Source of the DNA: Rhodospirillaceae bacterium
GTDB taxonomy: Bacteria; Pseudomonadota; Alphaproteobacteria; Azospirillales; Azospirillaceae
DNA length: 64,000 nucleotides
Assembly (NCBI GenBank): GCA_029267445.1
Contig: JAJUIU010000002.1
Span: 1 to 64,000, forward strand
Direction: 5' to 3'
Both the position numbers and the translations under genes were made by a program. A model generated the notes under the pieces. It was given only the letters and a program-made list of their open reading frames with translations. It did not search any database and was not told the DNA's origin. Below, one piece after another: positions 1 to 64,000 of the stretch (the first letter of the stretch is position 1; every line of letters starts with the position of its first letter).

Positions 1-305
1 ATACCCTGGTTGGCCGCCAGGGTCAGCCAGGTGTGGGCGCGGGAGTAGTCCCGCAGCACGCCCTGGCCGTCGGCGTACATCCGGCCCAGCAGGAACTGCG
101 CCTGGGGATCGCCCTTCACCGCGACGGGCTCCAGCAGGGCGAAGGCCTCCTTGAAGTTTCCGGCCTGATAGGCGGCGAGGCCGGTTTCCAGATCGGCGGC
201 CGCCGGCAGGGGTGTGACGGCGATGGCCGCCGCCAGCATGACCCCGCCCAGCATGACTCCGCGCAATTTGACCGCCCGTGGCTCCCGTCGCCCCGTCATC
301 TCCAT
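1..305 (-). CDS. Sel1-like repeat protein, 3' part outside the window
   Basis: The first 101 residues of a secreted repeat protein are present; the gene runs off the left edge. A basic start and a hydrophobic stretch (about residues 16-31) ending in an AAA motif suggest a signal peptide. The rest matches the Sel1/TPR-like pattern, with LGRMYADGQGV followed by a W and an AANQG end. Such proteins are periplasmic or envelope scaffolds. The ATG at 305 was chosen as the first; another ATG lies two codons inside. The specific partner cannot be told from the fragment. Confidence 0.8.
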   Translation of the reverse strand, partial: MEMTGRREPRAVKLRGVMLGGVMLAAAIAVTPLPAAADLETGLAAYQAGNFKEAFALLEPVAVKGDPQAQFLLGRMYADGQGVLRDYSRAHTWLTLAANQG

Positions 306-377
306 GCCGTCCTCCCTGTCGCGGCCTTCGGCCTCGCTTTGTCGAATCGCCGCCTTCGCCGGCGGCCGTCCCCCTTG

Positions 378-851
378 TCAGCTGACCAGCGTCCAGGTGC
401 CGTCCGCCTGCTGGCAGGCGGTGCCGTTCACCTTCTCCGGCTGCCCGTCGACATAGACGGTGTGCGTGTAGTCGCGGCAGGTGCGGCCCTGCTGGTTGGT
501 GTAGGTGCGGTTCGGCTCGATCGTGCCGCGATTGCCGGATTCGGGATTGTTCCAGGTGATCGCCTCGTTGCGGGCGACGGCGGTGCGCTCGGCGGTGGCC
601 GCGCGCTCCTGGTCCTGGCCGGACATGCGCTTGGCGATCTCGCGGCCCGCCAGGGCGCCCAGGACGGCGCCGACGCCGGTGGCGACAACATTGCCGGCAC
701 CGCCGCCGACCTGCGACCCCAGGATGCCGCCGGCGGCGGCGCCGCCGACCGTGCCAAGCGTCTCGTTGCTGGGGCCCTGGCCCTGGGCGCAGGCGCCCAG
801 CATGGCCATGGTGGCCAGGGCGGCGGCAGTGTTCCGGTACGCGCTTCGCAT
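378..851 (-). CDS. Glycine-zipper outer-membrane lipoprotein (17 kDa surface antigen / RT0821 type)
   Basis: A 157-residue lipoprotein. The N-terminus carries a short hydrophobic segment and lipobox LGAC with the lipidated Cys at residue 21. Residues about 31-77 form a Gly/Ala-rich glycine zipper. The C-terminal part holds two Cys (in GRTC and NGTAC) and a VYVDG strand typical of RT0821/Lpp0805-type surface antigens. The frame is open further upstream, but the lipobox fixes the start at the ATG at 851. It is likely anchored in the outer membrane; the role beyond envelope structure is unknown. It is divergent from the MsbA-like gene. Confidence 0.85.
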   Translation of the reverse strand: MRSAYRNTAAALATMAMLGACAQGQGPSNETLGTVGGAAAGGILGSQVGGGAGNVVATGVGAVLGALAGREIAKRMSGQDQERAATAERTAVARNEAITWNNPESGNRGTIEPNRTYTNQQGRTCRDYTHTVYVDGQPEKVNGTACQQADGTWTLVS

Positions 852-1036
852 GGTGGTCCCCGTTGCGTTGGTGTTTCCATGGAAACCGGAGCGGCGGTCG
901 CAATGTTCCCGCCGGGGTCCCGCTCGCGGTTCCGGTCGCGATCCCTTCGGCCGGTGCCGGCATCCATTGCCGGATGTCGCGCCGTGGCGACCCGTGCTAT
1001 TGAGGCGGACTGTCCCGGCAGCCGAAATCCAGCGTC

Positions 1037-2833
1037 TTGGCCCTGCAATCAACATCCGCCGACCAGCCGCACCGGAGCAGCTTTCCGCTGCTGCGGCGTC
1101 TCGCGCGCACCTACCTCGCCAAGCACCGCTTCAAGGTCGCCTTCGCGCTGCTGATGGCGGCGCTGGAGGCGGGGACCAACGGGCTGATCGCCCATTATTT
1201 CCAGGTGCTGCTGGACGATGTGTTCCAGCCCGACAACAGGGGTCTGCTGCTGCCCTTCGCCGGACTGGTGTTCCTGACGTTCCTGACGCGGGGTGCCACC
1301 GGCTATCTGCACGCGGTGACGATGAACGCGGTCGGGCAGAGCGTGGTGGCGCGGATCCAGCACCAGCTCTACGGCCACCTGATCCGCGCCGACCTCGCCT
1401 ATATCCAGGCGAACGCGTCGGGCCAGCTCATGTCCCGGCTGGTCAACGACGTGAACCAGATGCGCGTGGCCGTGGTGGAATGCTTCGCCGGCTTCATCCG
1501 CCATGGGCTGACGCTGATCGTCCTGGTCGGGGTCATGTTCTCGAAGGACTGGCTGCTCGCCTGTCTGGCGCTGGCGATCCTGCCGGGGGCGGGGGTGTTC
1601 CTGGCGAACCTCGGGCGGCGTCTGCGGCGGGTGGCGAAGCGGACGCAGGAGGAGCTGGGATCCTTCTCATCGATCCTGAGCCAGACCTTCCAGGGCGCCC
1701 GGCACGTCAAGGCCTACGGCATGGAGGCGCATGAGGAGGCCCGCGTCGGCGGCAACATCGACCGGCTGCGGCGCCTGTCGGTGAAGAGTTTCCGCCTGTC
1801 GGCCGCCCTGCTGCCGATCAACGAGACGTTCAGCGGCATCATCGTCGTCGGCATCATCGTCTATGGCGGGTACCAGATCGCGGCGGGCGCCTCCACGGTG
1901 GGCGAGCTGATCTCCTTCGTCGGTGCCTTCATGCTGGCATACCAGCCGATGAACGCCCTGACCAAGCTGAACGCCCAGCTCCAGATCGGCCTCGCCGCGG
2001 CGGAGCGTGTGCTGGAGGTGCTGGATCAGAAGCCCGCGGTGGTGGACCGGCCGGGGGCCAGCCACCTGCCGCGCGCCGTGGCCGACATCCGGTTCGAGGA
2101 CGTCTCCTTCGGCTATGGGGAGGGCAAGGGTGCCCTGACCGGGCTGTCGCTGGAGGTGCCGGCGGGCAGGACCGTGGCGCTGGTCGGCGCGTCGGGGGCC
2201 GGCAAGACCACGGTGCTGAACCTGATCCCGCGCTTCTACGACGTGGACGCGGGGGCCGTGCGCATCGGCGGGGCCGATGTGCGGGACGTGACGCTGGAAA
2301 GCCTGCGCGCGGCCATCGCCATCGTCAGCCAGGAGACGGCGCTGTTCGACGACACGATCCGCGCCAACATCGCCTATGGCCGTCCCGGTGCCGACCAGGC
2401 GGAGATCGAACAGGCGGCCATGGATGCCGCCGCGCATGACTTCATCATGGCCCTGCCGGACGGCTACGACACCATGGTGGGGGAGAACGGGCTGAAACTG
2501 TCCAGCGGGCAGCGGCAGCGGATCGCCATCGCCCGCGCCATGCTGAAGAACGCGCCGATCCTGCTGCTGGACGAGGCCACGTCGGCCCTGGACAGCGAGT
2601 CCGAGCGGTTGATCCAGGACGCGTTGAAACGGCTCCAGCGGGGGCGGACCACGCTGGTCATCGCCCACCGGCTTTCCACCATCGTCGATTCCGACCGCAT
2701 CTATGTGCTGGAGGCGGGACGGGTGGTGGAGTGGGGAACGCATGCGGAGCTGCTGCGCCGGGGCGGGCCCTACAGCCGTTACTCTGCCCTGCAGACGGGC
2801 GAGGCCGCATTGCCGCCGCAGGTCGCCGAGTGA
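1037..2833 (+). CDS. MsbA-like ABC exporter (membrane and ATPase domains fused)
   Basis: A 598-residue half transporter of the lipid/multidrug exporter type: six membrane segments in residues about 30-320, then an ATPase domain with Walker A GASGAGKTT at 384-392, signature LSSGQRQR from 488, Walker B ILLLDEATS from 508 and an IAHR switch His near 543. Homodimers of this family flip lipid A or other lipids across the inner membrane. The start is the TTG at 1037; no ATG lies upstream in frame and the first membrane helix needs an early start. The next gene follows after 7 bp. MsbA is the best family match, but the substrate is inferred. Confidence 0.9.
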   Translation: MALQSTSADQPHRSSFPLLRRLARTYLAKHRFKVAFALLMAALEAGTNGLIAHYFQVLLDDVFQPDNRGLLLPFAGLVFLTFLTRGATGYLHAVTMNAVGQSVVARIQHQLYGHLIRADLAYIQANASGQLMSRLVNDVNQMRVAVVECFAGFIRHGLTLIVLVGVMFSKDWLLACLALAILPGAGVFLANLGRRLRRVAKRTQEELGSFSSILSQTFQGARHVKAYGMEAHEEARVGGNIDRLRRLSVKSFRLSAALLPINETFSGIIVVGIIVYGGYQIAAGASTVGELISFVGAFMLAYQPMNALTKLNAQLQIGLAAAERVLEVLDQKPAVVDRPGASHLPRAVADIRFEDVSFGYGEGKGALTGLSLEVPAGRTVALVGASGAGKTTVLNLIPRFYDVDAGAVRIGGADVRDVTLESLRAAIAIVSQETALFDDTIRANIAYGRPGADQAEIEQAAMDAAAHDFIMALPDGYDTMVGENGLKLSSGQRQRIAIARAMLKNAPILLLDEATSALDSESERLIQDALKRLQRGRTTLVIAHRLSTIVDSDRIYVLEAGRVVEWGTHAELLRRGGPYSRYSALQTGEAALPPQVAE

Positions 2834-2840
2834 GGCCGGG

Positions 2841-3716
2841 ATGGGGGCGCGCGTGATCTGGCTGTTGACGGCGTTTCTCGTCGCTTATGCGGGCATCTGC
2901 GCGCTGATGTTCATCTTCCAGCGGAACCTTCAGTATGTGCCGGAGCGGGGCGTGCTGGTGCCGGCCGACTGGGGCCTTGGCGACTTCCGGACGGTGACGG
3001 TGACCAGCGCCGACGGGGTCGGAATCGACCTCTGGTACGCGCCCGCCGAGGGGCTGACCAAGCCGACGGTGGTGCTGTTCCACGGCAACGGCGGGCATAT
3101 GGGCTACCGGGCCGACAAGGCGCTGGCGCTGCGGGAGGCGGGGTACGGCGTGCTGCTGGCCGGATATCGCGGCTATGGGCCCAACGATGGCAGCCCCACC
3201 GAACAGGGCCTCTACGCCGACGGACGGGCGGCGCTGGACTTCCTGGTGCGGGAGGGCGTGTCCGGCCAGCGCGTGGTGCTGTACGGCGAAAGCCTGGGCA
3301 GCGGGGTGGCGGTCCAGCTCGCGACGGAGCGGCGCGCGGGGGCCGTGATCCTGGAAGCCCCCTTCACCAGCATCCCCGACGCGGCGGCGGTGCACTATCC
3401 CTGGCTGCCTGTGCGCGGGCTGATCCATGACCGCTACGACAGCCTGTCCAAGATCGCGGACATCGCCGCCCCGCTGCTGATCGTCCACGGGGAGCTGGAC
3501 CGGGTTGTGCCGATCCGCCTGGGCCGGGCGCTGTTCGCCAAGGCGGAGGAGCCGAAGGCCGCCGCATGGGTGCCCGGGGCCGGGCATAACGACCTGATGG
3601 ATCACGGGTTGATGCGGTATGTGACCGACTTCCTGCACCGCCAGTCCGGGGTCGCGGACCGGCCGACCATTGAGCAGGAGCGCGCGACGGGGACCGCTAT
3701 CGTTCCGCGCCCGTGA
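2841..3716 (+). CDS. Membrane-anchored alpha/beta hydrolase (BEM46/ABHD-like)
   Basis: A 291-residue protein with one N-terminal membrane helix (about residues 5-26) and an alpha/beta-hydrolase fold. The expected parts are visible: the oxyanion motif HGNGG at 81-85, the nucleophile elbow GESLGSG with Ser151, the acid Asp220 in HGELD and His249 in GAGHND. It probably acts as an esterase or thioesterase on the membrane surface, as known for BEM46-like proteins; no substrate is evident. It lies 7 bp behind the ABC exporter and is likely cotranscribed. Its 3' end overlaps the convergent gene by 20 bp. Confidence 0.9.
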   Translation: MGARVIWLLTAFLVAYAGICALMFIFQRNLQYVPERGVLVPADWGLGDFRTVTVTSADGVGIDLWYAPAEGLTKPTVVLFHGNGGHMGYRADKALALREAGYGVLLAGYRGYGPNDGSPTEQGLYADGRAALDFLVREGVSGQRVVLYGESLGSGVAVQLATERRAGAVILEAPFTSIPDAAAVHYPWLPVRGLIHDRYDSLSKIADIAAPLLIVHGELDRVVPIRLGRALFAKAEEPKAAAWVPGAGHNDLMDHGLMRYVTDFLHRQSGVADRPTIEQERATGTAIVPRP

Positions 3717-5310
3717 GGGCTGCCAAGGCCTCCGGCGTGTCCACATCCAGCAGGGCGGCGTCGTCCGGCATTGGCACTTCCACGACCGCGTCGGAATGCT
3801 TTGCCAGCAGCCCCCTGGCACCCTGATCGCCGGAAAGTGTCAGCATCTCCGGCACGTAACGCCGGTCCCAGAGCACCGGGTTGCCGCGCCGGCCGTCCAC
3901 GGTGGGCACGCAGATGGTGCGCCCGTTGGCGGGCGCATATGCGCCGATCAGCCGGTCGACCAGCGCCGCGTCCACCCGCGGCATGTCGCCGAGCAGCACC
4001 ACGAAGGCCCCCCCGTCCGCCGGCAGGGCGCGAAGGCCGGCCTTCAGGGACGCGCTCAGCCCTTCCGCATGGTCGGCGGCATGGACGACGGTCACGGCCC
4101 GGCCCTCCAGTGCGGCGGTCACGACGTCGGGCTGGTGGCCGGTCACTACGATCACCGGCCCGGCCCGGGAGGCCAGGGCCGCGTCCACCGCGTGCAGGAG
4201 CATCGGCTTGCCACCGAACGGCTCCAGCAGCTTGTTGCGGCCCATCCGCCGGGCGCTGCCCCCCGCCAGCACGATGGCGGCGACCTTCGGCCCGGACGGC
4301 GGGGCCGCCTTGGCGCGGGGCAGGGGCCGGGTCGGTATGTCCATCAGCAGACCGCCCACACCCATACGCATGATGTCGGCCCGTGTGACCGGGACGTCGG
4401 CCGCGATCCGCTGGAGCACCCAGTCGAAGCCGTTGAGCTTCGGCGACCGGGCGCAGCCGGGCAGGCCCAGTACGGGCGCGCCATCCAGGTCCGCCAGCAG
4501 CAGCAGGTTCCCAGGGTCCACCGGCATGCCGAAATGGATGATGGCGCCGCCCGCCGCCTCCACCGCGCCCGGCAGGACATCCCGCCGGTCGGTGATGGCG
4601 GACGCGCCCACCAGCAGCAGAAGGTCGGCACCATGCGCCCGCAGCCGGGCGATGGCGCCGGCGACGGCCGCCTGTTCGTGTGGCACCCGCTCCTCCGCCA
4701 CAAGCGACCCGCCCACGGCCGCCAGCCGCTCCGCCGTCACCTCCCGGGTCTTGTCCAGGACCGACGGCTTCAGGCCGGGCAGAAGGGTCTGCACCAGCCC
4801 GGCCCGCATGGGCCTGAAGGGTGCCACCCGCACCAGCGGCCCGGCTTCCGCCCCTATGCCCTCCGCCGCCGCGACCACGGCCTCCGGTGCCGCGAAGGGG
4901 ATGATCTTCACCGTCGCCACCATCCGGCCGGGCTCAACCGGGTCGAAGGCGGGCAGGGTGGCGAGCGTCACCGCCTCGTCCAGCAGGTTCAGCCGGTCGA
5001 TCCGGTCCGTGTCGACCACCAGCAGCCCGGCCACGGCCGCGTGCAGGTTGACGCGGCCCGTGGCGGCCGGGCTGGCCGTCACATGCGGACCGGCGACGGC
5101 GCGGGCGATGCGCGTCGCGGCCGCATCCTCCGCCACGTCGCCCGGTTCCAGCTTGGCGGCGATGACGTTGTCCAGTCCGGCCGCCGCAAGCCCGTCGCGG
5201 TCGGCCACCGTCAGCACGTGCCCCTTCTTTAACGCAACGCCGCCCGCCTTCACGGAGTGGGCGAGCACGGCGCCGACGGCGTCGGCCAGGGGCAGGGGAC
5301 CGAAACGCAT
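3697..5310 (-). CDS. MoeA-like molybdopterin-binding domain fused to MocA-type nucleotidyltransferase
   Basis: A 537-residue two-domain protein. Residues 1 to about 335 resemble the molybdopterin-binding MoeA/MogA fold. From about residue 343 an NTP-transferase domain begins with AIVLAGGSARRMG and KLLEPFGGKPM, the pattern of MocA (CTP:molybdopterin cytidylyltransferase). MocA makes the cytosine-dinucleotide cofactor used by xanthine-oxidase-family enzymes, which fits the coxL gene in the same leftward cluster. It starts 4 bp after the stop of the XdhC C-terminal protein and is the last gene of the run. Assigning the cytidylyl rather than guanylyl form rests on this context and the GRNKLL motif. 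Confidence 0.9.
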   Translation of the reverse strand: MRFGPLPLADAVGAVLAHSVKAGGVALKKGHVLTVADRDGLAAAGLDNVIAAKLEPGDVAEDAAATRIARAVAGPHVTASPAATGRVNLHAAVAGLLVVDTDRIDRLNLLDEAVTLATLPAFDPVEPGRMVATVKIIPFAAPEAVVAAAEGIGAEAGPLVRVAPFRPMRAGLVQTLLPGLKPSVLDKTREVTAERLAAVGGSLVAEERVPHEQAAVAGAIARLRAHGADLLLLVGASAITDRRDVLPGAVEAAGGAIIHFGMPVDPGNLLLLADLDGAPVLGLPGCARSPKLNGFDWVLQRIAADVPVTRADIMRMGVGGLLMDIPTRPLPRAKAAPPSGPKVAAIVLAGGSARRMGRNKLLEPFGGKPMLLHAVDAALASRAGPVIVVTGHQPDVVTAALEGRAVTVVHAADHAEGLSASLKAGLRALPADGGAFVVLLGDMPRVDAALVDRLIGAYAPANGRTICVPTVDGRRGNPVLWDRRYVPEMLTLSGDQGARGLLAKHSDAVVEVPMPDDAALLDVDTPEALAALTGAER

Positions 5311-5314
5311 CGGT

Positions 5315-6025
5315 TCAGTCCCGCTTCGCCTTCGGCCCGCCGCGCAGGGCCATGGTCATCTCCGCCAGGATGGACACCGCGATCTCCGCCGGGGTCACGG
5401 CCCCGATGTCCAGGCCCACCGGGCCCTTGATCCGGGCGAAGGCCGCGTCATTCACGCCGGATTCCGCCAGCCTGTCCTTGCGCTTGGCGTGGGTCTTCCG
5501 GCTGCCCAGGGCACCGACATAGAAGGCGGGGGACGCCAGCGCCTGGATCAGGGCCGGGTCGTCCAGCTTGGGATCGTGGGTCAGGGTGACCACGGCCGTC
5601 CGCCGGTCCGGCGTCAGGGCCGCCAGCGCATCGTCCGGCCACTCGCCGTTCAGCGCGATGCTGGGGAACCGCGCGTCCGTGGCGAAGGCGCGGCGCGGGT
5701 CGACCACGGTGACGTCGTAGCCCGCGAGTGCTGCCATCGGCGCCAGCGCCTGGGCGATATGGACTGCGCCGATCACGATCAGCCGCAGCGGCGGGTTCAG
5801 CACCTGGACGAAATAGCCGACGTCGTAGAAGTCGATGGTGCCGCTGCGATCGGCCCGCATCAGGGCGCGGACCTGTTCCAGCAACTCGTCCTCGAACCCG
5901 AAATCCCCCTCGACGGCGTCCTCGTGGACGAGGGACTGCAGGCCCGTGGTCAGGTCCGTCACCAGGGCCGCCGGGCGCTTGTCCGCCTGCGCCCTGCGCA
6001 CGGCCTCCAGCATGCGGCGCTTCAT
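5315..6025 (-). CDS. XdhC family protein, C-terminal Rossmann part (CoxI/XdhC)
   Basis: A 236-residue protein with a Rossmann fold (LIVIGAVHIAQALAPMA, then VTVVDPRRAF) and the family signature YVGALGSRKTHAKR with a following GLDIGA segment. XdhC proteins bind sulfurated molybdenum cofactor and hand it to xanthine-oxidase-family enzymes. Here the C-terminal half stands alone; the N-terminal half is encoded by the gene before it, and the two overlap by 4 bp (ATGA), so they are likely translated together. The ATG at 6025 is fixed by this overlap. Confidence 0.92.
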   Translation of the reverse strand: MKRRMLEAVRRAQADKRPAALVTDLTTGLQSLVHEDAVEGDFGFEDELLEQVRALMRADRSGTIDFYDVGYFVQVLNPPLRLIVIGAVHIAQALAPMAALAGYDVTVVDPRRAFATDARFPSIALNGEWPDDALAALTPDRRTAVVTLTHDPKLDDPALIQALASPAFYVGALGSRKTHAKRKDRLAESGVNDAAFARIKGPVGLDIGAVTPAEIAVSILAEMTMALRGGPKAKRD

Positions 6026-6354
6026 GTCACCGGCTCCACATAGACGGTGATCTTGCCCCCACAGGCGAGGCCGACCTCCCACGCCCGCTCGTCCGACACG
6101 CCGAAGCTCAGCATCCGGGGTTCGCCGTCCCGCATGGCGCGCTGCGCCTCGTGCACCACGGCCCCCTCGACGCAGCCGCTGGACACACTGCCCGCCATGG
6201 CGCCCGTCTCGTCCACGGCCATCTGGCTGCCGACGGGGCGGGGGGAGCTGCCCCAGGTCTCGATCACCGTGGCGATGGCGACCTTGCGGCCCGCCTCCAG
6301 CCATTTGGCGGCGGCGTCCAGGACCTGGGCCGTATCGGCGGAAATGGTGCTCAT
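6022..6354 (-). CDS. XdhC/CoxI N-terminal domain protein
   Basis: A 110-residue protein matching the XdhC_CoxI domain alone: VIETWGSSPRPVGSQMAV, a GSVSSGCVEG loop with Cys, and an ACGGKITVYVEPV end. The two Cys-containing loops are hallmarks of this cofactor-handling domain. It is probably the partner of the downstream C-terminal XdhC protein in maturing the CoxLMS hydroxylase. Its ATG at 6354 overlaps the coxE stop (ATGA) and its own stop overlaps the next start in the same way. Size and sequence are normal for split members of the family. Confidence 0.92.
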   Translation of the reverse strand: MSTISADTAQVLDAAAKWLEAGRKVAIATVIETWGSSPRPVGSQMAVDETGAMAGSVSSGCVEGAVVHEAQRAMRDGEPRMLSFGVSDERAWEVGLACGGKITVYVEPVT

Positions 6355-7568
6355 GCGGCCTCGCTCGCTTTGGCGCGCCACGCCGCCATGGCCTCCAGGC
6401 GGCGGGGACCGGGGTCCTCCAGCGCCTCGGCCAGCTGGGCGAGGCTCGCCAGATTATGCACCGGACGGAACTCGTCGACATGCGGCAGCATGGCCCGTAT
6501 GCCCGACGATTTCGGCGCGAACCCCTCCCACCGCAGCAGCGGGTTCAGCCAGATCAGGCGCCGGCAACTCCGGTGCAGCCGGTCCATGGCGGCGGACAGC
6601 CCGTCGCCCGCGTCCCGGTCCAGCCCGTCGGTAATCAGCAGCACCACCGCCCCCTGGCCCAGCACCCGACGGGACCAGACGCGGTTGAACTCCGTCAGGC
6701 AGGCGCCGATCCGGGTGCCGCCGGACCAGTCGGTTACGGACTTTCCCACCTTCTCCAGCGCCACGTCCACGTCGCGGGTGCGCAAGGACCGGGTGATGTT
6801 GGTCAGCCGGGTGCCGAACAGAAAGCTGTGCACCCGGTCCCGGTCGTTGGTCACCGCGTGCAGGAAATGCAGCAGCATGCGGCTGTACTGCCCCATGGAG
6901 CCTGAGATGTCGCACAGCACCACCAGGGGCGGGTGCCGGGTGCGGGTCCGCTTGGCGGCGATGTCGATGACCGTGCCGCCGGTGCGCAGGCTGCGCCGCA
7001 AGGTGGCCCGCAGGTCGGCGCGGCGGCCGTGTGCCGCCGTCTCGAACCGGCGGGTCGGCACCTCCATGATCGGCAGGCGCATGCGCGCGATCGCCGCCTT
7101 GGCCGCCGCAACCTCCGCCGCCGACATCTTTTCGAAATCCAGGGTGTTCAGCCGCTCCTCGGTGGAGAAGGTGAGGGTGGCGTCGACCTCGATCTCCTCC
7201 CGCGGCTTGCCGGCCTCCGCCTCCGGGTTGGGGCGTCTGCCCTCGAAGGCGTCGGCGATGCGGCGGGACAGCTCCGGCCCCGGCTGCTTCAGCTCCGCCC
7301 GGATCGACGGCAGCAGCAGGTCCAGCATCCGCTCAAGGATCTGCGGGTTGCGCCAGAACAGGTGGAAGGCCTGGTCGAACAGCTCCCGCTGGTCCCGCCT
7401 TGTGACGAAGACTGCGTGCAGCGCCCAGTAGAAATCCGCCCGGCTGCCCAGACCCACGGCCTCCACCGCCTCCGCCGCCCGCAGCACATGCCCCGGCCCC
7501 ACCGGCAGCCCCGCCGCCCGCAGCGCGCGGGCGAAATGCATGAGGTTGGGGAGGAGGCGGGAACTCAT
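6351..7568 (-). CDS. coxE: CoxE-like von Willebrand A domain protein
   Basis: A 405-residue VWA protein. The metal-binding MIDAS motif DISGSMGQYS lies near residues 219-228, with the later TDGLDRD element near 310. N-terminal residues contain charged helices (FARALRAAGLPV) seen in the CoxE/DUF58-like group. CoxE works with the AAA+ ATPase CoxD in inserting or remodelling the CO-dehydrogenase molybdenum centre, as shown in Oligotropha; here the role is by homology. The ATG at 7568 overlaps the stop of the toxin gene by 4 bp, so translation of coxE appears coupled to a toxin reading frame, which is unusual. Confidence 0.92.
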   Translation of the reverse strand: MSSRLLPNLMHFARALRAAGLPVGPGHVLRAAEAVEAVGLGSRADFYWALHAVFVTRRDQRELFDQAFHLFWRNPQILERMLDLLLPSIRAELKQPGPELSRRIADAFEGRRPNPEAEAGKPREEIEVDATLTFSTEERLNTLDFEKMSAAEVAAAKAAIARMRLPIMEVPTRRFETAAHGRRADLRATLRRSLRTGGTVIDIAAKRTRTRHPPLVVLCDISGSMGQYSRMLLHFLHAVTNDRDRVHSFLFGTRLTNITRSLRTRDVDVALEKVGKSVTDWSGGTRIGACLTEFNRVWSRRVLGQGAVVLLITDGLDRDAGDGLSAAMDRLHRSCRRLIWLNPLLRWEGFAPKSSGIRAMLPHVDEFRPVHNLASLAQLAEALEDPGPRRLEAMAAWRAKASEAA

Positions 7569-7837
7569 CGGCGGTAGATGTCCGAGCGATGGCCGATCTT
7601 GACGACGATGATGGTCACGGTCCGGTCCTTGATCGTGGCGATGATCCGGTAGTCGCCGACCCGGTATTTCCAATGGTCCCCCAGGTATGGACCCGCCAGC
7701 GCCTCGCCGATCGATCGCGGGTCCTCCAGCGCGGCCAGGCGATGATCGAGGAAGGACAGGATGCGGTCGGCGACCTGCCTATCCAGCTTGCGCAACGACT
7801 TCCGGGCGGCCTCACTGAGAACGATCGTCCAGGCCAA
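7565..7837 (-). CDS. RelE/ParE-family toxin
   Basis: A 90-residue basic protein with the RelE fold pattern: WTIVLSEAARKSLRKLD at the N-terminus, LAGPYLGDHWKYRVGDYRII in the middle and IVVKIGHRSDIYR at the end. RelE toxins cleave mRNA on the ribosome; the Arg and Tyr/His residues in YRVGDYR and GHRSDIYR match the usual catalytic region. It overlaps the antitoxin by 26 bp upstream and coxE by 4 bp downstream. The length is normal and no lesion is visible, so it is probably functional. Confidence 0.92.
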   Translation of the reverse strand: MAWTIVLSEAARKSLRKLDRQVADRILSFLDHRLAALEDPRSIGEALAGPYLGDHWKYRVGDYRIIATIKDRTVTIIVVKIGHRSDIYRR

Positions 7838-8045
7838 GTTCGGCCCTCACTTCGTCCAGCGTGTAGGTCCGCTCCTCGCCGCGCTCGATCGCCCGCATCG
7901 TGCGCTCAGCCAGATGGTAGTCCTCGATGTCGGCAAGCTGACCGAGCACCGCCTCCACCACGAGATCGGCCTTGCTGCGCCCGAGTTCCACGGCGAGGGC
8001 TTGCAGGCGGCGCTCGACATCCGGCGGCAGTTCGATGGTGAGCAT
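7812..8045 (-). CDS. RelB-type ribbon-helix-helix antitoxin
   Basis: A 77-residue acidic protein. The start LTIELPPDVERRLQALA and GRSKADLVVEAV form the ribbon-helix-helix DNA-binding fold; the C-terminal ERTYTLDEVRAELGL is the toxin-binding tail typical of RelB antitoxins paired with such RelE toxins. The ATG at 8045 has GGAGG about 5 bases upstream and fits the family N-terminus. The frame is open far upstream but only this part has family similarity. It lies first in the pair and probably represses the module with the toxin. Confidence 0.92.
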   Translation of the reverse strand: MLTIELPPDVERRLQALAVELGRSKADLVVEAVLGQLADIEDYHLAERTMRAIERGEERTYTLDEVRAELGLDDRSQ

Positions 8046-8054
8046 TCCGCCCTC

Positions 8055-8077
8055 CCGTGGAAAACCATGCCGTGGAA
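8055..8077 (-). promoter_or_regulatory. Direct repeat upstream of the antitoxin, possible operator
   Basis: Two copies of CCGTGGAA (8055-8062 and 8070-8077, plus-strand reading) start 15 bp apart just upstream of the antitoxin ribosome-binding site. Ribbon-helix-helix antitoxins often bind short repeats at this position. This is inferred from position and repetition only. Confidence 0.3.
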
Positions 8078-8107
8078 GATAGCAACGGCGGCACCGCCGG
8101 ACCAGCG

Positions 8108-9031
8108 TCACCGGATTCCGACCGACGCCAGCTCCGCCTTCACCTGCTCCAGCAGGCGGCCCGCTTCCGATCCCTGGATCTTCGCGATGTCGTCCTGGTA
8201 CTTCAGAAGCACGCCCAGCGTGTCGTCGATGGCGGCCGGGTCCAGCTCCAGCTTGTCGAGCTGCACGAGCGCGCTCGCCCAGTCCAGCGTCTCGGCCACG
8301 CCCGGCAGCTTGAACAGGTCGGCCTTGCGCAGGGCCTGGACGAAGCCCACCACCTCCGCCGCCAGCCGCTCGCCAGCCCCGGGCGCCTTGCGGCGCACGA
8401 TCTCCAGCTCCCGCGCGGCGCTGGGATAGTCCACCCAGGCGTAGAAGCAGCGCCGCTTCAGCGCGTCGTGGATTTCCCGGGTGCGGTTGCTGGTCAGGAT
8501 GACGATGGGCGGTTCGGCCGCCTTGATGGTGCCAAGCTCCGGCACCGTCACCTGCCAGTCGGACAGCACCTCCAGCAGGAAGGCCTCGAACGGCTCGTCC
8601 GCCCGGTCCAGCTCGTCGATCAGCAGCACCGGTGCTCCCGCCGGGTCGGGCCGCAGGGCCTGGAGCAGGGGACGCTCGACCAGGAATTCGCGGGCGAAGA
8701 TGTCCCGCTCCAGGGCCGCGCGGTCCTTCTCCCCCGCCGCCTCCGCCAGCCGGATCTCGATCATCTGGCGGGGATAGTTCCACTCGTAGACGGCGGAGGC
8801 GACGTCCAGCCCCTCGTAGCATTGCAGCCGCACCAGCCGCCGGCCCAGCGTGGCGGCCAGCACCTTGGCGATCTCCGTCTTGCCCACCCCGGCCTCGCCC
8901 TCCAGGAACAGCGGGCGTTTCAGCTTGAGGGCGAGGTACAGCGCCGTCGCAAGCGACCGGTCGGCCACATAGTCGCCGGACTGCAGCAGGGCGGCGGTGC
9001 CATCGACGGAGGTGGGAAGGGGATGGGGCAT
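8108..9031 (-). CDS. coxD: CoxD-like MoxR-family AAA+ ATPase
   Basis: A 307-residue AAA+ protein. Walker A GEAGVGKTE is at residues 45-53, Walker B VLLIDELDRAD at 135-145 and sensor 1 TSN at 180-182. It belongs to the MoxR branch that works with VWA proteins. In CO-dehydrogenase clusters CoxD is the chaperone-like ATPase needed for the active-site sulfur/copper or molybdenum maturation, acting with CoxE and CoxF. The ATG at 9031 was chosen because the longer frame upstream runs through palindromic repeat DNA. The downstream neighbour is the toxin-antitoxin pair rather than coxE directly. Confidence 0.93.
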   Translation of the reverse strand: MPHPLPTSVDGTAALLQSGDYVADRSLATALYLALKLKRPLFLEGEAGVGKTEIAKVLAATLGRRLVRLQCYEGLDVASAVYEWNYPRQMIEIRLAEAAGEKDRAALERDIFAREFLVERPLLQALRPDPAGAPVLLIDELDRADEPFEAFLLEVLSDWQVTVPELGTIKAAEPPIVILTSNRTREIHDALKRRCFYAWVDYPSAARELEIVRRKAPGAGERLAAEVVGFVQALRKADLFKLPGVAETLDWASALVQLDKLELDPAAIDDTLGVLLKYQDDIAKIQGSEAGRLLEQVKAELASVGIR

Positions 9032-9047
9032 GATCCTGCTCGAAACG

Positions 9048-9116
9048 GAACGGACCTCATCCTGAGCTTGTCGTCGCGTCAGCGGACGCCGAAGGCGACC
9101 AGGACGAGGTCCGTTC
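9048..9116. repeat. Long inverted repeat upstream of coxD
   Basis: Arms at 9048-9064 and 9100-9116 are inverted copies matching at 16 of 17 positions, separated by 35 bp that can form further partial pairing. The left arm runs into CCTGAGCTTGTCG, the core of the dispersed palindrome seen again at 9134-9162 and 10011-10087. A transcript through this region would form a strong hairpin between coxM and coxD. Confidence 0.75.
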
Positions 9117-9133
9117 AAGGTGCCAGAGGAACC

Positions 9134-9162
9134 TTCACCCTTCGACAAGGCTCAGGGTGAGG
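9134..9162. repeat. CCTTCGACAAG-type palindromic repeat unit
   Basis: A unit with arms CACCCT (9136-9141) and AGGGTG (9154-9159) around TCGACAAGGCTC. It is a near copy of the units at 10011-10035 and 10065-10087. Such extragenic palindromes are scattered in many alphaproteobacterial genomes. It lies just downstream of coxM. Confidence 0.75.
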
Positions 9163-9179
9163 GGCCGTTGGCTGCCGCG

Positions 9180-9974
9180 TCACATCATCCCCGCCACCGC
9201 GCGTTTGGCCATGACCTTGACCAGATGCGCCCGGTACTCCGCACTGGCGTGCAGGTCGCTGTTCAGGTCGGACGGGTCCACCGTCAGGCTTTCCAGCGCG
9301 TCGGCCGTGAAGCTGCGCGTCAGCGCCTGCTCGGCGGCGGTCCAGCGGAAGGCGCATGCCGCCGCACCCGTCACCGCCACCCGCACGGCCCCGCCGGTCT
9401 TCGCCACATAGACGCCGACGATGGCGTAGCGGCTGGCCGGGTTGCGGAACTTCATGTAGCGGCCGGAATCCGGCCTTGGGAAATGCACGGCGGTGACGAT
9501 CTCGCCGGGGTCGAGTGCCGTCTCGAACATGCCGGTGAAGAAGCTGTCGCCGGCGATCTGGCGCTTGTTGGTGCGGACCGTGGCGCCGAGCGCCAGGACG
9601 GCCCCCGGATAGTCGGCCGCCGGGTCGTTGTTGACGATGGAGCCGCCCAGCGTGCCCCGGTTGCGCACCTGGGCGTCGCCGATATGGCCGGCGAGGTCGG
9701 CCAGCGACGGGATCACCCGCTTCACCAGGGGCGCGAACTGCACCGTGGCGTGGGTGGTCATGGCCCCGATGGTGAGGCCGCCGGCCTCCTCCCGGATGCC
9801 CTTCAGGTCGCCGACCTGCCCCAGGTCGATCAGGTCGGACGGCTGGGCGAGGCGCTGTTTCAGCGTGGGGATCAGCGTCTGGCCGCCGGCCATCAGCTTG
9901 GCGTCCTCGTTCCCGGACAGGAGGCGGGCAGCCTCGCCCAGGGTCTCGGGACGGTGGATGTCGAAGGCGTACAT
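9180..9974 (-). CDS. coxM: CoxM-like FAD-binding subunit of molybdenum hydroxylase
   Basis: A 264-residue FAD-binding subunit of the xanthine-dehydrogenase/CO-dehydrogenase family. The two FAD contacts typical of CoxM are visible: AGGQTLIP near residues 29-36 and the TLGGSI motif with NNDPAADYP near residues 108-122. It passes electrons from the iron-sulfur subunit to the quinone pool or another acceptor. The ATG at 9974 has a strong GGAGG site; the open frame above it reads through a palindromic repeat and is not protein-coding. It lies between coxL and coxD in the leftward cluster. Confidence 0.93.
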   Translation of the reverse strand: MYAFDIHRPETLGEAARLLSGNEDAKLMAGGQTLIPTLKQRLAQPSDLIDLGQVGDLKGIREEAGGLTIGAMTTHATVQFAPLVKRVIPSLADLAGHIGDAQVRNRGTLGGSIVNNDPAADYPGAVLALGATVRTNKRQIAGDSFFTGMFETALDPGEIVTAVHFPRPDSGRYMKFRNPASRYAIVGVYVAKTGGAVRVAVTGAAACAFRWTAAEQALTRSFTADALESLTVDPSDLNSDLHASAEYRAHLVKVMAKRAVAGMM

Positions 9975-10010
9975 TCTTGTTTCCTCCCTGGCGGTGCCGG
10001 TGTCCCCCAG

Positions 10011-10087
10011 CCCTTCGACGGGCTCAGGGTGAGGGACACTTCGCACACCGAAACTCTCTCAACCCCTCATCCTGAGCCTGTCGAAGG
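10011..10087. repeat. Pair of inverted palindromic repeats between coxL and coxM
   Basis: Two units face each other: CCCTTCGACGGGCTCAGGG from 10011 and its inverted near copy CCTGAGCCTGTCGAAGG at 10071-10087 (extended to CCTCAT from 10065), 29 bp apart. Together they can fold into one long stem. When translated on the minus strand the unit reads HPEPVEG, a known sign of repeat DNA in over-long gene calls. Confidence 0.85.
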
Positions 10088-10111
10088 AGGAGGGGCGCAC
10101 GGGACCAAGGT

Positions 10112-12523
10112 TCACTCGGCCGCCACGGGCACGCGGGCCGCCTGGATCGCCTGCCAGACGCGGTTCGGCGTGGCGGGCATGTCGATGTGCCGGATGCCGT
10201 GCTCGGACAGGGCGTCCACCACGGCGTTCATGATGCAGGCGGAGCCACCGATGGCCCCGGCCTCGCCGCAGCCCTTCACCCCCAGCGGGTTGTGGGTGCA
10301 GGGGCTGGTCTCGTCCGTCTGCACGGTGAAGCTCGGCACGTCGTCGGCGCGCGGCATGCAGTAGTCCATGAAGCTGCCGGTGACGAGCTGCCCGCTTTCC
10401 GGATCGTAGACGCAGTTCTCGTACAGTGCCTGGCCGATGCCCTGGACCACGCCGCCATGCACCTGGCCCTCGACCACCATCGGGTTAACGATGCGGCCGA
10501 AATCGTCCACGGCGATGAAGGACGCGATCTCCACCACCCCCGTCTCCGGATCGATCTCCACCTCGGAGATCTGGGTGCCGTTGGGAAAGGTGAAGTTCTT
10601 CGGGTCGTAGAAGGCCTTCTCGTCCAGCCCCGGCTCCAGCTCCTCCAGAGGGTAATTGTGGGGGACGTAGGCGGTCAGCGCCACGTCGGCGATGCCGACC
10701 GACTTGTCCGTGCCGGCCACGGAGAAGCGGCCGTCCTTGAACTCGATGTCGGCCTCAGCCGCCTCCATCATGTGGGCGGCGATCTTGCGGGCCTTGGCGA
10801 CCACCTTGTCCACCGCCTTGACGATGGCCGACCCGCCGACGGGCAGGGAGCGGGAGCCGTAGGTGCCCATGCCCATGGGCACCTTTGCCGTGTCGCCATG
10901 GACGATGTCCACGTTCTCGATCGGCACGCCCAGCTTCTCCGCCACGATCTGGGCGAAGGTGGTCTCGTGGCTCTGCCCGTGGCTGTGGGTTCCGGTGAAG
11001 ACCGTGACCGAACCCGTTGGATGGAAACGGACTTCCGCACTCTCGTACAGGCCGGCGCGGGCGCCCAGGGCACCCGCCACGTTGCTGGGCGCGATGCCGC
11101 ATGCCTCGATGTACGAACACAGTCCGAGGCCGCGCAGCTTGCCCCGCCGTGCGCTCTCCGCCTTGCGGGCGGCGAAGCCCTTGTAGTCCGCCAGCTCCAG
11201 CGCGCGTTCCAGGATGCGGGGGAAGTTGCCGCTGTCGTAGGTCAGCGCCACCGGCGTGGCGTAGGGCATCTGCTCCGGCCGGATCAGGTTGCGCCGGCGC
11301 AGCTCCGCCCGGTCGATCCCGGTCTCCCGTGCCGCGACATCGACGATCCGCTCCAGCAGGTAGCAGGCCTCGGGCCGCCCGGCACCGCGATAGGCGTCCA
11401 CCGGCACCGTGTGGGTGAACAGGGCCTTCACCTCCACATAGATGGCCGGTGTGGCGTACTGTCCGGCCAGCAGCGTGCCGTAGAGGTATGTCGGGATCGC
11501 CGGGGCGAAGGTGGAGAGATAAGCGCCCATGTTGGCCTTGGTCGCCACCCGCAGACCCAGGAACCTTCCGTCCTTGTCGAGGGCCAGTTCGGCGCGGGTG
11601 ACATGGTCGCGGCCGTGGGCGTCGGACAGGAAGCTCTCGCTGCGCTCCGCCACCCTCTTGATGGGCCGGCCTAGCTTGCGCGAGGCCCAGGTGACGATCG
11701 CCTCCTCGGCGTAGTGGTAGATCTTGGAGCCGAAGCCGCCGCCCACGTCCGGTGCGACCACCCGCAGCTTGTGCTCGGGGATGGACAGCACGAAGGCGCC
11801 CATCAGCAGGCGGATCACATGCGGGTTCTGGCTGGTGGTGTAGAGGGTGTAGTCGCCCGTCGATGGCTCGTACTCGCCGATATAGGCGCGAGGTTCCATC
11901 GCGTTCGGGACCAGCCGGTTGTTGACGAGGTCCAGCGTGGTGACGTGCGCCGCCCTGGCGAACGCCGCGTCCACGGCCGCCTTGTCGCCCAGGTGCCAGT
12001 CGTAGCAGACGTTGTTGGGCGCGTTGGGGTGTACCTGCGGCTGGTCCGGCGCGTCCGCGTCGGCGGTGGAGACGACGGCCGGCAGCGGCTCGTAATCCAC
12101 CTGGATCAGCTCGGCCGCGTCCTTCGCCTGGTTCTTCGTCTCGGCGATCACCACGGCGACCTGGTCGCCCACGTGCCTGACCGTGTCCGTCACCAGCGGC
12201 GGGTGCGGCGGCTCCGCCATGGGCGTGCCGTCCTTGTTGTGGATCTGCCAGCCGCAGGGCAGGGAGCCCACCTTGTCGGCCGCCATGTCCGCACCGGTGA
12301 AGATGGCGACCACGCCCGGCGCCTCCCGCGCCGCTGACGTGTCGATCCCGTTGATCCGGGCATGGGCGTGCGGGCTGCGCAGGATGTAGGCGTGGAGCTG
12401 GCCCGGCCGGTTGATGTCCTCGGTATAGGTGCCGCGGCCGGTGAGGAAGCGCTGGTCCTCGCGGCGGCGGACGGCCTTGCCGATGCCGGTGCCTGACGGT
12501 GCTGTATCGAGCGGTGCGGTCAT
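10112..12523 (-). CDS. coxL: CoxL-like molybdenum hydroxylase large subunit (form II)
   Basis: An 803-residue molybdenum subunit of the xanthine-oxidase/CO-dehydrogenase family. The active-site loop reads AYRGAGR near residue 378, the form II signature; form I CO dehydrogenases have AYXCSFR with the copper-binding Cys. The catalytic Glu lies in GCGEAG near residue 751. Other family motifs, DVGGGFGSK and GTYGSRS, are present. It should hydroxylate an unknown small substrate in the cytoplasm; CO as substrate is uncertain. The ATG at 12523 has AGGGAGG upstream. It forms an operon with coxS, coxM and the maturation genes. Confidence 0.93.
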
Positions 12524-12617
12524 GGGTCGGGTGTCCTCCCTGGACGGCGTGCTTGGCTGCGGGTCGGGCTGCTCTCGCACGGCGCCCTTGGTCCCGCGAA
12601 CGAAAGAGGGGTCGGGC

Positions 12618-13121
12618 CTATTCGGCCGCGGCGGCGGGCGCCTTGGCGCCGGACTTCATCGTCTCGGCGCAGGACAGCACGGCCTTCACGATGTTGTGGT
12701 AGCCGGTGCAGCGGCAGATGTTCCCCTCCAGCCACTCCCGGACCTCCGTCTCGGAGGGCGAGGGGTTGTGCTGCAGCAGATCCACCGCGCTCATCACCAT
12801 GCCCGGCGTGCAGAAGCCGCACTGGAGGCCGTGATGCTCCCGGAACGCCGCCTGCATCGGGTGCAGCGTGCCGTCGGGGGCGGCCAGCCCCTCGATCGTG
12901 GTGACCGACGCACCCTGCGCCTGGGCCGCCAGCATGGTGCAGCTTTTGACGGACTTGCCGTCCACATGCACCACGCAGGCGCCGCACTGGCTTGTGTCGC
13001 AGCCGACATGGGTGCCGGTGAGGCCGAGATGCTCGCGCAGCAACTGGACGAGAAGCGTGCGCCCCTCGACCTCCTTCGTCACGGGACGTCCGTTGACGGA
13101 AAGGGACACGGTGATCGGCAT
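12618..13121 (-). CDS. coxS: CoxS-like [2Fe-2S] subunit of molybdenum hydroxylase
   Basis: A 167-residue two-cluster ferredoxin subunit. Plant-type [2Fe-2S] ligands are Cys41, Cys46, Cys49 and Cys61; the second cluster uses QCGFC and NICRCTGY further on. The length is normal for CoxS/XdhA-type small subunits. It carries electrons from the molybdenum centre in CoxL to FAD in CoxM. The ATG at 13121 has a strong AGGGAGG site 6 bases upstream; the longer frame above it is not family-like. It precedes coxL by 94 bp. Confidence 0.95.
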
Positions 13122-13232
13122 GGTTCCTCCCTGTCGGGCCGCCGTCCCGGCCTCCTTGTCCTCCGGTCCATGGCCGGCGGATGGGCTGGGTAGGGCGGCC
13201 AAATGCCGTCAATTTCAACGATTTGCCTGGAA

Positions 13233-13261
13233 GGGTAAGCAGCCCTTGGCAACCCGGTCAA
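13233..13261 (-). promoter_or_regulatory. Possible promoter for coxS
   Basis: On the minus strand TTGACC is followed after 17 bp by TTACCC, in an AT-richer patch between coxG and coxS. The -35 is good, the -10 poor. Distance to the coxS start is about 110 bp. No operator is obvious. Confidence 0.25.
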
Positions 13262-13308
13262 TAGCCGCCGCTTCGCCGGCCGCGCCACTATCCGAATGGG
13301 GCACCGCG

Positions 13309-14082
13309 TCAGCGGACCAGAAGCACCAGAACAAGCAGGGCGAGGCCGACGAGCGGGATCCAGACCATGGGACGCAGACCGCCCGCCCGGTCCGGCGAGC
13401 CGGCGGCGGGCGGGGCCGCGTCGGCGTCGTCGTCCAGACTGTGGTGCGGTTCGGACAGCCTTCCGATGTCGGCCGCGTCGTCCGGGGTGGGGTTCGCCAC
13501 CAGCCTCTCGGGATGAACCGCCAACGGCACGGAGGCGAACTGCGGCATGCCGGAGGAGGGGACCTCGGGCCGTGCCTCGACCTCCTCCGCCGTTTCGACC
13601 AGGAGTTCCGTCGCCTCCGCGTCCAGCCGGTCCTCGATCGGGCCGCCGACGATCTCCTGGAAGCGGGCGAAGAAATCGTCCGCCATCTTCTTGGCCGTTC
13701 CCTGCACGAGGCGGGAGCCGATCTGCGCCAGCTTGCCGCCGACCTGGGCCTCCGCCGTGTAGGCCAGCATGGTGGCGTCCGGCCCGTCGTCGCGCAGCGC
13801 CACCTTGGCCCCGCCCTTGCCGAAGCCGGCGGCCCCGCCCTGGCCTTCGCCCGTGATGGTGTAGCCGTTGGGCGGATCGATGTCGGACAGGGTCACGCGG
13901 CCGGCGAACTTCGCATTGACCGGACCCACCTTCACCTTCGCCTTGGCCGTGAACTCCGTGTCGGAGACCTTCTCGATCTCCTCGCAGCCGGGAATGCACT
14001 GGCGCAGGACCTCGGGATCGTTCAACGCGGCCCAGACCCGCTCGCGCGGGGCCTCGATCCGGTACTCGCCGCTCATGTCCAT
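13309..14082 (-). CDS. coxG: CoxG-like SRPBCC protein with C-terminal membrane anchor
   Basis: A 257-residue protein with a START/SRPBCC domain (residues 1 to about 150; [16 protein letters not shown] and [11 protein letters not shown]), an acidic linker and a C-terminal membrane helix in the last 20 residues. CoxG recruits CO dehydrogenase to the membrane and binds quinone in studied bacteria; here the same role is inferred for the CoxLMS complex. The ATG at 14082 has GGAGGGG upstream; a second ATG two codons later is possible. It is the first gene of the leftward cluster and is divergent from the TRAP operon. Confidence 0.92.
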
Positions 14083-14238
14083 GGCCGTCCCCTCCGTATC
14101 CCGTGCCCGACCCGAACGGTAGACGGCGGTCGACGGCCCGGCAAGCGCGGGGCGGGCGGCCGGAATTCCCCTACTTCGCAATCGGTTGCAAGATCGACGA
14201 GATTGCTGAAGGATGTGCGGCGATTTGCGGCGACGGAT

Positions 14239-14284
14239 GCATGCGCCCGCGCATGCGCTTCATTGCCCAAACAAAACGTGTTTG
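14239..14284. promoter_or_regulatory. Two inverted repeats in the coxG-TRAP divergent region
   Basis: The first dyad is perfect: GCATGCGC, 2 bp, GCGCATGC (14239-14256). The second is CAAACA, 5 bp, TGTTTG (14268-14284). They lie 32-77 bp upstream of the receptor start in a 233-bp divergent gap. They look like binding sites for a dimeric regulator of one or both operons. No promoter hexamers stand out around them. Confidence 0.45.
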
Positions 14285-14315
14285 CGCATCAACGCAACTT
14301 TGGGAGGGTTTACGT

Positions 14316-15281
14316 ATGACGAAGATGACCCGGCGCGGCTTCGGCGCCCTCACCCTGGGCACCGCGGCGGTCGCGGCCCTCGGCGTCCGTCCGGCATTCG
14401 CGCAGCAGTTCGTGACGATCCTGACCGGTGGCACCAGCGGCGTGTACTACCCGCTGGGCGTGGCCATGTCGCAGATCTTCGGCAAGGTCATGCTGGAGAC
14501 AAAGTTCACGGTGCAGTCGACCAAGGCGTCGGCCGAGAACGTCAACCTTCTCCAGGCCGGACGGGGCGAACTGGCCTTCACCCAGACCGACACGCTGGCC
14601 CAGGCCTACCGCGGTGACGCGGAGGTGGGCTTCGCCAAGCCGCTGGACAAGCTGCGCACGGTCGCCGTCATCTACCCGAACTACATCCAGATCGTCGCCA
14701 GCAAGGCGTCCGGCATCAAGTCGCTGGCCGACCTGAAGGGCAAGCGCGTCTCCGTCGGCGCGCCGAAGTCGGGCACGGAGCTGAACGCCCGCGCCGTGGT
14801 GAAGGCCGCCGGCCTTTCCTACGACGATTTCGCCAAGACCGAGTATCTGCCGTTCGCTGAATCGGTCGACCTGATGAAGAACAACCAGCTCGACGCGACG
14901 CTCCAGTCCGCCGGCCTGGGCGTTGCCAGCCTGAAGGACCTGTCGAGCTCCATGGAGATCACGGTCGTCCCGGTCCCGCCGGAGATCGTGGCGAAGATCG
15001 GCGACCCGGTCTACGTCAACAAGATCATCCCGGCCAACACCTACACGGGTCAGACCGAGGATGTGCAGACCGTGGCGACCGGCAACGCGCTGGCGACCCA
15101 TTCCGGCGTCTCGGCCGACCTCGTCTATCTGATGACCAAGGCCGTCTTCGACAATCTGGACACCCTGGCCGCCGCGCACGCGGCCGCCAAGCAGATCCAG
15201 CTCAGCAAGGACGCCACCGCGTCGGCCGTGCCGCTGCATCCGGGGGCCGAGCGCTTCTACAAGGAAATGAAGATCATCTGA
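14316..15281 (+). CDS. TAXI-family TRAP transporter substrate-binding receptor, Tat-type signal
   Basis: A 321-residue periplasmic receptor of the TAXI (TRAP-associated extracytoplasmic immunogenic) family. It begins with TRRGFGAL and a hydrophobic run ending AFA, a pattern of a twin-arginine signal peptide. The mature part shows the family motifs [14 protein letters not shown] and [13 protein letters not shown]. These receptors bind small carboxylates, often glutamate-like compounds, and deliver them to a fused permease. The ATG at 14316 has GGGAGGG upstream and makes the signal start correctly. The permease gene follows after a 127-bp gap that holds a hairpin. Confidence 0.93.
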
Positions 15282-15312
15282 TACCGGTCCTGATGATCTT
15301 CGGTTGATGTGG

Positions 15313-15338
15313 CGGCCCGTCCCGCGAGGGGCGGGCCG
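15313..15338 (+). terminator. Strong intercistronic hairpin after the TAXI receptor
   Basis: CGGCCCGTCCC and GGGGCGGGCCG pair over 11 bp (one T-G pair) around a GCGA tetraloop. No U-run follows, so it is more likely an mRNA-stabilising or partial-termination element that raises receptor over permease levels than a full terminator. Confidence 0.6.
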
Positions 15339-15408
15339 ACCGCTTTGGCCAATCGGGACATCAGGGAGTGTTCCAGAGTGAAGCTGGCTGACGGGGAGGG
15401 TCTTGCCA

Positions 15409-17571
15409 ATGGCGGCGGATCGCGCGGTCGAATCCAAGGGCGTCGCTACCGGGGGCGTCGCTACCGGCACCGTCGATGCCGACGGCATCGACCAGGAGGA
15501 GGTCCGGCGCGCGCTGGAGAAGGACAATCCCGCCAGCGCGCACCTGACCCTGCGGCCGACCGAGCGCCGGATCATCTACGCCATCGGCGTCGTCTTCGCC
15601 CTGTTCCAGCTCTGGACGGCGACCTTCACGCCGCTGTCGACCCTGATCGTCCGGTCGGTCCATGTCGGCTTCCTGCTCTGCCTCTGCTTCCTGCTGATCC
15701 GGGTCAGCGAGGGCGCGCGGCGTGACCGCATACCGCTTTACGACTGGAGCCTCGCCGTCGTCGCCTTCGTCATCGGGCTTTACCACTGGGTCTTCGAACA
15801 GGCCCTGATCCTGCGTTCCGGCGATCCGACGGACCTCGACATCATCGTCGGGGTCATCAACATCGTCCTTGTGGTCGAGGCGGCGCGCCGGATCATGGGC
15901 TGGGGACTGCCGCTGTTCTGCGTGCTGTTCATCCCCTACGCCTTCTTCGGTCCCTGGATGCCGGGCGTGCTGGCCCACCGGGGTTACGGCTTCGACCAGA
16001 TCGTCGATCAGCTCCAGTTCTCCGTGGAGGGCATCTACGGCACCCCGATCTACGTCTCCTCCACCTTCATCTTCCTGTTCATCCTGTTCGGCGCCTTCCT
16101 GGAGCGCGCCGGGGTGATCAAGCTGTTCACCGACATCTCCCTCGGCCTCGTCGGCCGGACCCAGGGCGGGGCCGCCAAGGTGTCCGTCGTGTCGTCCGGC
16201 TTCATGGGCACGGTGAATGGCTCCGGCATCGCCAACGTGCTGACAACGGGGCAGTTCACCATCCCGCTGATGAAGCGCTTCGGCTACCGCCCGGCCTTCG
16301 CCGGCGCCGTGGAGGCGACGTCCAGCATGGGTGGGCAGCTCATGCCGCCGGTCATGGGCGCCGCCGCCTTCATCATGGCGGAGACGATCGGCGTCTCCTA
16401 CCTGGAGGTCTGCAAGGCCGCCCTGATCCCGGCCGTGCTCTACTTCGCCAGCGCCTTCTGGATGGCCCATCTGGAGGCCGCCCGTTACAAGCTGATGGGC
16501 CTGCCGCCGGAGGAATGCCCGTCCGCCATCCAGGCCATCGCCAAGGGCTGGCACCTGCTGCTGCCGCTGGTGGCGCTGGTGACGCTGCTGTTCTCCGGCT
16601 TCACGCCGCTGTTCGCCGGCGTCATCGGCATCGCCTTCACCATCGTCCTGCTGCTTGGCGCCAAGCTGACGGAGGATGTGAAGGTCTTCGCCCTGCGCAT
16701 CCTGTTCTGGGTCGTCATCGGCCTCGCCGCCGCCGGCCTGTGGCGGATCGGTTTCCGGACGGAGCAGATGGCGGCCTCGGTCGTCGCCCTGCTGGTGCTG
16801 CCCTGCCTGTTCAGCGCCAAAGGCCGGTTTCTGCTGCGCGCCCTGGTGGACGCCCTTGCCGACGCCGCCCGCGCCGCCGTGGCCGTGGGCATCGCCTGCG
16901 CCCTGGTCGGCATCCTGATCGGCGTGCTCAGCCTGACGGGCCTCGCCTCGGCCCTGGCCGGCATCATCGTGGACCTGTCGGGCGGCAACCTGATGCTGGC
17001 CCTGATCCTGACGATGATCGCCTGCCTCATCCTGGGCATCGGCCTGCCGACCACGGCCAACTACATCATCACCGCCTCGATCGCGGCACCGGCCCTGCTG
17101 GAGATGGGCGTGCCGCTGATCGTCAGCCACATGTTCGTCTTCTACTTCGGCATCATGGCGGACCTGACGCCGCCGGTGGCCCTGGCCGCCTTGGCCGCCA
17201 GCCCGATCGCCCGGGCCGGCCATCTGGAGATCGGCTGGATCGCCACCCGCATCGCGGCGGCCGGCTATCTGGTCCCCTTCATGGCCGTCTACGACCCGGC
17301 CCTGATGCTGCAGACCGACAATTACTGGGCGTCGGCCTACATGGTGTTCAAGGCGGGGCTGGGCATCCTGCTCTGGGGTGCGGCGACGATCGGCTACTAC
17401 AAGACCGAGCTCAACATGTTCGAGCGGGTCTTCGCCGCGACCTTCGCCGCCATGCTGGTCATGGCGCTGCCGCTGACGGACGAGATCGGCTTCGCCGGCT
17501 GTGCCGCCTTCCTGGCGTGGCAGTGGTGGAAGGCCCGGCGGCTGAAGCAGGATCAGGCGGTCTCGGCTTGA
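15409..17571 (+). CDS. TRAP transporter fused permease (4TM + 12TM, DctQM-type)
   Basis: A 720-residue membrane protein combining the small and large TRAP permease units, the usual form in TAXI systems. The first part (to about residue 190) has four helices, the rest about twelve with motifs GTVNGSGIANVLTTGQF, MGGQLMPPVMGAA and LGIGLPTTANYII. It imports the ligand of the TAXI receptor with sodium or proton symport. The ATG at 15409 has GGGGAGGG 9 bases upstream and is preferred over a TTG two codons earlier. The DUF1850 gene follows after 10 bp. Confidence 0.94.
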   Translation: MAADRAVESKGVATGGVATGTVDADGIDQEEVRRALEKDNPASAHLTLRPTERRIIYAIGVVFALFQLWTATFTPLSTLIVRSVHVGFLLCLCFLLIRVSEGARRDRIPLYDWSLAVVAFVIGLYHWVFEQALILRSGDPTDLDIIVGVINIVLVVEAARRIMGWGLPLFCVLFIPYAFFGPWMPGVLAHRGYGFDQIVDQLQFSVEGIYGTPIYVSSTFIFLFILFGAFLERAGVIKLFTDISLGLVGRTQGGAAKVSVVSSGFMGTVNGSGIANVLTTGQFTIPLMKRFGYRPAFAGAVEATSSMGGQLMPPVMGAAAFIMAETIGVSYLEVCKAALIPAVLYFASAFWMAHLEAARYKLMGLPPEECPSAIQAIAKGWHLLLPLVALVTLLFSGFTPLFAGVIGIAFTIVLLLGAKLTEDVKVFALRILFWVVIGLAAAGLWRIGFRTEQMAASVVALLVLPCLFSAKGRFLLRALVDALADAARAAVAVGIACALVGILIGVLSLTGLASALAGIIVDLSGGNLMLALILTMIACLILGIGLPTTANYIITASIAAPALLEMGVPLIVSHMFVFYFGIMADLTPPVALAALAASPIARAGHLEIGWIATRIAAAGYLVPFMAVYDPALMLQTDNYWASAYMVFKAGLGILLWGAATIGYYKTELNMFERVFAATFAAMLVMALPLTDEIGFAGCAAFLAWQWWKARRLKQDQAVSA

Positions 17572-17581
17572 GGGGCCGAGC

Positions 17582-18013
17582 GTGACGCCGCTCGAACTCG
17601 CCCTCTGCATCGCCCTCGCGGGCGGCGGAGAGCCCGTGCGCGTCCCGGCGGACGGTTTCACCCTGTCCTGGACCCATTCCATCGAGAAGGTGGAATGGCG
17701 GGAGGAATGGACCGTCCGGGAGGAGGGAATCCGCCCCGCCCGCGCCATGGTGAAGGGCAGCGGGGCGGGCATGGAGCCGCCGGAGGGCAGCCGCCTTGAA
17801 GACGGCTGGTGGGTCTACGCCCCCCGCATCCCGGCGCAGGAGCGGGTGGTGCTGGCCGCCAGCGGCTTCACCGCCGCGCACACGCTGTGCGTCGGCGGCG
17901 ACTGCCGGCCGCTGAACGACTGGGCCGGGCGGGTTGAAGGCGACGAGCGGCCGGTGGAGCTGTTCCCCTGCAACCGCCGCCTGCCCCGGACCGGGGCCTT
18001 CAGCGGCCGTTGA
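17582..18013 (+). CDS. DUF1850 protein, TAXI-TRAP associated
   Basis: A 143-residue protein with FTLSWTHSIEKVEWREEW and a central MEPPEG segment, the pattern of DUF1850 proteins that accompany fused TAXI-TRAP permeases. The gene begins with GTG 10 bp after the permease stop and is surely in the same operon. Its role is unknown; the constant association suggests an accessory or regulator of transport. There is no clear signal peptide, although the first 15 residues are hydrophobic. The 3' end overlaps the convergent antiporter gene by 14 bp. Confidence 0.88.
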   Translation: MTPLELALCIALAGGGEPVRVPADGFTLSWTHSIEKVEWREEWTVREEGIRPARAMVKGSGAGMEPPEGSRLEDGWWVYAPRIPAQERVVLAASGFTAAHTLCVGGDCRPLNDWAGRVEGDERPVELFPCNRRLPRTGAFSGR

Positions 18014-19427
18014 AGAACAGGGCCGTCAGCAGGATCAGGATCGGCCCCAGGATCAGGATCGACCACGCCATGTAGCCGAAGAAGGTGGGCATGCGGATGC
18101 CCTGCTCCTCGCAGATCGACTTCACCATGAAGTTGGGCGCGTTGCCGATGTAGGTGTTGGCCCCCATGAACACGGCCCCTGCGGAAATGGCGACCAGCAC
18201 CGTCTGCATCGGCCCCATCAGCGCCTGGGCGTCGCCGCCCGCGAGGTTGAAGAAGACGAGGTATGTCGGCGCGTTGTCCAGGAAGCTCGACAGCGACCCC
18301 GTCAGCCAGAAATAGGCCGCCGGGTTCGGCGTGCCGTCCGCCCGGGTCACCATTTCCGCCAGGAAGGCGAGGGACCCATCCGTCCCGGCGCGCAGAATGG
18401 CGAGGGCGGGGATCATGGTGATGAAAATCGACAGGAACAGGATCGCCACCTCCTGGATCGGAGTCCAGGTGAAGGCGTTCTCCACGCGCAGGCTGAGCTT
18501 CGTCGTCTTCCAGGACAGGAACGCGATGGTGATCAGCAGCACGTCGCGGATCAGCCCGTCCAGCGGCAGGAAGATGTGCCAGACGGTGACGCCAAGGTCG
18601 GTCTTCCAGGTGCCGGTCGCCAGCACTGTGGCCACCACGCCCGCCAGATAGAGCAGATTGTGCGCGCCCTGGATGCGGATCTGGCGCGACTCCGTCTCCG
18701 GCATCGGCAGCCCGTCCCGCCGCCAGGCGATCCGTTCGATGACGTAGAACAGGGCAAGCAGGATGGCCGATGTGATGATCATCGGCGCGAACATGTGCTG
18801 CACGGTCCAGCCGAAATCCACGCCCTGGAGATAGCCCATGAACAGTGGCGGATCGCCCAGCGGCGTGAGGGAGCCGCCGACATTGGCGACCAGGAATATG
18901 AAGAAGACGAAGACGTGGACCTTGCGTTTGCGATCCTGGTTCGCGCGGAGCAGCGGCCGGATCAGCAGCATGGAGGCGCCGGTGGTGCCCACGAGGCTGG
19001 CCGCCGCCGTGCCGAAGGCCAGGATGCTGGTATTCGTGTTCGGCGTGCCGATCAGGTTGCCGTTCACCAGGATTCCGCCCGACACGACGAACAGGGTGAA
19101 GATCAGGATGATGAAGGGGATGTAGTCGAGCAGGAGCGCGTGCAGCAGCTCGTGCGCCGCCAGCCCGGCCCCCTGGAACAGGGCGAAGGGCAGCAGGAAG
19201 GCGCCGGCCCAGAACAGGGCGACCTTGCCGAAATTGTGGTGCCAGAACTTCGGCGTCAGCAGCGGCATCAGCGCGATGGACAGCAGGATGCCGACGAAGG
19301 GGAGGGTCCAGGCGAGGCCGAGGGTCCGGCCGTCGATCGTGTACTCCCCCGTCGCGGCCATCGCGGGCGTCGCCGCGACGAGGGACCCAAGAGCGGCCAG
19401 GGCGGCCGCCGACACCAGCTTGCGCAT
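18000..19427 (-). CDS. NhaD/ion-transporter superfamily sodium:proton antiporter-like protein
   Basis: A 475-residue polytopic membrane protein of the ion-transporter (ArsB/NhaD/CitMHS-like) superfamily. It has a leading hydrophobic segment ending in PAMA that looks like a cleavable signal, then about 11-12 helices. Typical motifs are NVGGSLTPLGDPP, GGILVNGN and SSFLDNAPTYLVFF, which line the ion path in this family. A sodium/proton exchange role is likely by homology; the ion is not proven by sequence. It is a single gene with its own promoter region at 19482-19514. Confidence 0.9.
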   Translation of the reverse strand: MRKLVSAAALAALGSLVAATPAMAATGEYTIDGRTLGLAWTLPFVGILLSIALMPLLTPKFWHHNFGKVALFWAGAFLLPFALFQGAGLAAHELLHALLLDYIPFIILIFTLFVVSGGILVNGNLIGTPNTNTSILAFGTAAASLVGTTGASMLLIRPLLRANQDRKRKVHVFVFFIFLVANVGGSLTPLGDPPLFMGYLQGVDFGWTVQHMFAPMIITSAILLALFYVIERIAWRRDGLPMPETESRQIRIQGAHNLLYLAGVVATVLATGTWKTDLGVTVWHIFLPLDGLIRDVLLITIAFLSWKTTKLSLRVENAFTWTPIQEVAILFLSIFITMIPALAILRAGTDGSLAFLAEMVTRADGTPNPAAYFWLTGSLSSFLDNAPTYLVFFNLAGGDAQALMGPMQTVLVAISAGAVFMGANTYIGNAPNFMVKSICEEQGIRMPTFFGYMAWSILILGPILILLTALFFNGR

Positions 19428-19481
19428 TCGAGATCGATCCCAGGCGAAGCGGCGGGGCGAAAGACCCCGCGCTCAATGGGG

Positions 19482-19514
19482 ATTATCTCTCTTTCGGCCT
19501 AATCCGAAAGTCAA
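19482..19514 (-). promoter_or_regulatory. Promoter-like region with inverted repeat for the antiporter gene
   Basis: A dyad CTTTCGG, 6 bp, CCGAAAG occupies 19491-19510. On the minus strand TTGACT overlaps its upstream edge and GATAAT lies just downstream, 21 bp apart. The spacing is long for sigma-70, so the dyad may be an operator for an activator, or the hexamers may be fortuitous. Confidence 0.4.
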
Positions 19515-19521
19515 GGGCCGG

Positions 19522-20457
19522 TCAGCGCAGCTCCACCGCGTAGTCCGCAACCGGCGGCACCGTCTTGATCAGACCGCGCGCCTTCAGGAACTCGGCGAAA
19601 CGCTGATAGCGCCGCGTGTCCAGTCCGCCCGGCGAATGGGCGAAGCGGGGGACCGTGTCCACCCAGGCGCGGCGGTTCAGCTCCGTGTCCAGGTCCGGCC
19701 GGCCCTTGATGAACAGCTCCCACGCCTCCTGCGGCCGGTTGACCAGGAACAGCGTGGCCTTCTCCACCGCGTCGACGAAGCGCTTCAGCTTCGGGTCGCC
19801 CAGCCGGTCCCTGTGGGCGACGAAGATCAGTTCGTCATAGGGGGGCACGCCCTCCTCCTCCGGGAAGAAGGCGCGGCCGGGGCGGCCCTCGATCGCCATC
19901 TGGTTCAGCTCGAAGTTCCGGTAGCCGCCGATGGTGGCGTCCACCTGTCCCGCCATCAGGGAGGCGCCCAGCGCGAAGTTCACCGCCACCAGCGTAACGT
20001 CCTTCAGGGAGAGGCCGTGCGTCTCCAGCATCGTGCCCAGCACCGCGTCCTCGAACCCGGCGACGGAGTAGCCGACCTTCTTGCCCTTCAGTTGCGCAAT
20101 CTCCCGGATCGGCCCGTCCTTCAGCACGATCAGGGTGGTCAGCGGTGTCGCGACCAGCGTGCCGAAGCGCTTCAGCGGCAGGCCCGCGTCGGCCTGGAGG
20201 TGGAGCTGCGGCTGGTAGCTGATTGCGATGTCGCCCTTGCCGGCGGCGACCAGCTTCGGCGGGTCGTTCGGGTCGGCCGGTGCGATCAGTTCCACCTCCA
20301 GCCCGGCCTCGCGGAAATAGCCGCGCTCCAGCGCCACGTAGAGGGGCCCGTGGTCCGGGTTCACGAACCAGTCCAGCAGGACGGTCAGCTTCTCCTGTGC
20401 TGCGGCCGGCATGGCGGCGAGGGTCAGGAACGCGGCCAGGATCAGGCGGCGGATCAT
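19522..20457 (-). CDS. ThiY/NMT1-like ABC transporter substrate-binding protein (thiamine precursor)
   Basis: A 311-residue periplasmic receptor with a signal peptide (hydrophobic residues 5-19 ending AAAQ). The mature part reads KLTVLLDWFVNPDHGPLYVA, the start of NMT1/ThiY receptors that bind hydroxymethylpyrimidine compounds. It is the third gene of a leftward operon with a permease and an ATPase under a TPP riboswitch, so import of a thiamine pyrimidine precursor is well supported. The ATG at 20457 overlaps the permease stop by 4 bp and has GGAGG in front. Confidence 0.92.
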   Translation of the reverse strand: MIRRLILAAFLTLAAMPAAAQEKLTVLLDWFVNPDHGPLYVALERGYFREAGLEVELIAPADPNDPPKLVAAGKGDIAISYQPQLHLQADAGLPLKRFGTLVATPLTTLIVLKDGPIREIAQLKGKKVGYSVAGFEDAVLGTMLETHGLSLKDVTLVAVNFALGASLMAGQVDATIGGYRNFELNQMAIEGRPGRAFFPEEEGVPPYDELIFVAHRDRLGDPKLKRFVDAVEKATLFLVNRPQEAWELFIKGRPDLDTELNRRAWVDTVPRFAHSPGGLDTRRYQRFAEFLKARGLIKTVPPVADYAVELR

Positions 20458-21230
20458 CGGGAGACCTCCTTCGGGGCGTCTTCTGAATGGACGGTGTCGG
20501 ATTGCCAGGGGACGAGGGCGCGGCACAGCCGGTCGACCAGCGCCCAGAGGGCCAGGGCCATGACGGCCAGCACGAACAGGGCCGCGAACATCAGGTCGGT
20601 CTGCAGCCGCCCGTTCGCGTGCAGCATCAGGTAGCCGAGGCCGGCCGACGCGCCGACCCATTCGCCCACCACGGCGCCGATGGGCGCCACCGCCGCCGCG
20701 ACACGGACGCCGGAGGCGAAGGCGGGCAGGGCGGCGGGCAGGCGGACATGCCGCAGCACGGCGGCCGGAGAGGCGCCCATGGTGCGGGCGAGGTCCAGCC
20801 ACCCCGGCTCCGTCCGCCGCAGCCCGTCGTAGAACGCCGTCGCGACGGGAAAGAAGATGATCAGCGTCGCCATCGCCACCTTGGAGGCGAGGCCGTAGCC
20901 CAGCCACAGCACCAGCAGCGGGGCCAGCGCGAACACCGGCACGGCCTGGCTGACCACCAGGACCGGCAGCAGCCAGCGCCGCGCGGCACCCGACCCCGTC
21001 AGGGCCAGGGCCGCGGACGCGCCCAGGACCACGCCCAGGATCAGCCCCAGCACGATCTCCAGGCCCGTATACATGGCGTGGTGCGCCAGCAGGGCCGCGT
21101 CGGTCCACAGCCGTGCGGCCACCAGATCCGGCCCCGGCAGGATGAAGCGCGGCACGCCGGTCGCCCAGACAAGCGCCTGCCAGGCCGCGATCAGGCCGAT
21201 GGCGGTGACGGCAAGGCGGACGGCCCTCAT
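20454..21230 (-). CDS. ABC transporter permease for thiamine precursor (ThiX-like)
   Basis: A 258-residue inner-membrane permease with about six helices and the cytoplasmic EAA loop (GASPAAVLRHVRLPAALP) that docks the ATPase. It belongs to the SsuC/TauC/ThiX group. Together with the ATPase before it and the NMT1-type receptor after it, it forms a full importer, probably for hydroxymethylpyrimidine, because a TPP riboswitch lies upstream. It overlaps both neighbours by 4 bp, so the three are translated as a unit. Confidence 0.93.
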   Translation of the reverse strand: MRAVRLAVTAIGLIAAWQALVWATGVPRFILPGPDLVAARLWTDAALLAHHAMYTGLEIVLGLILGVVLGASAALALTGSGAARRWLLPVLVVSQAVPVFALAPLLVLWLGYGLASKVAMATLIIFFPVATAFYDGLRRTEPGWLDLARTMGASPAAVLRHVRLPAALPAFASGVRVAAAVAPIGAVVGEWVGASAGLGYLMLHANGRLQTDLMFAALFVLAVMALALWALVDRLCRALVPWQSDTVHSEDAPKEVSR

Positions 21231-22000
21231 GCCGCCGCCTCCGCCAGGGCGCGCAGCAGCCGGCCCTGGAGCCCGAGCAAGGCCGGATCGTCCGGCGCGC
21301 GCGGTTTGGCGCCCGGTGGCTCCAGCGGCGCCGACAGCCGCGCGGGCGAGCCGGTCAGCACCAGCACCCGGTCACCCAGGCGCAGCGCCTCCAGCGGGTC
21401 GTGCGTCACCAGCAGCACCGTCCGCCCGGCCAGCAGCTCCACCGCGAGGTCCTGGAGGCGCAGGCGGGTGATCGCGTCCAGGCCGGAGAAGGGCTCGTCC
21501 ATCAAGACGATGGGCCGATCCTCCATCAGCGTGCGGGCCAGCGCCACCCGCTGCCGCATCCCGCCCGACAGGGCCGCCGGCCGGTCGCCCTCGCGCCCCG
21601 CCAGCCCGACCCGGGCCAGCAGGCCGCGCGCCCGCTCCACCAGCGCCGGCGTGCGCGGCTCCCCACGCAGCCGGGCACCCAGCAGTACGTTGTCCAGCAC
21701 GCCCAGCCACGACATCAGCAAATCCTGCTGCGCCATCCAGGCGACGGGCCCCGTCCGCTCGACCAGGGTTGGCGGCTCGGGTTCGGCGAGGCCGGCCAGC
21801 AGGCGCAGCAGGGTGGTCTTACCCACACCGCTCGGCCCCAGCAGGCAGGTGACCGTGCCGGCCGGCAGGTCCAGGTCCAGCCCGTCGAACAGGGGCGTGC
21901 CGCCGAAACGCAGCCGCGCGCCGCGAATGGCGGCGGCGGGCCTTGCCGGCATGAATTCGTCTGGGGCGGCCGCGACGGGCGCGGCGGGGGCGTCCTGCAT
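21227..22000 (-). CDS. ABC transporter ATPase for thiamine precursor (ThiZ-like)
   Basis: A 257-residue ATPase subunit. Walker A GPSGVGKTT is at residues 55-63, the signature LSGGMRQR at 144-151, Walker B PIVLMDEPFSGLD from 163 and the switch His in VTHD. It energises the ThiX-like permease. It is the first gene of the operon; the ATG at 22000 lies only a few bases beyond the TPP riboswitch, so the riboswitch should control its translation start directly. An about 25-residue N-terminal extension precedes the ATPase fold. Confidence 0.94.
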   Translation of the reverse strand: MQDAPAAPVAAAPDEFMPARPAAAIRGARLRFGGTPLFDGLDLDLPAGTVTCLLGPSGVGKTTLLRLLAGLAEPEPPTLVERTGPVAWMAQQDLLMSWLGVLDNVLLGARLRGEPRTPALVERARGLLARVGLAGREGDRPAALSGGMRQRVALARTLMEDRPIVLMDEPFSGLDAITRLRLQDLAVELLAGRTVLLVTHDPLEALRLGDRVLVLTGSPARLSAPLEPPGAKPRAPDDPALLGLQGRLLRALAEAAA

Positions 22001-22003
22001 GAT

Positions 22004-22098
22004 CCACTGTCCCTACGCCGGTGCGAACCGGATCAGGTTCCAGGGGTCGTCCCCGATGACAGGACCTCTCAGCCGGACCGCCGGCTCCCCCCAGTGTC
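22004..22098 (-). promoter_or_regulatory. TPP (thiamine pyrophosphate) riboswitch
   Basis: Read on the minus strand the element contains the THI-box hallmarks: CTGAGAGG in the pyrimidine arm and ACCTGATCCGGTT with GCCGGCGTAGGGA-like sequence (here CACCGGCGTAGGGA) in the pyrophosphate arm, closed by a CACTG/CAGTG stem. It ends 4 bases before the start codon of the ATPase gene. Rising TPP should switch the thiamine-precursor importer off, probably by hiding the ribosome-binding site. Confidence 0.95.
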
Positions 22099-22182
22099 GT
22101 TCCGCTTATGGCAGCGCGTCGGGGCCGGCGCAAGCGGGACCGGCTGTTGACCCGCAGGGTGCCGGGTTCTACCTGAACCGGC

Positions 22183-23331
22183 ATGCAGCCCGCCCCGGAC
22201 GCCTCCATCCGCCCCGCCCCCGCCAATGCCGTTGCAAGGCCGCTCTACCTGGGGGGCGAGGTGTACCGCCATTCCAGCTATGGGTCGAAACATCCGCTAT
22301 CGATCCCCCGGGTGTCAGTCACCACGGACCTCGTCCGCGCCATGGGCTGGCTGGACGCGGCGGACTACCGCGACAGCCCCATGGCGACGCCCGCACAGCT
22401 CGCCCGCTTCCATGCGCCCGACTACATCGACGCCGTCCGCCGGACCGAAGCCGCCCAGCGGATCACGGCGGAGGAGGGGGCGCGCTGGAACATCGGCAAG
22501 CTGGAGAACCCGGTCTTCCCGGAGATGTACCGCCGCCCCGCCACCGGGGCCGGGGCCGCCATCCTGGCGGCGGACCTGATCCAGGGGGGCGGCGTGGTGT
22601 TCAGCCCGGCCAGCGGCACCCACCACGCACGGCCGGACCGGGCCAGCGGCTTCTGCTTCTTCAACGCGCCGGTGCTGGCCATCCTGGCGCTGCTGGACCA
22701 GGGGCTGGAGCGCGTCCTCTATGTCGACATCGACGCGCACCATGGCGACGGCGTGCAGGACGCCTTCCACGACGACGACCGGGTGCTGACCGTCTCCATC
22801 CATGACGAGACGCGCTGGCCCTACACCGGCAAGCTGGATGACCGGGCCGGCGGCATGGCCCGCAACCTGCCTGTTCCGCCCGGCTTCAACGATACCGAGC
22901 TTCGCTTCCTGGTCGCCGAGGCGCTGCTGCCCCTCGCCGATCGCTTCCGGCCCCAGGCGCTGGTCATGCAGTGCGGGGCCGACAGTCTGGCCGACGATCC
23001 GCTGAGCCGGCTGGAGCTGTCCAACAACGCCTATTGGGAGGCGGTGCGGGCCTTGCTGCCGGTGGCGCCGCGCGCCCTGTTCGTCGGCGGCGGGGGCTAC
23101 AATCCCTGGTCCGTCGGGCGCTGCTGGGCCGGCATCTGGGCCACGCTGGCGGGTCACGACCCGACCGTGCCGCCGACACCGGCGGCGGAACAGGTGCTGC
23201 GGTCGCTGACCTGGAACCGGCGGGAGGGGCGCAACCCGCCGGAGCGCTGGTTCACCACCCTGGCCGACCCGCCGAACGAAGGACCCGTCCGGCCGGAGGT
23301 GCGGGTGGCCGCGCGCGCGGTGCTGGCGTGA
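22183..23331 (+). CDS. Histone-deacetylase/acetoin-utilisation family hydrolase
   Basis: A 382-residue zinc hydrolase of the class I HDAC/AcuC superfamily. Visible catalytic features are GTHHARPDRASGFCFFN (paired His), YVDIDAHHGDG (zinc Asp and His), QCGADSL (second zinc Asp) and the GGGGY loop. In bacteria these enzymes deacetylate proteins such as acetyl-CoA synthetase, or small polyamine-like amides; the substrate here is open. The ATG at 22183 is used; the family similarity begins at about residue 20. It is divergent from the thiamine operon. Confidence 0.93.
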   Translation: MQPAPDASIRPAPANAVARPLYLGGEVYRHSSYGSKHPLSIPRVSVTTDLVRAMGWLDAADYRDSPMATPAQLARFHAPDYIDAVRRTEAAQRITAEEGARWNIGKLENPVFPEMYRRPATGAGAAILAADLIQGGGVVFSPASGTHHARPDRASGFCFFNAPVLAILALLDQGLERVLYVDIDAHHGDGVQDAFHDDDRVLTVSIHDETRWPYTGKLDDRAGGMARNLPVPPGFNDTELRFLVAEALLPLADRFRPQALVMQCGADSLADDPLSRLELSNNAYWEAVRALLPVAPRALFVGGGGYNPWSVGRCWAGIWATLAGHDPTVPPTPAAEQVLRSLTWNRREGRNPPERWFTTLADPPNEGPVRPEVRVAARAVLA

Positions 23332-23383
23332 GGCCGTGCGCGCGGCATACTCTGCGACGGTGCCAGACTTTCAGGGATCGCCG

Positions 23384-23863
23384 ATGCGTCCGCTCGCCCG
23401 CCTGCTGATCGCCCTCGTCCTGTTCGCCGTGCCCGCCGTGGCCCCTGCGGCGGCGGCCCAGGGCCAGGAGGACCCCCGCACGCGCGTCACCGTGGAGACG
23501 GCGTCCGGCGCGCGGCACGCTTTCAAGGTCGAACTGGCGATCACGCCCGAGCAGCAGATGCGCGGCCTGATGTACCGGGAGAGCCTTCCGGCCGGCGCGG
23601 GCATGCTGTTCCTTTACGACACGCCGACCAACGCCAGCTTCTGGATGCGCAACACGCTGATCCCGCTGGACATCATCTTCATCGGTGCTGACGGCCGCAT
23701 CGTGAACATCCATGCCAACGCGCGCCCGCTGGACGAGACGCAGATCCCGTCCAAGGGTCCGGTGACCGGCGTGCTGGAAATCAATGGCGGTCTTGCGGGA
23801 AGACTGGGCATCCGGGCGGGCGACCGTGTGCTGCATCCGGCCTTCCCTGCCGCCGCCAAATAG
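23384..23863 (+). CDS. DUF192 family exported protein
   Basis: A 159-residue protein with a signal peptide (hydrophobic residues 5-26, ending AAAAQ). The mature domain is DUF192: VELAITPEQQMRGLMYRE, MLFLYDT, SFWMRNTLIPLDIIFI and VLEINGG. DUF192 proteins are small secreted or periplasmic beta-barrel-like proteins of unknown biochemical function. The ATG at 23384 makes a proper signal peptide; a GTG at 23336 is in frame but gives a non-signal start. It stands 52 bp after the deacetylase-like gene. Confidence 0.9.
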   Translation: MRPLARLLIALVLFAVPAVAPAAAAQGQEDPRTRVTVETASGARHAFKVELAITPEQQMRGLMYRESLPAGAGMLFLYDTPTNASFWMRNTLIPLDIIFIGADGRIVNIHANARPLDETQIPSKGPVTGVLEINGGLAGRLGIRAGDRVLHPAFPAAAK

Positions 23864-23991
23864 TCGATCCAGCGGAATTCGGCGGAAATTCAAAGCATTC
23901 GTCCCGAATACGATCAGGATTACCACGGGAGACTTGGCGTCGCCGGCCGGATTCGATGGACCATTTGCGCGTCCATCCGTAAGATCGGGTC

Positions 23992-24567
23992 ATGGTCTGG
24001 TTCAACCCGACGCCGACGCCGATCCAGCAGCAGCCGGCCGCGCCGCGGCCGGAGGATCGCGTGCTGCCCGTCGCCACCGTCCGCGACCAGCCGCAGCAGC
24101 GCTCCAACCAGGAACGGAACCGTCGCCGCCGCCAGCTCTTCGACATCCTGATGCAGGAGGTCGAGGCCATCCCGGAGCTCGAGCCCAAGGCGAAGGAGCG
24201 GCTGCGGGTCAACCTTCGCGAACTGGCGCGGGAGCAGGACCGGCCCACCCCGGCGCGGCGGCCGCTTCCGCCGGCCGCACCGCCCGTCGTCGCCGCTCCC
24301 CCGGCGGAGGAGCACCACCCCGAGGCACCGCCCGCAGCCGATCCGCATGCCGACCATGTCGTCGCGGCCCTGGTCCCCGTCTTCGACCCGTCCGAGCCGG
24401 TCGAGGGGGAGGCGCTGCCCCTGGACGCGGAGGAGAATGCCCGCGTGGCCGAACAGCTCCGCCGCTGCCTGTCGCTGCACACGGAGCGGGCGCGCAAGAT
24501 CTCCAGCTACATCCAGGCGCTGCTGGCGCTCACGGAGGAGGTCCACACCCTCCAGACGGAGGCCTGA
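23992..24567 (+). CDS. Hypothetical proline-rich protein with C-terminal helix
   Basis: I do not recognise this 191-residue protein. It has a Gln/Pro-rich start, a basic helical stretch NRRRRQLFDILMQEVEAI (about residues 43-60), a Pro/Ala-rich linker (about 85-120) and a helical C-terminus. There is no signal peptide, membrane segment or Cys. Codon use and GC skew in third positions look like a real gene. The helical ends with a disordered middle suggest a protein-protein adaptor; this is a guess. Confidence 0.7.
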   Translation: MVWFNPTPTPIQQQPAAPRPEDRVLPVATVRDQPQQRSNQERNRRRRQLFDILMQEVEAIPELEPKAKERLRVNLRELAREQDRPTPARRPLPPAAPPVVAAPPAEEHHPEAPPAADPHADHVVAALVPVFDPSEPVEGEALPLDAEENARVAEQLRRCLSLHTERARKISSYIQALLALTEEVHTLQTEA

Positions 24568-24592
24568 TCCGCGCCCGGGATCGGCGCCGGCG

Positions 24593-25258
24593 TCAGCGCC
24601 GGATGGCGAGCGTCAGCCCGTCGCCGATGGGCACCAGGCAGGACATCACGCGCGGATCGTCCGCGATCGTCGCGTTCAGCGCCCGGAGTGCGGTCGTGTC
24701 GGCCGTGGTGTCGGCCGGGTCCGCCACCGCCCCGCCCCAGAGCGTGTTGTCGAAGCAGATCAGCCCGCCCGGCCGGACCAGCTTCAGCGCGCGCTCGTAG
24801 TAGCCGCCGTAGTTCGCCTTGTCCGCGTCGATGAAGGCCATGTCGAACCCGTCCGCCCGCCCATCGGCGAGCAGCCCGTCGAGCGTTTCCAGCGCGGGCG
24901 CCAGCTTCAGGGTCAGCTTGTGCGCCACGCCCGCCTCCGCCCAGTGGCGCCGCGCCACGGACGTCCACTCCTCGCTGACGTCGCAGCACAGGATGGTGCC
25001 GTCCTCCGGCAGGGCCAGCGCGCAGGCGAGGGCCGAGTATCCGGTGAAGGTGCCGACCTCCAGCAGGCGCTTCGCCCCCGTCATGGCCACCAGCAGGCCC
25101 ATGAACTGGCCCTGTTCGGGCGAGATCTGCATGCGGGACACCCCGCCCAGCGCCGCCGTCTCCGCCCGCAGGCGGGCGAGGGCCGCCGGCTCCCGCACCG
25201 TCGTGTCGCGGTAGTAGGCGTAGAGGGCGTCGGTCATCTGGATCGTGCGCGCGGACAT
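24593..25258 (-). CDS. Class I O-methyltransferase (caffeoyl-CoA/catechol type)
   Basis: A 221-residue SAM-dependent methyltransferase of the Methyltransf_3 family. Motif I LEVGTFTGYSALA binds SAM; FIDADKANY and FDNTLWGG carry the metal-binding Asp and Asn. Bacterial members methylate small catechol-like compounds. The ATG at 25258 has GGAGG 5 bases upstream; an ATG four codons earlier is possible. The open frame continues upstream through the tRNA-Pro gene and is not coding there. Confidence 0.92.
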   Translation of the reverse strand: MSARTIQMTDALYAYYRDTTVREPAALARLRAETAALGGVSRMQISPEQGQFMGLLVAMTGAKRLLEVGTFTGYSALACALALPEDGTILCCDVSEEWTSVARRHWAEAGVAHKLTLKLAPALETLDGLLADGRADGFDMAFIDADKANYGGYYERALKLVRPGGLICFDNTLWGGAVADPADTTADTTALRALNATIADDPRVMSCLVPIGDGLTLAIRR

Positions 25259-25360
25259 TCCGGCCTCCATGGGCTCTGGGCAAGGCTGAGGGGAAAGGCT
25301 GCGGGGCAGGGGTGCCCCGGAAACGGAACGCCCGCAACTGGAATCACCGCCCCGCTCCGC

Positions 25361-25388
25361 TTGCCCCGCCGGGCGGCACTGGTGTATC
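25361..25388 (+). promoter_or_regulatory. Possible promoter of tRNA-Pro
   Basis: TTGCCC and TGTATC are 16 bp apart, ending 12 bp before the tRNA. Moderate match to sigma-70 hexamers and the right place for a tRNA start. Confidence 0.35.
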
Positions 25389-25399
25389 TCCAAGGCGGG

Positions 25400-25476
25400 C
25401 GGAGCGTAGCGCAGCCTGGTAGCGCGGCAGTTTTGGGTACTGCAGGCCCCCGGTTCGAATCCGGGCGCTCCGACCA
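25400..25476 (+). tRNA. tRNA-Pro (anticodon TGG)
   Basis: A 77-base cloverleaf: acceptor CGGAGCG pairs with CGCTCCG, anticodon stem GCAGT/ACTGC around loop TTTGGGT (anticodon TGG), T arm with GGTTCGAATCC, and encoded CCA. It reads CCA and related proline codons. Confidence 0.97.
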
Positions 25477-25540
25477 TTCAGGATTAGTGGCTCCGGACCC
25501 GGACGACCGGGCCCGGACGGAACGGGGATGCGGCGGGACC

Positions 25541-25846
25541 ATGCGGGTGCGGATCTATCAGCCCAGCAAGACGGCGATGCAGTCGGGCCGCGGCAAGGCG
25601 CAGTCCTGGGTGCTGGAGTACGAGATCGAGACGCCGCGCCGGGCGGAGCCGCTGATGGGCTGGATCAGCTCGGGCGACACGCTCAACCAGGTGTCGCTGC
25701 GCTTCGACAGCAAGGAGGACGCGGTCGCCTTCGCCGAGCGCAAGGGCTGGCAGTACGACCTCCAGGACGCGCGGGAGCGCCGCATCCCTCCCAAGAACTA
25801 CGCCGACAACTTCAGAACCGACCGGCCCAAGGTCGGCCGGTTCTGA
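25541..25846 (+). CDS. Complex I accessory subunit, NDUFS4-like (ETC complex I family)
   Basis: A 101-residue protein that matches the alphaproteobacterial homologue of mitochondrial NDUFS4 (18 kDa/AQDQ). Key segments are RIYQPSKTAMQSG, WVLEYE, LMGWISSGD and the C-terminal KNYADNFRTDRP. It binds the hydrophilic arm of NADH dehydrogenase and stabilises it. It lies between tRNA-Pro and tRNA-Arg; an ATG at 25528 in another frame is a shadow. The ATG at 25541 gives the family N-terminus exactly. Confidence 0.95.
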   Translation: MRVRIYQPSKTAMQSGRGKAQSWVLEYEIETPRRAEPLMGWISSGDTLNQVSLRFDSKEDAVAFAERKGWQYDLQDARERRIPPKNYADNFRTDRPKVGRF

Positions 25847-25862
25847 CAGGCGGACGGCACAC

Positions 25863-25939
25863 GGCCCCGTAGCTCAGCTGGATAGAGCACTCGCCTTCTA
25901 AGCGAGCGGTCGCAGGTTCGAATCCTGCCGGGGTCGCCA
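25863..25939 (+). tRNA. tRNA-Arg (anticodon TCT)
   Basis: A 77-base cloverleaf: acceptor GGCCCCG with CGGGGTC (one G-T pair), anticodon stem CTCGC/GCGAG around CTTCTAA (anticodon TCT), GGTTCGAATCC T arm and encoded CCA. It starts 16 bp after the NDUFS4-like gene and is likely cotranscribed. It reads the rare AGA/AGG codons. Confidence 0.97.
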
Positions 25940-26037
25940 CCATCGCCCGGAGCCGCGCGGGGCCGCGCAAATCCAGTTGCGGGCCGCCCGCCTTTCGGGG
26001 AGGGTGGCGTCGGCAAGCGACCGCCGTCCGGAGTGTC

Positions 26038-26391
26038 ATGGGCGACCTCATCCTGTACTTCCTGTTCGCGCCCCTGGCGTTCCTTGTCATCTTCAACGCC
26101 GTCATCGTCCTCGTCGCCGTCAACGGGGCAATGGGCGTGCTGGAGCGGCTGAAGGCCTTGTCCGGCGCCCAGCTCGGGCTGGAGATCACCACCGGCACCC
26201 TGCTGTGGGACTCCGCCGCCCGCTCGATCACCCTGTTCCTGCTGGGGTTCGTGCCCGTGGTGCTGCTGGGCGGGCTCGCCTCGGGCCTGCTGGAACCGGT
26301 CGCGTTCGACACGATGGCCTTTCCCATCGCCGGCCTGGCCGGCCTGCTGTTCGGCCTGATCCGCTCCTGCATGCTCGTCTTCGCCGACTGA
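26038..26391 (+). CDS. Small membrane protein, unknown
   Basis: A 117-residue very hydrophobic protein with three or four membrane helices (about residues 5-31, 63-88 and 93-114) and a short Gly/Leu-rich loop. I recognise no family. GGAG lies 7 bases before the ATG. It precedes another small membrane protein by 52 bp in the same direction. Confidence 0.75.
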   Translation: MGDLILYFLFAPLAFLVIFNAVIVLVAVNGAMGVLERLKALSGAQLGLEITTGTLLWDSAARSITLFLLGFVPVVLLGGLASGLLEPVAFDTMAFPIAGLAGLLFGLIRSCMLVFAD

Positions 26392-26443
26392 GGCGGCGGC
26401 GCGGACGGAACAGACGGGCCGCCGCCCACGTTGGCCGCAGGTC

Positions 26444-26773
26444 ATGGACCCGAACCACACCGGCGGCCGCGTCGTCGGCCTGCTCTCCTTCATCCTGCGG
26501 ATTCTGGTGATCAGCCTCGTCGTGGGGCTGGCGCTGTCCTGGCTGGGCATCGACCCGAAGGCGATCCTGCGCGGAAGCTGGGACGCGATCCTCGCGGCTC
26601 CCCGCGCCGTCGGCGACGCCATCGCCTGGACCGTGCCCTACATCCTGACCGGGGCGGTCGTGGTCGTGCCAGTGGCGGCGGCCATCCTGCTGCTGCGGGT
26701 CCTGGGCGGCCGGCCGCGGCGGGAGAGGACATTCGGAGGGGAGCCGGAGGATCGTGGCGGACGGCCGGCCTGA
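26444..26773 (+). CDS. Small membrane protein (DUF6460-like)
   Basis: A 109-residue protein with two membrane helices (about residues 10-33 and 64-87) and an Arg/Gly-rich cytoplasmic tail. The N-terminal RVVGLLSFILRILVISLV with ALSWLGIDPKAIL resembles DUF6460 proteins, but I am only moderately sure. It has no known function. It follows the previous small membrane gene and faces the next gene tail to tail. Confidence 0.75.
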   Translation: MDPNHTGGRVVGLLSFILRILVISLVVGLALSWLGIDPKAILRGSWDAILAAPRAVGDAIAWTVPYILTGAVVVVPVAAAILLLRVLGGRPRRERTFGGEPEDRGGRPA

Positions 26774-26788
26774 GCCGGGACTGTTACG

Positions 26789-27142
26789 TCAGCCTCCGGC
26801 GGCACCCAGCGCCACCATCCGCGCGGGCTTGCGGAAATTCATGGTGATCATCAGCGTGGCATGCCCGCGTATGACATACAGGGTCTTCTCGGAGTCGGCG
26901 GGCAGGGGGATGCCGCGGGCCATGCAGTGCCCGACCAGGGCCGCCTGCACCTCCTCCTCGTCGAGGTTGACCTCGTGAGGGCCGCCGTCCATCTCGAGGA
27001 AGGTCTGGATGCCGTTCTCGATGTCGAAACGGACCTTGGTGACGTCGCCCTCCGGCACCGGCTCGCGCAGCTTCTTGCGCCGGTCCATGACGGCGCCCAC
27101 CAGTTCGCGATCCGAGAAGACGATGCAGCGCAGTTCCTTCAT
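26789..27142 (-). CDS. Conserved hypothetical protein near an FNR-type box
   Basis: A 117-residue cytoplasmic protein I cannot assign. It begins KELRCIVFSDRELVGAVMD and carries an acidic stretch EVNLDEEEVQAALVGHCM in the middle and a C-terminal TLMITMNFRKPARMV strand. It has two Cys and no membrane segment. The ATG at 27142 was chosen; a GTG one codon earlier is also possible. Upstream lie a good sigma-70 promoter (27175-27202), a hairpin and a perfect FNR/FixK-type box (27320-27333), so oxygen-linked expression is possible. Confidence 0.85.
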   Translation of the reverse strand: MKELRCIVFSDRELVGAVMDRRKKLREPVPEGDVTKVRFDIENGIQTFLEMDGGPHEVNLDEEEVQAALVGHCMARGIPLPADSEKTLYVIRGHATLMITMNFRKPARMVALGAAGG

Positions 27143-27174
27143 CACGCCAGCCTGATCACCATCAATCTGACCAG

Positions 27175-27202
27175 TTTATACTTCTCCCGCGGTCAGCGCC
27201 AA
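27175..27202 (-). promoter_or_regulatory. Sigma-70-like promoter for the 117-residue hypothetical gene
   Basis: On the minus strand TTGGCG and TATAAA are 16 bp apart, about 33 bp ahead of the ATG at 27142. The -10 is strong for this GC-rich genome. Confidence 0.5.
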
Positions 27203-27229
27203 GCACAACCTTGTTTTAACAAAGAAATG

Positions 27230-27259
27230 GGCCGGCGCTCTCGAGAGAAAACGCCGGCC
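27230..27259 (-). terminator. Hairpin downstream of hisI, probable terminator
   Basis: GGCCGGCG (27230-27237) and CGCCGGCC (27252-27259) form a perfect 8-bp stem with a 14-base loop. In the leftward direction it is followed by CATTTCTTTGTT. It lies about 130 bp past the hisI stop and before the promoter of the next leftward gene. Confidence 0.6.
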
Positions 27260-27319
27260 GGAGTGGATAGGGAGGGTTTAGAGACAGGCTCTTTCTATGC
27301 GATCCCGCCCGCCCGCACC

Positions 27320-27333
27320 TTGATCTACATCAA
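27320..27333. promoter_or_regulatory. Perfect FNR/FixK-type box
   Basis: TTGAT-CTAC-ATCAA is an exact match to the FNR/FixK/Anr consensus TTGAT-N4-ATCAA. It lies between the hisI stop and the hypothetical gene at 26789-27142. A TAGAAA hexamer 22 bp downstream on the minus strand would place the box near -41.5 of a leftward promoter. A 12-bp palindrome TGCGTTAACGCA lies nearby at 27356-27367. Confidence 0.55.
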
Positions 27334-27388
27334 TACAGTTTCGCTAATGCATCAATGCGTTAACGCAGCTTGGTTAATGCGAATGGTT

Positions 27389-27841
27389 TCAGGGCTTTGC
27401 GCCCGGTCCGTAAAGCGTCTCAGGGGCGATCTCCACGTCCGCGATCGTCTCCAGCCCGTCGCCGCGCACCGCCCGGAAGAAGCAGTTCCGCCGCCCCGTG
27501 TGACAGGCGACCCCGGCCTGGTCCACCAGCAGCAGCAGCGTGTCGCCGTCGCAGTCCACCCGCAGCTCGACCAGGCGCTGCACCTGGCCCGAGGTCTCCC
27601 CCTTGCGCCAGAGGCCGTTGCGTGAGCGCGACCAGTAGCAGACCCGGCCGGTCGCCAGGGTCTCCCGCACGGCGTCGGCGTTCATCCAGGCCAGCATCAG
27701 CACCTCGCCCGTGTCGTGCTGCTGGGCGATGGCGGCGACGAGGCCCCTCTCGTCGAACCGGATGACGGCCAGCGCCGCCCCGATTGCCTGGGGATCGATG
27801 GCGCGCGGATCGGCGGCGGGGGAGGTTTCGGTGGCGGTCAT
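27389..27841 (-). CDS. hisI: Phosphoribosyl-AMP cyclohydrolase
   Basis: A 150-residue HisI protein that opens the purine ring of PR-AMP, the third step of histidine synthesis. The zinc and magnesium site is visible: WMNADAVRETLATG, CYWSRSRNGLWRKGE, DCDGD and CHTGRRNCFF. There is no HisE domain. An N-terminal extension of about 20 residues precedes the domain. It is the last gene of a leftward operon and overlaps the metC-like gene by 4 bp, although its neighbours are sulfur genes, not other his genes. Confidence 0.95.
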   Translation of the reverse strand: MTATETSPAADPRAIDPQAIGAALAVIRFDERGLVAAIAQQHDTGEVLMLAWMNADAVRETLATGRVCYWSRSRNGLWRKGETSGQVQRLVELRVDCDGDTLLLLVDQAGVACHTGRRNCFFRAVRGDGLETIADVEIAPETLYGPGAKP

Positions 27842-29022
27842 GATGCGGCCCTGCGCAAGCGGTGGAAGCCCCGGTCGAGGTCGGCGATGAGGTCGTCCGC
27901 ATCCTCCAGCCCGGCATGCAGGCGGAGCAGGGTGCCCCGGTCCCGCCAGGGTACGGCGGTGCGGATGCGGCCCGGGTTCTGCGGCAGGATCAGGCTTTCG
28001 AAGCCGCCCCAGCTGTAGCCCATGCCGAACAGCGCCAGCCCGTCCAGCATGGCGGCCAGGGCCGCGCGCGGCTGCGGGCGCAGCTCCACGGCGAACAGCC
28101 CGCTCGCCCCGGTGAAATCCCGCTTCCAGAGCGCGTGTCCGGGGCAGTCGGGGAACGCAGGATGGAGGACGCGCAGCGTCTCCGGCTGCCGGGCCAGCCA
28201 TTCCGCCAGCCGCAAGGCCGTCGCCTGATGCCGTTCCAGCCGAACGGTCAAGGTCCTGAGGCCGCGCAGTCCGAGGAACAGATCCTCCGACCCGGCGGCC
28301 ACCCCCAGGCGCACGGCGGTGTCCTTGACCGGGCGCCACGCCTCCGCCGTGCAGACGGCGACGCCCAGGTTGGCGTCCGCATGCCCGCCGACATATTTCG
28401 TCGCCGCCTGGATGGAGATGTCGACGCCGAGCGACAGCGGCTTCAGATAGACTCCGGCCGCCCAGGTGTTGTCGATCATCACCGTGCAGCCGCGCGCCTT
28501 GGCGGCCGCCGCGATGGCCGGCACGTCCTGCACCTCGAAGGTGACGGAGCCCGGCGACTCCAGGAACACGACCCTCGTCTCAGGCCGGATCAGGCTGGCG
28601 ATCCCGGCCCCGATCAGGGGGTCGTAGTAGGTCGTCTGGACCCCGAAGCGGGCCAGTTCCCCGTCGCAGAACTCGCGGGTGGGGCCATAGGCGCTGTCCG
28701 TCATCAGAAGATGGTCGCCCGCCTTCAGGAAGGCCAGCAGCGCGGTGGTGACGGCGCTCAGCCCGCTGCCGCAGGCCACGGCCCTGTGCCCGCCCTCGAG
28801 CTCCGCCATGGCCGTCTCGAAGGCGTGGCTGGATGGGGTGCCCAGGCGGCCGTAGCGGACGCCGGTATAGTCCGGGTCCCGCGCCTCAAGCTCCGCCAGG
28901 GTTTGGAACAGGATGGTGGAAGCGCGATATGGCGGAATGCTGACGGCGCCGGCGTGCCCGGCCGGATCGCGCCCCAGATGGGCCAGCCGCGTCGCCTCCC
29001 GCCGGTCGTCGTCGCCGCTCAT
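27838..29022 (-). CDS. metC: PLP-dependent cystathionine beta-lyase-type enzyme
   Basis: A 394-residue Cys/Met-metabolism PLP enzyme. The cofactor Lys sits in ATKYVGGHAD, with GTPSSHAFETAMAELEGG and CGSGLSAV for phosphate binding and a GMGYSWGGFESL segment near the C-terminus that is typical of the beta-lyase (MetC) branch. It should cleave cystathionine to homocysteine, pyruvate and ammonia. It overlaps GNAT and hisI by 4 bp on each side. Cystathionine gamma-lyase is a less likely alternative; GGFESL favours MetC. Confidence 0.92.
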   Translation of the reverse strand: MSGDDDRREATRLAHLGRDPAGHAGAVSIPPYRASTILFQTLAELEARDPDYTGVRYGRLGTPSSHAFETAMAELEGGHRAVACGSGLSAVTTALLAFLKAGDHLLMTDSAYGPTREFCDGELARFGVQTTYYDPLIGAGIASLIRPETRVVFLESPGSVTFEVQDVPAIAAAAKARGCTVMIDNTWAAGVYLKPLSLGVDISIQAATKYVGGHADANLGVAVCTAEAWRPVKDTAVRLGVAAGSEDLFLGLRGLRTLTVRLERHQATALRLAEWLARQPETLRVLHPAFPDCPGHALWKRDFTGASGLFAVELRPQPRAALAAMLDGLALFGMGYSWGGFESLILPQNPGRIRTAVPWRDRGTLLRLHAGLEDADDLIADLDRGFHRLRRAAS

Positions 29023-29630
29023 GCCCCGGCTCCGGCAGCGAAGGGGATCTGGGGCGCGCAGTCGCGGGGCATCAGCCCGGTCAGGCGCGGATCGTCGATG
29101 ATCTTCGGCACCTGCCGCACCGGCACGAAGCCCGCGCGCTGGTACATCAGCAGCGCCTTGGGGTGGTCGAAGGTGCAGGTGTTGACGGTCATGCGCTCGA
29201 CCCCGGCACCGGCCCAGCCGGCCTCGATCGCCCAGTCCAGCAGCCAGGGGCCCAGGCCCCGGCCGATGAACTCCGGCATCAGGCCGAAATAGGCGATGTC
29301 CGCCACGCCCGCCGTCCGCCGGTCCAGTTCGACATACCCCGCCGGCACGCCCGCCACGTACAGCACGAAGATCTCCACGTCGGGATGCTGGATGTTGGCG
29401 GCCAGGTCCCGGTCGGACATCCGGCGCCGCATCTCCCACAGCCAGCGCTCGCCGACCGTGTTGTAGAGGTAGCGGTAGAAGGACAGGGTGCAATGCTCCG
29501 CCCGCAGCAGGGCGACCTTGTCCAGCGGCGCCGGGCGCTTGGGGCGCAGGGGTCGCGCCGTCATCTCCAGGAAGGTGACGACGGTGGCGAGCTTGCCCGG
29601 CGGCGCCTCCGGCACGGCGACGCCGGTCAT
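29019..29630 (-). CDS. GNAT-family acetyltransferase
   Basis: A 203-residue GNAT protein. Its acetyl-CoA-binding region is near residues 120-150 (IAYFGLMPEFIGRGLGPWLL), with NTCTFDHPKALLMYQRAGF near the end, the usual motif A and B parts. The acceptor is unknown; the position in a cysteine/methionine operon suggests an amino acid or thiol-related amine. The ATG at 29630 overlaps the sseA stop; the open frame above it is not family-like. Confidence 0.9.
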   Translation of the reverse strand: MTGVAVPEAPPGKLATVVTFLEMTARPLRPKRPAPLDKVALLRAEHCTLSFYRYLYNTVGERWLWEMRRRMSDRDLAANIQHPDVEIFVLYVAGVPAGYVELDRRTAGVADIAYFGLMPEFIGRGLGPWLLDWAIEAGWAGAGVERMTVNTCTFDHPKALLMYQRAGFVPVRQVPKIIDDPRLTGLMPRDCAPQIPFAAGAGA

Positions 29631-30481
29631 CGCGCGGGTCCGGTCTCGATCGGCGGGCCGTCGGCGGCCCCCCATTCGGCCCACGACCCGTCATAGACCG
29701 GCACGCCCGGCCGTCCCGCGCGCTCCAGCGCCAGCGCCAGCACGCAGGCGGTGACGCCGCTGCCACAGGAGGTGACCAGCGGGCGGTCCGGGTCGACGCC
29801 GGCCGTCCTGAACCGGGCGAGGATGGCGTCCGGCGGCAGCATCGTCTTCGTCTCCGGGTCGATCAGCTCGCCGAAGGGGACGTTGCGCGCCCCCGGCATG
29901 TGCCCGGACCGGAGGCCGGGGCGCGGTTCCGGCGCGGTGCCGGCGAAGCGGGGGGCGGATCGCGCGTCCACCACCTGGGCCGCCCCTGTCTCAAGGGCCG
30001 CCCGCATATCCGCCAGCCCGCGCACCAGGGACGGGTCGTAGGCGGCGCGGAACGGGCGGGGCTCGGGCGTGGGCGGCGGGCCGGACTCTACCGGTCGCCC
30101 CTCCGCCAGCCAGCGCGGCAGCCCGCCGTCCAGCACCGCCACGTCCCGGTGCCCGAACACCCGGAACATCCACCAGACCCGGGGCGCGCTCCAGATGCCC
30201 TGGGCGTCGTAGACCACCACCGCATCACCGTTGCCGACGCCCAGCGCGCCCACGGCCGCCGCGAACTCCTGCGGGCTGGGCAGCATGTGGGGCAGGGTGG
30301 TGTCCTGGTCGGAGATGGCGTCGATGTCGAAGAACACGGCCCCCGGAATGCGCCGCTCCGCATGCTCCGCCCGGCCGTCCCGCTTCATGTCGGGCAGGAA
30401 CCAGGTGGCGTCCAGCACGCGCACATCCGGCCGGTCCAGGTTCGCCGCCAGCCACGCGGTAGAGACGAGGGGGTCCGCCAT
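29627..30481 (-). CDS. sseA: 3-mercaptopyruvate sulfurtransferase
   Basis: A 284-residue two-domain rhodanese. The active-site loop is SCGSGVTAC with the catalytic Cys239; the CGSGVT form is that of mercaptopyruvate sulfurtransferase rather than thiosulfate rhodanese. It moves sulfur from mercaptopyruvate to thiol acceptors. The ATG at 30481 has GGGAG about 8 bases upstream; a GTG at 30490 overlapping the alaX stop is an alternative giving three more residues. It overlaps GNAT by 4 bp. Confidence 0.94.
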   Translation of the reverse strand: MADPLVSTAWLAANLDRPDVRVLDATWFLPDMKRDGRAEHAERRIPGAVFFDIDAISDQDTTLPHMLPSPQEFAAAVGALGVGNGDAVVVYDAQGIWSAPRVWWMFRVFGHRDVAVLDGGLPRWLAEGRPVESGPPPTPEPRPFRAAYDPSLVRGLADMRAALETGAAQVVDARSAPRFAGTAPEPRPGLRSGHMPGARNVPFGELIDPETKTMLPPDAILARFRTAGVDPDRPLVTSCGSGVTACVLALALERAGRPGVPVYDGSWAEWGAADGPPIETGPAR

Positions 30482-30486
30482 GCCGT

Positions 30487-31215
30487 TCACTCCCGAAGCG
30501 CCACGACGACGCGGCGGTTCTGCCTGCCCTTGTTCTCGATCTTCACGACCTCAACCGGCCCGATCTCGCCCGTGCGGGCCACATGGGTCCCGCCGCAGGG
30601 CTGCAGGTCGATCAAGCTATCGGAGCTGCCGATCCGCAGCAGGCTGACCGTGCCCGCCCCCGTCGGCGGCTTCACCGACATTGTGCGGACAAGGTCCGGC
30701 CGTGCGGCCAGCTCCGCGTCGGTGATCGTCACCCGCCGCACCGGATGGTCGCCGGCGATCAGGCGGTTCAGCTCCTCCTCGATCTCGTTCCGGTCCAGGC
30801 TGTCGCCCGGCACGTCGAAATCCAGCCGCGACCGCTCCGCCCCGACCTGCCCGCCGGTCACCGCCCCGTCCACCACGGCGCAGAGCAGGTGGAGGGTCGT
30901 GTGCATGCGCATGTGCCGGTGCCGCCGCTCCCAGTCGAGTTCCAGGGTCACCGGGATGCCGGGTTCCGGCAGGCTTTCGCCGGGGGCGGGGATGTGCAGC
31001 ACGTCCACGCCCTGCGTCACCAGCGGCGCCCCCTTCACCGTGTCGACGATGGGGCAGGCCCCGCCCGGCCAGCGGATCCAGCCGGTGTCGCCCGGCTGGC
31101 CGCCGCCCGTCGGGTAGAACACCGTGCGGTCCAGCCGGATGCCGGCGGGCGAGGCCTCGAAGACGGTGGCCTCGGCCGTGCGGTCATAGGGTTCCGCGAT
31201 ATAGATCAAGGACAT
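30487..31215 (-). CDS. AlaX-type alanyl-tRNA editing hydrolase
   Basis: A 242-residue AlaX protein that removes wrongly attached Ser or Gly from tRNA-Ala. Zinc ligands are visible in HMRMHTTLH (HxxxH) and CGGTHV, with FYPTGGGQPGD in the N-terminal half. The length corresponds to AlaX-M, a free-standing editing domain. It lies between cysK and sseA. A trans-editing enzyme in a sulfur amino-acid operon may respond to serine accumulation, but this is only inference. Confidence 0.94.
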   Translation of the reverse strand: MSLIYIAEPYDRTAEATVFEASPAGIRLDRTVFYPTGGGQPGDTGWIRWPGGACPIVDTVKGAPLVTQGVDVLHIPAPGESLPEPGIPVTLELDWERRHRHMRMHTTLHLLCAVVDGAVTGGQVGAERSRLDFDVPGDSLDRNEIEEELNRLIAGDHPVRRVTITDAELAARPDLVRTMSVKPPTGAGTVSLLRIGSSDSLIDLQPCGGTHVARTGEIGPVEVVKIENKGRQNRRVVVALRE

Positions 31216-31239
31216 GGCGTGCGCTCCTCGCGCGGCGTG

Positions 31240-32256
31240 TCAAAGCCAGTCGGGCTTGGGAAGGCCCTTTTCGGCCAGGAAGGCCGGATTGAACAGCTTG
31301 GACTGGTAACGTGTGCCGTAGTCGCACAGGATCGTCACGATGGTATGGCCGGGCCCCATCTCACGGGCGACCTTCATCGCCGCCGCCACATTGATGCCGC
31401 TCGACCCACCCAGGACCAGCCCCTCCCGCTTCAGCAGGTCGAAGACGATGGGCAGGGCCTCGTGGTCGGTGACCTGCACGGCCCCGTCGATGGGGGCGTC
31501 GGCGATGTTGGCGGTGACCCGGCCCTGGCCGATGCCCTCCGTGATGGAACTGCCCTCCGCCTTGATCTCGCCCGTCGTCACCCAGCTGTGGAGGGCGGAG
31601 CCCATCGGGTCGGCCAGCACGATCCGCACGCCCGGGTTCCGCGCCTTCAGCGCCAGCGCAACCCCGGCCAGAGTGCCGCCTGTTCCTGTGGCGCAGGTGA
31701 AGGCGTCCACCCGGCCGTCCGTCTGCTCCCAGATCTCGACACCCGTGGTGCGCCGGTGGCCTTCGCGGTTCGCCAGATTGTCGAACTGGTTGGCCCAGAC
31801 GGCCCCGTTCGGCTCCGTCGCCGCCAGCTCCTCCGCCAGCCGGCGGGAGACGTGGACATAGTTGCCGGGGTCCTTGTAGGGCACCGCCGGAACCAGCCGC
31901 AGGTCAGCGCCGCAGAGGCGGAGCATGTCCTTCTTCTCCTGGCTCTGCGTCTCCGGCATCACGATGACAGTGCGGAAGCCCATGGCGTTGCCGACGAGGG
32001 CGAGGCCGATGCCCGTGTTCCCGGCCGTCCCCTCCACGATGGTGCCGCCGGGCCGCAGCACGCCACGCGCGATCGCGTCCTCCACGATGGCGAGGGCCGC
32101 GCGGTCCTTCACCGACCCGCCGGGATTGAGGAACTCGGCCTTGCCCAGGATGGTGCAGCCCGTCGCCTCCGACGGGCCCTTGAGGCGGATCAGCGGGGTC
32201 CGCCCGATGCTGGCCAGGAACCCGTCACGGATGTCCAAGCGGCCTTCTCCCTGCAT
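31240..32256 (-). CDS. cysK: Cysteine synthase A-like O-acetylserine sulfhydrylase
   Basis: A 338-residue fold-type II PLP enzyme. The cofactor Lys50 is in NPGGSVKDRA, and EGTAGNTG binds the PLP phosphate. It makes cysteine from O-acetylserine and sulfide. The PDWL C-terminus and DIRDGFLASIGRTPLI start put it in the longer CysK/CBS-like group. The ATG at 32256 is given; a TTG six codons later has AGGGAGAAGG in front and may be the true start (332 residues). It leads the sulfur operon together with the NUDIX gene 45 bp upstream. Confidence 0.93.
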   Translation of the reverse strand: MQGEGRLDIRDGFLASIGRTPLIRLKGPSEATGCTILGKAEFLNPGGSVKDRAALAIVEDAIARGVLRPGGTIVEGTAGNTGIGLALVGNAMGFRTVIVMPETQSQEKKDMLRLCGADLRLVPAVPYKDPGNYVHVSRRLAEELAATEPNGAVWANQFDNLANREGHRRTTGVEIWEQTDGRVDAFTCATGTGGTLAGVALALKARNPGVRIVLADPMGSALHSWVTTGEIKAEGSSITEGIGQGRVTANIADAPIDGAVQVTDHEALPIVFDLLKREGLVLGGSSGINVAAAMKVAREMGPGHTIVTILCDYGTRYQSKLFNPAFLAEKGLPKPDWL

Positions 32257-32301
32257 GCCGGAATGGGGAATGGCGGAGACTATCGGGCGCTGTTGGGCGG
32301 A

Positions 32302-32973
32302 TCAAGCCGGCCCCAGCCAAGCCCGCCGCAGCCGCTCCCGATGCCGGGCCAGCCAGGCAACGGCGATAACGGTGGAGGCGTTGCGCAGTTCGTCCCGGTC
32401 CAGCCGCGCGATCGCCTCCTCCGCCGGCAGGACGACTACCCTTATGTCCTCATGCTCGTCGGCAAGGCCGTGGACGCCGCCGGCCCCCCGGCTGTCCACC
32501 CGTCCACAGAAGACGGTCAGCGTCTCCGAACTGCCGCCGGGGCTGGGGTAGTAGGTCGCGATCGGCTCAAGCGCCGTGACCGCGCAGCCGGCCTCCTCCA
32601 GCGCCTCGCGCCGCGCGACCTGCTCGGGCGTCTCGCCGGGATCGACGATGCCGGCCACCGTCTCCAGCATCCAGTGCGGGCCGGCGGTGGCGATCGTGCC
32701 GATGCGGAACTGCTCCACCAGCACCACCGCGTCCTGCTCCGGATCGTACAGAAGGACCGCCACCGCGTGGCCCCGCTCGAACAGCTCGCGCGTGAAGGGC
32801 GGGGACCAGCCGCCCCGGAACAGACGGTGCCGCAGCCGGTAGCGCAGCAGGCTGAAGAACCCCTTGTAGGCGGTCTCGCAGCCCAGGACCTCGACGTCCT
32901 GCGGCCCGCCCGTCAGAGGCGGTTCGCCGCCGCCATCCTGGCTGTTGCCATACTGACTGTTGTGGGCGGACAT
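32302..32973 (-). CDS. ADP-ribose pyrophosphatase-type NUDIX hydrolase
   Basis: A 223-residue NUDIX hydrolase of the ADP-ribose diphosphatase (NudF/TrgB) type. The Nudix box runs from GIVDPGETPEQVARREALEE onward, preceded by HWMLETVAG. The length and N-terminal beta-rich half are normal. It should break ADP-ribose to AMP and ribose 5-phosphate. The ATG at 32973 has GGAGG upstream. It lies 45 bp before cysK and may be the first gene of that operon. It is divergent from the hydrolase-OsmC fusion. Confidence 0.92.
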   Translation of the reverse strand: MSAHNSQYGNSQDGGGEPPLTGGPQDVEVLGCETAYKGFFSLLRYRLRHRLFRGGWSPPFTRELFERGHAVAVLLYDPEQDAVVLVEQFRIGTIATAGPHWMLETVAGIVDPGETPEQVARREALEEAGCAVTALEPIATYYPSPGGSSETLTVFCGRVDSRGAGGVHGLADEHEDIRVVVLPAEEAIARLDRDELRNASTVIAVAWLARHRERLRRAWLGPA

Positions 32974-33007
32974 TGGGGCCTCCGTACCGGGCGAAGGGGT
33001 TTGGACC

Positions 33008-34246
33008 ATGGTCAGGCTGTCGCGCGCGTTCGATTTCGAGGGGTCGCAGGGCCACCGTCTGGCCGGCCGGCTGGACCTTCCGGCGACGGAGCCGGTAGCC
33101 ACCGCCCTGTTCGCCCACTGCTTCACCTGCAACAAGGACTACCATGCCTCGGCCCGCATCAGCAGGGGGCTGGCGGAGCGCGGCTTCGCCGTGCTGCGGT
33201 TCGATTTCACCGGCCTCGGCAACAGCGCGGGGGATTTCGCCAACACCAATTTCAGCAGCAACGTGGCCGACCTCGTGGCCGCCGCCCGCGCGCTGGGTGC
33301 CGCACTGGCCCCGCCAAGGCTGCTGATCGGCCACAGCCTGGGCGGGGCGGCCGTCATCCGGGCCGCCGCCACCCTGCCGGAGGTGGGTGCCGTGGCCACC
33401 ATCGCCGCCCCGTTCGATCCCGGCCACATCCGCTGGCTGGTGGAGGGGCGGGAGGCGGAGATCGCGGAGACGGGGCGGACCCTGGTCAGCATCGCCGGCC
33501 GCAGCTTTCCGATCACCCGCCAGTTCGTGGAGGATATCGGGACCCACCGGATGGAAGGCACGCTGGAGGGGCTGGGGCGGCCGCTGTTGGTGATGCACGA
33601 TCCGGCCGACGCCACCGTCAGGATCGAGAACGCCGACCTGATCCTGGCCGCCGCCCGGCATCCCAAGAGCTTCGTCGCCATCCCCGGCGCCGGCCACATG
33701 GCCGGCAAGCGGGAGGACGCCCAGTACATCGCGGAGACGGTCGCCGCCTGGGCCATGCGGTCGCTGGGCCTGCAGGCTGCGTCCAAGGGGCCCCGACCGG
33801 GCGTGGACCGGTCCGTCGTCACCGTGTCCGAGACGGGGGAGGGCGGCTACGCCAACCTGGTGGACGCCGGCGGGCATCTGCTGACGGCGGACGAGCCGGC
33901 GGATGTCGGCGGCACCGACACCGGGCCCAACCCCTACAAGTTGCTGCTGGCTGCCCTGGGGTCCTGCACCTCCATGACCATGCGGATGTACGCCAACCGC
34001 AAGGGCTGGGCCGTCGGCCGCCTGTCCGTGGCGCTGACCCACGACAAGGTGGAGGCGCCGCCGGGTGTCCGGACGGAGAACGCCGGCAACAAGGTGGACC
34101 GCATCACCCGCCGCATCGCCATCGAGGGGGTGGACGACCCCGAACAGCGCGCGCGGCTGATGGAGATCGCGGACAGGTGCCCGGTCCACCGCACGCTGAT
34201 GAGCACGCCGGAGATCGTCACCACGCTGGAGGAACCGTCCGCCTGA
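33008..34246 (+). CDS. Alpha/beta hydrolase fused to OsmC peroxiredoxin domain
   Basis: A 412-residue bifunctional protein. Residues about 20-255 form an alpha/beta hydrolase with the elbow GHSLGG and a PGAGHMAG end with the catalytic His; residues about 270-410 form an OsmC/Ohr-type domain with GCT-like LGSCTSMTMRMYA and CPVHRTLMS holding the two peroxidatic Cys. The OsmC part would reduce organic peroxides; the hydrolase may release the fatty acid peroxide. Such fusions occur in many proteobacteria. The ATG at 33008 is 34 bp from the divergent NUDIX start. Confidence 0.93.
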   Translation: MVRLSRAFDFEGSQGHRLAGRLDLPATEPVATALFAHCFTCNKDYHASARISRGLAERGFAVLRFDFTGLGNSAGDFANTNFSSNVADLVAAARALGAALAPPRLLIGHSLGGAAVIRAAATLPEVGAVATIAAPFDPGHIRWLVEGREAEIAETGRTLVSIAGRSFPITRQFVEDIGTHRMEGTLEGLGRPLLVMHDPADATVRIENADLILAAARHPKSFVAIPGAGHMAGKREDAQYIAETVAAWAMRSLGLQAASKGPRPGVDRSVVTVSETGEGGYANLVDAGGHLLTADEPADVGGTDTGPNPYKLLLAALGSCTSMTMRMYANRKGWAVGRLSVALTHDKVEAPPGVRTENAGNKVDRITRRIAIEGVDDPEQRARLMEIADRCPVHRTLMSTPEIVTTLEEPSA

Positions 34247-34324
34247 CGCCACGGGAGCCGGGAACCGCGCCGCCCCCGGCCGGGTTTCCTGCATCGCCAC
34301 CCCGCGAGCGCAGGAGCCGCCGCC

Positions 34325-34498
34325 ATGCCGATCCGGACCGAACAGGAGCTCGAACGGGCTGTGCAGGAGTTCCAGACCCTGCGCGACGCGCCGGAGGACA
34401 GCGACCGGGGCCGCCGCCGGGCGGAGCTGGACGCCGACATCAAGGCCTTCTACGTCACCAACGCCGAGTCGCTGCGGAAGGCCAAGCCGCCCCGTTGA
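34325..34498 (+). CDS. Small hypothetical protein, 57 residues
   Basis: A short open reading frame not otherwise marked, from ATG at 34325 to TGA at 34498. It has GGAG about 9 bases upstream. The product is highly charged and likely helical (EQELERAVQEFQTLRD, then RRRAELDADIKAFYV), with no Cys and a KAKPPR end. The upstream gap to the fusion gene is 78 bp and the SET-domain gene follows within 12 bp, so cotranscription is likely. Function unknown. Confidence 0.65.
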   Translation: MPIRTEQELERAVQEFQTLRDAPEDSDRGRRRAELDADIKAFYVTNAESLRKAKPPR

Positions 34499-34509
34499 GG
34501 CGCGCCCGC

Positions 34510-34908
34510 TTGGACGGTCTCCTCAACGGCACCGGCGCCGGCCGCCTCGCCGTGCGCGATCTGGCCGGGAAGGGGCGGGGCGTGGTGGCGCTGACGCCGT
34601 TCCGCGCGGGCGAGCTGATCGACAGCGCGCCGGTCCTGGTGCTGCCGGCGGACGAGCGCCGGATCGCCGAGCGCACCCGCATCTCCAACTACTGGTTCTA
34701 CTGGCAGGACGGTGGGGAGGACGACTGGACCGCCGCCATCGCGCTCGGCCCCGTCAGCCTGTGCAACCATTCGCAGGCACCCAACGCCTCCTTCGCCGCC
34801 GACACGGACGCGGGGCGCATCGACCTTGTGGCGCTGCGTGATATAGAGGCGGGCGAGGAAGTGACGTTCGACTATGGCTGCGAGCTCTGGTTCGACGTCC
34901 GCGACTGA
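34510..34908 (+). CDS. SET-domain protein (putative lysine methyltransferase)
   Basis: A 132-residue free-standing SET domain. The hallmarks are GRGVVALTPFRAGELI at the start, SLCNHSQAPNA (NHS motif) and the C-terminal TFDYG tyrosine. It could methylate a lysine of a bacterial protein with SAM; the post-SET Cys cluster is absent. No ATG lies in frame at the right place: the TTG at 34510 with GAGG 9 bases upstream is chosen, with another TTG at 34495 overlapping the stop of the small gene before it. Confidence 0.85.
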   Translation: MDGLLNGTGAGRLAVRDLAGKGRGVVALTPFRAGELIDSAPVLVLPADERRIAERTRISNYWFYWQDGGEDDWTAAIALGPVSLCNHSQAPNASFAADTDAGRIDLVALRDIEAGEEVTFDYGCELWFDVRD

Positions 34909-34934
34909 CGTCCGAACCGTTGGGGAGCGCGCCC

Positions 34935-35162
34935 GTGCGACGTGGGGAAGTCTGCTATCACTGCCGTTTCTGGCTGGGCGCCGGCCCGCGCGAGAAGGGC
35001 CCCAAGGGCCAGTGCCGGCGCTTCCCGCCTGTAGTGACCGACCGCGCCCCCGCCGGAAGCTGGCCCACCACCGGGCAGAACGACTGGTGCGGCGAATGGC
35101 AGCGCGCCGTCGGCCGCGCCGCGGCACCGGAGGAGGCGGGCACCCTTTACGACGAGCTTTGA
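34935..35162 (+). CDS. Small four-cysteine protein, likely metal-binding
   Basis: A 75-residue protein with CYHC near the start, then GQCRRFPP and NDWCGEW, so four Cys arranged as CxxC, C and C. The pattern (C-x2-C-x-FW, G-x-CRR-x-PP, WCGE) recurs in small proteins of many proteobacteria and suggests a zinc or iron site. The GTG at 34935 has GGGGAG about 8 bases upstream; a TTG at 34920 is in frame but less likely. Function unknown. Confidence 0.8.
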   Translation: MRRGEVCYHCRFWLGAGPREKGPKGQCRRFPPVVTDRAPAGSWPTTGQNDWCGEWQRAVGRAAAPEEAGTLYDEL

Positions 35163-35184
35163 GACAGCGCGCGCTTCGAAACGC

Positions 35185-35215
35185 GAAAGGGCCGGACGTT
35201 TCCATCCGGCCCTTC
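35185..35215 (-). terminator. Hairpin terminator after tRNA-Asn
   Basis: GAAAGGGCCGGA (35185-35196) pairs with TCCGGCCCTTC (35205-35215) around an 8-base loop. On the minus strand it follows the tRNA-Asn and is followed by TTTCGCGTTTC. It may also end rightward transcription from the four-cysteine gene. Confidence 0.75.
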
Positions 35216-35220
35216 GTCAT

Positions 35221-35296
<76 letters not shown>

Positions 35297-35355
35297 TCAG
35301 TACCGCTCGGCTGAATCGCCCCGTTCCGGGGGCCGCCCCGCCTGCGGTGGGCGGC

Positions 35356-35384
35356 TATATAGCAAAGCGGTCCCGGCCATGCAA
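35356..35384 (-). promoter_or_regulatory. Promoter of tRNA-Asn
   Basis: On the minus strand TTGCAT and TATATA are 17 bp apart, about 60 bp before the tRNA. Good spacing and -10 for a stable RNA gene. Confidence 0.55.
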
Positions 35385-35507
35385 ACCCCCATTCGAAAGA
35401 ATTTCCAAGGGGCCCCTCGGGGCTGTGACCGGCATGGCTCCGGCGGGCTTGGAAGCCGGACCTGGCGCGTCTAGGGTCTCACCACCCATCTTGCGAGGAC
35501 CCCGCCC

Positions 35508-36131
35508 ATGGCCGCGCACGGCCGCGACTCCGCCCTCCCAGACGACACGCGCAACCCCTGGACCGTGCATGCGGCCGAAACCCGCTACAGCAATCCCTGG
35601 ATCACCGTCGTCCATCACGAGGTGACCAATCCGGGCGGCGGTCCCGGCATCTACGGCGTGGTGCGCTACCGCAACCACGCGGTCGGCGCCATCCCGGTCG
35701 ACGCGGATGGTGCCACCTGGATCGTCGGCCAGTACCGATTCCCGCTCGGCCGGTACAGCTGGGAGATCCCCGAGGGCGGCGCTCCCGACGGCACTCCGCC
35801 GCTGGAGACGGCCGTGCGCGAGCTGCGGGAGGAGACGGGCCTTTCCGCCGGCCGCTGGCTGGAGCTGATGCGGATGGACCTGTCCAACAGCGTGACGGAC
35901 GAGGAGGCCACGCTCTACGTCGCCTGGGACGTCGTGGCCGGCGACTCGGCACCGGAGGAGACAGAGCGTCTGGCCGTCCGCCGCCTGCCGCTGGGGGAGG
36001 CGGTGGCAATGGCGATGGACGGCCGGATCACCGACGCCATGAGCGTGGCCGGCCTGATCAAGCTGAAGCTGCTCGCCCTTGAGGGCGGCCTGCCCGCCGA
36101 CCTGATGGCGAGGGTGCGCCGCGGCCTGTAG
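35508..36131 (+). CDS. NUDIX hydrolase (ADP-sugar pyrophosphatase type)
   Basis: A 207-residue NUDIX hydrolase. The box spans residues about 91-113 (GAPDGTPPLETAVRELREETG), after WEIPEG. It resembles ADP-ribose and nucleotide-sugar pyrophosphatases. The N-terminal TVHAAETRYSNPWITVVHHEVTNP strand pattern is typical. It is a single gene in a gap between tRNA-Asn and the TerB-like gene. Substrate not clear. Confidence 0.92.
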   Translation: MAAHGRDSALPDDTRNPWTVHAAETRYSNPWITVVHHEVTNPGGGPGIYGVVRYRNHAVGAIPVDADGATWIVGQYRFPLGRYSWEIPEGGAPDGTPPLETAVRELREETGLSAGRWLELMRMDLSNSVTDEEATLYVAWDVVAGDSAPEETERLAVRRLPLGEAVAMAMDGRITDAMSVAGLIKLKLLALEGGLPADLMARVRRGL

Positions 36132-36155
36132 GGCCGCGACTGGGGCCGCAATCGG

Positions 36156-36175
36156 GGCCGGGTCCTTGCCCGGCC
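36156..36175. terminator. Hairpin between convergent NUDIX and TerB-like genes
   Basis: GGCCGGG and CCCGGCC pair over 7 bp around a 6-base loop in the 48-bp convergent gap. There is no U-run; it may act in both directions. Confidence 0.4.
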
Positions 36176-36179
36176 GGTC

Positions 36180-36632
36180 TCAGGCCAGGAGCGCGTCGGG
36201 CGCGTGGTTCATCAGGTGGCAGATGCGCCGGAGCGTGGCCTTCTCGTCGTCGCTGAAGGTGCCGTCCACCGTGGCGATGACGGCGCAGGCCTTGGCGATG
36301 ATCTCCGCGTCCTTGGCGCGGTCGCGCATGCGGGTCAGCTTGCGCATGGCGTGCGCCTCGCCGTCCACATAGTCGAAGTAATAGAGCTCGGAGATGCGCT
36401 CGAACTCCTCGACCGCGTCCATCGTGTCGAAGACGTGCAGATGCTCCGTCTCCTTGATCAGCTTGATCATCCGGGCCTTCTCGGCCTGGCTGAAATGGCC
36501 GTCGGCGTAGGCGATCAGGGCGCAGCCCGCCATAACCGCCTTGAACAGATCCTCATGCTCCTGCCGCTGCACCTGGCGCAGCACCTCGCTCTTCACGGAG
36601 TCGAACGATTCCTTGATCCAGGACAGCGGCAT
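36180..36632 (-). CDS. TerB-like tellurite-resistance/helical domain protein
   Basis: A 150-residue helical protein of the TerB type. Characteristic segments are CALIAYADGHFSQAEKARMI and ATVDGTFSDDEKATLRRICHL, each with an acidic loop (DGHFSQAE, DGTFSDDE) that may bind metal. TerB-like proteins are linked to stress sensing at the membrane. No other ter genes lie nearby, so tellurite resistance itself is not implied. The ATG at 36632 has GGGGGAT upstream. Confidence 0.88.
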   Translation of the reverse strand: MPLSWIKESFDSVKSEVLRQVQRQEHEDLFKAVMAGCALIAYADGHFSQAEKARMIKLIKETEHLHVFDTMDAVEEFERISELYYFDYVDGEAHAMRKLTRMRDRAKDAEIIAKACAVIATVDGTFSDDEKATLRRICHLMNHAPDALLA

Positions 36633-36762
36633 GGATGATCCCCCGGGGTTCCGAAACGCGGGTGGGAGGGTAAGTGCGCCGCGCGGCGCTGTCCAGACGC
36701 GCGTCGCGCCCGCGCTGAAAGCGGATCGGGTTCGTCTAAGGGCTTGGGCCTGAAGGGCTCTC

Positions 36763-36836
36763 TGGAGGCACGGCCGGGAATCGAACCCGGGTTCACGGAT
36801 TTGCAGTCCGTTGCATCACCACTCTGCCACCGCGCC
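36763..36836 (-). tRNA. tRNA-Cys (anticodon GCA)
   Basis: A 74-base cloverleaf on the minus strand: acceptor GGCGCGG with CCGTGCC (one G-T pair), anticodon stem ACGGA/TCCGT around CTGCAAA (anticodon GCA), GGTTCGATTCC T arm, encoded CCA. Confidence 0.97.
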
Positions 36837-36921
36837 GGTGAGAGCCGGCGCCGACCGGGCCGGATCCGCCCGCGCGGGGAGCGCGGGCCGACGGATGGGG
36901 CGGTCGGCACCCAGGCCGCGA

Positions 36922-36951
36922 GATATAGGCCCCCGCCCGAGCGGCGGTCAA
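36922..36951 (-). promoter_or_regulatory. Promoter of tRNA-Cys
   Basis: On the minus strand TTGACC and TATATC are 18 bp apart, about 85 bp before the tRNA. A near-consensus -35 supports a strong promoter. Confidence 0.55.
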
Positions 36952-37027
36952 GCGTCGCCATGGAGGCTCACCGCCCGGGGCGTCGTCCGCTCCGTGGGGC
37001 AAAGCGGGGCGGGGACCGCCGCGTCGA

Positions 37028-37056
37028 TTGTGTTCCGCTCGGGCGGCGGATATATA
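37028..37056 (+). promoter_or_regulatory. Promoter of the pcm-rhodanese-tolC operon
   Basis: TTGTGT and TATATA are 17 bp apart, with the -10 ending 60 bp before the pcm-like start. It is the AT-richest spot in this 280-bp gap. Confidence 0.5.
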
Positions 37057-37116
37057 GCGTCTCGCCGGGCGGCAGCCCGCCTTCCGGCGCCGTGTCCTTC
37101 CCCATCCGAATCCGCC

Positions 37117-37782
37117 ATGCCTCCAGCCACGGACTACTCAGCCGCCCGGATCAACATGGTCGAGGGCCAGCTCCGGCCGAACCGGCTGACCGACCTGCGC
37201 GCGGTGGACGCCTTCCTGGCCGTCCCGCGCGAGCTTTTCGTCCCGAAGGCGCTGCGCGGCATCGCCTACGTGGACGAGGACATCCATGTCGGGGGCGGCC
37301 GCCACCTGCTGGAGCCGATGGTGCTCGCGCGCCTGATCCAGGAGCTGCGCGTCGGCCGGGAGGACGTGGTCCTCGACATCGGCTGCGCCACCGGCTACTC
37401 CGCCGCCGTGCTGGGCCGCATGGCGGCCACCGTCGTGGCGCTGGAGAGCGACCCCGACCTGGCAGAGGTCGCCACACGCAACCTCGTCGCCGCCGGCATC
37501 GACAACGCGCTGGTCATGCGCGGCCCGCTGGCCGACGGCTGGTCGGCACAGGCGCCGTACGACGTGATCCTGCTCGACGGTGCGGTGACCCGGATTCCGG
37601 ACACGCTTTTCGAACAGCTCTCGGACGGTGGGCGGCTGGCCGCCGTCGTCCAGGGGGATGGGCCCGTCGGCAAGGCGCGGCTCTATCAGAAGGTTGACGG
37701 CATCGTCTCCGGACGCACCGTCTTCGAGGCGTCCTGCCGGACGCTCCCCGGCTTCGAGCCGCGGGACGGTTTCGTGTTCTAG
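37117..37782 (+). CDS. Protein-L-isoaspartate O-methyltransferase-like protein
   Basis: A 221-residue SAM methyltransferase of the PCMT family: an N-terminal NMVEGQLRPNRLTDLRAVDAF, PRELFVP, and motif I VLDIGCATGYSAAVL. The motif differs from classical Pcm (GTGSGYQ), so it is the diverged alphaproteobacterial form found beside rhodanese and tolC. It may not repair isoaspartate. The ATG at 37117 gives the family start; the longer frame upstream is not coding. It is the first gene of the operon. Confidence 0.9.
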   Translation: MPPATDYSAARINMVEGQLRPNRLTDLRAVDAFLAVPRELFVPKALRGIAYVDEDIHVGGGRHLLEPMVLARLIQELRVGREDVVLDIGCATGYSAAVLGRMAATVVALESDPDLAEVATRNLVAAGIDNALVMRGPLADGWSAQAPYDVILLDGAVTRIPDTLFEQLSDGGRLAAVVQGDGPVGKARLYQKVDGIVSGRTVFEASCRTLPGFEPRDGFVF

Positions 37783-37796
37783 CCCCCGGGTCCGCG

Positions 37797-38123
37797 ATGG
37801 ATCGGCCCCGGGCGATCGAGGTGGAGGAGTTGAGCGGGATGCGCGCGGACGGGGCGCCGCACGCCATCCTGGATGTCCGAGAGCCGTGGGAAATTGAACT
37901 TTCCGCCATCGAGGGCAGCATCTACATTCCCCTGGGCGTACTCCCTATGCGGGTGGGGGAGTTGCCCAAAGACCGGCCGCTGGTGGTGCTCTGCCACCAC
38001 GGCTTCCGCAGCGCCCAGGCGACAGCCTGGCTCCGCAATCAGGGTTTCGAGTTGGCGGTCAATCTCACAGGCGGCATCGACGCCTGGGCCCGCCGGGTCG
38101 ATCCCAGCCTGAAGGTGTATTGA
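37797..38123 (+). CDS. Rhodanese-domain protein
   Basis: A 108-residue single-domain rhodanese with the active-site loop LCHHGFRS and catalytic Cys66, after ILDVREPWE. It transfers sulfane sulfur, perhaps from thiosulfate. It lies 14 bp after the pcm-like gene and 3 bp before tolC, an order well known in alphaproteobacteria. Its link to the outer-membrane channel is unclear. Confidence 0.93.
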   Translation: MDRPRAIEVEELSGMRADGAPHAILDVREPWEIELSAIEGSIYIPLGVLPMRVGELPKDRPLVVLCHHGFRSAQATAWLRNQGFELAVNLTGGIDAWARRVDPSLKVY

Positions 38124-38126
38124 TCC

Positions 38127-39494
38127 ATGCTCGCCAAGACCCACAGCATCCGCCGCGTCCTTCTGTCGACACTTCCCGCGGTCGCCCTGGCGGTCGGCCT
38201 CGCCGGCCCGGTGTCGGCCCAGTCGCTGGAGGAGGCGCTGGCCGCCGCCTACCAGTCCAATCCCACGCTCGAGGCGCAGCGCGCCCAGCTCCGCGCCACG
38301 GACGAGCTGGTGCCGCAGGCCCGGTCCGGCTTCCTGCCGAACGTCGAGATCTCCGGCGACGTCGGACGCGTCCGCACGGAACAGGGCGCCCAGGTCGGCG
38401 TGATCTCGCCGCGCAACGTCGACCTCAACGTGTCGCAGCCGATCTATCGCGGCGGCCGGACCAGCGCCGGCGTCAGCCGCGCCGAGAACCTGGTGCAGTC
38501 CCAGCGCGCCACGCTGATCGCGGCGGAGCAGGACGTGCTGCTCGACGCCGCCACCGCCTATCTGAACGTCGTCCGCGACCAGGCGGTGCTGGACCTGAAC
38601 ATAAACAACGAGCAGGTGCTGCGCCGCCAGCTCGAGGCCTCGCAGGACCGCTTCCGGGTCGGCGAGATCACCCGCACGGACGTCAGCCAGGCCGAATCCC
38701 GCCTGGCCCGCGCCCTGGCCGACCGCATCCAAGCCGAAGGGCTGCTCAGCGCGTCGCGCGCCGAATACGCCCGTCTGGTCGGTGCCGCTCCCGGCAAGCT
38801 GAATCAGCCGTCGCCCACCATCGCGCTGCCGAACACGCTGGACGAGACGGTGTCGCTGGCCGTGGACAACAACCCCACCGTGATCTCCGCCAAGTTCGCG
38901 GAAGCCGCGGCTGAGGACGGCGTCGATGTCGCCCGCGGGCAGCTCCTGCCGTCGGTCTCGGTGGTCGGCAATGTCGGCCGCAGCTGGAACCAGACCCGCC
39001 AGGACACCTTCTCCGATTCGGCGTCGGTCGTCGCCCGCGTCACGGTTCCGCTCTATCAGGCGGGCCTCGCCACGGCCCAGGTCCGCGAGGCGAAGCAGAC
39101 CGCGAGCCAGCGCCGCGCCCAGGTGGAGGCCCAGGTCCGCGCCTCGCGGGAGGTCGCGATCCGCGCCTGGGAGGCGCTGGTGACGGCGCGGGCCAGCATC
39201 CAGGCCCTGCGCTCGCAGGTCCGCTCCGCCGAGATCGCGCTGGAAGGCGTGCGTCAGGAGGCGACGGTCGGCTCGCGCACCGTGCTGGACGTGCTGGACG
39301 CCGAGCAGGAGCTTCTGAACGCCCGCGTGCAGCTGGTCCGCTCCCAGCGCGACGAGCTGGTGGCCGCCTTCCAGGTCCTCTCCGCCACGGGTCAGCTCAC
39401 GGCCGGCCGCCTCGGCCTGCCGGTCCAGAGCTACGACTATGAGGCCAATTACCGCGAGGTTCGGAACAAGCTTTGGGGCACATCGATCGACTGA
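38127..39494 (+). CDS. tolC: TolC-family outer-membrane efflux channel
   Basis: A 455-residue outer-membrane factor. The signal peptide ends GPVSAQ (residues 1-31). Two repeated OEP halves follow, with SLEEALAAAYQSNPTLEAQRA at the start of the first and SLAVDNNPTVISAKFAEAAAE opening the second. The protein forms the trimeric exit duct for type I secretion and multidrug pumps. It ends an operon with pcm-like and rhodanese genes, followed by a strong terminator. Confidence 0.95.
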   Translation: MLAKTHSIRRVLLSTLPAVALAVGLAGPVSAQSLEEALAAAYQSNPTLEAQRAQLRATDELVPQARSGFLPNVEISGDVGRVRTEQGAQVGVISPRNVDLNVSQPIYRGGRTSAGVSRAENLVQSQRATLIAAEQDVLLDAATAYLNVVRDQAVLDLNINNEQVLRRQLEASQDRFRVGEITRTDVSQAESRLARALADRIQAEGLLSASRAEYARLVGAAPGKLNQPSPTIALPNTLDETVSLAVDNNPTVISAKFAEAAAEDGVDVARGQLLPSVSVVGNVGRSWNQTRQDTFSDSASVVARVTVPLYQAGLATAQVREAKQTASQRRAQVEAQVRASREVAIRAWEALVTARASIQALRSQVRSAEIALEGVRQEATVGSRTVLDVLDAEQELLNARVQLVRSQRDELVAAFQVLSATGQLTAGRLGLPVQSYDYEANYREVRNKLWGTSID

Positions 39495-39520
39495 TCGGCA
39501 TCATCGGTGGGACCGGCGCG

Positions 39521-39569
39521 CCCGGCGAAACACCCCCGCATGAACGCGGTGGAGTTTCGCCGGGTTCTG
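39521..39569 (+). terminator. Terminator of the tolC operon
   Basis: CCCGGCGAAAC (39521-39531) and GTTTCGCCGGG (39554-39564) are perfectly inverted over 11 bp, with a nested CCGC/GCGG hairpin inside, followed by TTCTG. Confidence 0.85.
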
Positions 39570-39614
39570 TCCTAGGCTTCCGCGTAAAGCAAAAAGCAGT
39601 CGGGTTACTCTGAG

Positions 39615-40235
39615 ATGGCGGACAAGGGCGCACAAGAACCATCGATGGAGGAGATCCTCGCCTCCATTCGCAGGATCATCTCCGAGGACAGCGACACCCC
39701 GGCCGCGGCTCCGGCGGAGGAGGCGGCCCCGCCGCCCCCCGCGCCCGAGCCCGAAGCGCCGCCCCCACCCCCACCGCCACCGCCCCCGCCGGCTCCGCCG
39801 CCCCCGGCCATGGCGATGGACGAGCCGGACGATTTCCCGGAGCCCGATCCCGAACCTGAGCCGGAGCCGGAGCCGGAGCCCGAGGAGGATGTCCTCGAAC
39901 TGACGCAGGAAGCGCCGGACGAGCCGGCGATGGCCGATCCGTTCGACGACATGCCGCCGCCGCCCCGGCGCCGGCCGCCGATGGACGACATGCTCATGTC
40001 GGAATCCACGGCGGAGGCTGCCAGCCGCGCCTTCTCCGGCCTCGCCGGCTTCCGCCGCGGTCCCAGCCTGATGGGCGACGGGCCGGTCGGGCGCAGCGAC
40101 CTGACGCTGGAGGAGATCGTCTACCACCTGGCCCGGCCGATCATCCGGGAGTGGCTGGACGACAACCTGCCCCAGCTGGTGGAGCGGCTGGTGAAGCGGG
40201 AGATCGAGAAGGTCGTACGGCGCGGCCTCGACTGA
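39615..40235 (+). CDS. popZ: PopZ-like polar organising protein (DUF2497)
   Basis: A 206-residue acidic PopZ homologue. The N-terminal helix SMEEILASIRRIISED (about residues 10-25) binds client proteins, the middle is a Pro/Glu-rich disordered linker with an unbroken Pro run near 50-60 and a PEPEPE repeat near 78-90, and the C-terminal helices (DLTLEEIVYHLARPIIREWL onward) drive oligomerisation. PopZ anchors the chromosome origin at the cell pole. It is a single gene between two terminators, in front of valS. Confidence 0.92.
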   Translation: MADKGAQEPSMEEILASIRRIISEDSDTPAAAPAEEAAPPPPAPEPEAPPPPPPPPPPPAPPPPAMAMDEPDDFPEPDPEPEPEPEPEPEEDVLELTQEAPDEPAMADPFDDMPPPPRRRPPMDDMLMSESTAEAASRAFSGLAGFRRGPSLMGDGPVGRSDLTLEEIVYHLARPIIREWLDDNLPQLVERLVKREIEKVVRRGLD

Positions 40236-40266
40236 CGCGCCGTCTCCCTGTCATTCCGAATCAAGA

Positions 40267-40304
40267 AGGGGCGGCCCCCGCGCGGTGCCGCCCCTCTTCA
40301 TTTT
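40267..40304 (+). terminator. Terminator of popZ
   Basis: AGGGGCGGC (40267-40275) pairs with GCCGCCCCT (40287-40295), an 11-base loop, then CTTCATTTT. Confidence 0.85.
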
Positions 40305-40358
40305 CGCCCCCGCTTCCTCTATCACACCCCGTCACGTCAGACCCGAAGGCCCTGGGAC

Positions 40359-43055
40359 ATGCTGGACAAGACCTTTTCCCCCGCCGAGGTGGAGCCCAAG
40401 CACTACAAGCGCTGGGAGGAGGCGAACGCCTTCGCGGCCCATGTCGACAGCGACCGGCGGCCCTACGTCATCATGATGCCGCCGCCCAACGTGACGGGCA
40501 GTCTGCACATGGGCCACGCGCTGACCTTCACGCTGCAGGACGTGCTGATCCGCTTCAACCGGATGCGGGGCCTCGACGCGCTGTGGCAGCCGGGCCAGGA
40601 CCATGCCGGCATCGCCACCCAGATGGTGGTGGAACGGAACCTCGCGGCGGAGGGGCTGACCCGCCAGGGCCTGGGCCGGGAGAAGTTCCTGGAAGTCGCC
40701 TGGGAGTGGAAGGAGAAGTCCGGCGGGACCATCTCGCGCCAGCTCCGCACGCTGGGTGCGAGCGCCGACTGGGCGCGCGACCGCTTCACCCTGGACGAGG
40801 GGCTGAACCGCGCGGTGCGCAAGGTCTTCGTCGACCTCTACCGCGAGGGGCTGATCTACCGCGACAAGCGGCTGGTGAACTGGGACCCCAAGCTGCACAC
40901 CGCCATCTCCGACCTGGAGGTCGAGCAGAAGGAGGTGAACGGCAATCTCTGGCACTTCCGCTATCCGATCGACGGCGAGGAGGGCCGCTTCATCACCGTG
41001 GCCACCACCCGGCCGGAGACGATGCTGGCCGACACCGCCGTGGCCGTGCATCCGGAGGATGAGCGCTACAAGGACCTGATCGGCAGGAAGGTCCGGCTGC
41101 CGCTGGTCGGCCGCCTGATCCCGATCGTGGCCGACGAGTACGCCGATCCGGCCACCGGCTCCGGTGCGGTGAAGATCACGCCCGCGCACGATTTCAACGA
41201 TTTCGAAGTCGGCCGCCGCCACGGCCTGCCGCTGATCAACCTGCTGGACCGCGACGGCCGCATCCTGGAGACGTTCGAGTGCTACGCGCCCAAGGCGGGC
41301 GGGGCCGGCCTGGACGCCTTCGCCGAGCCGGTGCCGGAGGCTTATCGCGGGCTCGACCGGTTCGAAGCCCGCAAGCGCGTCGTCGCCGACCTGGAGGCGC
41401 TGGGGCTGGTGGAGAAGATCGACCCGCACAAGCACACGGTGCCGCACGGCGACCGGTCGGGCGTGGTGATCGAGCCCTGGCTGACCGACCAATGGTACTG
41501 CGACGCGCGCACCCTGGCGAAGCCCGCCATCGAGGCGGTGGAGCGGGGCCGCACCGTGTTCGTCCCGCGCCAGTGGGAGAACACCTATTTCGAATGGATG
41601 CGCAACATCCAGCCCTGGTGCATCAGCCGCCAGCTCTGGTGGGGGCACCAGATCCCGGCCTGGTTCGGCCCGGACGGCAAGGTGTTCGTCGCGGAGACGG
41701 AGGAGCAGGCGAAGGCCGAGGCGCACGCGCACTACGGCCGGGACGAGGCGCTGACCCGCGATCCGGACGTGCTGGACACATGGTTCAGCTCCGCCCTCTG
41801 GCCCTTCAGCACGCTCGGCTGGCCGGAGGAGCTGCCCGAGGTGAAGCGGTACTATCCCGGCGACGTGCTGGTGACCGGCTTCGACATCATCTTCTTCTGG
41901 GTGGCCCGGATGATGATGATGGGCCTGCACTTCATGGGCGACGTGCCGTTCCGCACCGTCTACATCCACGCCCTCGTCCGCGACGAGAAGGGGGCGAAGA
42001 TGTCCAAGTCCAAGGGCAACATCATCGACCCGCTGGAGGTGACGGCCCAGTACGGCACCGACGCGCTGCGCTTCACCCTGGCCGCCATGGCCGCCCAGGG
42101 CCGCGACATCAAGCTCGCCGTCGGCCGGGTGGAGGGTTACCGCAACTTCGCGACCAAGCTGTGGAACGCGGCCCGCTTCACCCAGATGAACGGGGTGGAG
42201 CGGGTGGCGGGCTTCGATCCCTCCACGGCCAGGCTGACCGTGAACCGCTGGATCGTCGGCTCCGTCCAGCAGGCGGCCGCCCGGGTGACCGACGCGCTCG
42301 ACGCCTACAAGTTCAACGAGGCCGCCGCCGCCCTCTACGGCTTCGCCTGGAACACCTTCTGCGACTGGTACCTGGAATTCACCAAGCCGATCCTGAACGG
42401 CGAGGACGAGGCCGCCAAGGCGGAGACGCGGGCCACCACGGCCTGGGTGCTGGACCGCATCCTGCACCTGCTGCACCCCCTGATGCCCTTCCTGACGGAG
42501 GAGCTGCACGAGAAGCTGGGCGGGCAGGGGCTGCTGATCGGGGCCGCATGGCCCAAGGCCGACCCCGGCCTCATCGATGCCGCCGCCGGCGCTGAGATGG
42601 ACTGGGTCGTCGACCTCATCTCCACCGTCCGGGCCATCCGGGCGGAGATGAACGTGCCGCCGTCGGCCCAGATTCCGCTGATCCTGCGCGACGCCGGGGC
42701 GGACGCCCGCCGCTTCGTGGCGACGCACCGGGACCTGATCCTGCGCCTCGCCCGGCTGTCGGACATCGTCCTGTCCGACGGTGAACCGCCCAAGGGCAGC
42801 GCCCAGGCCGTCATCCCTGGCGCCACGCTGGTCCTGCCGCTGGCCGACTTCATCGACGTGGAGACGGAGAAGCAGCGCCTGACCAAGGACATCGCCAGGC
42901 TGGACCAGGAGATCGCGAAGATCGATGCCAAGCTCGGCAACCCGCAGTTCGTGGAGCGGGCGCCGGAGGAGGTGATCGAGGAACAGCGCGACCGCCGCGC
43001 CGAAGCCGAAGCCGCCGCCGCCAAACTGCGCGAGGCGCTGAAGCGGCTGGGGTGA
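40359..43055 (+). CDS. valS: Valyl-tRNA synthetase
   Basis: An 898-residue class I synthetase. The HIGH signature reads HMGH at residues 50-53 after [14 protein letters not shown] is at 547-551. The editing domain (about 190-330) includes [19 protein letters not shown] and [19 protein letters not shown]. The C-terminal coiled coil (about 830-890) ends LREALKRLG. All parts are full length. It attaches valine to tRNA-Val. It is probably monocistronic. Confidence 0.97.
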
Positions 43056-43086
43056 GGCCTCGGGATTGCCTCCCGGCGCGCGGTTA

Positions 43087-43097
43087 GCTAAGTTAGC
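43087..43097. promoter_or_regulatory. Possible operator of the vapBC-type module
   Basis: A perfect dyad GCTAA-G-TTAGC, part of a TTAGC direct repeat, sits 19 bp before the antitoxin start. Phd/YefM antitoxins autoregulate through such palindromes. It may overlap the promoter. Confidence 0.45.
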
Positions 43098-43116
43098 CGC
43101 TCACCGGGAGGCCGCC

Positions 43117-43353
43117 ATGCCCCAGTACACCGTCCACGCCGCCAAGACGAACCTGTCGAAGCTGATCGAATCCGCCCTCAACGGGGAGGAGGTGGTCATC
43201 GCCCGCGGCGATGAGCCCGTGGTCAGGCTGGTGCCGGTCCGCAAGGCCAGGTTCAAGTTCGGTGTCCTTGCGAAGGAACTTGGCGACTCCAGTCCGGATT
43301 TCTTCGAACCGATGTCGGAGGAGGACCTGCGCCTTTGGGAGGGCGGTGAGTGA
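43117..43353 (+). CDS. Phd/YefM-family antitoxin
   Basis: A 78-residue antitoxin beginning PQYTVHAAKTNLSKLIESALNGEEVVIARGDEPVVRLVPV, the DNA-binding Phd/YefM fold. The C-terminal PDFFEPMSEEDLRLW would thread into the toxin. The ATG at 43117 has GGGAGG 6 bases upstream. It overlaps the toxin gene by 4 bp. No tail truncation is visible. Confidence 0.94.
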   Translation: MPQYTVHAAKTNLSKLIESALNGEEVVIARGDEPVVRLVPVRKARFKFGVLAKELGDSSPDFFEPMSEEDLRLWEGGE

Positions 43354-43733
43354 ACGCCGTACTCCTGGACACCCATACCTGGGCCTGGAGCCTCGGCACG
43401 GGAGCCCGTCTCTCGTCCGTGGCGAAGCGGACCCTGGAAGGCGCCGGCACTCTGATGGTCAGTCCGCTTTCGCTCTTCGAAATCGGACAGAAGGTCCGCC
43501 TGGGAAAGTGGCCGGAAATGGAGCCGCACGTCGACCGGCTCGAGACCATTCTTGAAGAGCAGTCGGTCCTGGTTGCCACGCTGACGCCAGGGATCGCGCT
43601 GAAAGCCGCCCAGTTGGACTGGCCTCACCGGGACCCGTTCGACCGCATGCTTGCTGCGACGGCGTTGGTAAACGCGCTCCCGATCGTCTCGGCCGACCCG
43701 GTGTTCGACGGTGTGGTGACGCGGATCTGGTAG
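43350..43733 (+). CDS. VapC-type PIN-domain toxin
   Basis: A 127-residue PIN ribonuclease. Acidic residues Asp7 (LLDTHTW), Glu44 (SLFEIG), Asp95 and Asp98 (DPFDRML) form the catalytic cluster that cuts RNA, in the family usually tRNA or rRNA. The GTG at 43350 overlaps the antitoxin stop (GTGA). The pair is complete and intact. It separates valS from ilvD. Confidence 0.94.
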   Translation: MNAVLLDTHTWAWSLGTGARLSSVAKRTLEGAGTLMVSPLSLFEIGQKVRLGKWPEMEPHVDRLETILEEQSVLVATLTPGIALKAAQLDWPHRDPFDRMLAATALVNALPIVSADPVFDGVVTRIW

Positions 43734-43843
43734 GTGAAACATCGCCCCGAGAACCGGCGATTCGGTTGCGTGGAGTCGCACCGTGTCGCATGCCGCGCAC
43801 CCTATGCATGGCGGCGCTGGGGAGCTATGCTCGCGCTGTTTCC

Positions 43844-43870
43844 ATTTCGCGCCTCCGGGCGCAATGAAAT
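43844..43870 (+). promoter_or_regulatory. Leader hairpin upstream of ilvD
   Basis: ATTTCGCGCC and GGCGC-AAT-GAAAT fold into a 10-bp stem with a 3-base bulge and a 4-base loop, ending 18 bp before the ilvD start. It may influence translation. I found no leader peptide rich in Val, Ile or Leu. Confidence 0.3.
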
Positions 43871-43888
43871 TGCGTGAGGAAGGGTGTC

Positions 43889-45622
43889 ATGCCACTGGGC
43901 GACAAGAAGGTCTGGGACAAGTCGAAGCTGCCGAGCCGCCACGTCTCGGTCGGGCCGGAGCGGGCGCCGCACCGGTCCTACTACTACGCCATGGGCATGA
44001 CGGCCGAGGAGATCGCCCAACCCTTCGTCGGCGTCGCCACCTGCTGGAACGAGGCCGCCCCCTGCAACATCGCGCTGAACCGTCAGGCGCAGTCGGTGAA
44101 GGCGGGTGTGAAGGCCGGCGGCGGCACCCCGCGCGAGTTCACCACCATCACCGTCACCGACGGCATCGCCATGGGCCACCAGGGCATGAAGTCGTCCCTG
44201 GTCAGCCGGGAGGTGATCGCGGATTCGGTCGAGCTCACCATGCGCGGCCACTGCTACGACGCCATGGTCTGCCTCGCCGGCTGCGACAAGACGCTACCGG
44301 GCATGATGATGGCCATGCTGCGCCTGAACGTGCCGGCCGTGTTCATGTATGGCGGCTCGATCCTGCCGGGCCGCTTCAAGGGCCGGGACGTCACGGTCCA
44401 GGACGTGTTCGAGGCCGTGGGAGCCCACAGCGCCGGCAAGATGTCGGACGAGGACCTGCACGAGCTGGAATGCGTGGCCTGCCCGTCGGCCGGGGCCTGC
44501 GGCGGCCAGTTCACGGCCAACACCATGGCCTGCGTGTCGGAGGCGATCGGTCTGGCGCTTCCCGGCTCCGCCGGGGCGCCGGCGCCGTACGAGGACCGCG
44601 ACCGCTGGGCCGTGAGGAGTGGCGAGGCGGTGATGCATCTGCTGGAGCGGAACATCCGCCCGCGCGACATCGTCACCCGCAAGGCGCTGGAGAACGCGGC
44701 CGTGGTGGTGGCGGCCAGCGGCGGATCCACCAACGCCGCGCTGCACCTGCCGGCCATCGCCCATGAGTGCGGGATCGACTTCGACATCCACGAGGTCGGC
44801 CGCATCTTCGAGCGCACGCCCTACATCGCCGACCTGAAGCCGGGCGGCCGCTACGTCGCCAAGGACCTGTACGAGATCGGCGGCGTGCCGGTGCTGCTGA
44901 AGGCGCTGCTGGACGGCGGCTTCCTGCACGGCGACTGCATGACCGTGACCGGCAAGACGATGGCGGAGAACCTCGCCGACGTGGTCTATCCCACGGGCCA
45001 GGACATCGTGCGGCCGACCTCCGACCCGCTGTCGCCCACGGGCGGCGTGGTCGTCCTGCGCGGCAACCTAGCGACCGAGGGGGCCGTGGTGAAGGTCGCG
45101 GGGATGAAGAACCTCGTCTTCTCCGGCCCGGCCCGCTGCTTCGACTGCGAGGAGGACGCCTTCGCCGCCGTGGAACGGCGCGAGTACAAGGAAGGCGAGG
45201 TGCTGGTCATCCGCTACGAGGGGCCGCGCGGCGGTCCCGGCATGCGGGAGATGCTGGCCACCACCGCCGCCCTCTACGGCCAGGGCATGGGCGACAAGGT
45301 GGCGCTGATCACCGACGGCCGTTTCTCCGGCGCCACGCGCGGCTTCTGCATCGGCCATGTCGGGCCGGAGGCGGCGGTGGGCGGGCCGATCGGCCTGCTG
45401 CGGGACGGCGATGTCATCACCATCGACGCGGAGAAGGGCACCCTGTCCGTCGCCCTGTCCGATGCGGAACTGGCGGAGCGGCGCAAGGGCTGGCAGCCCC
45501 GCCGGCACGACTTCCAGTCCGGCTGCCTGTGGAAGTATGCCCAGCTGGTGGGCCCGGCGGAGAAGGGGGCGGTCACGCATCCCGGTGCCGCCGCCGAGAC
45601 GCACATCTACGCCGACCAGTAA
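43889..45622 (+). CDS. ilvD: Dihydroxy-acid dehydratase
   Basis: A 577-residue IlvD/Edd family enzyme. The [2Fe-2S] ligands are seen as Cys59 (EAAPCN), Cys132 (GCDKTLPG) and Cys204 (GACGGQFTA). It makes the 2-oxo acids for valine, isoleucine and leucine. The ATG at 43889 has GAGGAAGGG upstream and gives the family N-terminus. It is followed by the YdcF-like gene after 39 bp. The Edd branch (6-phosphogluconate) is less likely because of the length and ligand pattern. Confidence 0.96.
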
Positions 45623-45661
45623 GCCGGCGGGTCAGGACGGGGCGGGCCGGGAGGGGCGGCG

Positions 45662-46486
45662 GTGTCCTTCACCTTGTCGAAGGTGCTGTGGGCCCTGGCC
45701 GCCCCGGACGCCGTCCTGCTGATGCTGCTGGTCATCGGCCTGCTGCTGCTGGCGGCGGGCCGGCGGCGGGTAGGCGGGTGGCTGGCGGGACTGGCGACGG
45801 CCGGCTTCATCGCCCTGGCGGTGGTGCCCATCGGGCCGTGGATGCTGCGGGTGCTGGAGGATCGCTTCCCGATTCCGGCCGAGCTCCCGGCGCGGGTCGA
45901 TGGCGTTATCGTCCTTGGCGGAGCGGTCGTCCCGCTGATCACGGCCGAACGCGGGCAGGCCGCCCTGAACGAGGCGGCGGAGCGGATGACGGTGCTGCCC
46001 GCGCTGGCGGCCCGTTATCCCAACGCGATCCTCCTGTTCACCGGCGGTTCCGGCCTTCTGCTGGACCAGGATGTGAAGGAGGCGCCGGTGGCGCAGGCAG
46101 CCTGGGCCGACATGGGCTTCGACACCGAGCGCATCGTCTTCGAGGCGGAGAGCCGGAACACCTGGGAGAACGCCGTCTTCAGCCGGGAACTGGTGAAGCC
46201 GGCGGACGGGTCGCGCTGGCTGCTGGTCACCTCCGCCGCGCACATGCCCCGTTCGGTCGGCGTGTTCCGCAGGGGCGGGTGGAACGTTGTGCCCTATCCC
46301 GTTGATTTCACGGTGTCCGACCGTCAGCTCCGCCGGCCCGGCCCCGGTCTCGCCCCCGGCCTGATGGCGACACGGCTGGCCGTCCGCGAGTATGTCGGCC
46401 TCGCGGCATACCGCCTGATGGGCCGCACCGACAGCCTGTTCCCGGCCCCGGCGGAACCGGGCGTGACAACCGCCGGGAGCCGTTGA
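45662..46486 (+). CDS. YdcF/ElyC-like DUF218 membrane protein
   Basis: A 274-residue protein with two N-terminal membrane helices (about residues 15-35 and 40-60) and a periplasmic DUF218 domain: GVIVLGGAVVPL, LLFTGGSG, ESRNTWENAVFS and VTSAAHMPRSVGVFRR. ElyC-like members take part in cell-envelope lipid-carrier metabolism. The GTG at 45662 has GGGAGG upstream. It ends just before the broken transglycosylase gene, possibly as one envelope operon. Confidence 0.92.
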   Translation: MSFTLSKVLWALAAPDAVLLMLLVIGLLLLAAGRRRVGGWLAGLATAGFIALAVVPIGPWMLRVLEDRFPIPAELPARVDGVIVLGGAVVPLITAERGQAALNEAAERMTVLPALAARYPNAILLFTGGSGLLLDQDVKEAPVAQAAWADMGFDTERIVFEAESRNTWENAVFSRELVKPADGSRWLLVTSAAHMPRSVGVFRRGGWNVVPYPVDFTVSDRQLRRPGPGLAPGLMATRLAVREYVGLAAYRLMGRTDSLFPAPAEPGVTTAGSR

Positions 46487-46551
46487 AGACGGCCGGTGCC
46501 TGTGGCAGAACCGGGGCGGCGGGGTCCGGGTTCAGCAGGGTGCAGACGAGC

Positions 46552-47529
46552 ATGGTTTTCAGGCTATCCGGCGTCGCGGCGGCCGCACTGGCGGGTCTGC
46601 TGGTCGCCACCCCCGCTTTCGCCGCCGCCGATTTCGGCGCTTGGCTTTCCGACCTCAAGGCCGAGGCGCGGGCCCAGGGCATCTCCGACCGGACCATCGA
46701 GGCCGCCCTGGGACGCACCGCCCCGATTCCCCGCGTGATCGAGCTGGACCGGCGGCAGCCTGAAGGGACGATCACCTTCGACCAGTACGTGACCCGGGTT
46801 ATCAACGACCGCCGCGTGCGCCAAGGCCGGGAGCTTTACCAGAAGCACCGCGCCGTGCTGGAAAGGGTGGGGCGGCAGTTCGGCGTCCAGCCCCGCTTCA
46901 TCGTCGCGCTCTGGGGCATCGAGACGGATTTCGGCCGCAACACCGGCGGCTTCAGCGTGGTCGACGCGCTGGTCACACTGGCCCATGACGGCCGGCGCAG
47001 CGCCTATTTCCGCAAGGAGCTGCTGGCGGCGCTGCGCATCCTGGAGGACGGCCACATCGCGCCGGAGAAGATGCGCGGCTCCTGGGCCGGCGCCATGGGC
47101 CAGAGCCAGTTCATGCCGTCCAGCTTTCTCAAATAAGCCAAGGACTTCGACGGCGACGGGCGGCGCGACATCTGGGGTACCCAGGCGGACGTCTTCGCCT
47201 CAGCCGCCAACTACCTGTCAACCGTCGGCTGGAACCCGGACCAGACCTGGGGCAGGGAGGTGCGGCTTCCGGCCGGGTTCGACGCGGGCCTCGCCGGGCT
47301 GCAGACCCGCAAGCCCCTGGCCGAGTGGCAGGCGCTGGGCGTGCGGCGGGTCGATGGCGGCCCGCTGCCGTCGGCGGCGTTCGAGGCGTCGCTGGTGCTG
47401 CCCGATGGGCCGAAGGGACGGGCCTTCCTGGTCTATGACAACTACCGCACCATCATGGACTGGAACCGCTCGACGTACTTCGCGACCTCCGTTGGCCTTC
47501 TCGCCGATCGTATTGGCGCGGTCGAGTGA
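46552..47529 (+). pseudogene. Lytic murein transglycosylase (MltB type), broken by an in-frame stop
   Basis: The frame encodes a GH103 transglycosylase with a signal peptide (ending ATPAFAAADF), catalytic Glu124 in WGIETDFGRNTGG and GQSQFMPSSF. An ochre TAA at 47134-47136 interrupts it after 194 residues. The same frame goes straight on with AKDFDGDGRRDIWGT and continues to 47529 with further family sequence (NYRTIMDWNRSTYFA). Homologues have Tyr at that point, so one base change (TAC or TAT to TAA) explains the lesion. The first part keeps the catalytic Glu but lacks the C-terminal third. A base-calling error is the main alternative. Confidence 0.85.
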
Positions 47530-47579
47530 GCTGGTGTAACTTCGTCCCACACACAAACGGTTGGGGTAAGGGGGCGTTC

Positions 47580-48536
47580 GTGCCGACAGATGTTGTGCGC
47601 CTGCTGTTTCTGACGGCCGCCCTCGGCGTGCTCTCGGCTTGTGCCGGCGGACCGCCGCCGGCACCTGTCAACGCCCCGCCGCCGCTGCCGGCCGGCGGCA
47701 TCTACAAGGTCGGCAACCCGTATCAGATCGACGGCGTCTGGTATTACCCCCGCGTCGATTACGACTATGACGAGACCGGCATCGCCTCCTGGTACGGGCC
47801 GGGCTTCCACAAGCGCGCCACCGCCAACGGCGAGACCTACAACGAGAACGAGCTGACGGCCGCGCACAAGACGCTGCCGATGCCGAGCCTGGTGCGCGTG
47901 ACGAACCTGGAGAACGGGCGCTCCATCGTCGTCCGCATCAACGACCGGGGCCCGTTCGTCGCCGGCCGCATCATCGACATGTCGCGGCGGGGCGCCCAGC
48001 TCCTCGGGTTCGAGCAGCAGGGCACCGCCAAGGTGCGGGTGCAGATCCTTGCGGACGAGAGCCGCGCCATCGCCGTGGCCTCGCAGAACGCCGGCAACAC
48101 GCGCATGGCCGGGTCGCCCGACGGCAGCCCGCCGCCGGTCGCCGCCCCGCGCCCCACGGTGCAGGTGGAGGGCCAGCCCCTGGACGCGCCGCCAACCCAG
48201 ACAGCACAACGCACGCCGTCGGCCCCCGCCACGGTGCCCGGGCGTACGGTTCCGGACGGTCGCTTCCTGCCCGATCCCGTGGTGGAGCAGCGGCCGGTCT
48301 CCGGCAAGCAGCAGATCTACGTCCAGGCCGGGGCCTTCACGATCTACGACAACGCCAACAAGCTCCGGGCGCGCCTGAGTTCGATCGGGCAGACCTCGAT
48401 ATCCACGGCCATGGTCGGCGACACCCAGTACTTCCGGGTCCGCGTCGGCCCGATCGCGTCGGTGGATCAGGCCGACCGCATCCTGGCCGATGTGATCGCG
48501 GCCGGAAACAATGGCGCCCGGGTGATCGTCGACTAA
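47580..48536 (+). CDS. rlpA: RlpA-like septal-ring lytic transglycosylase
   Basis: A 318-residue lipoprotein with lipobox LSAC (Cys21), a double-psi beta-barrel RlpA domain (GIASWYGPGFHKRATANGE, VRINDRGPFV, IIDMS), a Pro/Thr linker and a C-terminal SPOR domain (YVQAGAFTIYDNA) that binds septal glycan. It cuts peptidoglycan strands without stem peptides at division. The GTG at 47580 has a GGGGG site and yields a proper lipoprotein signal; an upstream GTG at 47526 would add 18 non-signal residues. Confidence 0.93.
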   Translation: MPTDVVRLLFLTAALGVLSACAGGPPPAPVNAPPPLPAGGIYKVGNPYQIDGVWYYPRVDYDYDETGIASWYGPGFHKRATANGETYNENELTAAHKTLPMPSLVRVTNLENGRSIVVRINDRGPFVAGRIIDMSRRGAQLLGFEQQGTAKVRVQILADESRAIAVASQNAGNTRMAGSPDGSPPPVAAPRPTVQVEGQPLDAPPTQTAQRTPSAPATVPGRTVPDGRFLPDPVVEQRPVSGKQQIYVQAGAFTIYDNANKLRARLSSIGQTSISTAMVGDTQYFRVRVGPIASVDQADRILADVIAAGNNGARVIVD

Positions 48537-48609
48537 ACTGCCACCATGGCCGGGGGACGAGGGGCGGTCCCGGGCCGTTCCAGTTCGTTGCAAGGGAATG
48601 CGGGATCAC

Positions 48610-49770
48610 ATGACGGTCGCGGTTACGACCCTGCGAGGCTTCGGGCGGCGCATCGCCGCCCTGTTCGCCCTGTCCGTCGCGCTGGCGCTGCCCGCCGGCG
48701 CGACCACCATCGACACGATCGCCCGCGAGGCGATCCTGATCGACATGAGCACCGGCACGGTGCTGATGGAGAAGAACCCGGACCAGCGGATGCCCACCGC
48801 CTCCATGAGCAAGGTCATGACCATGTACATGGTCTTCGACCGGCTGAAGAGCGGACGGCTGTCGCTGGACGACACGCTGCCGGTCAGCGAGCGGGCCTGG
48901 CGCATCCAGGGTTCCAAGATGTTCGTGGAGCTCGGCAACCAGATCAAGGTCGAGGACCTGATCCGGGGTGTCGTCATCCAGTCCGGCAACGACGCCTGCA
49001 TCGTTTTCGCCGAAGGCCTGTCGGGCACGGAGGAGGCTTTCGCCGCCGCGATGACGGAGAAGGCGAAGGCGCTGGGCATGAACGACAGCAACTTCATGAA
49101 TTCCAGCGGCTGGCCGCACCCGGACCATTATTCCACGGTGCGGGATCTGGCGACGCTGGCTGTCCGGCTGATCGAGGATTTCCCGGAATACTACCACTAT
49201 TACCGGGAGACCGAGTTCACCTATCACGGCATCAAGCAGGGCAACCGCAACCCGCTGCTGTACCGGAACATGGGCGTGGACGGGATCAAGACCGGCCACA
49301 CCGAGGAGGCGGGCTATGGCCTGATCGCGTCGGGCGAGCGGGAGGGGCGGCGCCTCGTCCTGGTGGTCAGCGGCCTGCCCAGCATGCAGGCGCGGGCGGA
49401 CGAATCCGCCCGGCTGATGGAATGGGGTTGGCGCGAGTTCGACGCCTACGACCTGTTCGCGGCGGGGGAGACGGTGGACCAGTTCCCGGTCTGGATGGGA
49501 CAGGCCCAGTCGGTGCCGCTGGTGGTCGAACGGCCGGTCCGGCTGACCCTGAACAGCACCCAGCGGCGCGGCCTGACGGTCACCCTGGTCGGCGAGGCGC
49601 CGGTTGAGGCCCCGGTCGCGAAGGGTACGCGTCTCGCCACCCTGCGGCTGGAGGCGCCGGACATGCCGACGAAGGAGATTCCGCTTGTCGCGGGTGCGGA
49701 TGTCGAGCGCATGGGGCTGCTCGCCCGCATGGGCACGAAGGCGCGGCACCTCGTCTTCGGCGGAAGCTGA
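48610..49770 (+). CDS. D-alanyl-D-alanine carboxypeptidase (PBP5/6 type)
   Basis: A 386-residue class A low-molecular-weight PBP with a signal peptide ending LPAGAT. Catalytic motifs: SMSK (Ser65, Lys68), SGN in IQSGNDAC, and KTG in GIKTGHT. The C-terminal domain follows from about residue 280. It trims the terminal D-Ala of peptidoglycan stems. Two ATGs are possible; 48610 is chosen because AGGGA abuts the one at 48598 too closely. It lies with rlpA and tmk in a rightward run. Confidence 0.94.
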   Translation: MTVAVTTLRGFGRRIAALFALSVALALPAGATTIDTIAREAILIDMSTGTVLMEKNPDQRMPTASMSKVMTMYMVFDRLKSGRLSLDDTLPVSERAWRIQGSKMFVELGNQIKVEDLIRGVVIQSGNDACIVFAEGLSGTEEAFAAAMTEKAKALGMNDSNFMNSSGWPHPDHYSTVRDLATLAVRLIEDFPEYYHYYRETEFTYHGIKQGNRNPLLYRNMGVDGIKTGHTEEAGYGLIASGEREGRRLVLVVSGLPSMQARADESARLMEWGWREFDAYDLFAAGETVDQFPVWMGQAQSVPLVVERPVRLTLNSTQRRGLTVTLVGEAPVEAPVAKGTRLATLRLEAPDMPTKEIPLVAGADVERMGLLARMGTKARHLVFGGS

Positions 49771-49778
49771 GGGGCGCG

Positions 49779-50423
49779 ATGGCCGGCACGCGCGGACGCT
49801 TCATCACCTTCGAAGGCGGGGAGGGGGCCGGCAAATCCACCCAGATCCGCCTTCTGGCGGAGCATCTGCGCGGCCTCGGCCGCTCCGTGGCGGTCACGCG
49901 GGAACCGGGCGGGTCGCCGGGTGCGGAGGAGATCCGGAATCTGCTGGTGACCGGCGGCACCGGCCGCTGGCGTCCGGTGACGGAGGCGCTGCTCCACTAC
50001 GCCTCCCGGCACGAGCACCTCCAGGTGACGGTGCTGCCGGCCCTGGCGGCCGGAACCTGGGTGCTCTGCGACCGCTTCGCCGACAGTACCCGGGCCTATC
50101 AGGGGAACGGGCTCGGCGTGCCGTTCGCGGTGCTGGACGCGCTGCACGCCCAGGCGGTGGGAGATTTCCGCCCCGATCTGACGCTGATCCTGGACATCGA
50201 CCCGGAGGCGGGCCTCTCCCGGACATCGGACCGGCCGGGGGCGGAGGACCGCTATGAGCGGATGGGCGCCGATTTCCACCGGCGCCTGCGCGACGGCTTC
50301 CTCGACATCGCCCGGCGCGAGCCGGAGCGATGCGTGGTGATCGACGCCGCGCGGCCGATCGATGCGGTCCAGGCCGATGTACGCGGCGCCGTCATGTCCC
50401 GGCTCGGGGTGGGGGCGGCATGA
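49779..50423 (+). CDS. tmk: Thymidylate kinase
   Basis: A 214-residue kinase with P-loop FEGGEGAGKST (residues 11-21), the DR motif CDRFADSTRAYQG and a LID Arg stretch RTSDRPGAEDRYE. It phosphorylates dTMP to dTDP. It starts 8 bp after the carboxypeptidase gene and overlaps holB by 4 bp, an order conserved in many alphaproteobacteria. Confidence 0.96.
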   Translation: MAGTRGRFITFEGGEGAGKSTQIRLLAEHLRGLGRSVAVTREPGGSPGAEEIRNLLVTGGTGRWRPVTEALLHYASRHEHLQVTVLPALAAGTWVLCDRFADSTRAYQGNGLGVPFAVLDALHAQAVGDFRPDLTLILDIDPEAGLSRTSDRPGAEDRYERMGADFHRRLRDGFLDIARREPERCVVIDAARPIDAVQADVRGAVMSRLGVGAA

Positions 50424-51532
50424 CCGCGCCGGACGACGACAACCCGTTCGCGCCGCGCCGGAATACGCACCTCGTCGGGCACGAGAAGGCGGAACGCCTG
50501 CTGTTGGACAGCTGGAACTCCGGCCGCATGCATCACGCCTGGCTGATCGCGGGGCCGCCCGGCATCGGGAAGGCCACGCTGGCCTACCGCATGGCGCGCT
50601 TCGTCCTGGCCAAGGGCGGGGAGGACCAGGGCGCCGGCCTGTTCGGCGCGCCGCCGCCGCCGGAAAGCCTGTCGGTCGATCCGGAGCATCCGGCCGCCCG
50701 CCGCATCGCCTCCTCCGGCCACGCCGATCTGCTGACGATCCAGCGGACCTGGGACGAGAAGCGCAAGCGCTTTAAACGGGACCTCCCGGTGGACGAGGTG
50801 CGCCGGATCGCGCCCTTCCTGCGGCTGACGGCGGCGGAGGGCGGCTGGCGCGTGGTGGTGGTCGACGGGGCCGACCAGATGAACCCCAGCGGCCAGAACG
50901 CCCTTCTGAAGATACTGGAGGAACCGCCGCCCAAGGCCCTGATCCTGATGGCGGTGGACAATGTCGGTGCCATCCTGCCGACGATCCGTTCACGGTCACG
51001 CAAGCTGCACCTGGAGCCCTTGTCTGAGGCGGCGGTGGTGAACCTGCTCGGCCGCTACGCCCCGGACTTGGACCGGGGGGACGCGGTGGCACTCGCCCGC
51101 CTGTCCGAGGGCAGCATCGGCCGCGCGCTGGAGCTGCATCAGGCGGGCGGCCTCGACCTCTACCGGGCCATGCTCGGGCTGCTGGAGGGCATGCCGCGGC
51201 TGGACATCCTGGCGGCCTACAAGTTCATCGACGATGTCCTGCGCGGCAATGACGAGGCGTCCTGGTCGGCGGTGACCGAACTGCTCGGCTGGTGGCTACA
51301 GCGCCTCGCCCGTGCTTCCGCGCGGCAGGAGCTTCCCCCCGAAGTGGTGGCCGGGGAGGGGCCTCTCCTCGCCCGTTTGGCGGGGCCGGATCGGCGGGAA
51401 CGCAGCCTTGATCGCTGGGTGGAGGTGTGGGAGAACACGACCCGCCTGTTCGCCCGGGCGGATTCCGCCAACCTCGATCGCCGGCAGGTCCTTCTCAACG
51501 CCCTGCTGTCCATCGAAGAGGCGGCCGCCTGA
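50420..51532 (+). CDS. holB: DNA polymerase III subunit delta prime
   Basis: A 370-residue clamp-loader subunit. Walker A AGPPGIGKAT is at residues 44-53, and QNALLKILEEPP with an IRSRSRKL arginine-rich segment follows; the zinc Cys cluster is absent, as usual for delta prime of this group. It loads the beta clamp with DnaX and HolA. It overlaps tmk by 4 bp and precedes metG by 55 bp. Confidence 0.94.
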   Translation: MTAPDDDNPFAPRRNTHLVGHEKAERLLLDSWNSGRMHHAWLIAGPPGIGKATLAYRMARFVLAKGGEDQGAGLFGAPPPPESLSVDPEHPAARRIASSGHADLLTIQRTWDEKRKRFKRDLPVDEVRRIAPFLRLTAAEGGWRVVVVDGADQMNPSGQNALLKILEEPPPKALILMAVDNVGAILPTIRSRSRKLHLEPLSEAAVVNLLGRYAPDLDRGDAVALARLSEGSIGRALELHQAGGLDLYRAMLGLLEGMPRLDILAAYKFIDDVLRGNDEASWSAVTELLGWWLQRLARASARQELPPEVVAGEGPLLARLAGPDRRERSLDRWVEVWENTTRLFARADSANLDRRQVLLNALLSIEEAAA

Positions 51533-51587
51533 GCGAGCCCCACGGGCCCGAGGCCCGGTGGGTACCGCCGCACCGGAGACGAGCACG

Positions 51588-53156
51588 ATGCCTGGGCGCA
51601 CGCCCTTCTACGTCACGACGCCGATCTACTACGTGAACGACAAGCCCCATATCGGGCATGCCTACACGACGATCGCCTGCGACGTGATGGCCCGGTTCAA
51701 GCGGCTGGACGGCTATGACGTCAAGTTCCTGACCGGCACCGACGAGCATGGTCAGAAGGTGCAGAAGTCGGCCGACGCCGCAGGCGTGAGCCCGCAGGAG
51801 CTCGCCGACCGGAACTCGCGCAACTTCAAGGACTTGGCGCAGCTTCTGAAGATCTCCAACGACGACTTCATCCGCACCACCGAGAAACGCCAGCACCGTG
51901 CGGTCCAGGCGTTGTGGGAGCGGATGCTGGCGGCGGGCGACATCTATCTCGGCAGCTACTCCGGCTGGTATTCGGTCCGGGACGAGGCCTATTACGGCGC
52001 CGACGAGTTGCGCGACGGGCCGAACGGGACGAAGCTGGCGCCCACCGGCGCGCCCGTGGAATGGGTGGAGGAGCCCAGCTACTTCTTCCGCCTGTCCGCC
52101 TTCCAGGACCGGCTGCTGAAGCTTTACGAGGAGCGGCCGGACTTCATCATGCCGTCCGGTAAGCGCAGCGAAGTGGTCAGCTTCGTGAAGGGCGGCCTGC
52201 GCGACCTGTCGATCAGCCGCACGACCTTCGACTGGGGCATCCGGGTCCCCGGCGACGAGAGCCACGTCATGTATGTCTGGCTCGACGCGCTGACCAACTA
52301 CATCACGGCGCTGGGCTACCCGGTGACCGAGGAGGGCAGCCCCTACGCCCGCTACTGGCCGCACGCCCTGCACATCGTCGGCAAGGACATCCTGCGCTTC
52401 CACACCGTCTACTGGCCGGCGTTCCTGCTGTCGGCGGGGCTGGAGCCGCCCCGCCGCGTGTTCGCCCATGGCTGGTGGACGGTCGAGGGCGAGAAGATGT
52501 CCAAGTCCCTGGGCAAAGTGGTGGCGCCGGAGGACCTTCTGGAGGCCTACGGTCTCGACCAGACCCGCTACTTCCTGATGCGGGAGATCCCGTTCGGGAA
52601 CGACGGAGATTTCTCACGCAAGGCCATGATCCAGCGGATCAACGGCGAGCTTGCGAACGATTACGGCAACCTCGTCCAGCGCGTCCTGTCGATGATCCAG
52701 AAGTACTGCGACGGCGCGCTGCCGAAGCCGGCCGAGTTCCTGGAGGCCGACCGCAAGCTTCTGGGGGCCGCGCAGAGCCTGCTGGCCACGGTGAGGGCGG
52801 AACTGGACGCGCAGGCCTTCCACAAGGCGCTGGACGCGATCTGGAGCGTGATCGGCGACGGCAACCGGTATGTCGACGAGCAGGCGCCCTGGTCGTTGCG
52901 CAAGACCGACACGGTGCGCCTCGGCACGGTGCTCCACACCCTGGCCGAGACGATCCGCCATGTCGCGATCCTGACCCAGCCCTTCATGCCCGACGCGTCC
53001 GCCCGCATCCTGGACCAGCTCGCGGTTTCGCCCTTCGCCCGTGATTTCAAGGCGTTGAGCGAGGCTCCTCTGTCGGCGGGCACGGCGCTGCCGCCGCCCG
53101 TTCCGGTCTTCCCCCGCCATGTCGAGGCGGAGAAGACGGAGGAGGGGGCCGCCTGA
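51588..53156 (+). CDS. metG: Methionyl-tRNA synthetase (short form)
   Basis: A 522-residue class I synthetase. HIGH is at residues 21-24 in DKPHIGHAY; KMSKS at 303-307. The knuckle region (about 115-150) has no CxxC zinc site, and there is no C-terminal tRNA-binding extension, so it is the short alphaproteobacterial form. It charges tRNA-Met. The ATG at 51588 gives the TPFYVTTPIYY family start. Its stop overlaps the tatD start by one base (TGATG). Confidence 0.96.
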   Translation: MPGRTPFYVTTPIYYVNDKPHIGHAYTTIACDVMARFKRLDGYDVKFLTGTDEHGQKVQKSADAAGVSPQELADRNSRNFKDLAQLLKISNDDFIRTTEKRQHRAVQALWERMLAAGDIYLGSYSGWYSVRDEAYYGADELRDGPNGTKLAPTGAPVEWVEEPSYFFRLSAFQDRLLKLYEERPDFIMPSGKRSEVVSFVKGGLRDLSISRTTFDWGIRVPGDESHVMYVWLDALTNYITALGYPVTEEGSPYARYWPHALHIVGKDILRFHTVYWPAFLLSAGLEPPRRVFAHGWWTVEGEKMSKSLGKVVAPEDLLEAYGLDQTRYFLMREIPFGNDGDFSRKAMIQRINGELANDYGNLVQRVLSMIQKYCDGALPKPAEFLEADRKLLGAAQSLLATVRAELDAQAFHKALDAIWSVIGDGNRYVDEQAPWSLRKTDTVRLGTVLHTLAETIRHVAILTQPFMPDASARILDQLAVSPFARDFKALSEAPLSAGTALPPPVPVFPRHVEAEKTEEGAA

Positions 53157-53953
53157 TGCTGGTCGACAGCCATTGCCATCTGGATTTCCCGGATTTCCAG
53201 GAGGAGCGGGACGCGGTCGTGCAGCGGGCGCGGGAGGCAGGGGTCGGCCTGATGCTGACGATTTGCACCCATGTCAGCCGCTTCGCCCAGGTCCGCGCCG
53301 TGGCGGCGGCCTATCCCGACGTGTTCTGCACGGTCGGCATCCACCCGCACCATGCGGCGGACGAGTTCGCCCACAGCGGTACCGACGGCCTCGTGGCGCT
53401 CACCCGCGACCCGAAGGTCGTCGGCATCGGCGAAAGCGGCCTCGACTATTTCTACGACAAGAGTCCGCGCGACCTGCAGCAGGAGAGCTTCCGGCGGCAC
53501 ATCCGCGCCTGCCTTGAGACGGACCTGCCGATCATCGTCCATACCCGCGACGCGGACGCGGACACGATCCGCATCTTGAGGGAGGAGGGGGCTGGAACCC
53601 GCCTCAAGGGCCTGCTGCATTGCTTCAGCTCTTCACGCCAACTGGCTGAGGAGGCGCTGGAATTCGGCTTCCACATCTCGTTCAGCGGGATCGTCACCTT
53701 CAAGAAGAGCGATGAGCTGCGCGACGTCGCCCGCATCGTGCCCATGGACCGGCTGCTGGTGGAGACCGACGCGCCGTACCTGGCACCGGTGCCGGTGCGC
53801 GGCAAGCGGAACGAGCCCGCCTTCGTCGCCCACACGGCGCGGCTTCTGGCCGAGGTAAAGGGGGTTGCGGAAGCCGAGATGGCCCGGGCGAGCACTGCCA
53901 ATTTCCTGCGCCTGTTCGACCGTGTTCCGGCCCCCGTCGACGCGACGGCCTGA
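53156..53953 (+). CDS. TatD-family metal-dependent deoxyribonuclease
   Basis: A 265-residue TIM-barrel hydrolase with SHCHLDF (metal His6 and His8 region), IGESGLDYFYDKSP, VHTRDAD, LLHCFS and LVETDAPYLAPVP. TatD proteins act as 3'-5' DNA exonucleases and D-tyrosyl-type hydrolases in quality control. It overlaps metG by one base and is followed after 3 bp by the metallo-beta-lactamase-fold gene, a well-known gene order. Confidence 0.95.
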   Translation: MLVDSHCHLDFPDFQEERDAVVQRAREAGVGLMLTICTHVSRFAQVRAVAAAYPDVFCTVGIHPHHAADEFAHSGTDGLVALTRDPKVVGIGESGLDYFYDKSPRDLQQESFRRHIRACLETDLPIIVHTRDADADTIRILREEGAGTRLKGLLHCFSSSRQLAEEALEFGFHISFSGIVTFKKSDELRDVARIVPMDRLLVETDAPYLAPVPVRGKRNEPAFVAHTARLLAEVKGVAEAEMARASTANFLRLFDRVPAPVDATA

Positions 53954-53956
53954 CGC

Positions 53957-54724
53957 ATGCGGGTGACGATCCTCGGCTGCGGCGGGTCCAGCGGCGTGCC
54001 GCTGATCGGCAATGTCTGGGGCGATTGCGACCCGGCGGAGCCCCGGAACCGCCGCACACGGCCCAGCATAATGGTCCAGCAGGGCGACACGACCATCCTG
54101 GTCGACACGTCGCCCGACTTGCGGCATCAGCTTCTGGCCGCCGACGCCAAGCGCATCGACGCCGTGCTCTACACCCATGCCCACGCCGACCATGCGCACG
54201 GGATCGATGATCTGCGGGCCATGAACTGGCTGATGCGCGCGCCGATCGACGTCCATGCCGACGCCGAAACGCTGGCGATCCTGCGGAACCGCTTCGCCTA
54301 TTGCTTCGAGCCGCAGAGCCACCGCGACGGCTTCGCCCGGCCGGTCCTGATCCCGCACACGATCGACGGGCCGTTCAAGGTTGGCCCGGTGGAAGCCATT
54401 CCCTTCGTCCAGGACCATGGCTTCTCGCACAGCCTGGGCTACCGCTTCGGCCCGCTCGCGTACTCCACGGACGTGGTCAAGCTGGACGAGGCGGCATTCT
54501 CGGCGCTGGAAGGCGTCGACACCTGGATCGTCGACTGCGTGCGTCTGGAGCCGCCGCATCTCGTCCATGCGCATTGGCCGATCACGCTGTCCTGGATCGA
54601 GCGCGTTCGTCCGCGCCGCGCCATCCTGACGCACATGAACCAGACGATGGATTACCGCACGCTGCTGGAGATCCTTCCGGCGGGGGTGGAGCCTGGATAT
54701 GACGGGATGGTGCTGGAGTTCTGA
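53957..54724 (+). CDS. Metallo-beta-lactamase-fold hydrolase (PhnP-like)
   Basis: A 255-residue MBL-fold protein. The zinc site THAHADHAHG has His74, His76, Asp78 and His79, followed by the DDLRAMNW segment typical of PhnP/RNase-Z-like phosphodiesterases. Its usual neighbours are metG and tatD, as here. It probably cleaves cyclic phosphates or small phosphodiesters; no phn genes are close. The ATG at 53957 lies 3 bp after the tatD stop. Confidence 0.93.
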   Translation: MRVTILGCGGSSGVPLIGNVWGDCDPAEPRNRRTRPSIMVQQGDTTILVDTSPDLRHQLLAADAKRIDAVLYTHAHADHAHGIDDLRAMNWLMRAPIDVHADAETLAILRNRFAYCFEPQSHRDGFARPVLIPHTIDGPFKVGPVEAIPFVQDHGFSHSLGYRFGPLAYSTDVVKLDEAAFSALEGVDTWIVDCVRLEPPHLVHAHWPITLSWIERVRPRRAILTHMNQTMDYRTLLEILPAGVEPGYDGMVLEF

Positions 54725-54753
54725 GGATCGCGGACCGTCCACTGCTCATGTCG

Positions 54754-54781
54754 GTTTTCCATAATATGTCTTATCGGACTT
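54754..54781 (+). other. dif-like XerC/XerD recombination site (candidate)
   Basis: A 28-bp AT-rich segment in a very GC-rich genome, built as 11+6+11: half-site GTTTTCCATAA, central TATGTC, half-site TTATCGGACTT. The E. coli dif site has the same plan with CATAA and TTAT flanking a 6-bp centre. It lies between two rightward genes, with predominantly leftward genes beginning a little further right. A -10-like CATAAT for mazG is an alternative reading. Confidence 0.45.
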
Positions 54782-54863
54782 CTTGATGCCAGCGTGGGTG
54801 GGTTCCCAGCGCCCCCACCCTGGGCTAGTTTCCCCCAAAATGACCTCCAGCCGGGGACGTCCC

Positions 54864-55685
54864 ATGTCGAGCAACATCCAGCGCCTCATCGACATCATGG
54901 CGCGATTGCGCGACCCCGCCGGCGGCTGTCCCTGGGATCTGGAACAGACCTTCCGCACCATCGCACCGCATACGATCGAGGAAGCCTACGAGGTCGCCGA
55001 CGCGATCGAGTCCGGCGACATGGCGGCGATCAAGGACGAGCTGGGCGACCTCCTGTTCCAGGTGGTGTTCTACGCCCAGATGGCCCGCGAGACCGGCGCC
55101 TGGGATTTCGACTCCGTCGCCGGCCACATCTCCGACAAGATGATCCGCAGGCACCCCCACGTGTTCGGCGATGCCGTTGTGGCCACGGCGGATGACCAGA
55201 CGGCCCGCTGGGAGGAGCACAAGGCCCGCGAACGGGCCGAGAAGGCCGCCGCCGAAGGCCGGGCGCCCTCGGCCCTGGACGGCATCACGCCCGGCCTTCC
55301 CGCCCTCACCCGCGCCCTCAAGCTGCAGAAGCGCGCGGCGCGCGTCGGCTTCGACTGGACCGAGGCCGACCAGATCCTGGACAAGATGGAAGAGGAGATC
55401 GCCGAACTGCGGGCCGAACTGCGCGCCGGGCGGCGCGACCCGGCCCGCGTCGAGGACGAGATGGGCGATCTGCTGTTCGTGCTGGTGAATCTGGCGCGGC
55501 GCCTCGAGGTGGAGCCGGAATCCGCGCTGCGCGGTGCCAACGCCAAGTTCGAGCGCCGCTTCCGGCAGGTGGAGGCCTTCCTCGCCGCCGAGGGCCGGAC
55601 ACCGACGGAAGCGACCCTGGACGAGATGGAAGCCCACTGGCAACGTGCCAAGCGCCTCGAACGCCAGAACGAGGCGGCGGAATAG
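54864..55685 (+). CDS. mazG: Nucleoside triphosphate pyrophosphohydrolase MazG
   Basis: A 273-residue protein with two MazG domains: the first with EEAYEVADAI and DELGDLLFQVVF (about residues 40-75), the second with EEEIAELRAELR and DEMGDLLFVLVNLARR (about residues 180-215). The acidic residues bind magnesium. It hydrolyses aberrant NTPs. The ATG at 54864 has GGGGA upstream; an ATG at 54840 is an in-frame alternative. Length is normal. Confidence 0.95.
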   Translation: MSSNIQRLIDIMARLRDPAGGCPWDLEQTFRTIAPHTIEEAYEVADAIESGDMAAIKDELGDLLFQVVFYAQMARETGAWDFDSVAGHISDKMIRRHPHVFGDAVVATADDQTARWEEHKARERAEKAAAEGRAPSALDGITPGLPALTRALKLQKRAARVGFDWTEADQILDKMEEEIAELRAELRAGRRDPARVEDEMGDLLFVLVNLARRLEVEPESALRGANAKFERRFRQVEAFLAAEGRTPTEATLDEMEAHWQRAKRLERQNEAAE

Positions 55686-55719
55686 CCCTGAAATCAAGAC
55701 CATGCATGGAGTCGCCGCG

Positions 55720-56496
55720 ATGACGCAGCCGGCCTACGTCCCGAAGATCGTCCTCATCACCGGTGCCACGGGGGGATTCGGCAACGCCTTCGCCCGGCGC
55801 TTCGCCGCGCTGGGCTCAAAGCTCATCCTGACCGGCCGGGACATGGGCAAACTCAAGGACTTGGCCGCGTCCCTGAACACGCCGTGCCATCTCCTCCAGT
55901 TCGATGTGCGGGACCGTCCGGCGGTTGAGGCGGCCCTCGCCTCCCTGCCCGCCGATTGGGCCGCCATCGACCTGCTGATCAACAACGCCGGCCTCGCCCT
56001 TGGCCAGGACCCGGCCCAGAAGTCGAACATCGACGACTGGGTCACGATGATCGATACCAACGACAAGGCGCTGGCGGTCATCACCGGCCTGATCCTGCCG
56101 GGCATGGTGGATCGGCGCCACGGCCATATCATCAACATCAGCTCCACGGCCGCCTCATACCCCTACCCCGGCGGCCACGTCTATTGCGCCTCAAAGGCTT
56201 TCGTGACGCAGTTCAGCCTGGCTCTCAGGGCCGACCTGATCGGCACCGGCGTGCGCGTCACTTCCGTCGAGCCGGGAATGGTGCAGACGGATTTCAGCCT
56301 CGTCCGCTTCAAGGGTGACGCCGAGCGCGCGGCGAAGGTCTATGCCGACACCGTGCCGCTGACGGCGGACGATGTGGCCGAATCCGTGGTCTGGGTGGCC
56401 ACCCTGTCGCCGCACTTCAACGTGAACCGGGTCGAGATCATGCCCACCACCCAGGGGCCGGGCGCGTTGGGCGTGCACCGGGCGCCTAAGGGCTGA
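55720..56496 (+). CDS. Short-chain dehydrogenase (YdfG-like)
   Basis: A 258-residue SDR. The NAD(P) site is GATGGFG (residues 15-21), NNAG near 88-91, and the catalytic triad Ser141/142, Tyr155 and Lys159 in YCASK. The pattern resembles YdfG/NADP-dependent serine or 3-hydroxy acid dehydrogenases. The ATG at 55720 has GGAG 7 bases upstream; an ATG at 55702 would add six residues. It lies 34 bp after mazG and faces the phosphatase gene. Confidence 0.93.
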   Translation: MTQPAYVPKIVLITGATGGFGNAFARRFAALGSKLILTGRDMGKLKDLAASLNTPCHLLQFDVRDRPAVEAALASLPADWAAIDLLINNAGLALGQDPAQKSNIDDWVTMIDTNDKALAVITGLILPGMVDRRHGHIINISSTAASYPYPGGHVYCASKAFVTQFSLALRADLIGTGVRVTSVEPGMVQTDFSLVRFKGDAERAAKVYADTVPLTADDVAESVVWVATLSPHFNVNRVEIMPTTQGPGALGVHRAPKG

Positions 56497-56507
56497 TCCA
56501 GCGCCGT

Positions 56508-57308
56508 TCAGTCGCCGAACAGCAAGTCCCGCAGGGCGGTCCAACTCGCCCTGTCGGGGGCCAGCAGCAGCCCGCCGTCAAGTTCGGTCGGAGCATAGCC
56601 GCCGCCGTCGAGCTTGGCGCAGTATCCACCGGCCTCGGCATGCATCAGCGCGCCGGCGGCATGGTCCCACGGCATGATCCGCCGGTAGAGGCTGAAATGC
56701 GCCTCCCCGGCGATCAGGCGCATATACTCCTGCCCCGCGCACTGCAGGCTGACGGCACCGCCAAGGCGCGGGATCCGGGCCTCCATATGTTCCCGCACCC
56801 GCTTCTCGAAGAAGCGGGAGCCGATGTTTCCGGTCATCTCCGACGGATCGGCGGGTGCGGCGGCGCGGCAGCGGTATCCGTCCAGCCACGCCCCCTCGCC
56901 CAACGAGCCCACGGCCATGCGGCCTGTCACGGGATCGTGGATCCAGCCCGCCAGGGTCCGGCCATCCCGCACGAGGGCCACCATGCAGGCGAACTGCGGT
57001 TTGCCGGCGACGAAGTTCGCGGTGCCGTCCACCGGGTCGATGATCCAGACGGGGGCGCTGTCCTGCAGGCGGCCGAGCACGCCCGAGTCGGCGGCGGCCG
57101 CCTCCTCCCCGATGACGGTGGAGCCCGGCAGCAATGCCATGAGCTGGCGCGACAAGGCCAGTTCGGCCGCCTCGTCGGCGATGGTGACGAGGTCGCCGGG
57201 CCCCTTCTCGCGGACGTCCCCGCCCGCGAGCGTGCGGAACCGGGGCATGATCTCAGCCGCCGCGACCTCACGGACGATGGCGGACACGGCATCGATATCG
57301 GGAACCAT
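56508..57308 (-). CDS. Inositol monophosphatase-family protein
   Basis: A 266-residue IMPase/CysQ-family phosphatase. Metal-binding motifs: GEEA (residues 67-70), DPVDGTANF (91-99) and WDHAAGALM near 220. It removes phosphate from inositol phosphate, 3'-phosphoadenosine phosphate or another sugar phosphate. The ATG at 57308 has GAGGG upstream and fits the family. It is convergent with the SDR and divergent from purU. Which sugar is cleaved is unknown. Confidence 0.93.
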   Translation of the reverse strand: MVPDIDAVSAIVREVAAAEIMPRFRTLAGGDVREKGPGDLVTIADEAAELALSRQLMALLPGSTVIGEEAAAADSGVLGRLQDSAPVWIIDPVDGTANFVAGKPQFACMVALVRDGRTLAGWIHDPVTGRMAVGSLGEGAWLDGYRCRAAAPADPSEMTGNIGSRFFEKRVREHMEARIPRLGGAVSLQCAGQEYMRLIAGEAHFSLYRRIMPWDHAAGALMHAEAGGYCAKLDGGGYAPTELDGGLLLAPDRASWTALRDLLFGD

Positions 57309-57460
57309 CTGACCGTCAATCACCCTCGGGAACGCGGGCCCGTACATAAGGGACGTGCCCGCGGGTGACAAAGGAAACTTGCGGGAACCCGGCACGCGGC
57401 TTGCGCGACGCCGTTCGTAGGGCAATTGTGCCCACGGTCCACCGCTCATTCCTGGTCGTG

Positions 57461-58306
57461 ATGCCCACCTTCATCCTCACCCTCTCCTGCCCGGACACCG
57501 TCGGAATCGTGGCCGCCCTGTCGGGCACCCTCGCCGGCCATGACGCCAACATCCTGGACAGCGCACAGTTCGGCGACAGCGTCAGCGGCCGGTTCTTCCT
57601 GCGCACCTCCTTCGAGGTGGCGGAGGCCAGGGCCGAGGAGCTGACGGCCATGCTGGGCGGTGTGGCGGCCCGATTCGGGATGGACTGGCAGCTTCAGGAC
57701 GTGGCGCGGCGGCCGCGCGTGCTGATCATGGTCTCGCGGTTCGGACACTGTTTGAACGACCTGCTCTACCGCTACCGCACCGGTGCGCTCGACATCGCGA
57801 TCCCGGCGATCGTGTCCAACCACCGGGACTTCTACCAGCTGGCCGCGTGGCACGACGTTCCGTTCCACCACCTCCCAGTCACGGCGGCGACCCGGGAGCG
57901 GCAGGAGGAACGGCTGCTGGAGATCATCGAGCAGGAACAGATCGACCTCGTCGTGCTCGCCCGCTACATGCAAATTCTGTCGCCGGGGCTGTGCGCCCGG
58001 CTGGCGGGGCGCTGCATCAACATCCACCACTCGTTCCTGCCCAGCTTCAAGGGCGCCAAGCCCTATCACCAAGCCTACGCGCGGGGCGTGAAACTGATCG
58101 GGGCGACCGCCCACTATGTCACCACAGACCTGGACGAAGGGCCGATCATCGACCAGGAGGTAGAGCGGGTGGACCATACGATGGGCCCGGACGAGCTGGC
58201 GGCCGTCGGGCGGGACATCGAATCCATCGTGCTGGCGCGGGCCGTGAAGTACCACGTGGAGCGCCGCGTCCTGATCAACGGCCAGAGGACGGTCGTCTTC
58301 CGCTGA
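57461..58306 (+). CDS. purU: Formyltetrahydrofolate deformylase
   Basis: A 281-residue PurU. An N-terminal ACT domain (residues 3-80; LSCPDTVGIVAALSGTLAGHDAN) senses Met/Gly, and the formyltransferase-like domain carries Asn188, His190 (NIHHSFLP) and Asp225 (DEGPI). It releases formate from 10-formyl-THF to balance one-carbon pools. The ATG at 57461 gives the family start. Its 3' end is 3 bp from the convergent hflX stop. Confidence 0.96.
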   Translation: MPTFILTLSCPDTVGIVAALSGTLAGHDANILDSAQFGDSVSGRFFLRTSFEVAEARAEELTAMLGGVAARFGMDWQLQDVARRPRVLIMVSRFGHCLNDLLYRYRTGALDIAIPAIVSNHRDFYQLAAWHDVPFHHLPVTAATRERQEERLLEIIEQEQIDLVVLARYMQILSPGLCARLAGRCINIHHSFLPSFKGAKPYHQAYARGVKLIGATAHYVTTDLDEGPIIDQEVERVDHTMGPDELAAVGRDIESIVLARAVKYHVERRVLINGQRTVVFR

Positions 58307-58309
58307 TGC

Positions 58310-59656
58310 TCAGGCCCGCCGGGCGTCCCGCCAGGGCTGCTCCGCGACGGCGGCATAGGGGAACCGGGCCCCGAAGCGGGAAACGTCGGCCCGCTCAAGC
58401 GCCACGCGCATGTGGGCCTGCCGTTCGTCGTCACGCCGCTCCAGCACCTCCCCACGGCCGTACAGCCACGCGATCGCCGCCCCGTCGCTGACATCGACGG
58501 CGACGTCGACCACCTCACGCCCGGCCACCATGCGCCGGTCGATCAGGTCGAACAGCGTCTCGATGCCCTCTCCCGTGAGGGCCGACAGGGCGACGGCATG
58601 GGTGGATCGGCGGGACTGCCGGACAAGGCTCCGCCGCTCCTCCGGCGGCACGAGGTCGGTCTTGTTCAACACCTCGACCACACGGTCGTCCGTCTCCGGA
58701 TCGATGCCCAGTTCCTTCAGGACCGTCTCGACATCGGTCTTCTGCGCCTCGGTGTCCGGGTGGGACACGTCCCGCACATGCAGGATGATGTCGGCGGCCT
58801 CCACCTCCTCCAGCGTGGCGCGGAACGCCTCCACCAGGCCGTGCGGCAGGTCGGAAATGAAGCCGACGGTGTCGGACAGGATGATCTTGCGGTTGGAGGG
58901 AAGCTCGATCGACCGCATGGTCGGATCGAGCGTGGCGAACAGCAGGTCCTTGGCGAACACGTCCGCCCCGGCCATCCGGTTGAACAGGGTCGACTTGCCC
59001 GCGTTGGTATAGCCGACCAACGCCACGACCGGATACGGCACCTTCTCCCGCGCCCGGCGGTGCAGGCCTCGGGTCCGCCGGACCTCCTCGAGCTCCGCCT
59101 TCAGCTTGACGATCCGCTCGCTGATCAGGCGGCGGTCGATCTCCAGCTGGCTTTCGCCGGGGCCGCCGAGGAAGCCGAAGCCGCCACGCTGCCGCTCGAG
59201 GTGTGTCCAGGAGCGGACGAGGCGGGAGCGCTGATAGGTCAGCGCCGCCAGCTCGACCTGGAGCTGCCCTTCCCGTGTCCGCGCGCGGGCGCCGAAAATC
59301 TCCAGGATCAGACCGGTGCGGTCGATCACCTTCGCCTTCCAGTCCCGCTCCAGATTGCGCTGCTGGACCGGTGTCAGGGGATGGTCCACGACCACGAGGC
59401 CGATGCCGGCGTCCGCGATGACGGGCGTCAGCGTCTCGATATGGCCGACACCGAACAAAGTGGCCGGCCGCGGGCGCATGACCCGCACCGTTTCCGCCTT
59501 CACCACATCGAGATCGATCGCGGCGGCGAGGCCTATGGCCTCCTCGAGCCTGGCCGCCGGGGAGCGTGCGTCGTTCCGGTCCTCGGGCAGGACCGGATGG
59601 AGGACGAGCGCGCGGGTTGCAGGCCCGCGCGGCCCGTCGTTGAAGGGATTACTCGT
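58310..59656 (-). CDS. hflX: Ribosome-associated GTPase HflX, apparently lacking a standard start codon
   Basis: The HflX frame includes the GTPase motifs [24 protein letters not shown] and SALTGEG, preceded by [13 protein letters not shown], the family N-domain signature. It splits stalled ribosomes. The conserved N-terminus ([27 protein letters not shown]) lies upstream of the first standard start (GTG at 59506), and no ATG, GTG or TTG exists in frame there. The frame is open up to hfq, where AAGGAG sits 7 bases before an ACG at 59656 that would give TSNPFND. I therefore place the start at this ACG, a rare start or a mutated ATG. Confidence 0.85.
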
Positions 59657-59897
59657 TTTCTGACTCCTTGGCCGGCTCGAACAGCTGAATGGGATGGGCC
59701 GGCATCACCGTGGAGATCGCGTGCTTGTAGACGAGCTGCGAGTGCGCGTCGCGTCGCAGAAGCACCGAAAAGTTATCGAACCAGGTGATGATGCCCTGAA
59801 GCTTAACGCCATTAACCAGGAAAACGGTCACCGGGGTCTTGTTCTTGCGGACATGATTGAGGAACACATCCTGGACGTTCTGCGATTTTTCAGACAT
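59649..59897 (-). CDS. hfq: RNA chaperone Hfq
   Basis: An 82-residue Hfq with the Sm1 motif ([19 protein letters not shown]) and Sm2 YKHAISTV. It forms a hexamer that pairs small RNAs with mRNAs. The acidic ESENE tail is short. The ATG at 59897 has GAGG upstream; five codons more are open above it. It is directly upstream of hflX, with which it overlaps by 8 bp if the ACG start holds. This gene pair is standard in proteobacteria. Confidence 0.97.
59664..59669 (-). promoter_or_regulatory. Shine-Dalgarno sequence for hflX inside the hfq 3' end
   Basis: AAGGAG, the strongest type of ribosome-binding site in the region, lies within the hfq coding sequence, 7 bases before the ACG at 59656. It decides the proposed hflX start. 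No normal start codon stands at the expected distance. Confidence 0.6.
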
Positions 59898-59975
59898 TGG
59901 GCAGCCTCGCATCGCTCGTTCTTGGGGCCTCCGGAGGGATGGCCCGAAAAGCCTGCCGACGCCGCCGATGGATGA

Positions 59976-60689
59976 TCACCGCGCCCGCGTCGGCTTTGCC
60001 GAGGATATGGTATCATCGATCTGTTGCACCAAGACGGAAATCGCAGAACAGCCCGAGAGTTTCATAAGGGGTGGGAACCGGTCCAATCCCGCGCCGACCT
60101 GTGGGGTACTCCCGACGAGGATGGGCACGCAGCCGGCGCGATGGGCGCATTCCATGTCGATGTCCGCGTCCCCGACGAACCAGACGTCCGGTCCCGGGAC
60201 GATGCCGCCGGGTTCCAGAGCCATCGTCACGGGCTCGACCGCCGGCTTGTCCACCGGGGCATCCGTGGCGCCAACCAGCTTGCCGAACAACGGCGCCCAG
60301 CCCAGCGTCTCAGCCTCGGCGCGCAGGAAGCGGCCGGTTTTGTTGCTGACGACCGCCAGATAGACGCCCGCCTCGGCCAGCCGGCGCAGCATCGCCTCCG
60401 CGCCATCCAGCGGCTCCAGATAGGCGAGGTGATGCGCGGCGAAATGGTCGTAGAAGATCTCCCGCGCCTTCATCCAGTCGTCGCCGAAGATGACCGGAAA
60501 GCTGTCGCGCAGGCTGTGGCGGACGCGCTCGTAGCTTTCCTCCAGCGTCCAGGGCCTGTGCCCGAAGGTCTCCAGCGCGGCGTTGATGGCGGCGTGGACG
60601 CAGCGCCAGTTGGTGACCAGCGTGTTGTCCCAGTCGAAGATGACGGCCCGGGGCCGGGCCAGCCCCTCCGGAACGGCGAACGGGGTCAT
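59976..60689 (-). CDS. HAD-superfamily phosphatase (phosphoglycolate phosphatase-like)
   Basis: A 237-residue HAD hydrolase: motif I DWDNTLV with the nucleophile Asp, motif II VSNKTG, motif III Lys before the C-terminal GDADIDMEC Asp pair. It resembles phosphoglycolate phosphatases. It overlaps the aminotransferase gene by 4 bp and is likely cotranscribed. Substrate unknown. Only weak sign of metal cofactor beyond the motifs. Confidence 0.92.
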   Translation of the reverse strand: MTPFAVPEGLARPRAVIFDWDNTLVTNWRCVHAAINAALETFGHRPWTLEESYERVRHSLRDSFPVIFGDDWMKAREIFYDHFAAHHLAYLEPLDGAEAMLRRLAEAGVYLAVVSNKTGRFLRAEAETLGWAPLFGKLVGATDAPVDKPAVEPVTMALEPGGIVPGPDVWFVGDADIDMECAHRAGCVPILVGSTPQVGAGLDRFPPLMKLSGCSAISVLVQQIDDTISSAKPTRAR

Positions 60690-61561
60690 CGGCCGCCGCC
60701 AAGCACCGGGTCGGCCACGCCGGCGTCGGCGAGATAGGCTTCGCGCAGCCGACGGCCGAGCGGACCCGGCACCCCCTCGCCCACCGGCCGCCCGTCGATC
60801 CTTACGACCGGGATGACGAAGGCGCTGGCGCTGCTGACGAAGGCCTCCCGGGCGCGGTACGCCTCCTCCACGGTGAAGGTCCGCTCCTCAACCCGCATCT
60901 GCATCGCCGCCGCGAGCCGCAGCAGGGTTTGCCGGGTGATCCCGTTGAGGATGAGGTTTGAGGCCGGGCGGGTCACCAGAACGCCGTCGCCCGTGACGAT
61001 CCAGGCGTTGCTGGAGGTGCCCTCGGTCACCGTGCCGTCGGGATCGACCATCCAGCCCTCGAAGGCCCCCCGCTCCGACGCCGCCTGCTTGCCCAGAACC
61101 TGGGCCAACAACGCGACGGACTTGATGTCCCGCCGCAGCCAGCGGATGTCCGGCAGGGTGACGACGGCGACACCCTTCTCCAGCGCCGCGCGCGGCTGCC
61201 ACTTCGTGCGCCGGCAGGTCATCACCAGGGTGGGTGCCGGGTCGGCCGGGAAGCGGAAGTCCCGGGGGGCGACGCCGCGCGTCACCTGGACATAGAGCAG
61301 ACCGTTGCGCACCCCGTTCTTCGCCGCCAGCTCCCGCATCAGGATGCGCAGCGTGCCCGGCTTCACCGGCCAGGGGATGCGCAGTTCCGCCAGCGAGCGC
61401 CCGAGACGGGTGATGTGCCCCTCCTCGTCCGTGAAGGTCCCGTCGACGATTGCGATGACCTCATAGACGCCGTCGGCGAACTGGAAGCCCCGATCCTCGA
61501 TATGCACCGCCGCGTCGGCATGCGGAAGGTAACGGCCGTTGACATAGGCGTATCGGGGCAT
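60686..61561 (-). CDS. dat: D-amino acid aminotransferase
   Basis: A 291-residue fold-type IV PLP transaminase. The catalytic Lys147 is in RRDIKSVALL, with FQFADGVYEV at the N-terminus and EGTSSNAW for the PLP phosphate. D-alanine aminotransferase (Dat) is preferred over branched-chain IlvE by the GFQFADGVYEVI and RRDIKS motifs. It would supply D-amino acids for peptidoglycan. It lies between trkA and the HAD gene, overlapping the latter. Confidence 0.93.
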   Translation of the reverse strand: MPRYAYVNGRYLPHADAAVHIEDRGFQFADGVYEVIAIVDGTFTDEEGHITRLGRSLAELRIPWPVKPGTLRILMRELAAKNGVRNGLLYVQVTRGVAPRDFRFPADPAPTLVMTCRRTKWQPRAALEKGVAVVTLPDIRWLRRDIKSVALLAQVLGKQAASERGAFEGWMVDPDGTVTEGTSSNAWIVTGDGVLVTRPASNLILNGITRQTLLRLAAAMQMRVEERTFTVEEAYRAREAFVSSASAFVIPVVRIDGRPVGEGVPGPLGRRLREAYLADAGVADPVLGGGR

Positions 61562-61608
61562 GGCGGGCGTTCCAGGGGGTTGAGGATCGTTCGACAGGTC
61601 TTTGGAAA

Positions 61609-62985
61609 TCAGAAGAACTCGAGGCGGACGGCGAACATCTTCTCGACCTTCTTCACCTGGCCCAGCTCGGCCAGGATGATGACCCGGTCGTTCGGTTTGA
61701 TCACGGTGGACGGGCGCGGGATGATGACATCGTTGCCGCGGACGATGGCACCGACGATGACGCCGGCCGGCATCCGGATGTCCTTCAGCGGCATGTTGAT
61801 CAGGGTTGACGTCTCCAGCGCCTCCGCCTCGATCACCTCGGCGAAGCCCTCGCGCAGGCTGTGCACGGCCTTGATGCGGCCCCGGCGCACATGCTGGAGG
61901 ATGGAGGACACCGTGATCGACCGGGGGCTGACCACCGCGTCGATGCCGAGCGGATGGACCAGCGGCTGGAAGGTCGTCTTGTTGATCAGGGTGATCGCTC
62001 GCTGGCAGCCGTAGCGCTTGGCCAAGAGCGAGGCGAGGATGTTGCCCTCGTCACTGTTGGTGACCGCCACCACCGTCTCGCTCGCGCGGACGTTGGCCTC
62101 CTCCAGGATGTCCGGGTCGAGGCCGTCGCCATGCAGCACCATCGTCCGGGACAGGCGCTGCGCGACAAGCTGGGCCCGGCGCCGGTCCACCTCGACGATG
62201 CGGGCGGACACGCCTGGATGCTTCTCCTCGATCTCCTCGGCAAGGCAGAGCCCGATGTTGCCGCCGCCCAGGATGATGACGCGCCGCGCCTCCGGCTCCT
62301 CATGGCCGAACGCGGCCATGGCGCGGGTCACATGGTTGGTGTCGCAGACGAAATAGACCTCGTCGCCGGCCAGCATCTGGTCGTCGCCCGACGGGATGAT
62401 CGGCTTGTCGTTGCGGACGATGGCGACGATCTCGATGTTCAGATCCGGGAACAGCCCGGTGAGCTGGCGCAGCGGCGTGTTGATGATCGGGCAGTTCTGT
62501 CCGCAGACCACGCCGATCACGCGGACCCGCCCGTCCGCCAGCGGGATCATGTCGAAGGCGCCCGGCACCTGGAGGCGCCGCGCGACCGCCCGAGCCACCT
62601 CGATCTCGGGCGAGATGATCACGTCGATGGGCAGGTGCTCGCGGCTGAACAGGTCGGCCCAGATCGGCTGCAGGTAGCTCTGGTGGCGGACGCGGGCGAT
62701 CTTGGTCGGCACGTTGAAAAGGGAATGGGCCACCTGGCAGGCGACCATGTTGACCTCGTCCGCCAGCGTGACGGCGATGATCATGTCGGCGTCGGCGGCC
62801 CCTGCGGCCTCCAGCACGTTGGGATGGCTGGCGAACCCGACCATCGCCTGGACCTCCAGCGTGTCGCTGATCTTCTGGATCAGCTCCGCCGACTGGTCGA
62901 TGACGGTGACGTTGTTCCCTTCCGACGCCAGATAGCGGGCGATGTTGGACCCGACCTGACCGGCGCCGCAGACGATGACCTTCAT
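61609..62985 (-). CDS. trkA: Trk potassium uptake regulator TrkA
   Basis: A 458-residue peripheral membrane protein with two KTN/RCK modules: the first Rossmann motif GAGQVGSNIARYL (residues 7-19), the second GGGNIGLCLAEEI (near residue 239), each followed by a TrkA_C subdomain. It binds NAD(H) and gates the TrkH/G channel. No trkH is in this window. It lies 52 bp downstream of ntrX, an order usual in this group of bacteria. Confidence 0.96.
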   Translation of the reverse strand: MKVIVCGAGQVGSNIARYLASEGNNVTVIDQSAELIQKISDTLEVQAMVGFASHPNVLEAAGAADADMIIAVTLADEVNMVACQVAHSLFNVPTKIARVRHQSYLQPIWADLFSREHLPIDVIISPEIEVARAVARRLQVPGAFDMIPLADGRVRVIGVVCGQNCPIINTPLRQLTGLFPDLNIEIVAIVRNDKPIIPSGDDQMLAGDEVYFVCDTNHVTRAMAAFGHEEPEARRVIILGGGNIGLCLAEEIEEKHPGVSARIVEVDRRRAQLVAQRLSRTMVLHGDGLDPDILEEANVRASETVVAVTNSDEGNILASLLAKRYGCQRAITLINKTTFQPLVHPLGIDAVVSPRSITVSSILQHVRRGRIKAVHSLREGFAEVIEAEALETSTLINMPLKDIRMPAGVIVGAIVRGNDVIIPRPSTVIKPNDRVIILAELGQVKKVEKMFAVRLEFF

Positions 62986-63037
62986 GGCGTTTCACCCGTC
63001 GCGGCGCCAGTCGGCGCCACGCTCCATCCTGCCCCGC

Positions 63038-64000
63038 TCATTCGCCCGCCAACCGGGCGCCGTTCCGCTCCGTGCCGTGCACGCCCAGCGACTTCAGCTT
63101 GCGATGCAGGGCGGACCGCTCCATGCCGACGAAGGCCGCCGTGCGCGAGATGTTGCCGCCGAAGCGGGTCACCTGCGCCAGCAGGTACTCCCGCTCGAAC
63201 ACCTCCCGCGCTTCGCGCAGCGGCAGCCCCATGATCTCCCCGCCCTTCTCCCATTTCAGCACGGTCGGCGTGATGGCGCCGATCTCCGGCGGCAGCATGT
63301 CCGCGCGCACCGGCTCGTGCGGGTCGCCGGAAACCATGATCAGCAGCCATTCCACCACATTGCGGAGCTGGCGGACATTGCCCGGCCACTCATAGGCCTG
63401 CAACGCCGCCATGGCGTCCTCGCCGAACTGTCGTGCCGGCAGCCCGGCAGCGCCAGCGGTCCGCTCCATGAAGTGGCGGGCCAGCGCGGGAATATCCTCC
63501 CGCCGTTCGCGCAGCGGCGGCACCTTCAGCGGGACCACGGCCAAGCGGTAGAACAGGTCCTGGCGGAACCGCCCGGCCTCGATCTCGGCGGACAGGTCGC
63601 GGTTCGTGCTGGCGATCACCCGGACATCGACCTCCACACGGGTGGTCCCGCCCACGCGCTCGAACGTCTGTTCCTGGAGCACGCGGACGATCTTGCCCTG
63701 GGTCTCCAGCGGCATGTCCGCGACCTCGTCCAGGAACAGGGTTCCGCCATGCGCCTGTTCGAAGGTCCCGATCTTGCGGGCGCCGCCATCGACCGGATGC
63801 TCGGTCCCGAACAGTTCGACCTCAAGCCGCTCCGGTCGCATGGTCGCGCAGTTCAACGCCACGAACGGTCCGTCGGCCCGGCGGGAGCGGGCGTGCAGCA
63901 TGCGCGCCACCACCTCCTTGCCGGAGCCCGGGGGACCGCTGACCAGCACACGTGATCCGGTGGGCGCCACCTTGTCGATCGAATTACGGAGCTGGTTGAC
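63038..64000 (-). CDS. ntrX: Response regulator NtrX, C-terminal part (5' end outside window)
   Basis: The last 320 residues of an AAA+ response regulator. Walker A GPPGSGKEV, Walker B GGTLFLDEV, a Phe-rich FYRLAVVPLKVPPL region and a C-terminal FIS-type helix-turn-helix (NISRTAAFVGMERSALHRKLKSLGV). The usual GAFTGA loop between Walker A and B is absent; that stretch reads GTEHPVDGGARKIG, as in NtrX. The receiver domain is beyond the edge. Its cotranscribed partner ntrY should lie further right. It regulates nitrogen metabolism and possibly respiration. Confidence 0.92.
   Translation of the reverse strand, partial: VNQLRNSIDKVAPTGSRVLVSGPPGSGKEVVARMLHARSRRADGPFVALNCATMRPERLEVELFGTEHPVDGGARKIGTFEQAHGGTLFLDEVADMPLETQGKIVRVLQEQTFERVGGTTRVEVDVRVIASTNRDLSAEIEAGRFRQDLFYRLAVVPLKVPPLRERREDIPALARHFMERTAGAAGLPARQFGEDAMAALQAYEWPGNVRQLRNVVEWLLIMVSGDPHEPVRADMLPPEIGAITPTVLKWEKGGEIMGLPLREAREVFEREYLLAQVTRFGGNISRTAAFVGMERSALHRKLKSLGVHGTERNGARLAGE

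Follow-up and report, generated by a model that had tools for sequence, protein, structure and literature searches.

The chromosomal dif site of a Rhodospirillaceae bacterium and its counterparts in related genomes

A 28-bp site between an MBL-fold gene and mazG

The window, the 64,000-nucleotide stretch of DNA analysed here, comprises bases 1-64000 of the 137,260-bp contig G000:C51, part of a 4.23-Mb genome in 174 contigs. A gene for a metallo-beta-lactamase-fold protein (MBL) and mazG lie next to each other on the plus strand, and the 139-bp gap between them is occupied by a 28-bp inverted repeat. The start of mazG is assumed to be the ATG at 54864; the longest open frame begins at the TTG at 54783. 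Direct inspection of the plus strand finds GTTTTCCATAA TATGTC TTATCGGACTT at 54754-54781, with an 11-bp arm on each side of a 6-bp centre and the two arms inversely oriented. The G/C content of the 28-mer is 9/28 (32%) versus 69% for the contig. The initial annotation, which had described an AT-rich 28-bp dif-like site of 11-6-11 layout in a GC-rich genome, is therefore correct on these points. The features of the locus are as follows.

51353-55943, no strand: interval within which the polarity of GGGNAGGG changes (KOPS-like convergence zone; forward/reverse counts 22/0 versus 3/22)
53957-54724, plus strand: MBL gene (Pfam PF12706), syntenic with the region left of dif on G012:C1
54754-54781, minus strand: dif site, 28 bp, 11-6-11, AAGTCCGATAA-GACATA-TTATGGAAAAC in XerC-to-XerD order, assigned from the sequence, pattern counts, the KOPS-like switch and published alphaproteobacterial dif sites
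54754-54764, minus strand: predicted XerD-binding arm TTATGGAAAAC, the conserved arm in 43 aligned sites
54765-54770, minus strand: central hexamer GACATA between the arms, where strand exchange is expected
54771-54781, minus strand: predicted XerC-binding arm AAGTCCGATAA, the more variable arm in 43 aligned sites
54864-55685, plus strand: mazG (Pfam PF03819), syntenic with the region right of dif on G012:C1

Published alphaproteobacterial dif sites share a length of 28 bp, the 11-6-11 layout, an XerD arm beginning with TTATG, low GC content and an intergenic position, and in most of them the XerC arm ends with ATAA (PMC2731167). The window site, with the centre GACATA, differs from them in exact letters only. 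The published XerD arms include TTATGGAACTT and, from Rickettsia, TTATGGAAAAT, and the XerC arms include AAGTCGCATAA from M. loti (PMC2731167). Because the arms of the window site match these XerD and XerC arms, the site reads C-to-D on the minus strand. The layout given earlier thus stands with one correction: the conserved arm is the XerD arm. Assignment of the left arm, TTTCCATAA, to XerC was reversed on the basis of the comparison with published sites and the position of IS elements.

The alignment comprises 43 sites drawn from at least 97, namely the two sites of the window genome and the rest from relatives. Its conserved arm is the TTATGGAA arm, and the XerD arm reads TTATGGAAA(A/T)(T/A) across the 43 sites, partly fixed by the search pattern. 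The arms resemble published dif arms, with the XerD arm being the more conserved one; since the patterns used to pick the 43 sites prescribe some positions in each arm, the comparison is informative only at the positions left free.

With up to three mismatches allowed, a 24-base piece of the site matches the window once (shuffle mean, 0.00). In the 4.23-Mb genome, the pattern TTNCATAAN6TTATNNG has two matches at up to one mismatch, on C51 and C49, and its reversed control has none; base composition predicts ~0.007 matches in this genome, a figure that refers to exact rather than one-mismatch matches. The looser pattern TTNCATAAN6TTAT, for which 0.02 exact matches are expected in this genome, finds one extra palindromic place on C78 at up to one mismatch, and its reversed control equals one. 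The contig of the window carries one exact dif-like site only. A count of identical sites had been proposed as a check, with evenly spread copies speaking against a terminus mark. The window holds no other copy at up to three mismatches, and the one other site of the genome has a different centre.

Motif polarity and Xer homologues

The octamer GGGNAGGG, the KOPS of E. coli and Vibrio, changes polarity around the site. On the whole 137,260-bp contig, 22 copies are in forward and 0 in reverse orientation to the left of the site, and 3 are in forward and 22 in reverse orientation to the right (Fisher p 1.9e-10). The best change point falls within the 4.6-kb interval 51,353-55,943, which includes the site. 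The site is thus located where the KOPS-like motifs converge, the motif itself being borrowed from other bacteria. As a control, 35 letter permutations with at least 20 copies on the contig were compared. In the order of polarity, GGGNAGGG comes second (94% of 47 copies), AGG.GGGG is as strong by ratio (94% of 34 copies), and the remaining permutations reach at most 88%. Since other G-rich octamers are polarised too, the switch is a property of G-rich motifs at the replichore junction. It marks that junction and does not prove that FtsK reads GGGNAGGG here.

The orientation of the predicted genes follows the same division of the 137-kb contig, with 33 genes on the plus and 19 on the minus strand left of the site and 23 and 45, respectively, right of it. 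The earlier remark that genes mostly point toward the site holds as a tendency. GC skew had also been suggested as a test, with a switch expected at the site. A step is present on the contig and is weak, from -0.005 on the left to -0.031 on the right. Skew is noisy at this GC content, and it was dropped as the main test. Given the weakness of the step, skew alone could not have decided whether the site is dif.

The window genome encodes one best homologue each of XerC and XerD, both scoring under the equivalog cut-offs. The XerD-like protein on C150 scores 321 bits to TIGR02225 (cut-off 329.6) and passes the broader model NF001399 (343.9 versus a cut-off of 279). The XerC-like protein on C126 scores 303.8 bits to TIGR02224 (cut-off 335.15).

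Terminus synteny and alternative readings

The regions on either side of the window site are syntenic with those around the dif site on G012:C1. This 3.44-Mb contig carries dnaA, and its dif lies at 49.9% of the circle (0.499) from parB. MBL and mazG are found within 7 kb of each other on one contig in 12 genomes of the same family, and the order MBL-dif-mazG is found in ten genomes (G000, G004, G007, G009, G012, G016, G022, G027, G034, and G032). G032, which has no exact match even with the looser pattern, is counted with one mismatch. The stricter pattern misses the sites of G007, G016, and G034; for G025 and G030, the MBL-mazG gap was covered in part at most. The arrangement MBL-dif-mazG is a handy terminus landmark in the family of the host. 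In six genomes of group g2, MBL and mazG are on separate contigs; a site is present on the mazG contig 44-54 kb from mazG in five of the six, and the mazG contig of the sixth has no site.

The palindrome could instead be a regulator-binding site in the mazG promoter, being located 82 bp upstream of the assumed start. Its position directly upstream of mazG, which recurs in similar form in several relatives, would agree with such a role. We nevertheless consider it very improbable. The g2 genomes separate the site from mazG by tens of kilobases or have no site on the mazG contig, further sites occur in relatives on mazG-free contigs, nearly always one per contig, and polarity switches at the window site.

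Mobile elements often exploit Xer sites. The 28-mer could accordingly be an attachment site of Xer type belonging to a mobile element, or what is left of such an element (an integrative element, a pdif module, or a plasmid cointegrate), and not a resident dif, and IS elements are found at many of the related sites. A slightly smaller chance still is given to this reading. Neither a recombinase nor a transposase is present among the nine neighbouring genes scanned, both flanks are shared with the chromosome of G012, and the contig has a single exact site. A chance AT-rich inverted repeat, although imperfect short palindromes are commonplace, is refuted by the polarity switch and by the conservation of arms and place across genera, in line with the small expected number of exact matches and the empty reversed control.

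We therefore assign the 28-mer as the dif site of the main chromosome, with a probability of about 96%. The polarity switch, the single copy, the Xer homologues and the synteny with G012 bear out the original suggestion of a dif site marking the replication terminus. The site pins down the chromosome terminus and orients the replichores in a draft assembly. By analogy with E. coli and Vibrio, from which binding, FtsK control and recombination are inferred, crossing-over between sister chromosomes would produce a dimer, and FtsK at the closing septum would pump DNA along KOPS motifs toward the site from both flanks. XerC and XerD would then bind the two arms, and strand exchange at the borders of the 6-bp centre would restore two monomers.

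The IS elements at the related sites have a preferred position. A TGTAGGC-like IS end lies past the XerC arm at 16 of the 43 sites, at a distance of 5 bp (11 sites) or 6 bp (5 sites). One further site has an IS end 15 bp past the XerC arm, and 26 of the 43 have none within 30 bp of it. The pattern for the IS tip was written after the sites had been viewed, and sites from the same genome do not count as independent. In the window genome, such an IS end is next to neither of the two sites. Beyond the IS end, a related transposase gene is present on C1, C3, and C4 of G023 (C2 has a remnant) and on C1-C3 of G012. The G023 transposase is 459 aa long, and Pfam gives only helix-turn-helix families; we infer that it belongs to the IS1202 family. 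IS1202-like elements or ends also occur by the XerC arm on G011 C1-C3, on G010 C2, and elsewhere, and the same IS can be present on several replicons of one cell. For ISAjo2-type elements of the IS1202 family, the published distance to the XerC site of dif is 5 bp (Harmer et al. 2023, PMC10132070), similar to the 5 or 6 bp in the relatives, and published transposases of 441-457 aa compare with the 459 aa in G023. The dif-adjacent cases in that paper are from Acinetobacter, and the words "Azospirillum" and "Alphaproteobacteria" do not occur in its main text.

Further dif-like sites in the window genome and its relatives

The dif site of the window is ordinary in kind; it is established that each replicon has one dif and that the centres differ. 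In multi-chromosome species, every chromosome has a dif of its own, and it is chiefly the centre that varies (Carnoy and Roten 2009, PMC2731167). In Vibrio cholerae, the centres of dif1 and dif2 differ between the replicons, and each site is at a GGGNAGGG switch (Val et al. 2008, PMC2533119), as is also the case here. In contrast to V. cholerae, the few-contig relatives have three to seven site-bearing contigs among the matches listed. Large secondary replicons with dif at a KOPS switch have been published (PMC13342612, PMC11724359); the main text of PMC13342612 names Azospirillum twice, both times with respect to replicon content.

The stricter pattern has matches in 39 of 59 genomes and none in the other 20. 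The looser pattern was run on 17 genomes; G002, G007, G030, G034, G043, G046, and G048 are outside the matches listed. Among these matches, six few-contig relatives have 27 exact TTNCATAAN6TTAT sites on 26 of their 35 contigs (G010, 4; G011, 5; G012, 3; G019, 4; G023, 4; G031, 7), and G019:C1 is the sole contig of the six genomes with two sites, one of which begins with TTG. One site per replicon is thus the rule, with G019:C1 and G002 (two sites on one contig) as exceptions.

G011, G012, and G023 together have 12 site-bearing contigs, 11 of which have a ParB match over the cut-off; G011:C5 has none. In 9 of the 11 replicons, site and parB are nearly opposite each other, at a distance greater than 0.44 of the circle (binomial 2e-7; KS 4e-6), the threshold of 0.44 having been chosen after the values were seen. 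The lowest distances are those of G011:C4 (0.324) and G012:C3 (0.357). KOPS-like counts in 20-kb flanks mostly switch at the 16 sites of relatives compared. They do not switch at G011:C4 and are equivocal at G012:C3, the same two sites that are least opposite parB.

Identical central hexamers occur in the dif-like sites of three pairs of contigs, each pair within one genome (G023 C1/C4, G021 C4/C35, and G008 C73/C204). These pairs run against the published rule of divergent centres, and G023 C1 and C4 in particular are an exception to the rule of PMC2533119.

The second dif-like site of the window genome is G000:C49:30251. Read C-to-D, its centre is GAAGGA as compared with GACATA on C51, and the KOPS-like counts are 10/0 on the left and 0/2 on the right. 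The site adjoins a gene with RTX calcium-binding repeats. The DNA to its left matches G012:C2 mainly at 652-663 kb, left of the G012:C2 dif (720 kb), with smaller ones at 52 kb and 838 kb; all matches together cover 26% of C49. G012:C2, a secondary replicon of 1.18 Mb, carries a parAB of its own at about 95 kb and has a point of polarity divergence at about 100 kb. On the basis of this partial synteny and of the parAB and polarity of G012:C2, the site on C49 is most likely a secondary-replicon dif. A ParB search of the window genome finds one ParB only, and a separate second replicon is not proven.

Beside parAB on G012:C2, at 96273-97406 on the minus strand, is a gene for a 377-aa protein without a Pfam match, possibly an unrecognised replication initiator. 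Homologues are found beside parB on G023:C2 and on G000:C36 (34%), and none is found in G002 or G011. A fusion had been considered for the window chromosome in view of the second site and the single ParB; it was dropped, because the homologue on G000:C36 makes a separate replicon as likely.

G002 is evidently Rhodospirillum centenum. Its one contig measures 4,355,543 bp, and the DnaA match begins at 3,127,726; the published R. centenum genome has 4,355,548 bp and dnaA at 3,127,698 (PMC2890560). Two dif sites, at 130,301 (minus) and 1,219,104 (plus), have opposite orientations and different centres. In 44 stretches covering about one-fifth of the chromosome, KOPS-like polarity forms four main segments that converge at each dif and diverge at about 508-519 kb and about 2.95 Mb; the pattern is locally irregular at 2.853-2.885 Mb. 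There is no ParB match near the second divergence point. MBL is 3.4 kb from the second site, mazG is 0.1 kb from the first, and both genes are on the side expected for them. With MBL and mazG at different dif sites, the MBL-dif-mazG terminus known from the other genomes is split at dif in G002.

DNA resembling the secondary replicon of G012 is concentrated in G002 between dif1 and roughly 0.6 Mb. It is present at 130-150 kb (15%), 217-237 kb (22%), 475-495 kb (16%), and 575-595 kb (7%), and is scarce at 435-475 kb (0-1%). It is also present in two distant stretches, at 2.179 Mb (28%) and 3.923 Mb (29%). The stretches at 871-891 kb and 1.307-1.327 Mb map mainly to the chromosome of G012, and the stretch just beyond dif2, at 1.219-1.239 Mb, is 1% covered by G012:C2. 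The G012:C2 values refer to 840 of the 1,184 kb of that replicon. Absorption of a second replicon into the G002 chromosome fits these data. A clean reciprocal dif x dif exchange is disfavoured, the two stretches compared beyond dif2 being mainly chromosomal in their match or 1% covered by G012:C2.

It is doubtful that the secondary replicon was joined to the G002 chromosome by Xer recombination at dif, leaving a chromosome that remains functional while having two dif sites and two termini. Because the sites are in inverted orientation, fusion at dif would require a further inversion. The near absence of secondary-replicon-like DNA just beyond dif2 and its presence in distant stretches also argue against such a fusion. 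In fused dicentric Agrobacterium chromosomes, two replicons are united in one molecule and KOPS converge on dif (PMC12153318); that fusion has one dif between two active origins, whereas G002 has two dif sites. The two-dif chromosome may explain the lack of a strong inflection in the GC skew of R. centenum (PMC2890560), and G002 is a natural case for asking how cells cope with two termini in a single circular chromosome.

A wider scan of contigs with the arms returned 20 stretches. Several are from GC-poor or distant organisms and are probably chance matches. In the Siccirubricoccus stretch, the KOPS-like counts are in the wrong sense (0/0 left, 4/1 right). In a Marivibrio halodurans contig (L223, 4092-4115), a site with identical arms coincides with a local switch in the KOPS-like counts (3/0 left, 1/4 right); it is probably the dif of M. 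halodurans. In one Myxococcales MAG, five contigs (L208, L210, L212, L224, and L226) share a repeat with a dif-like core, in each case near a contig end.
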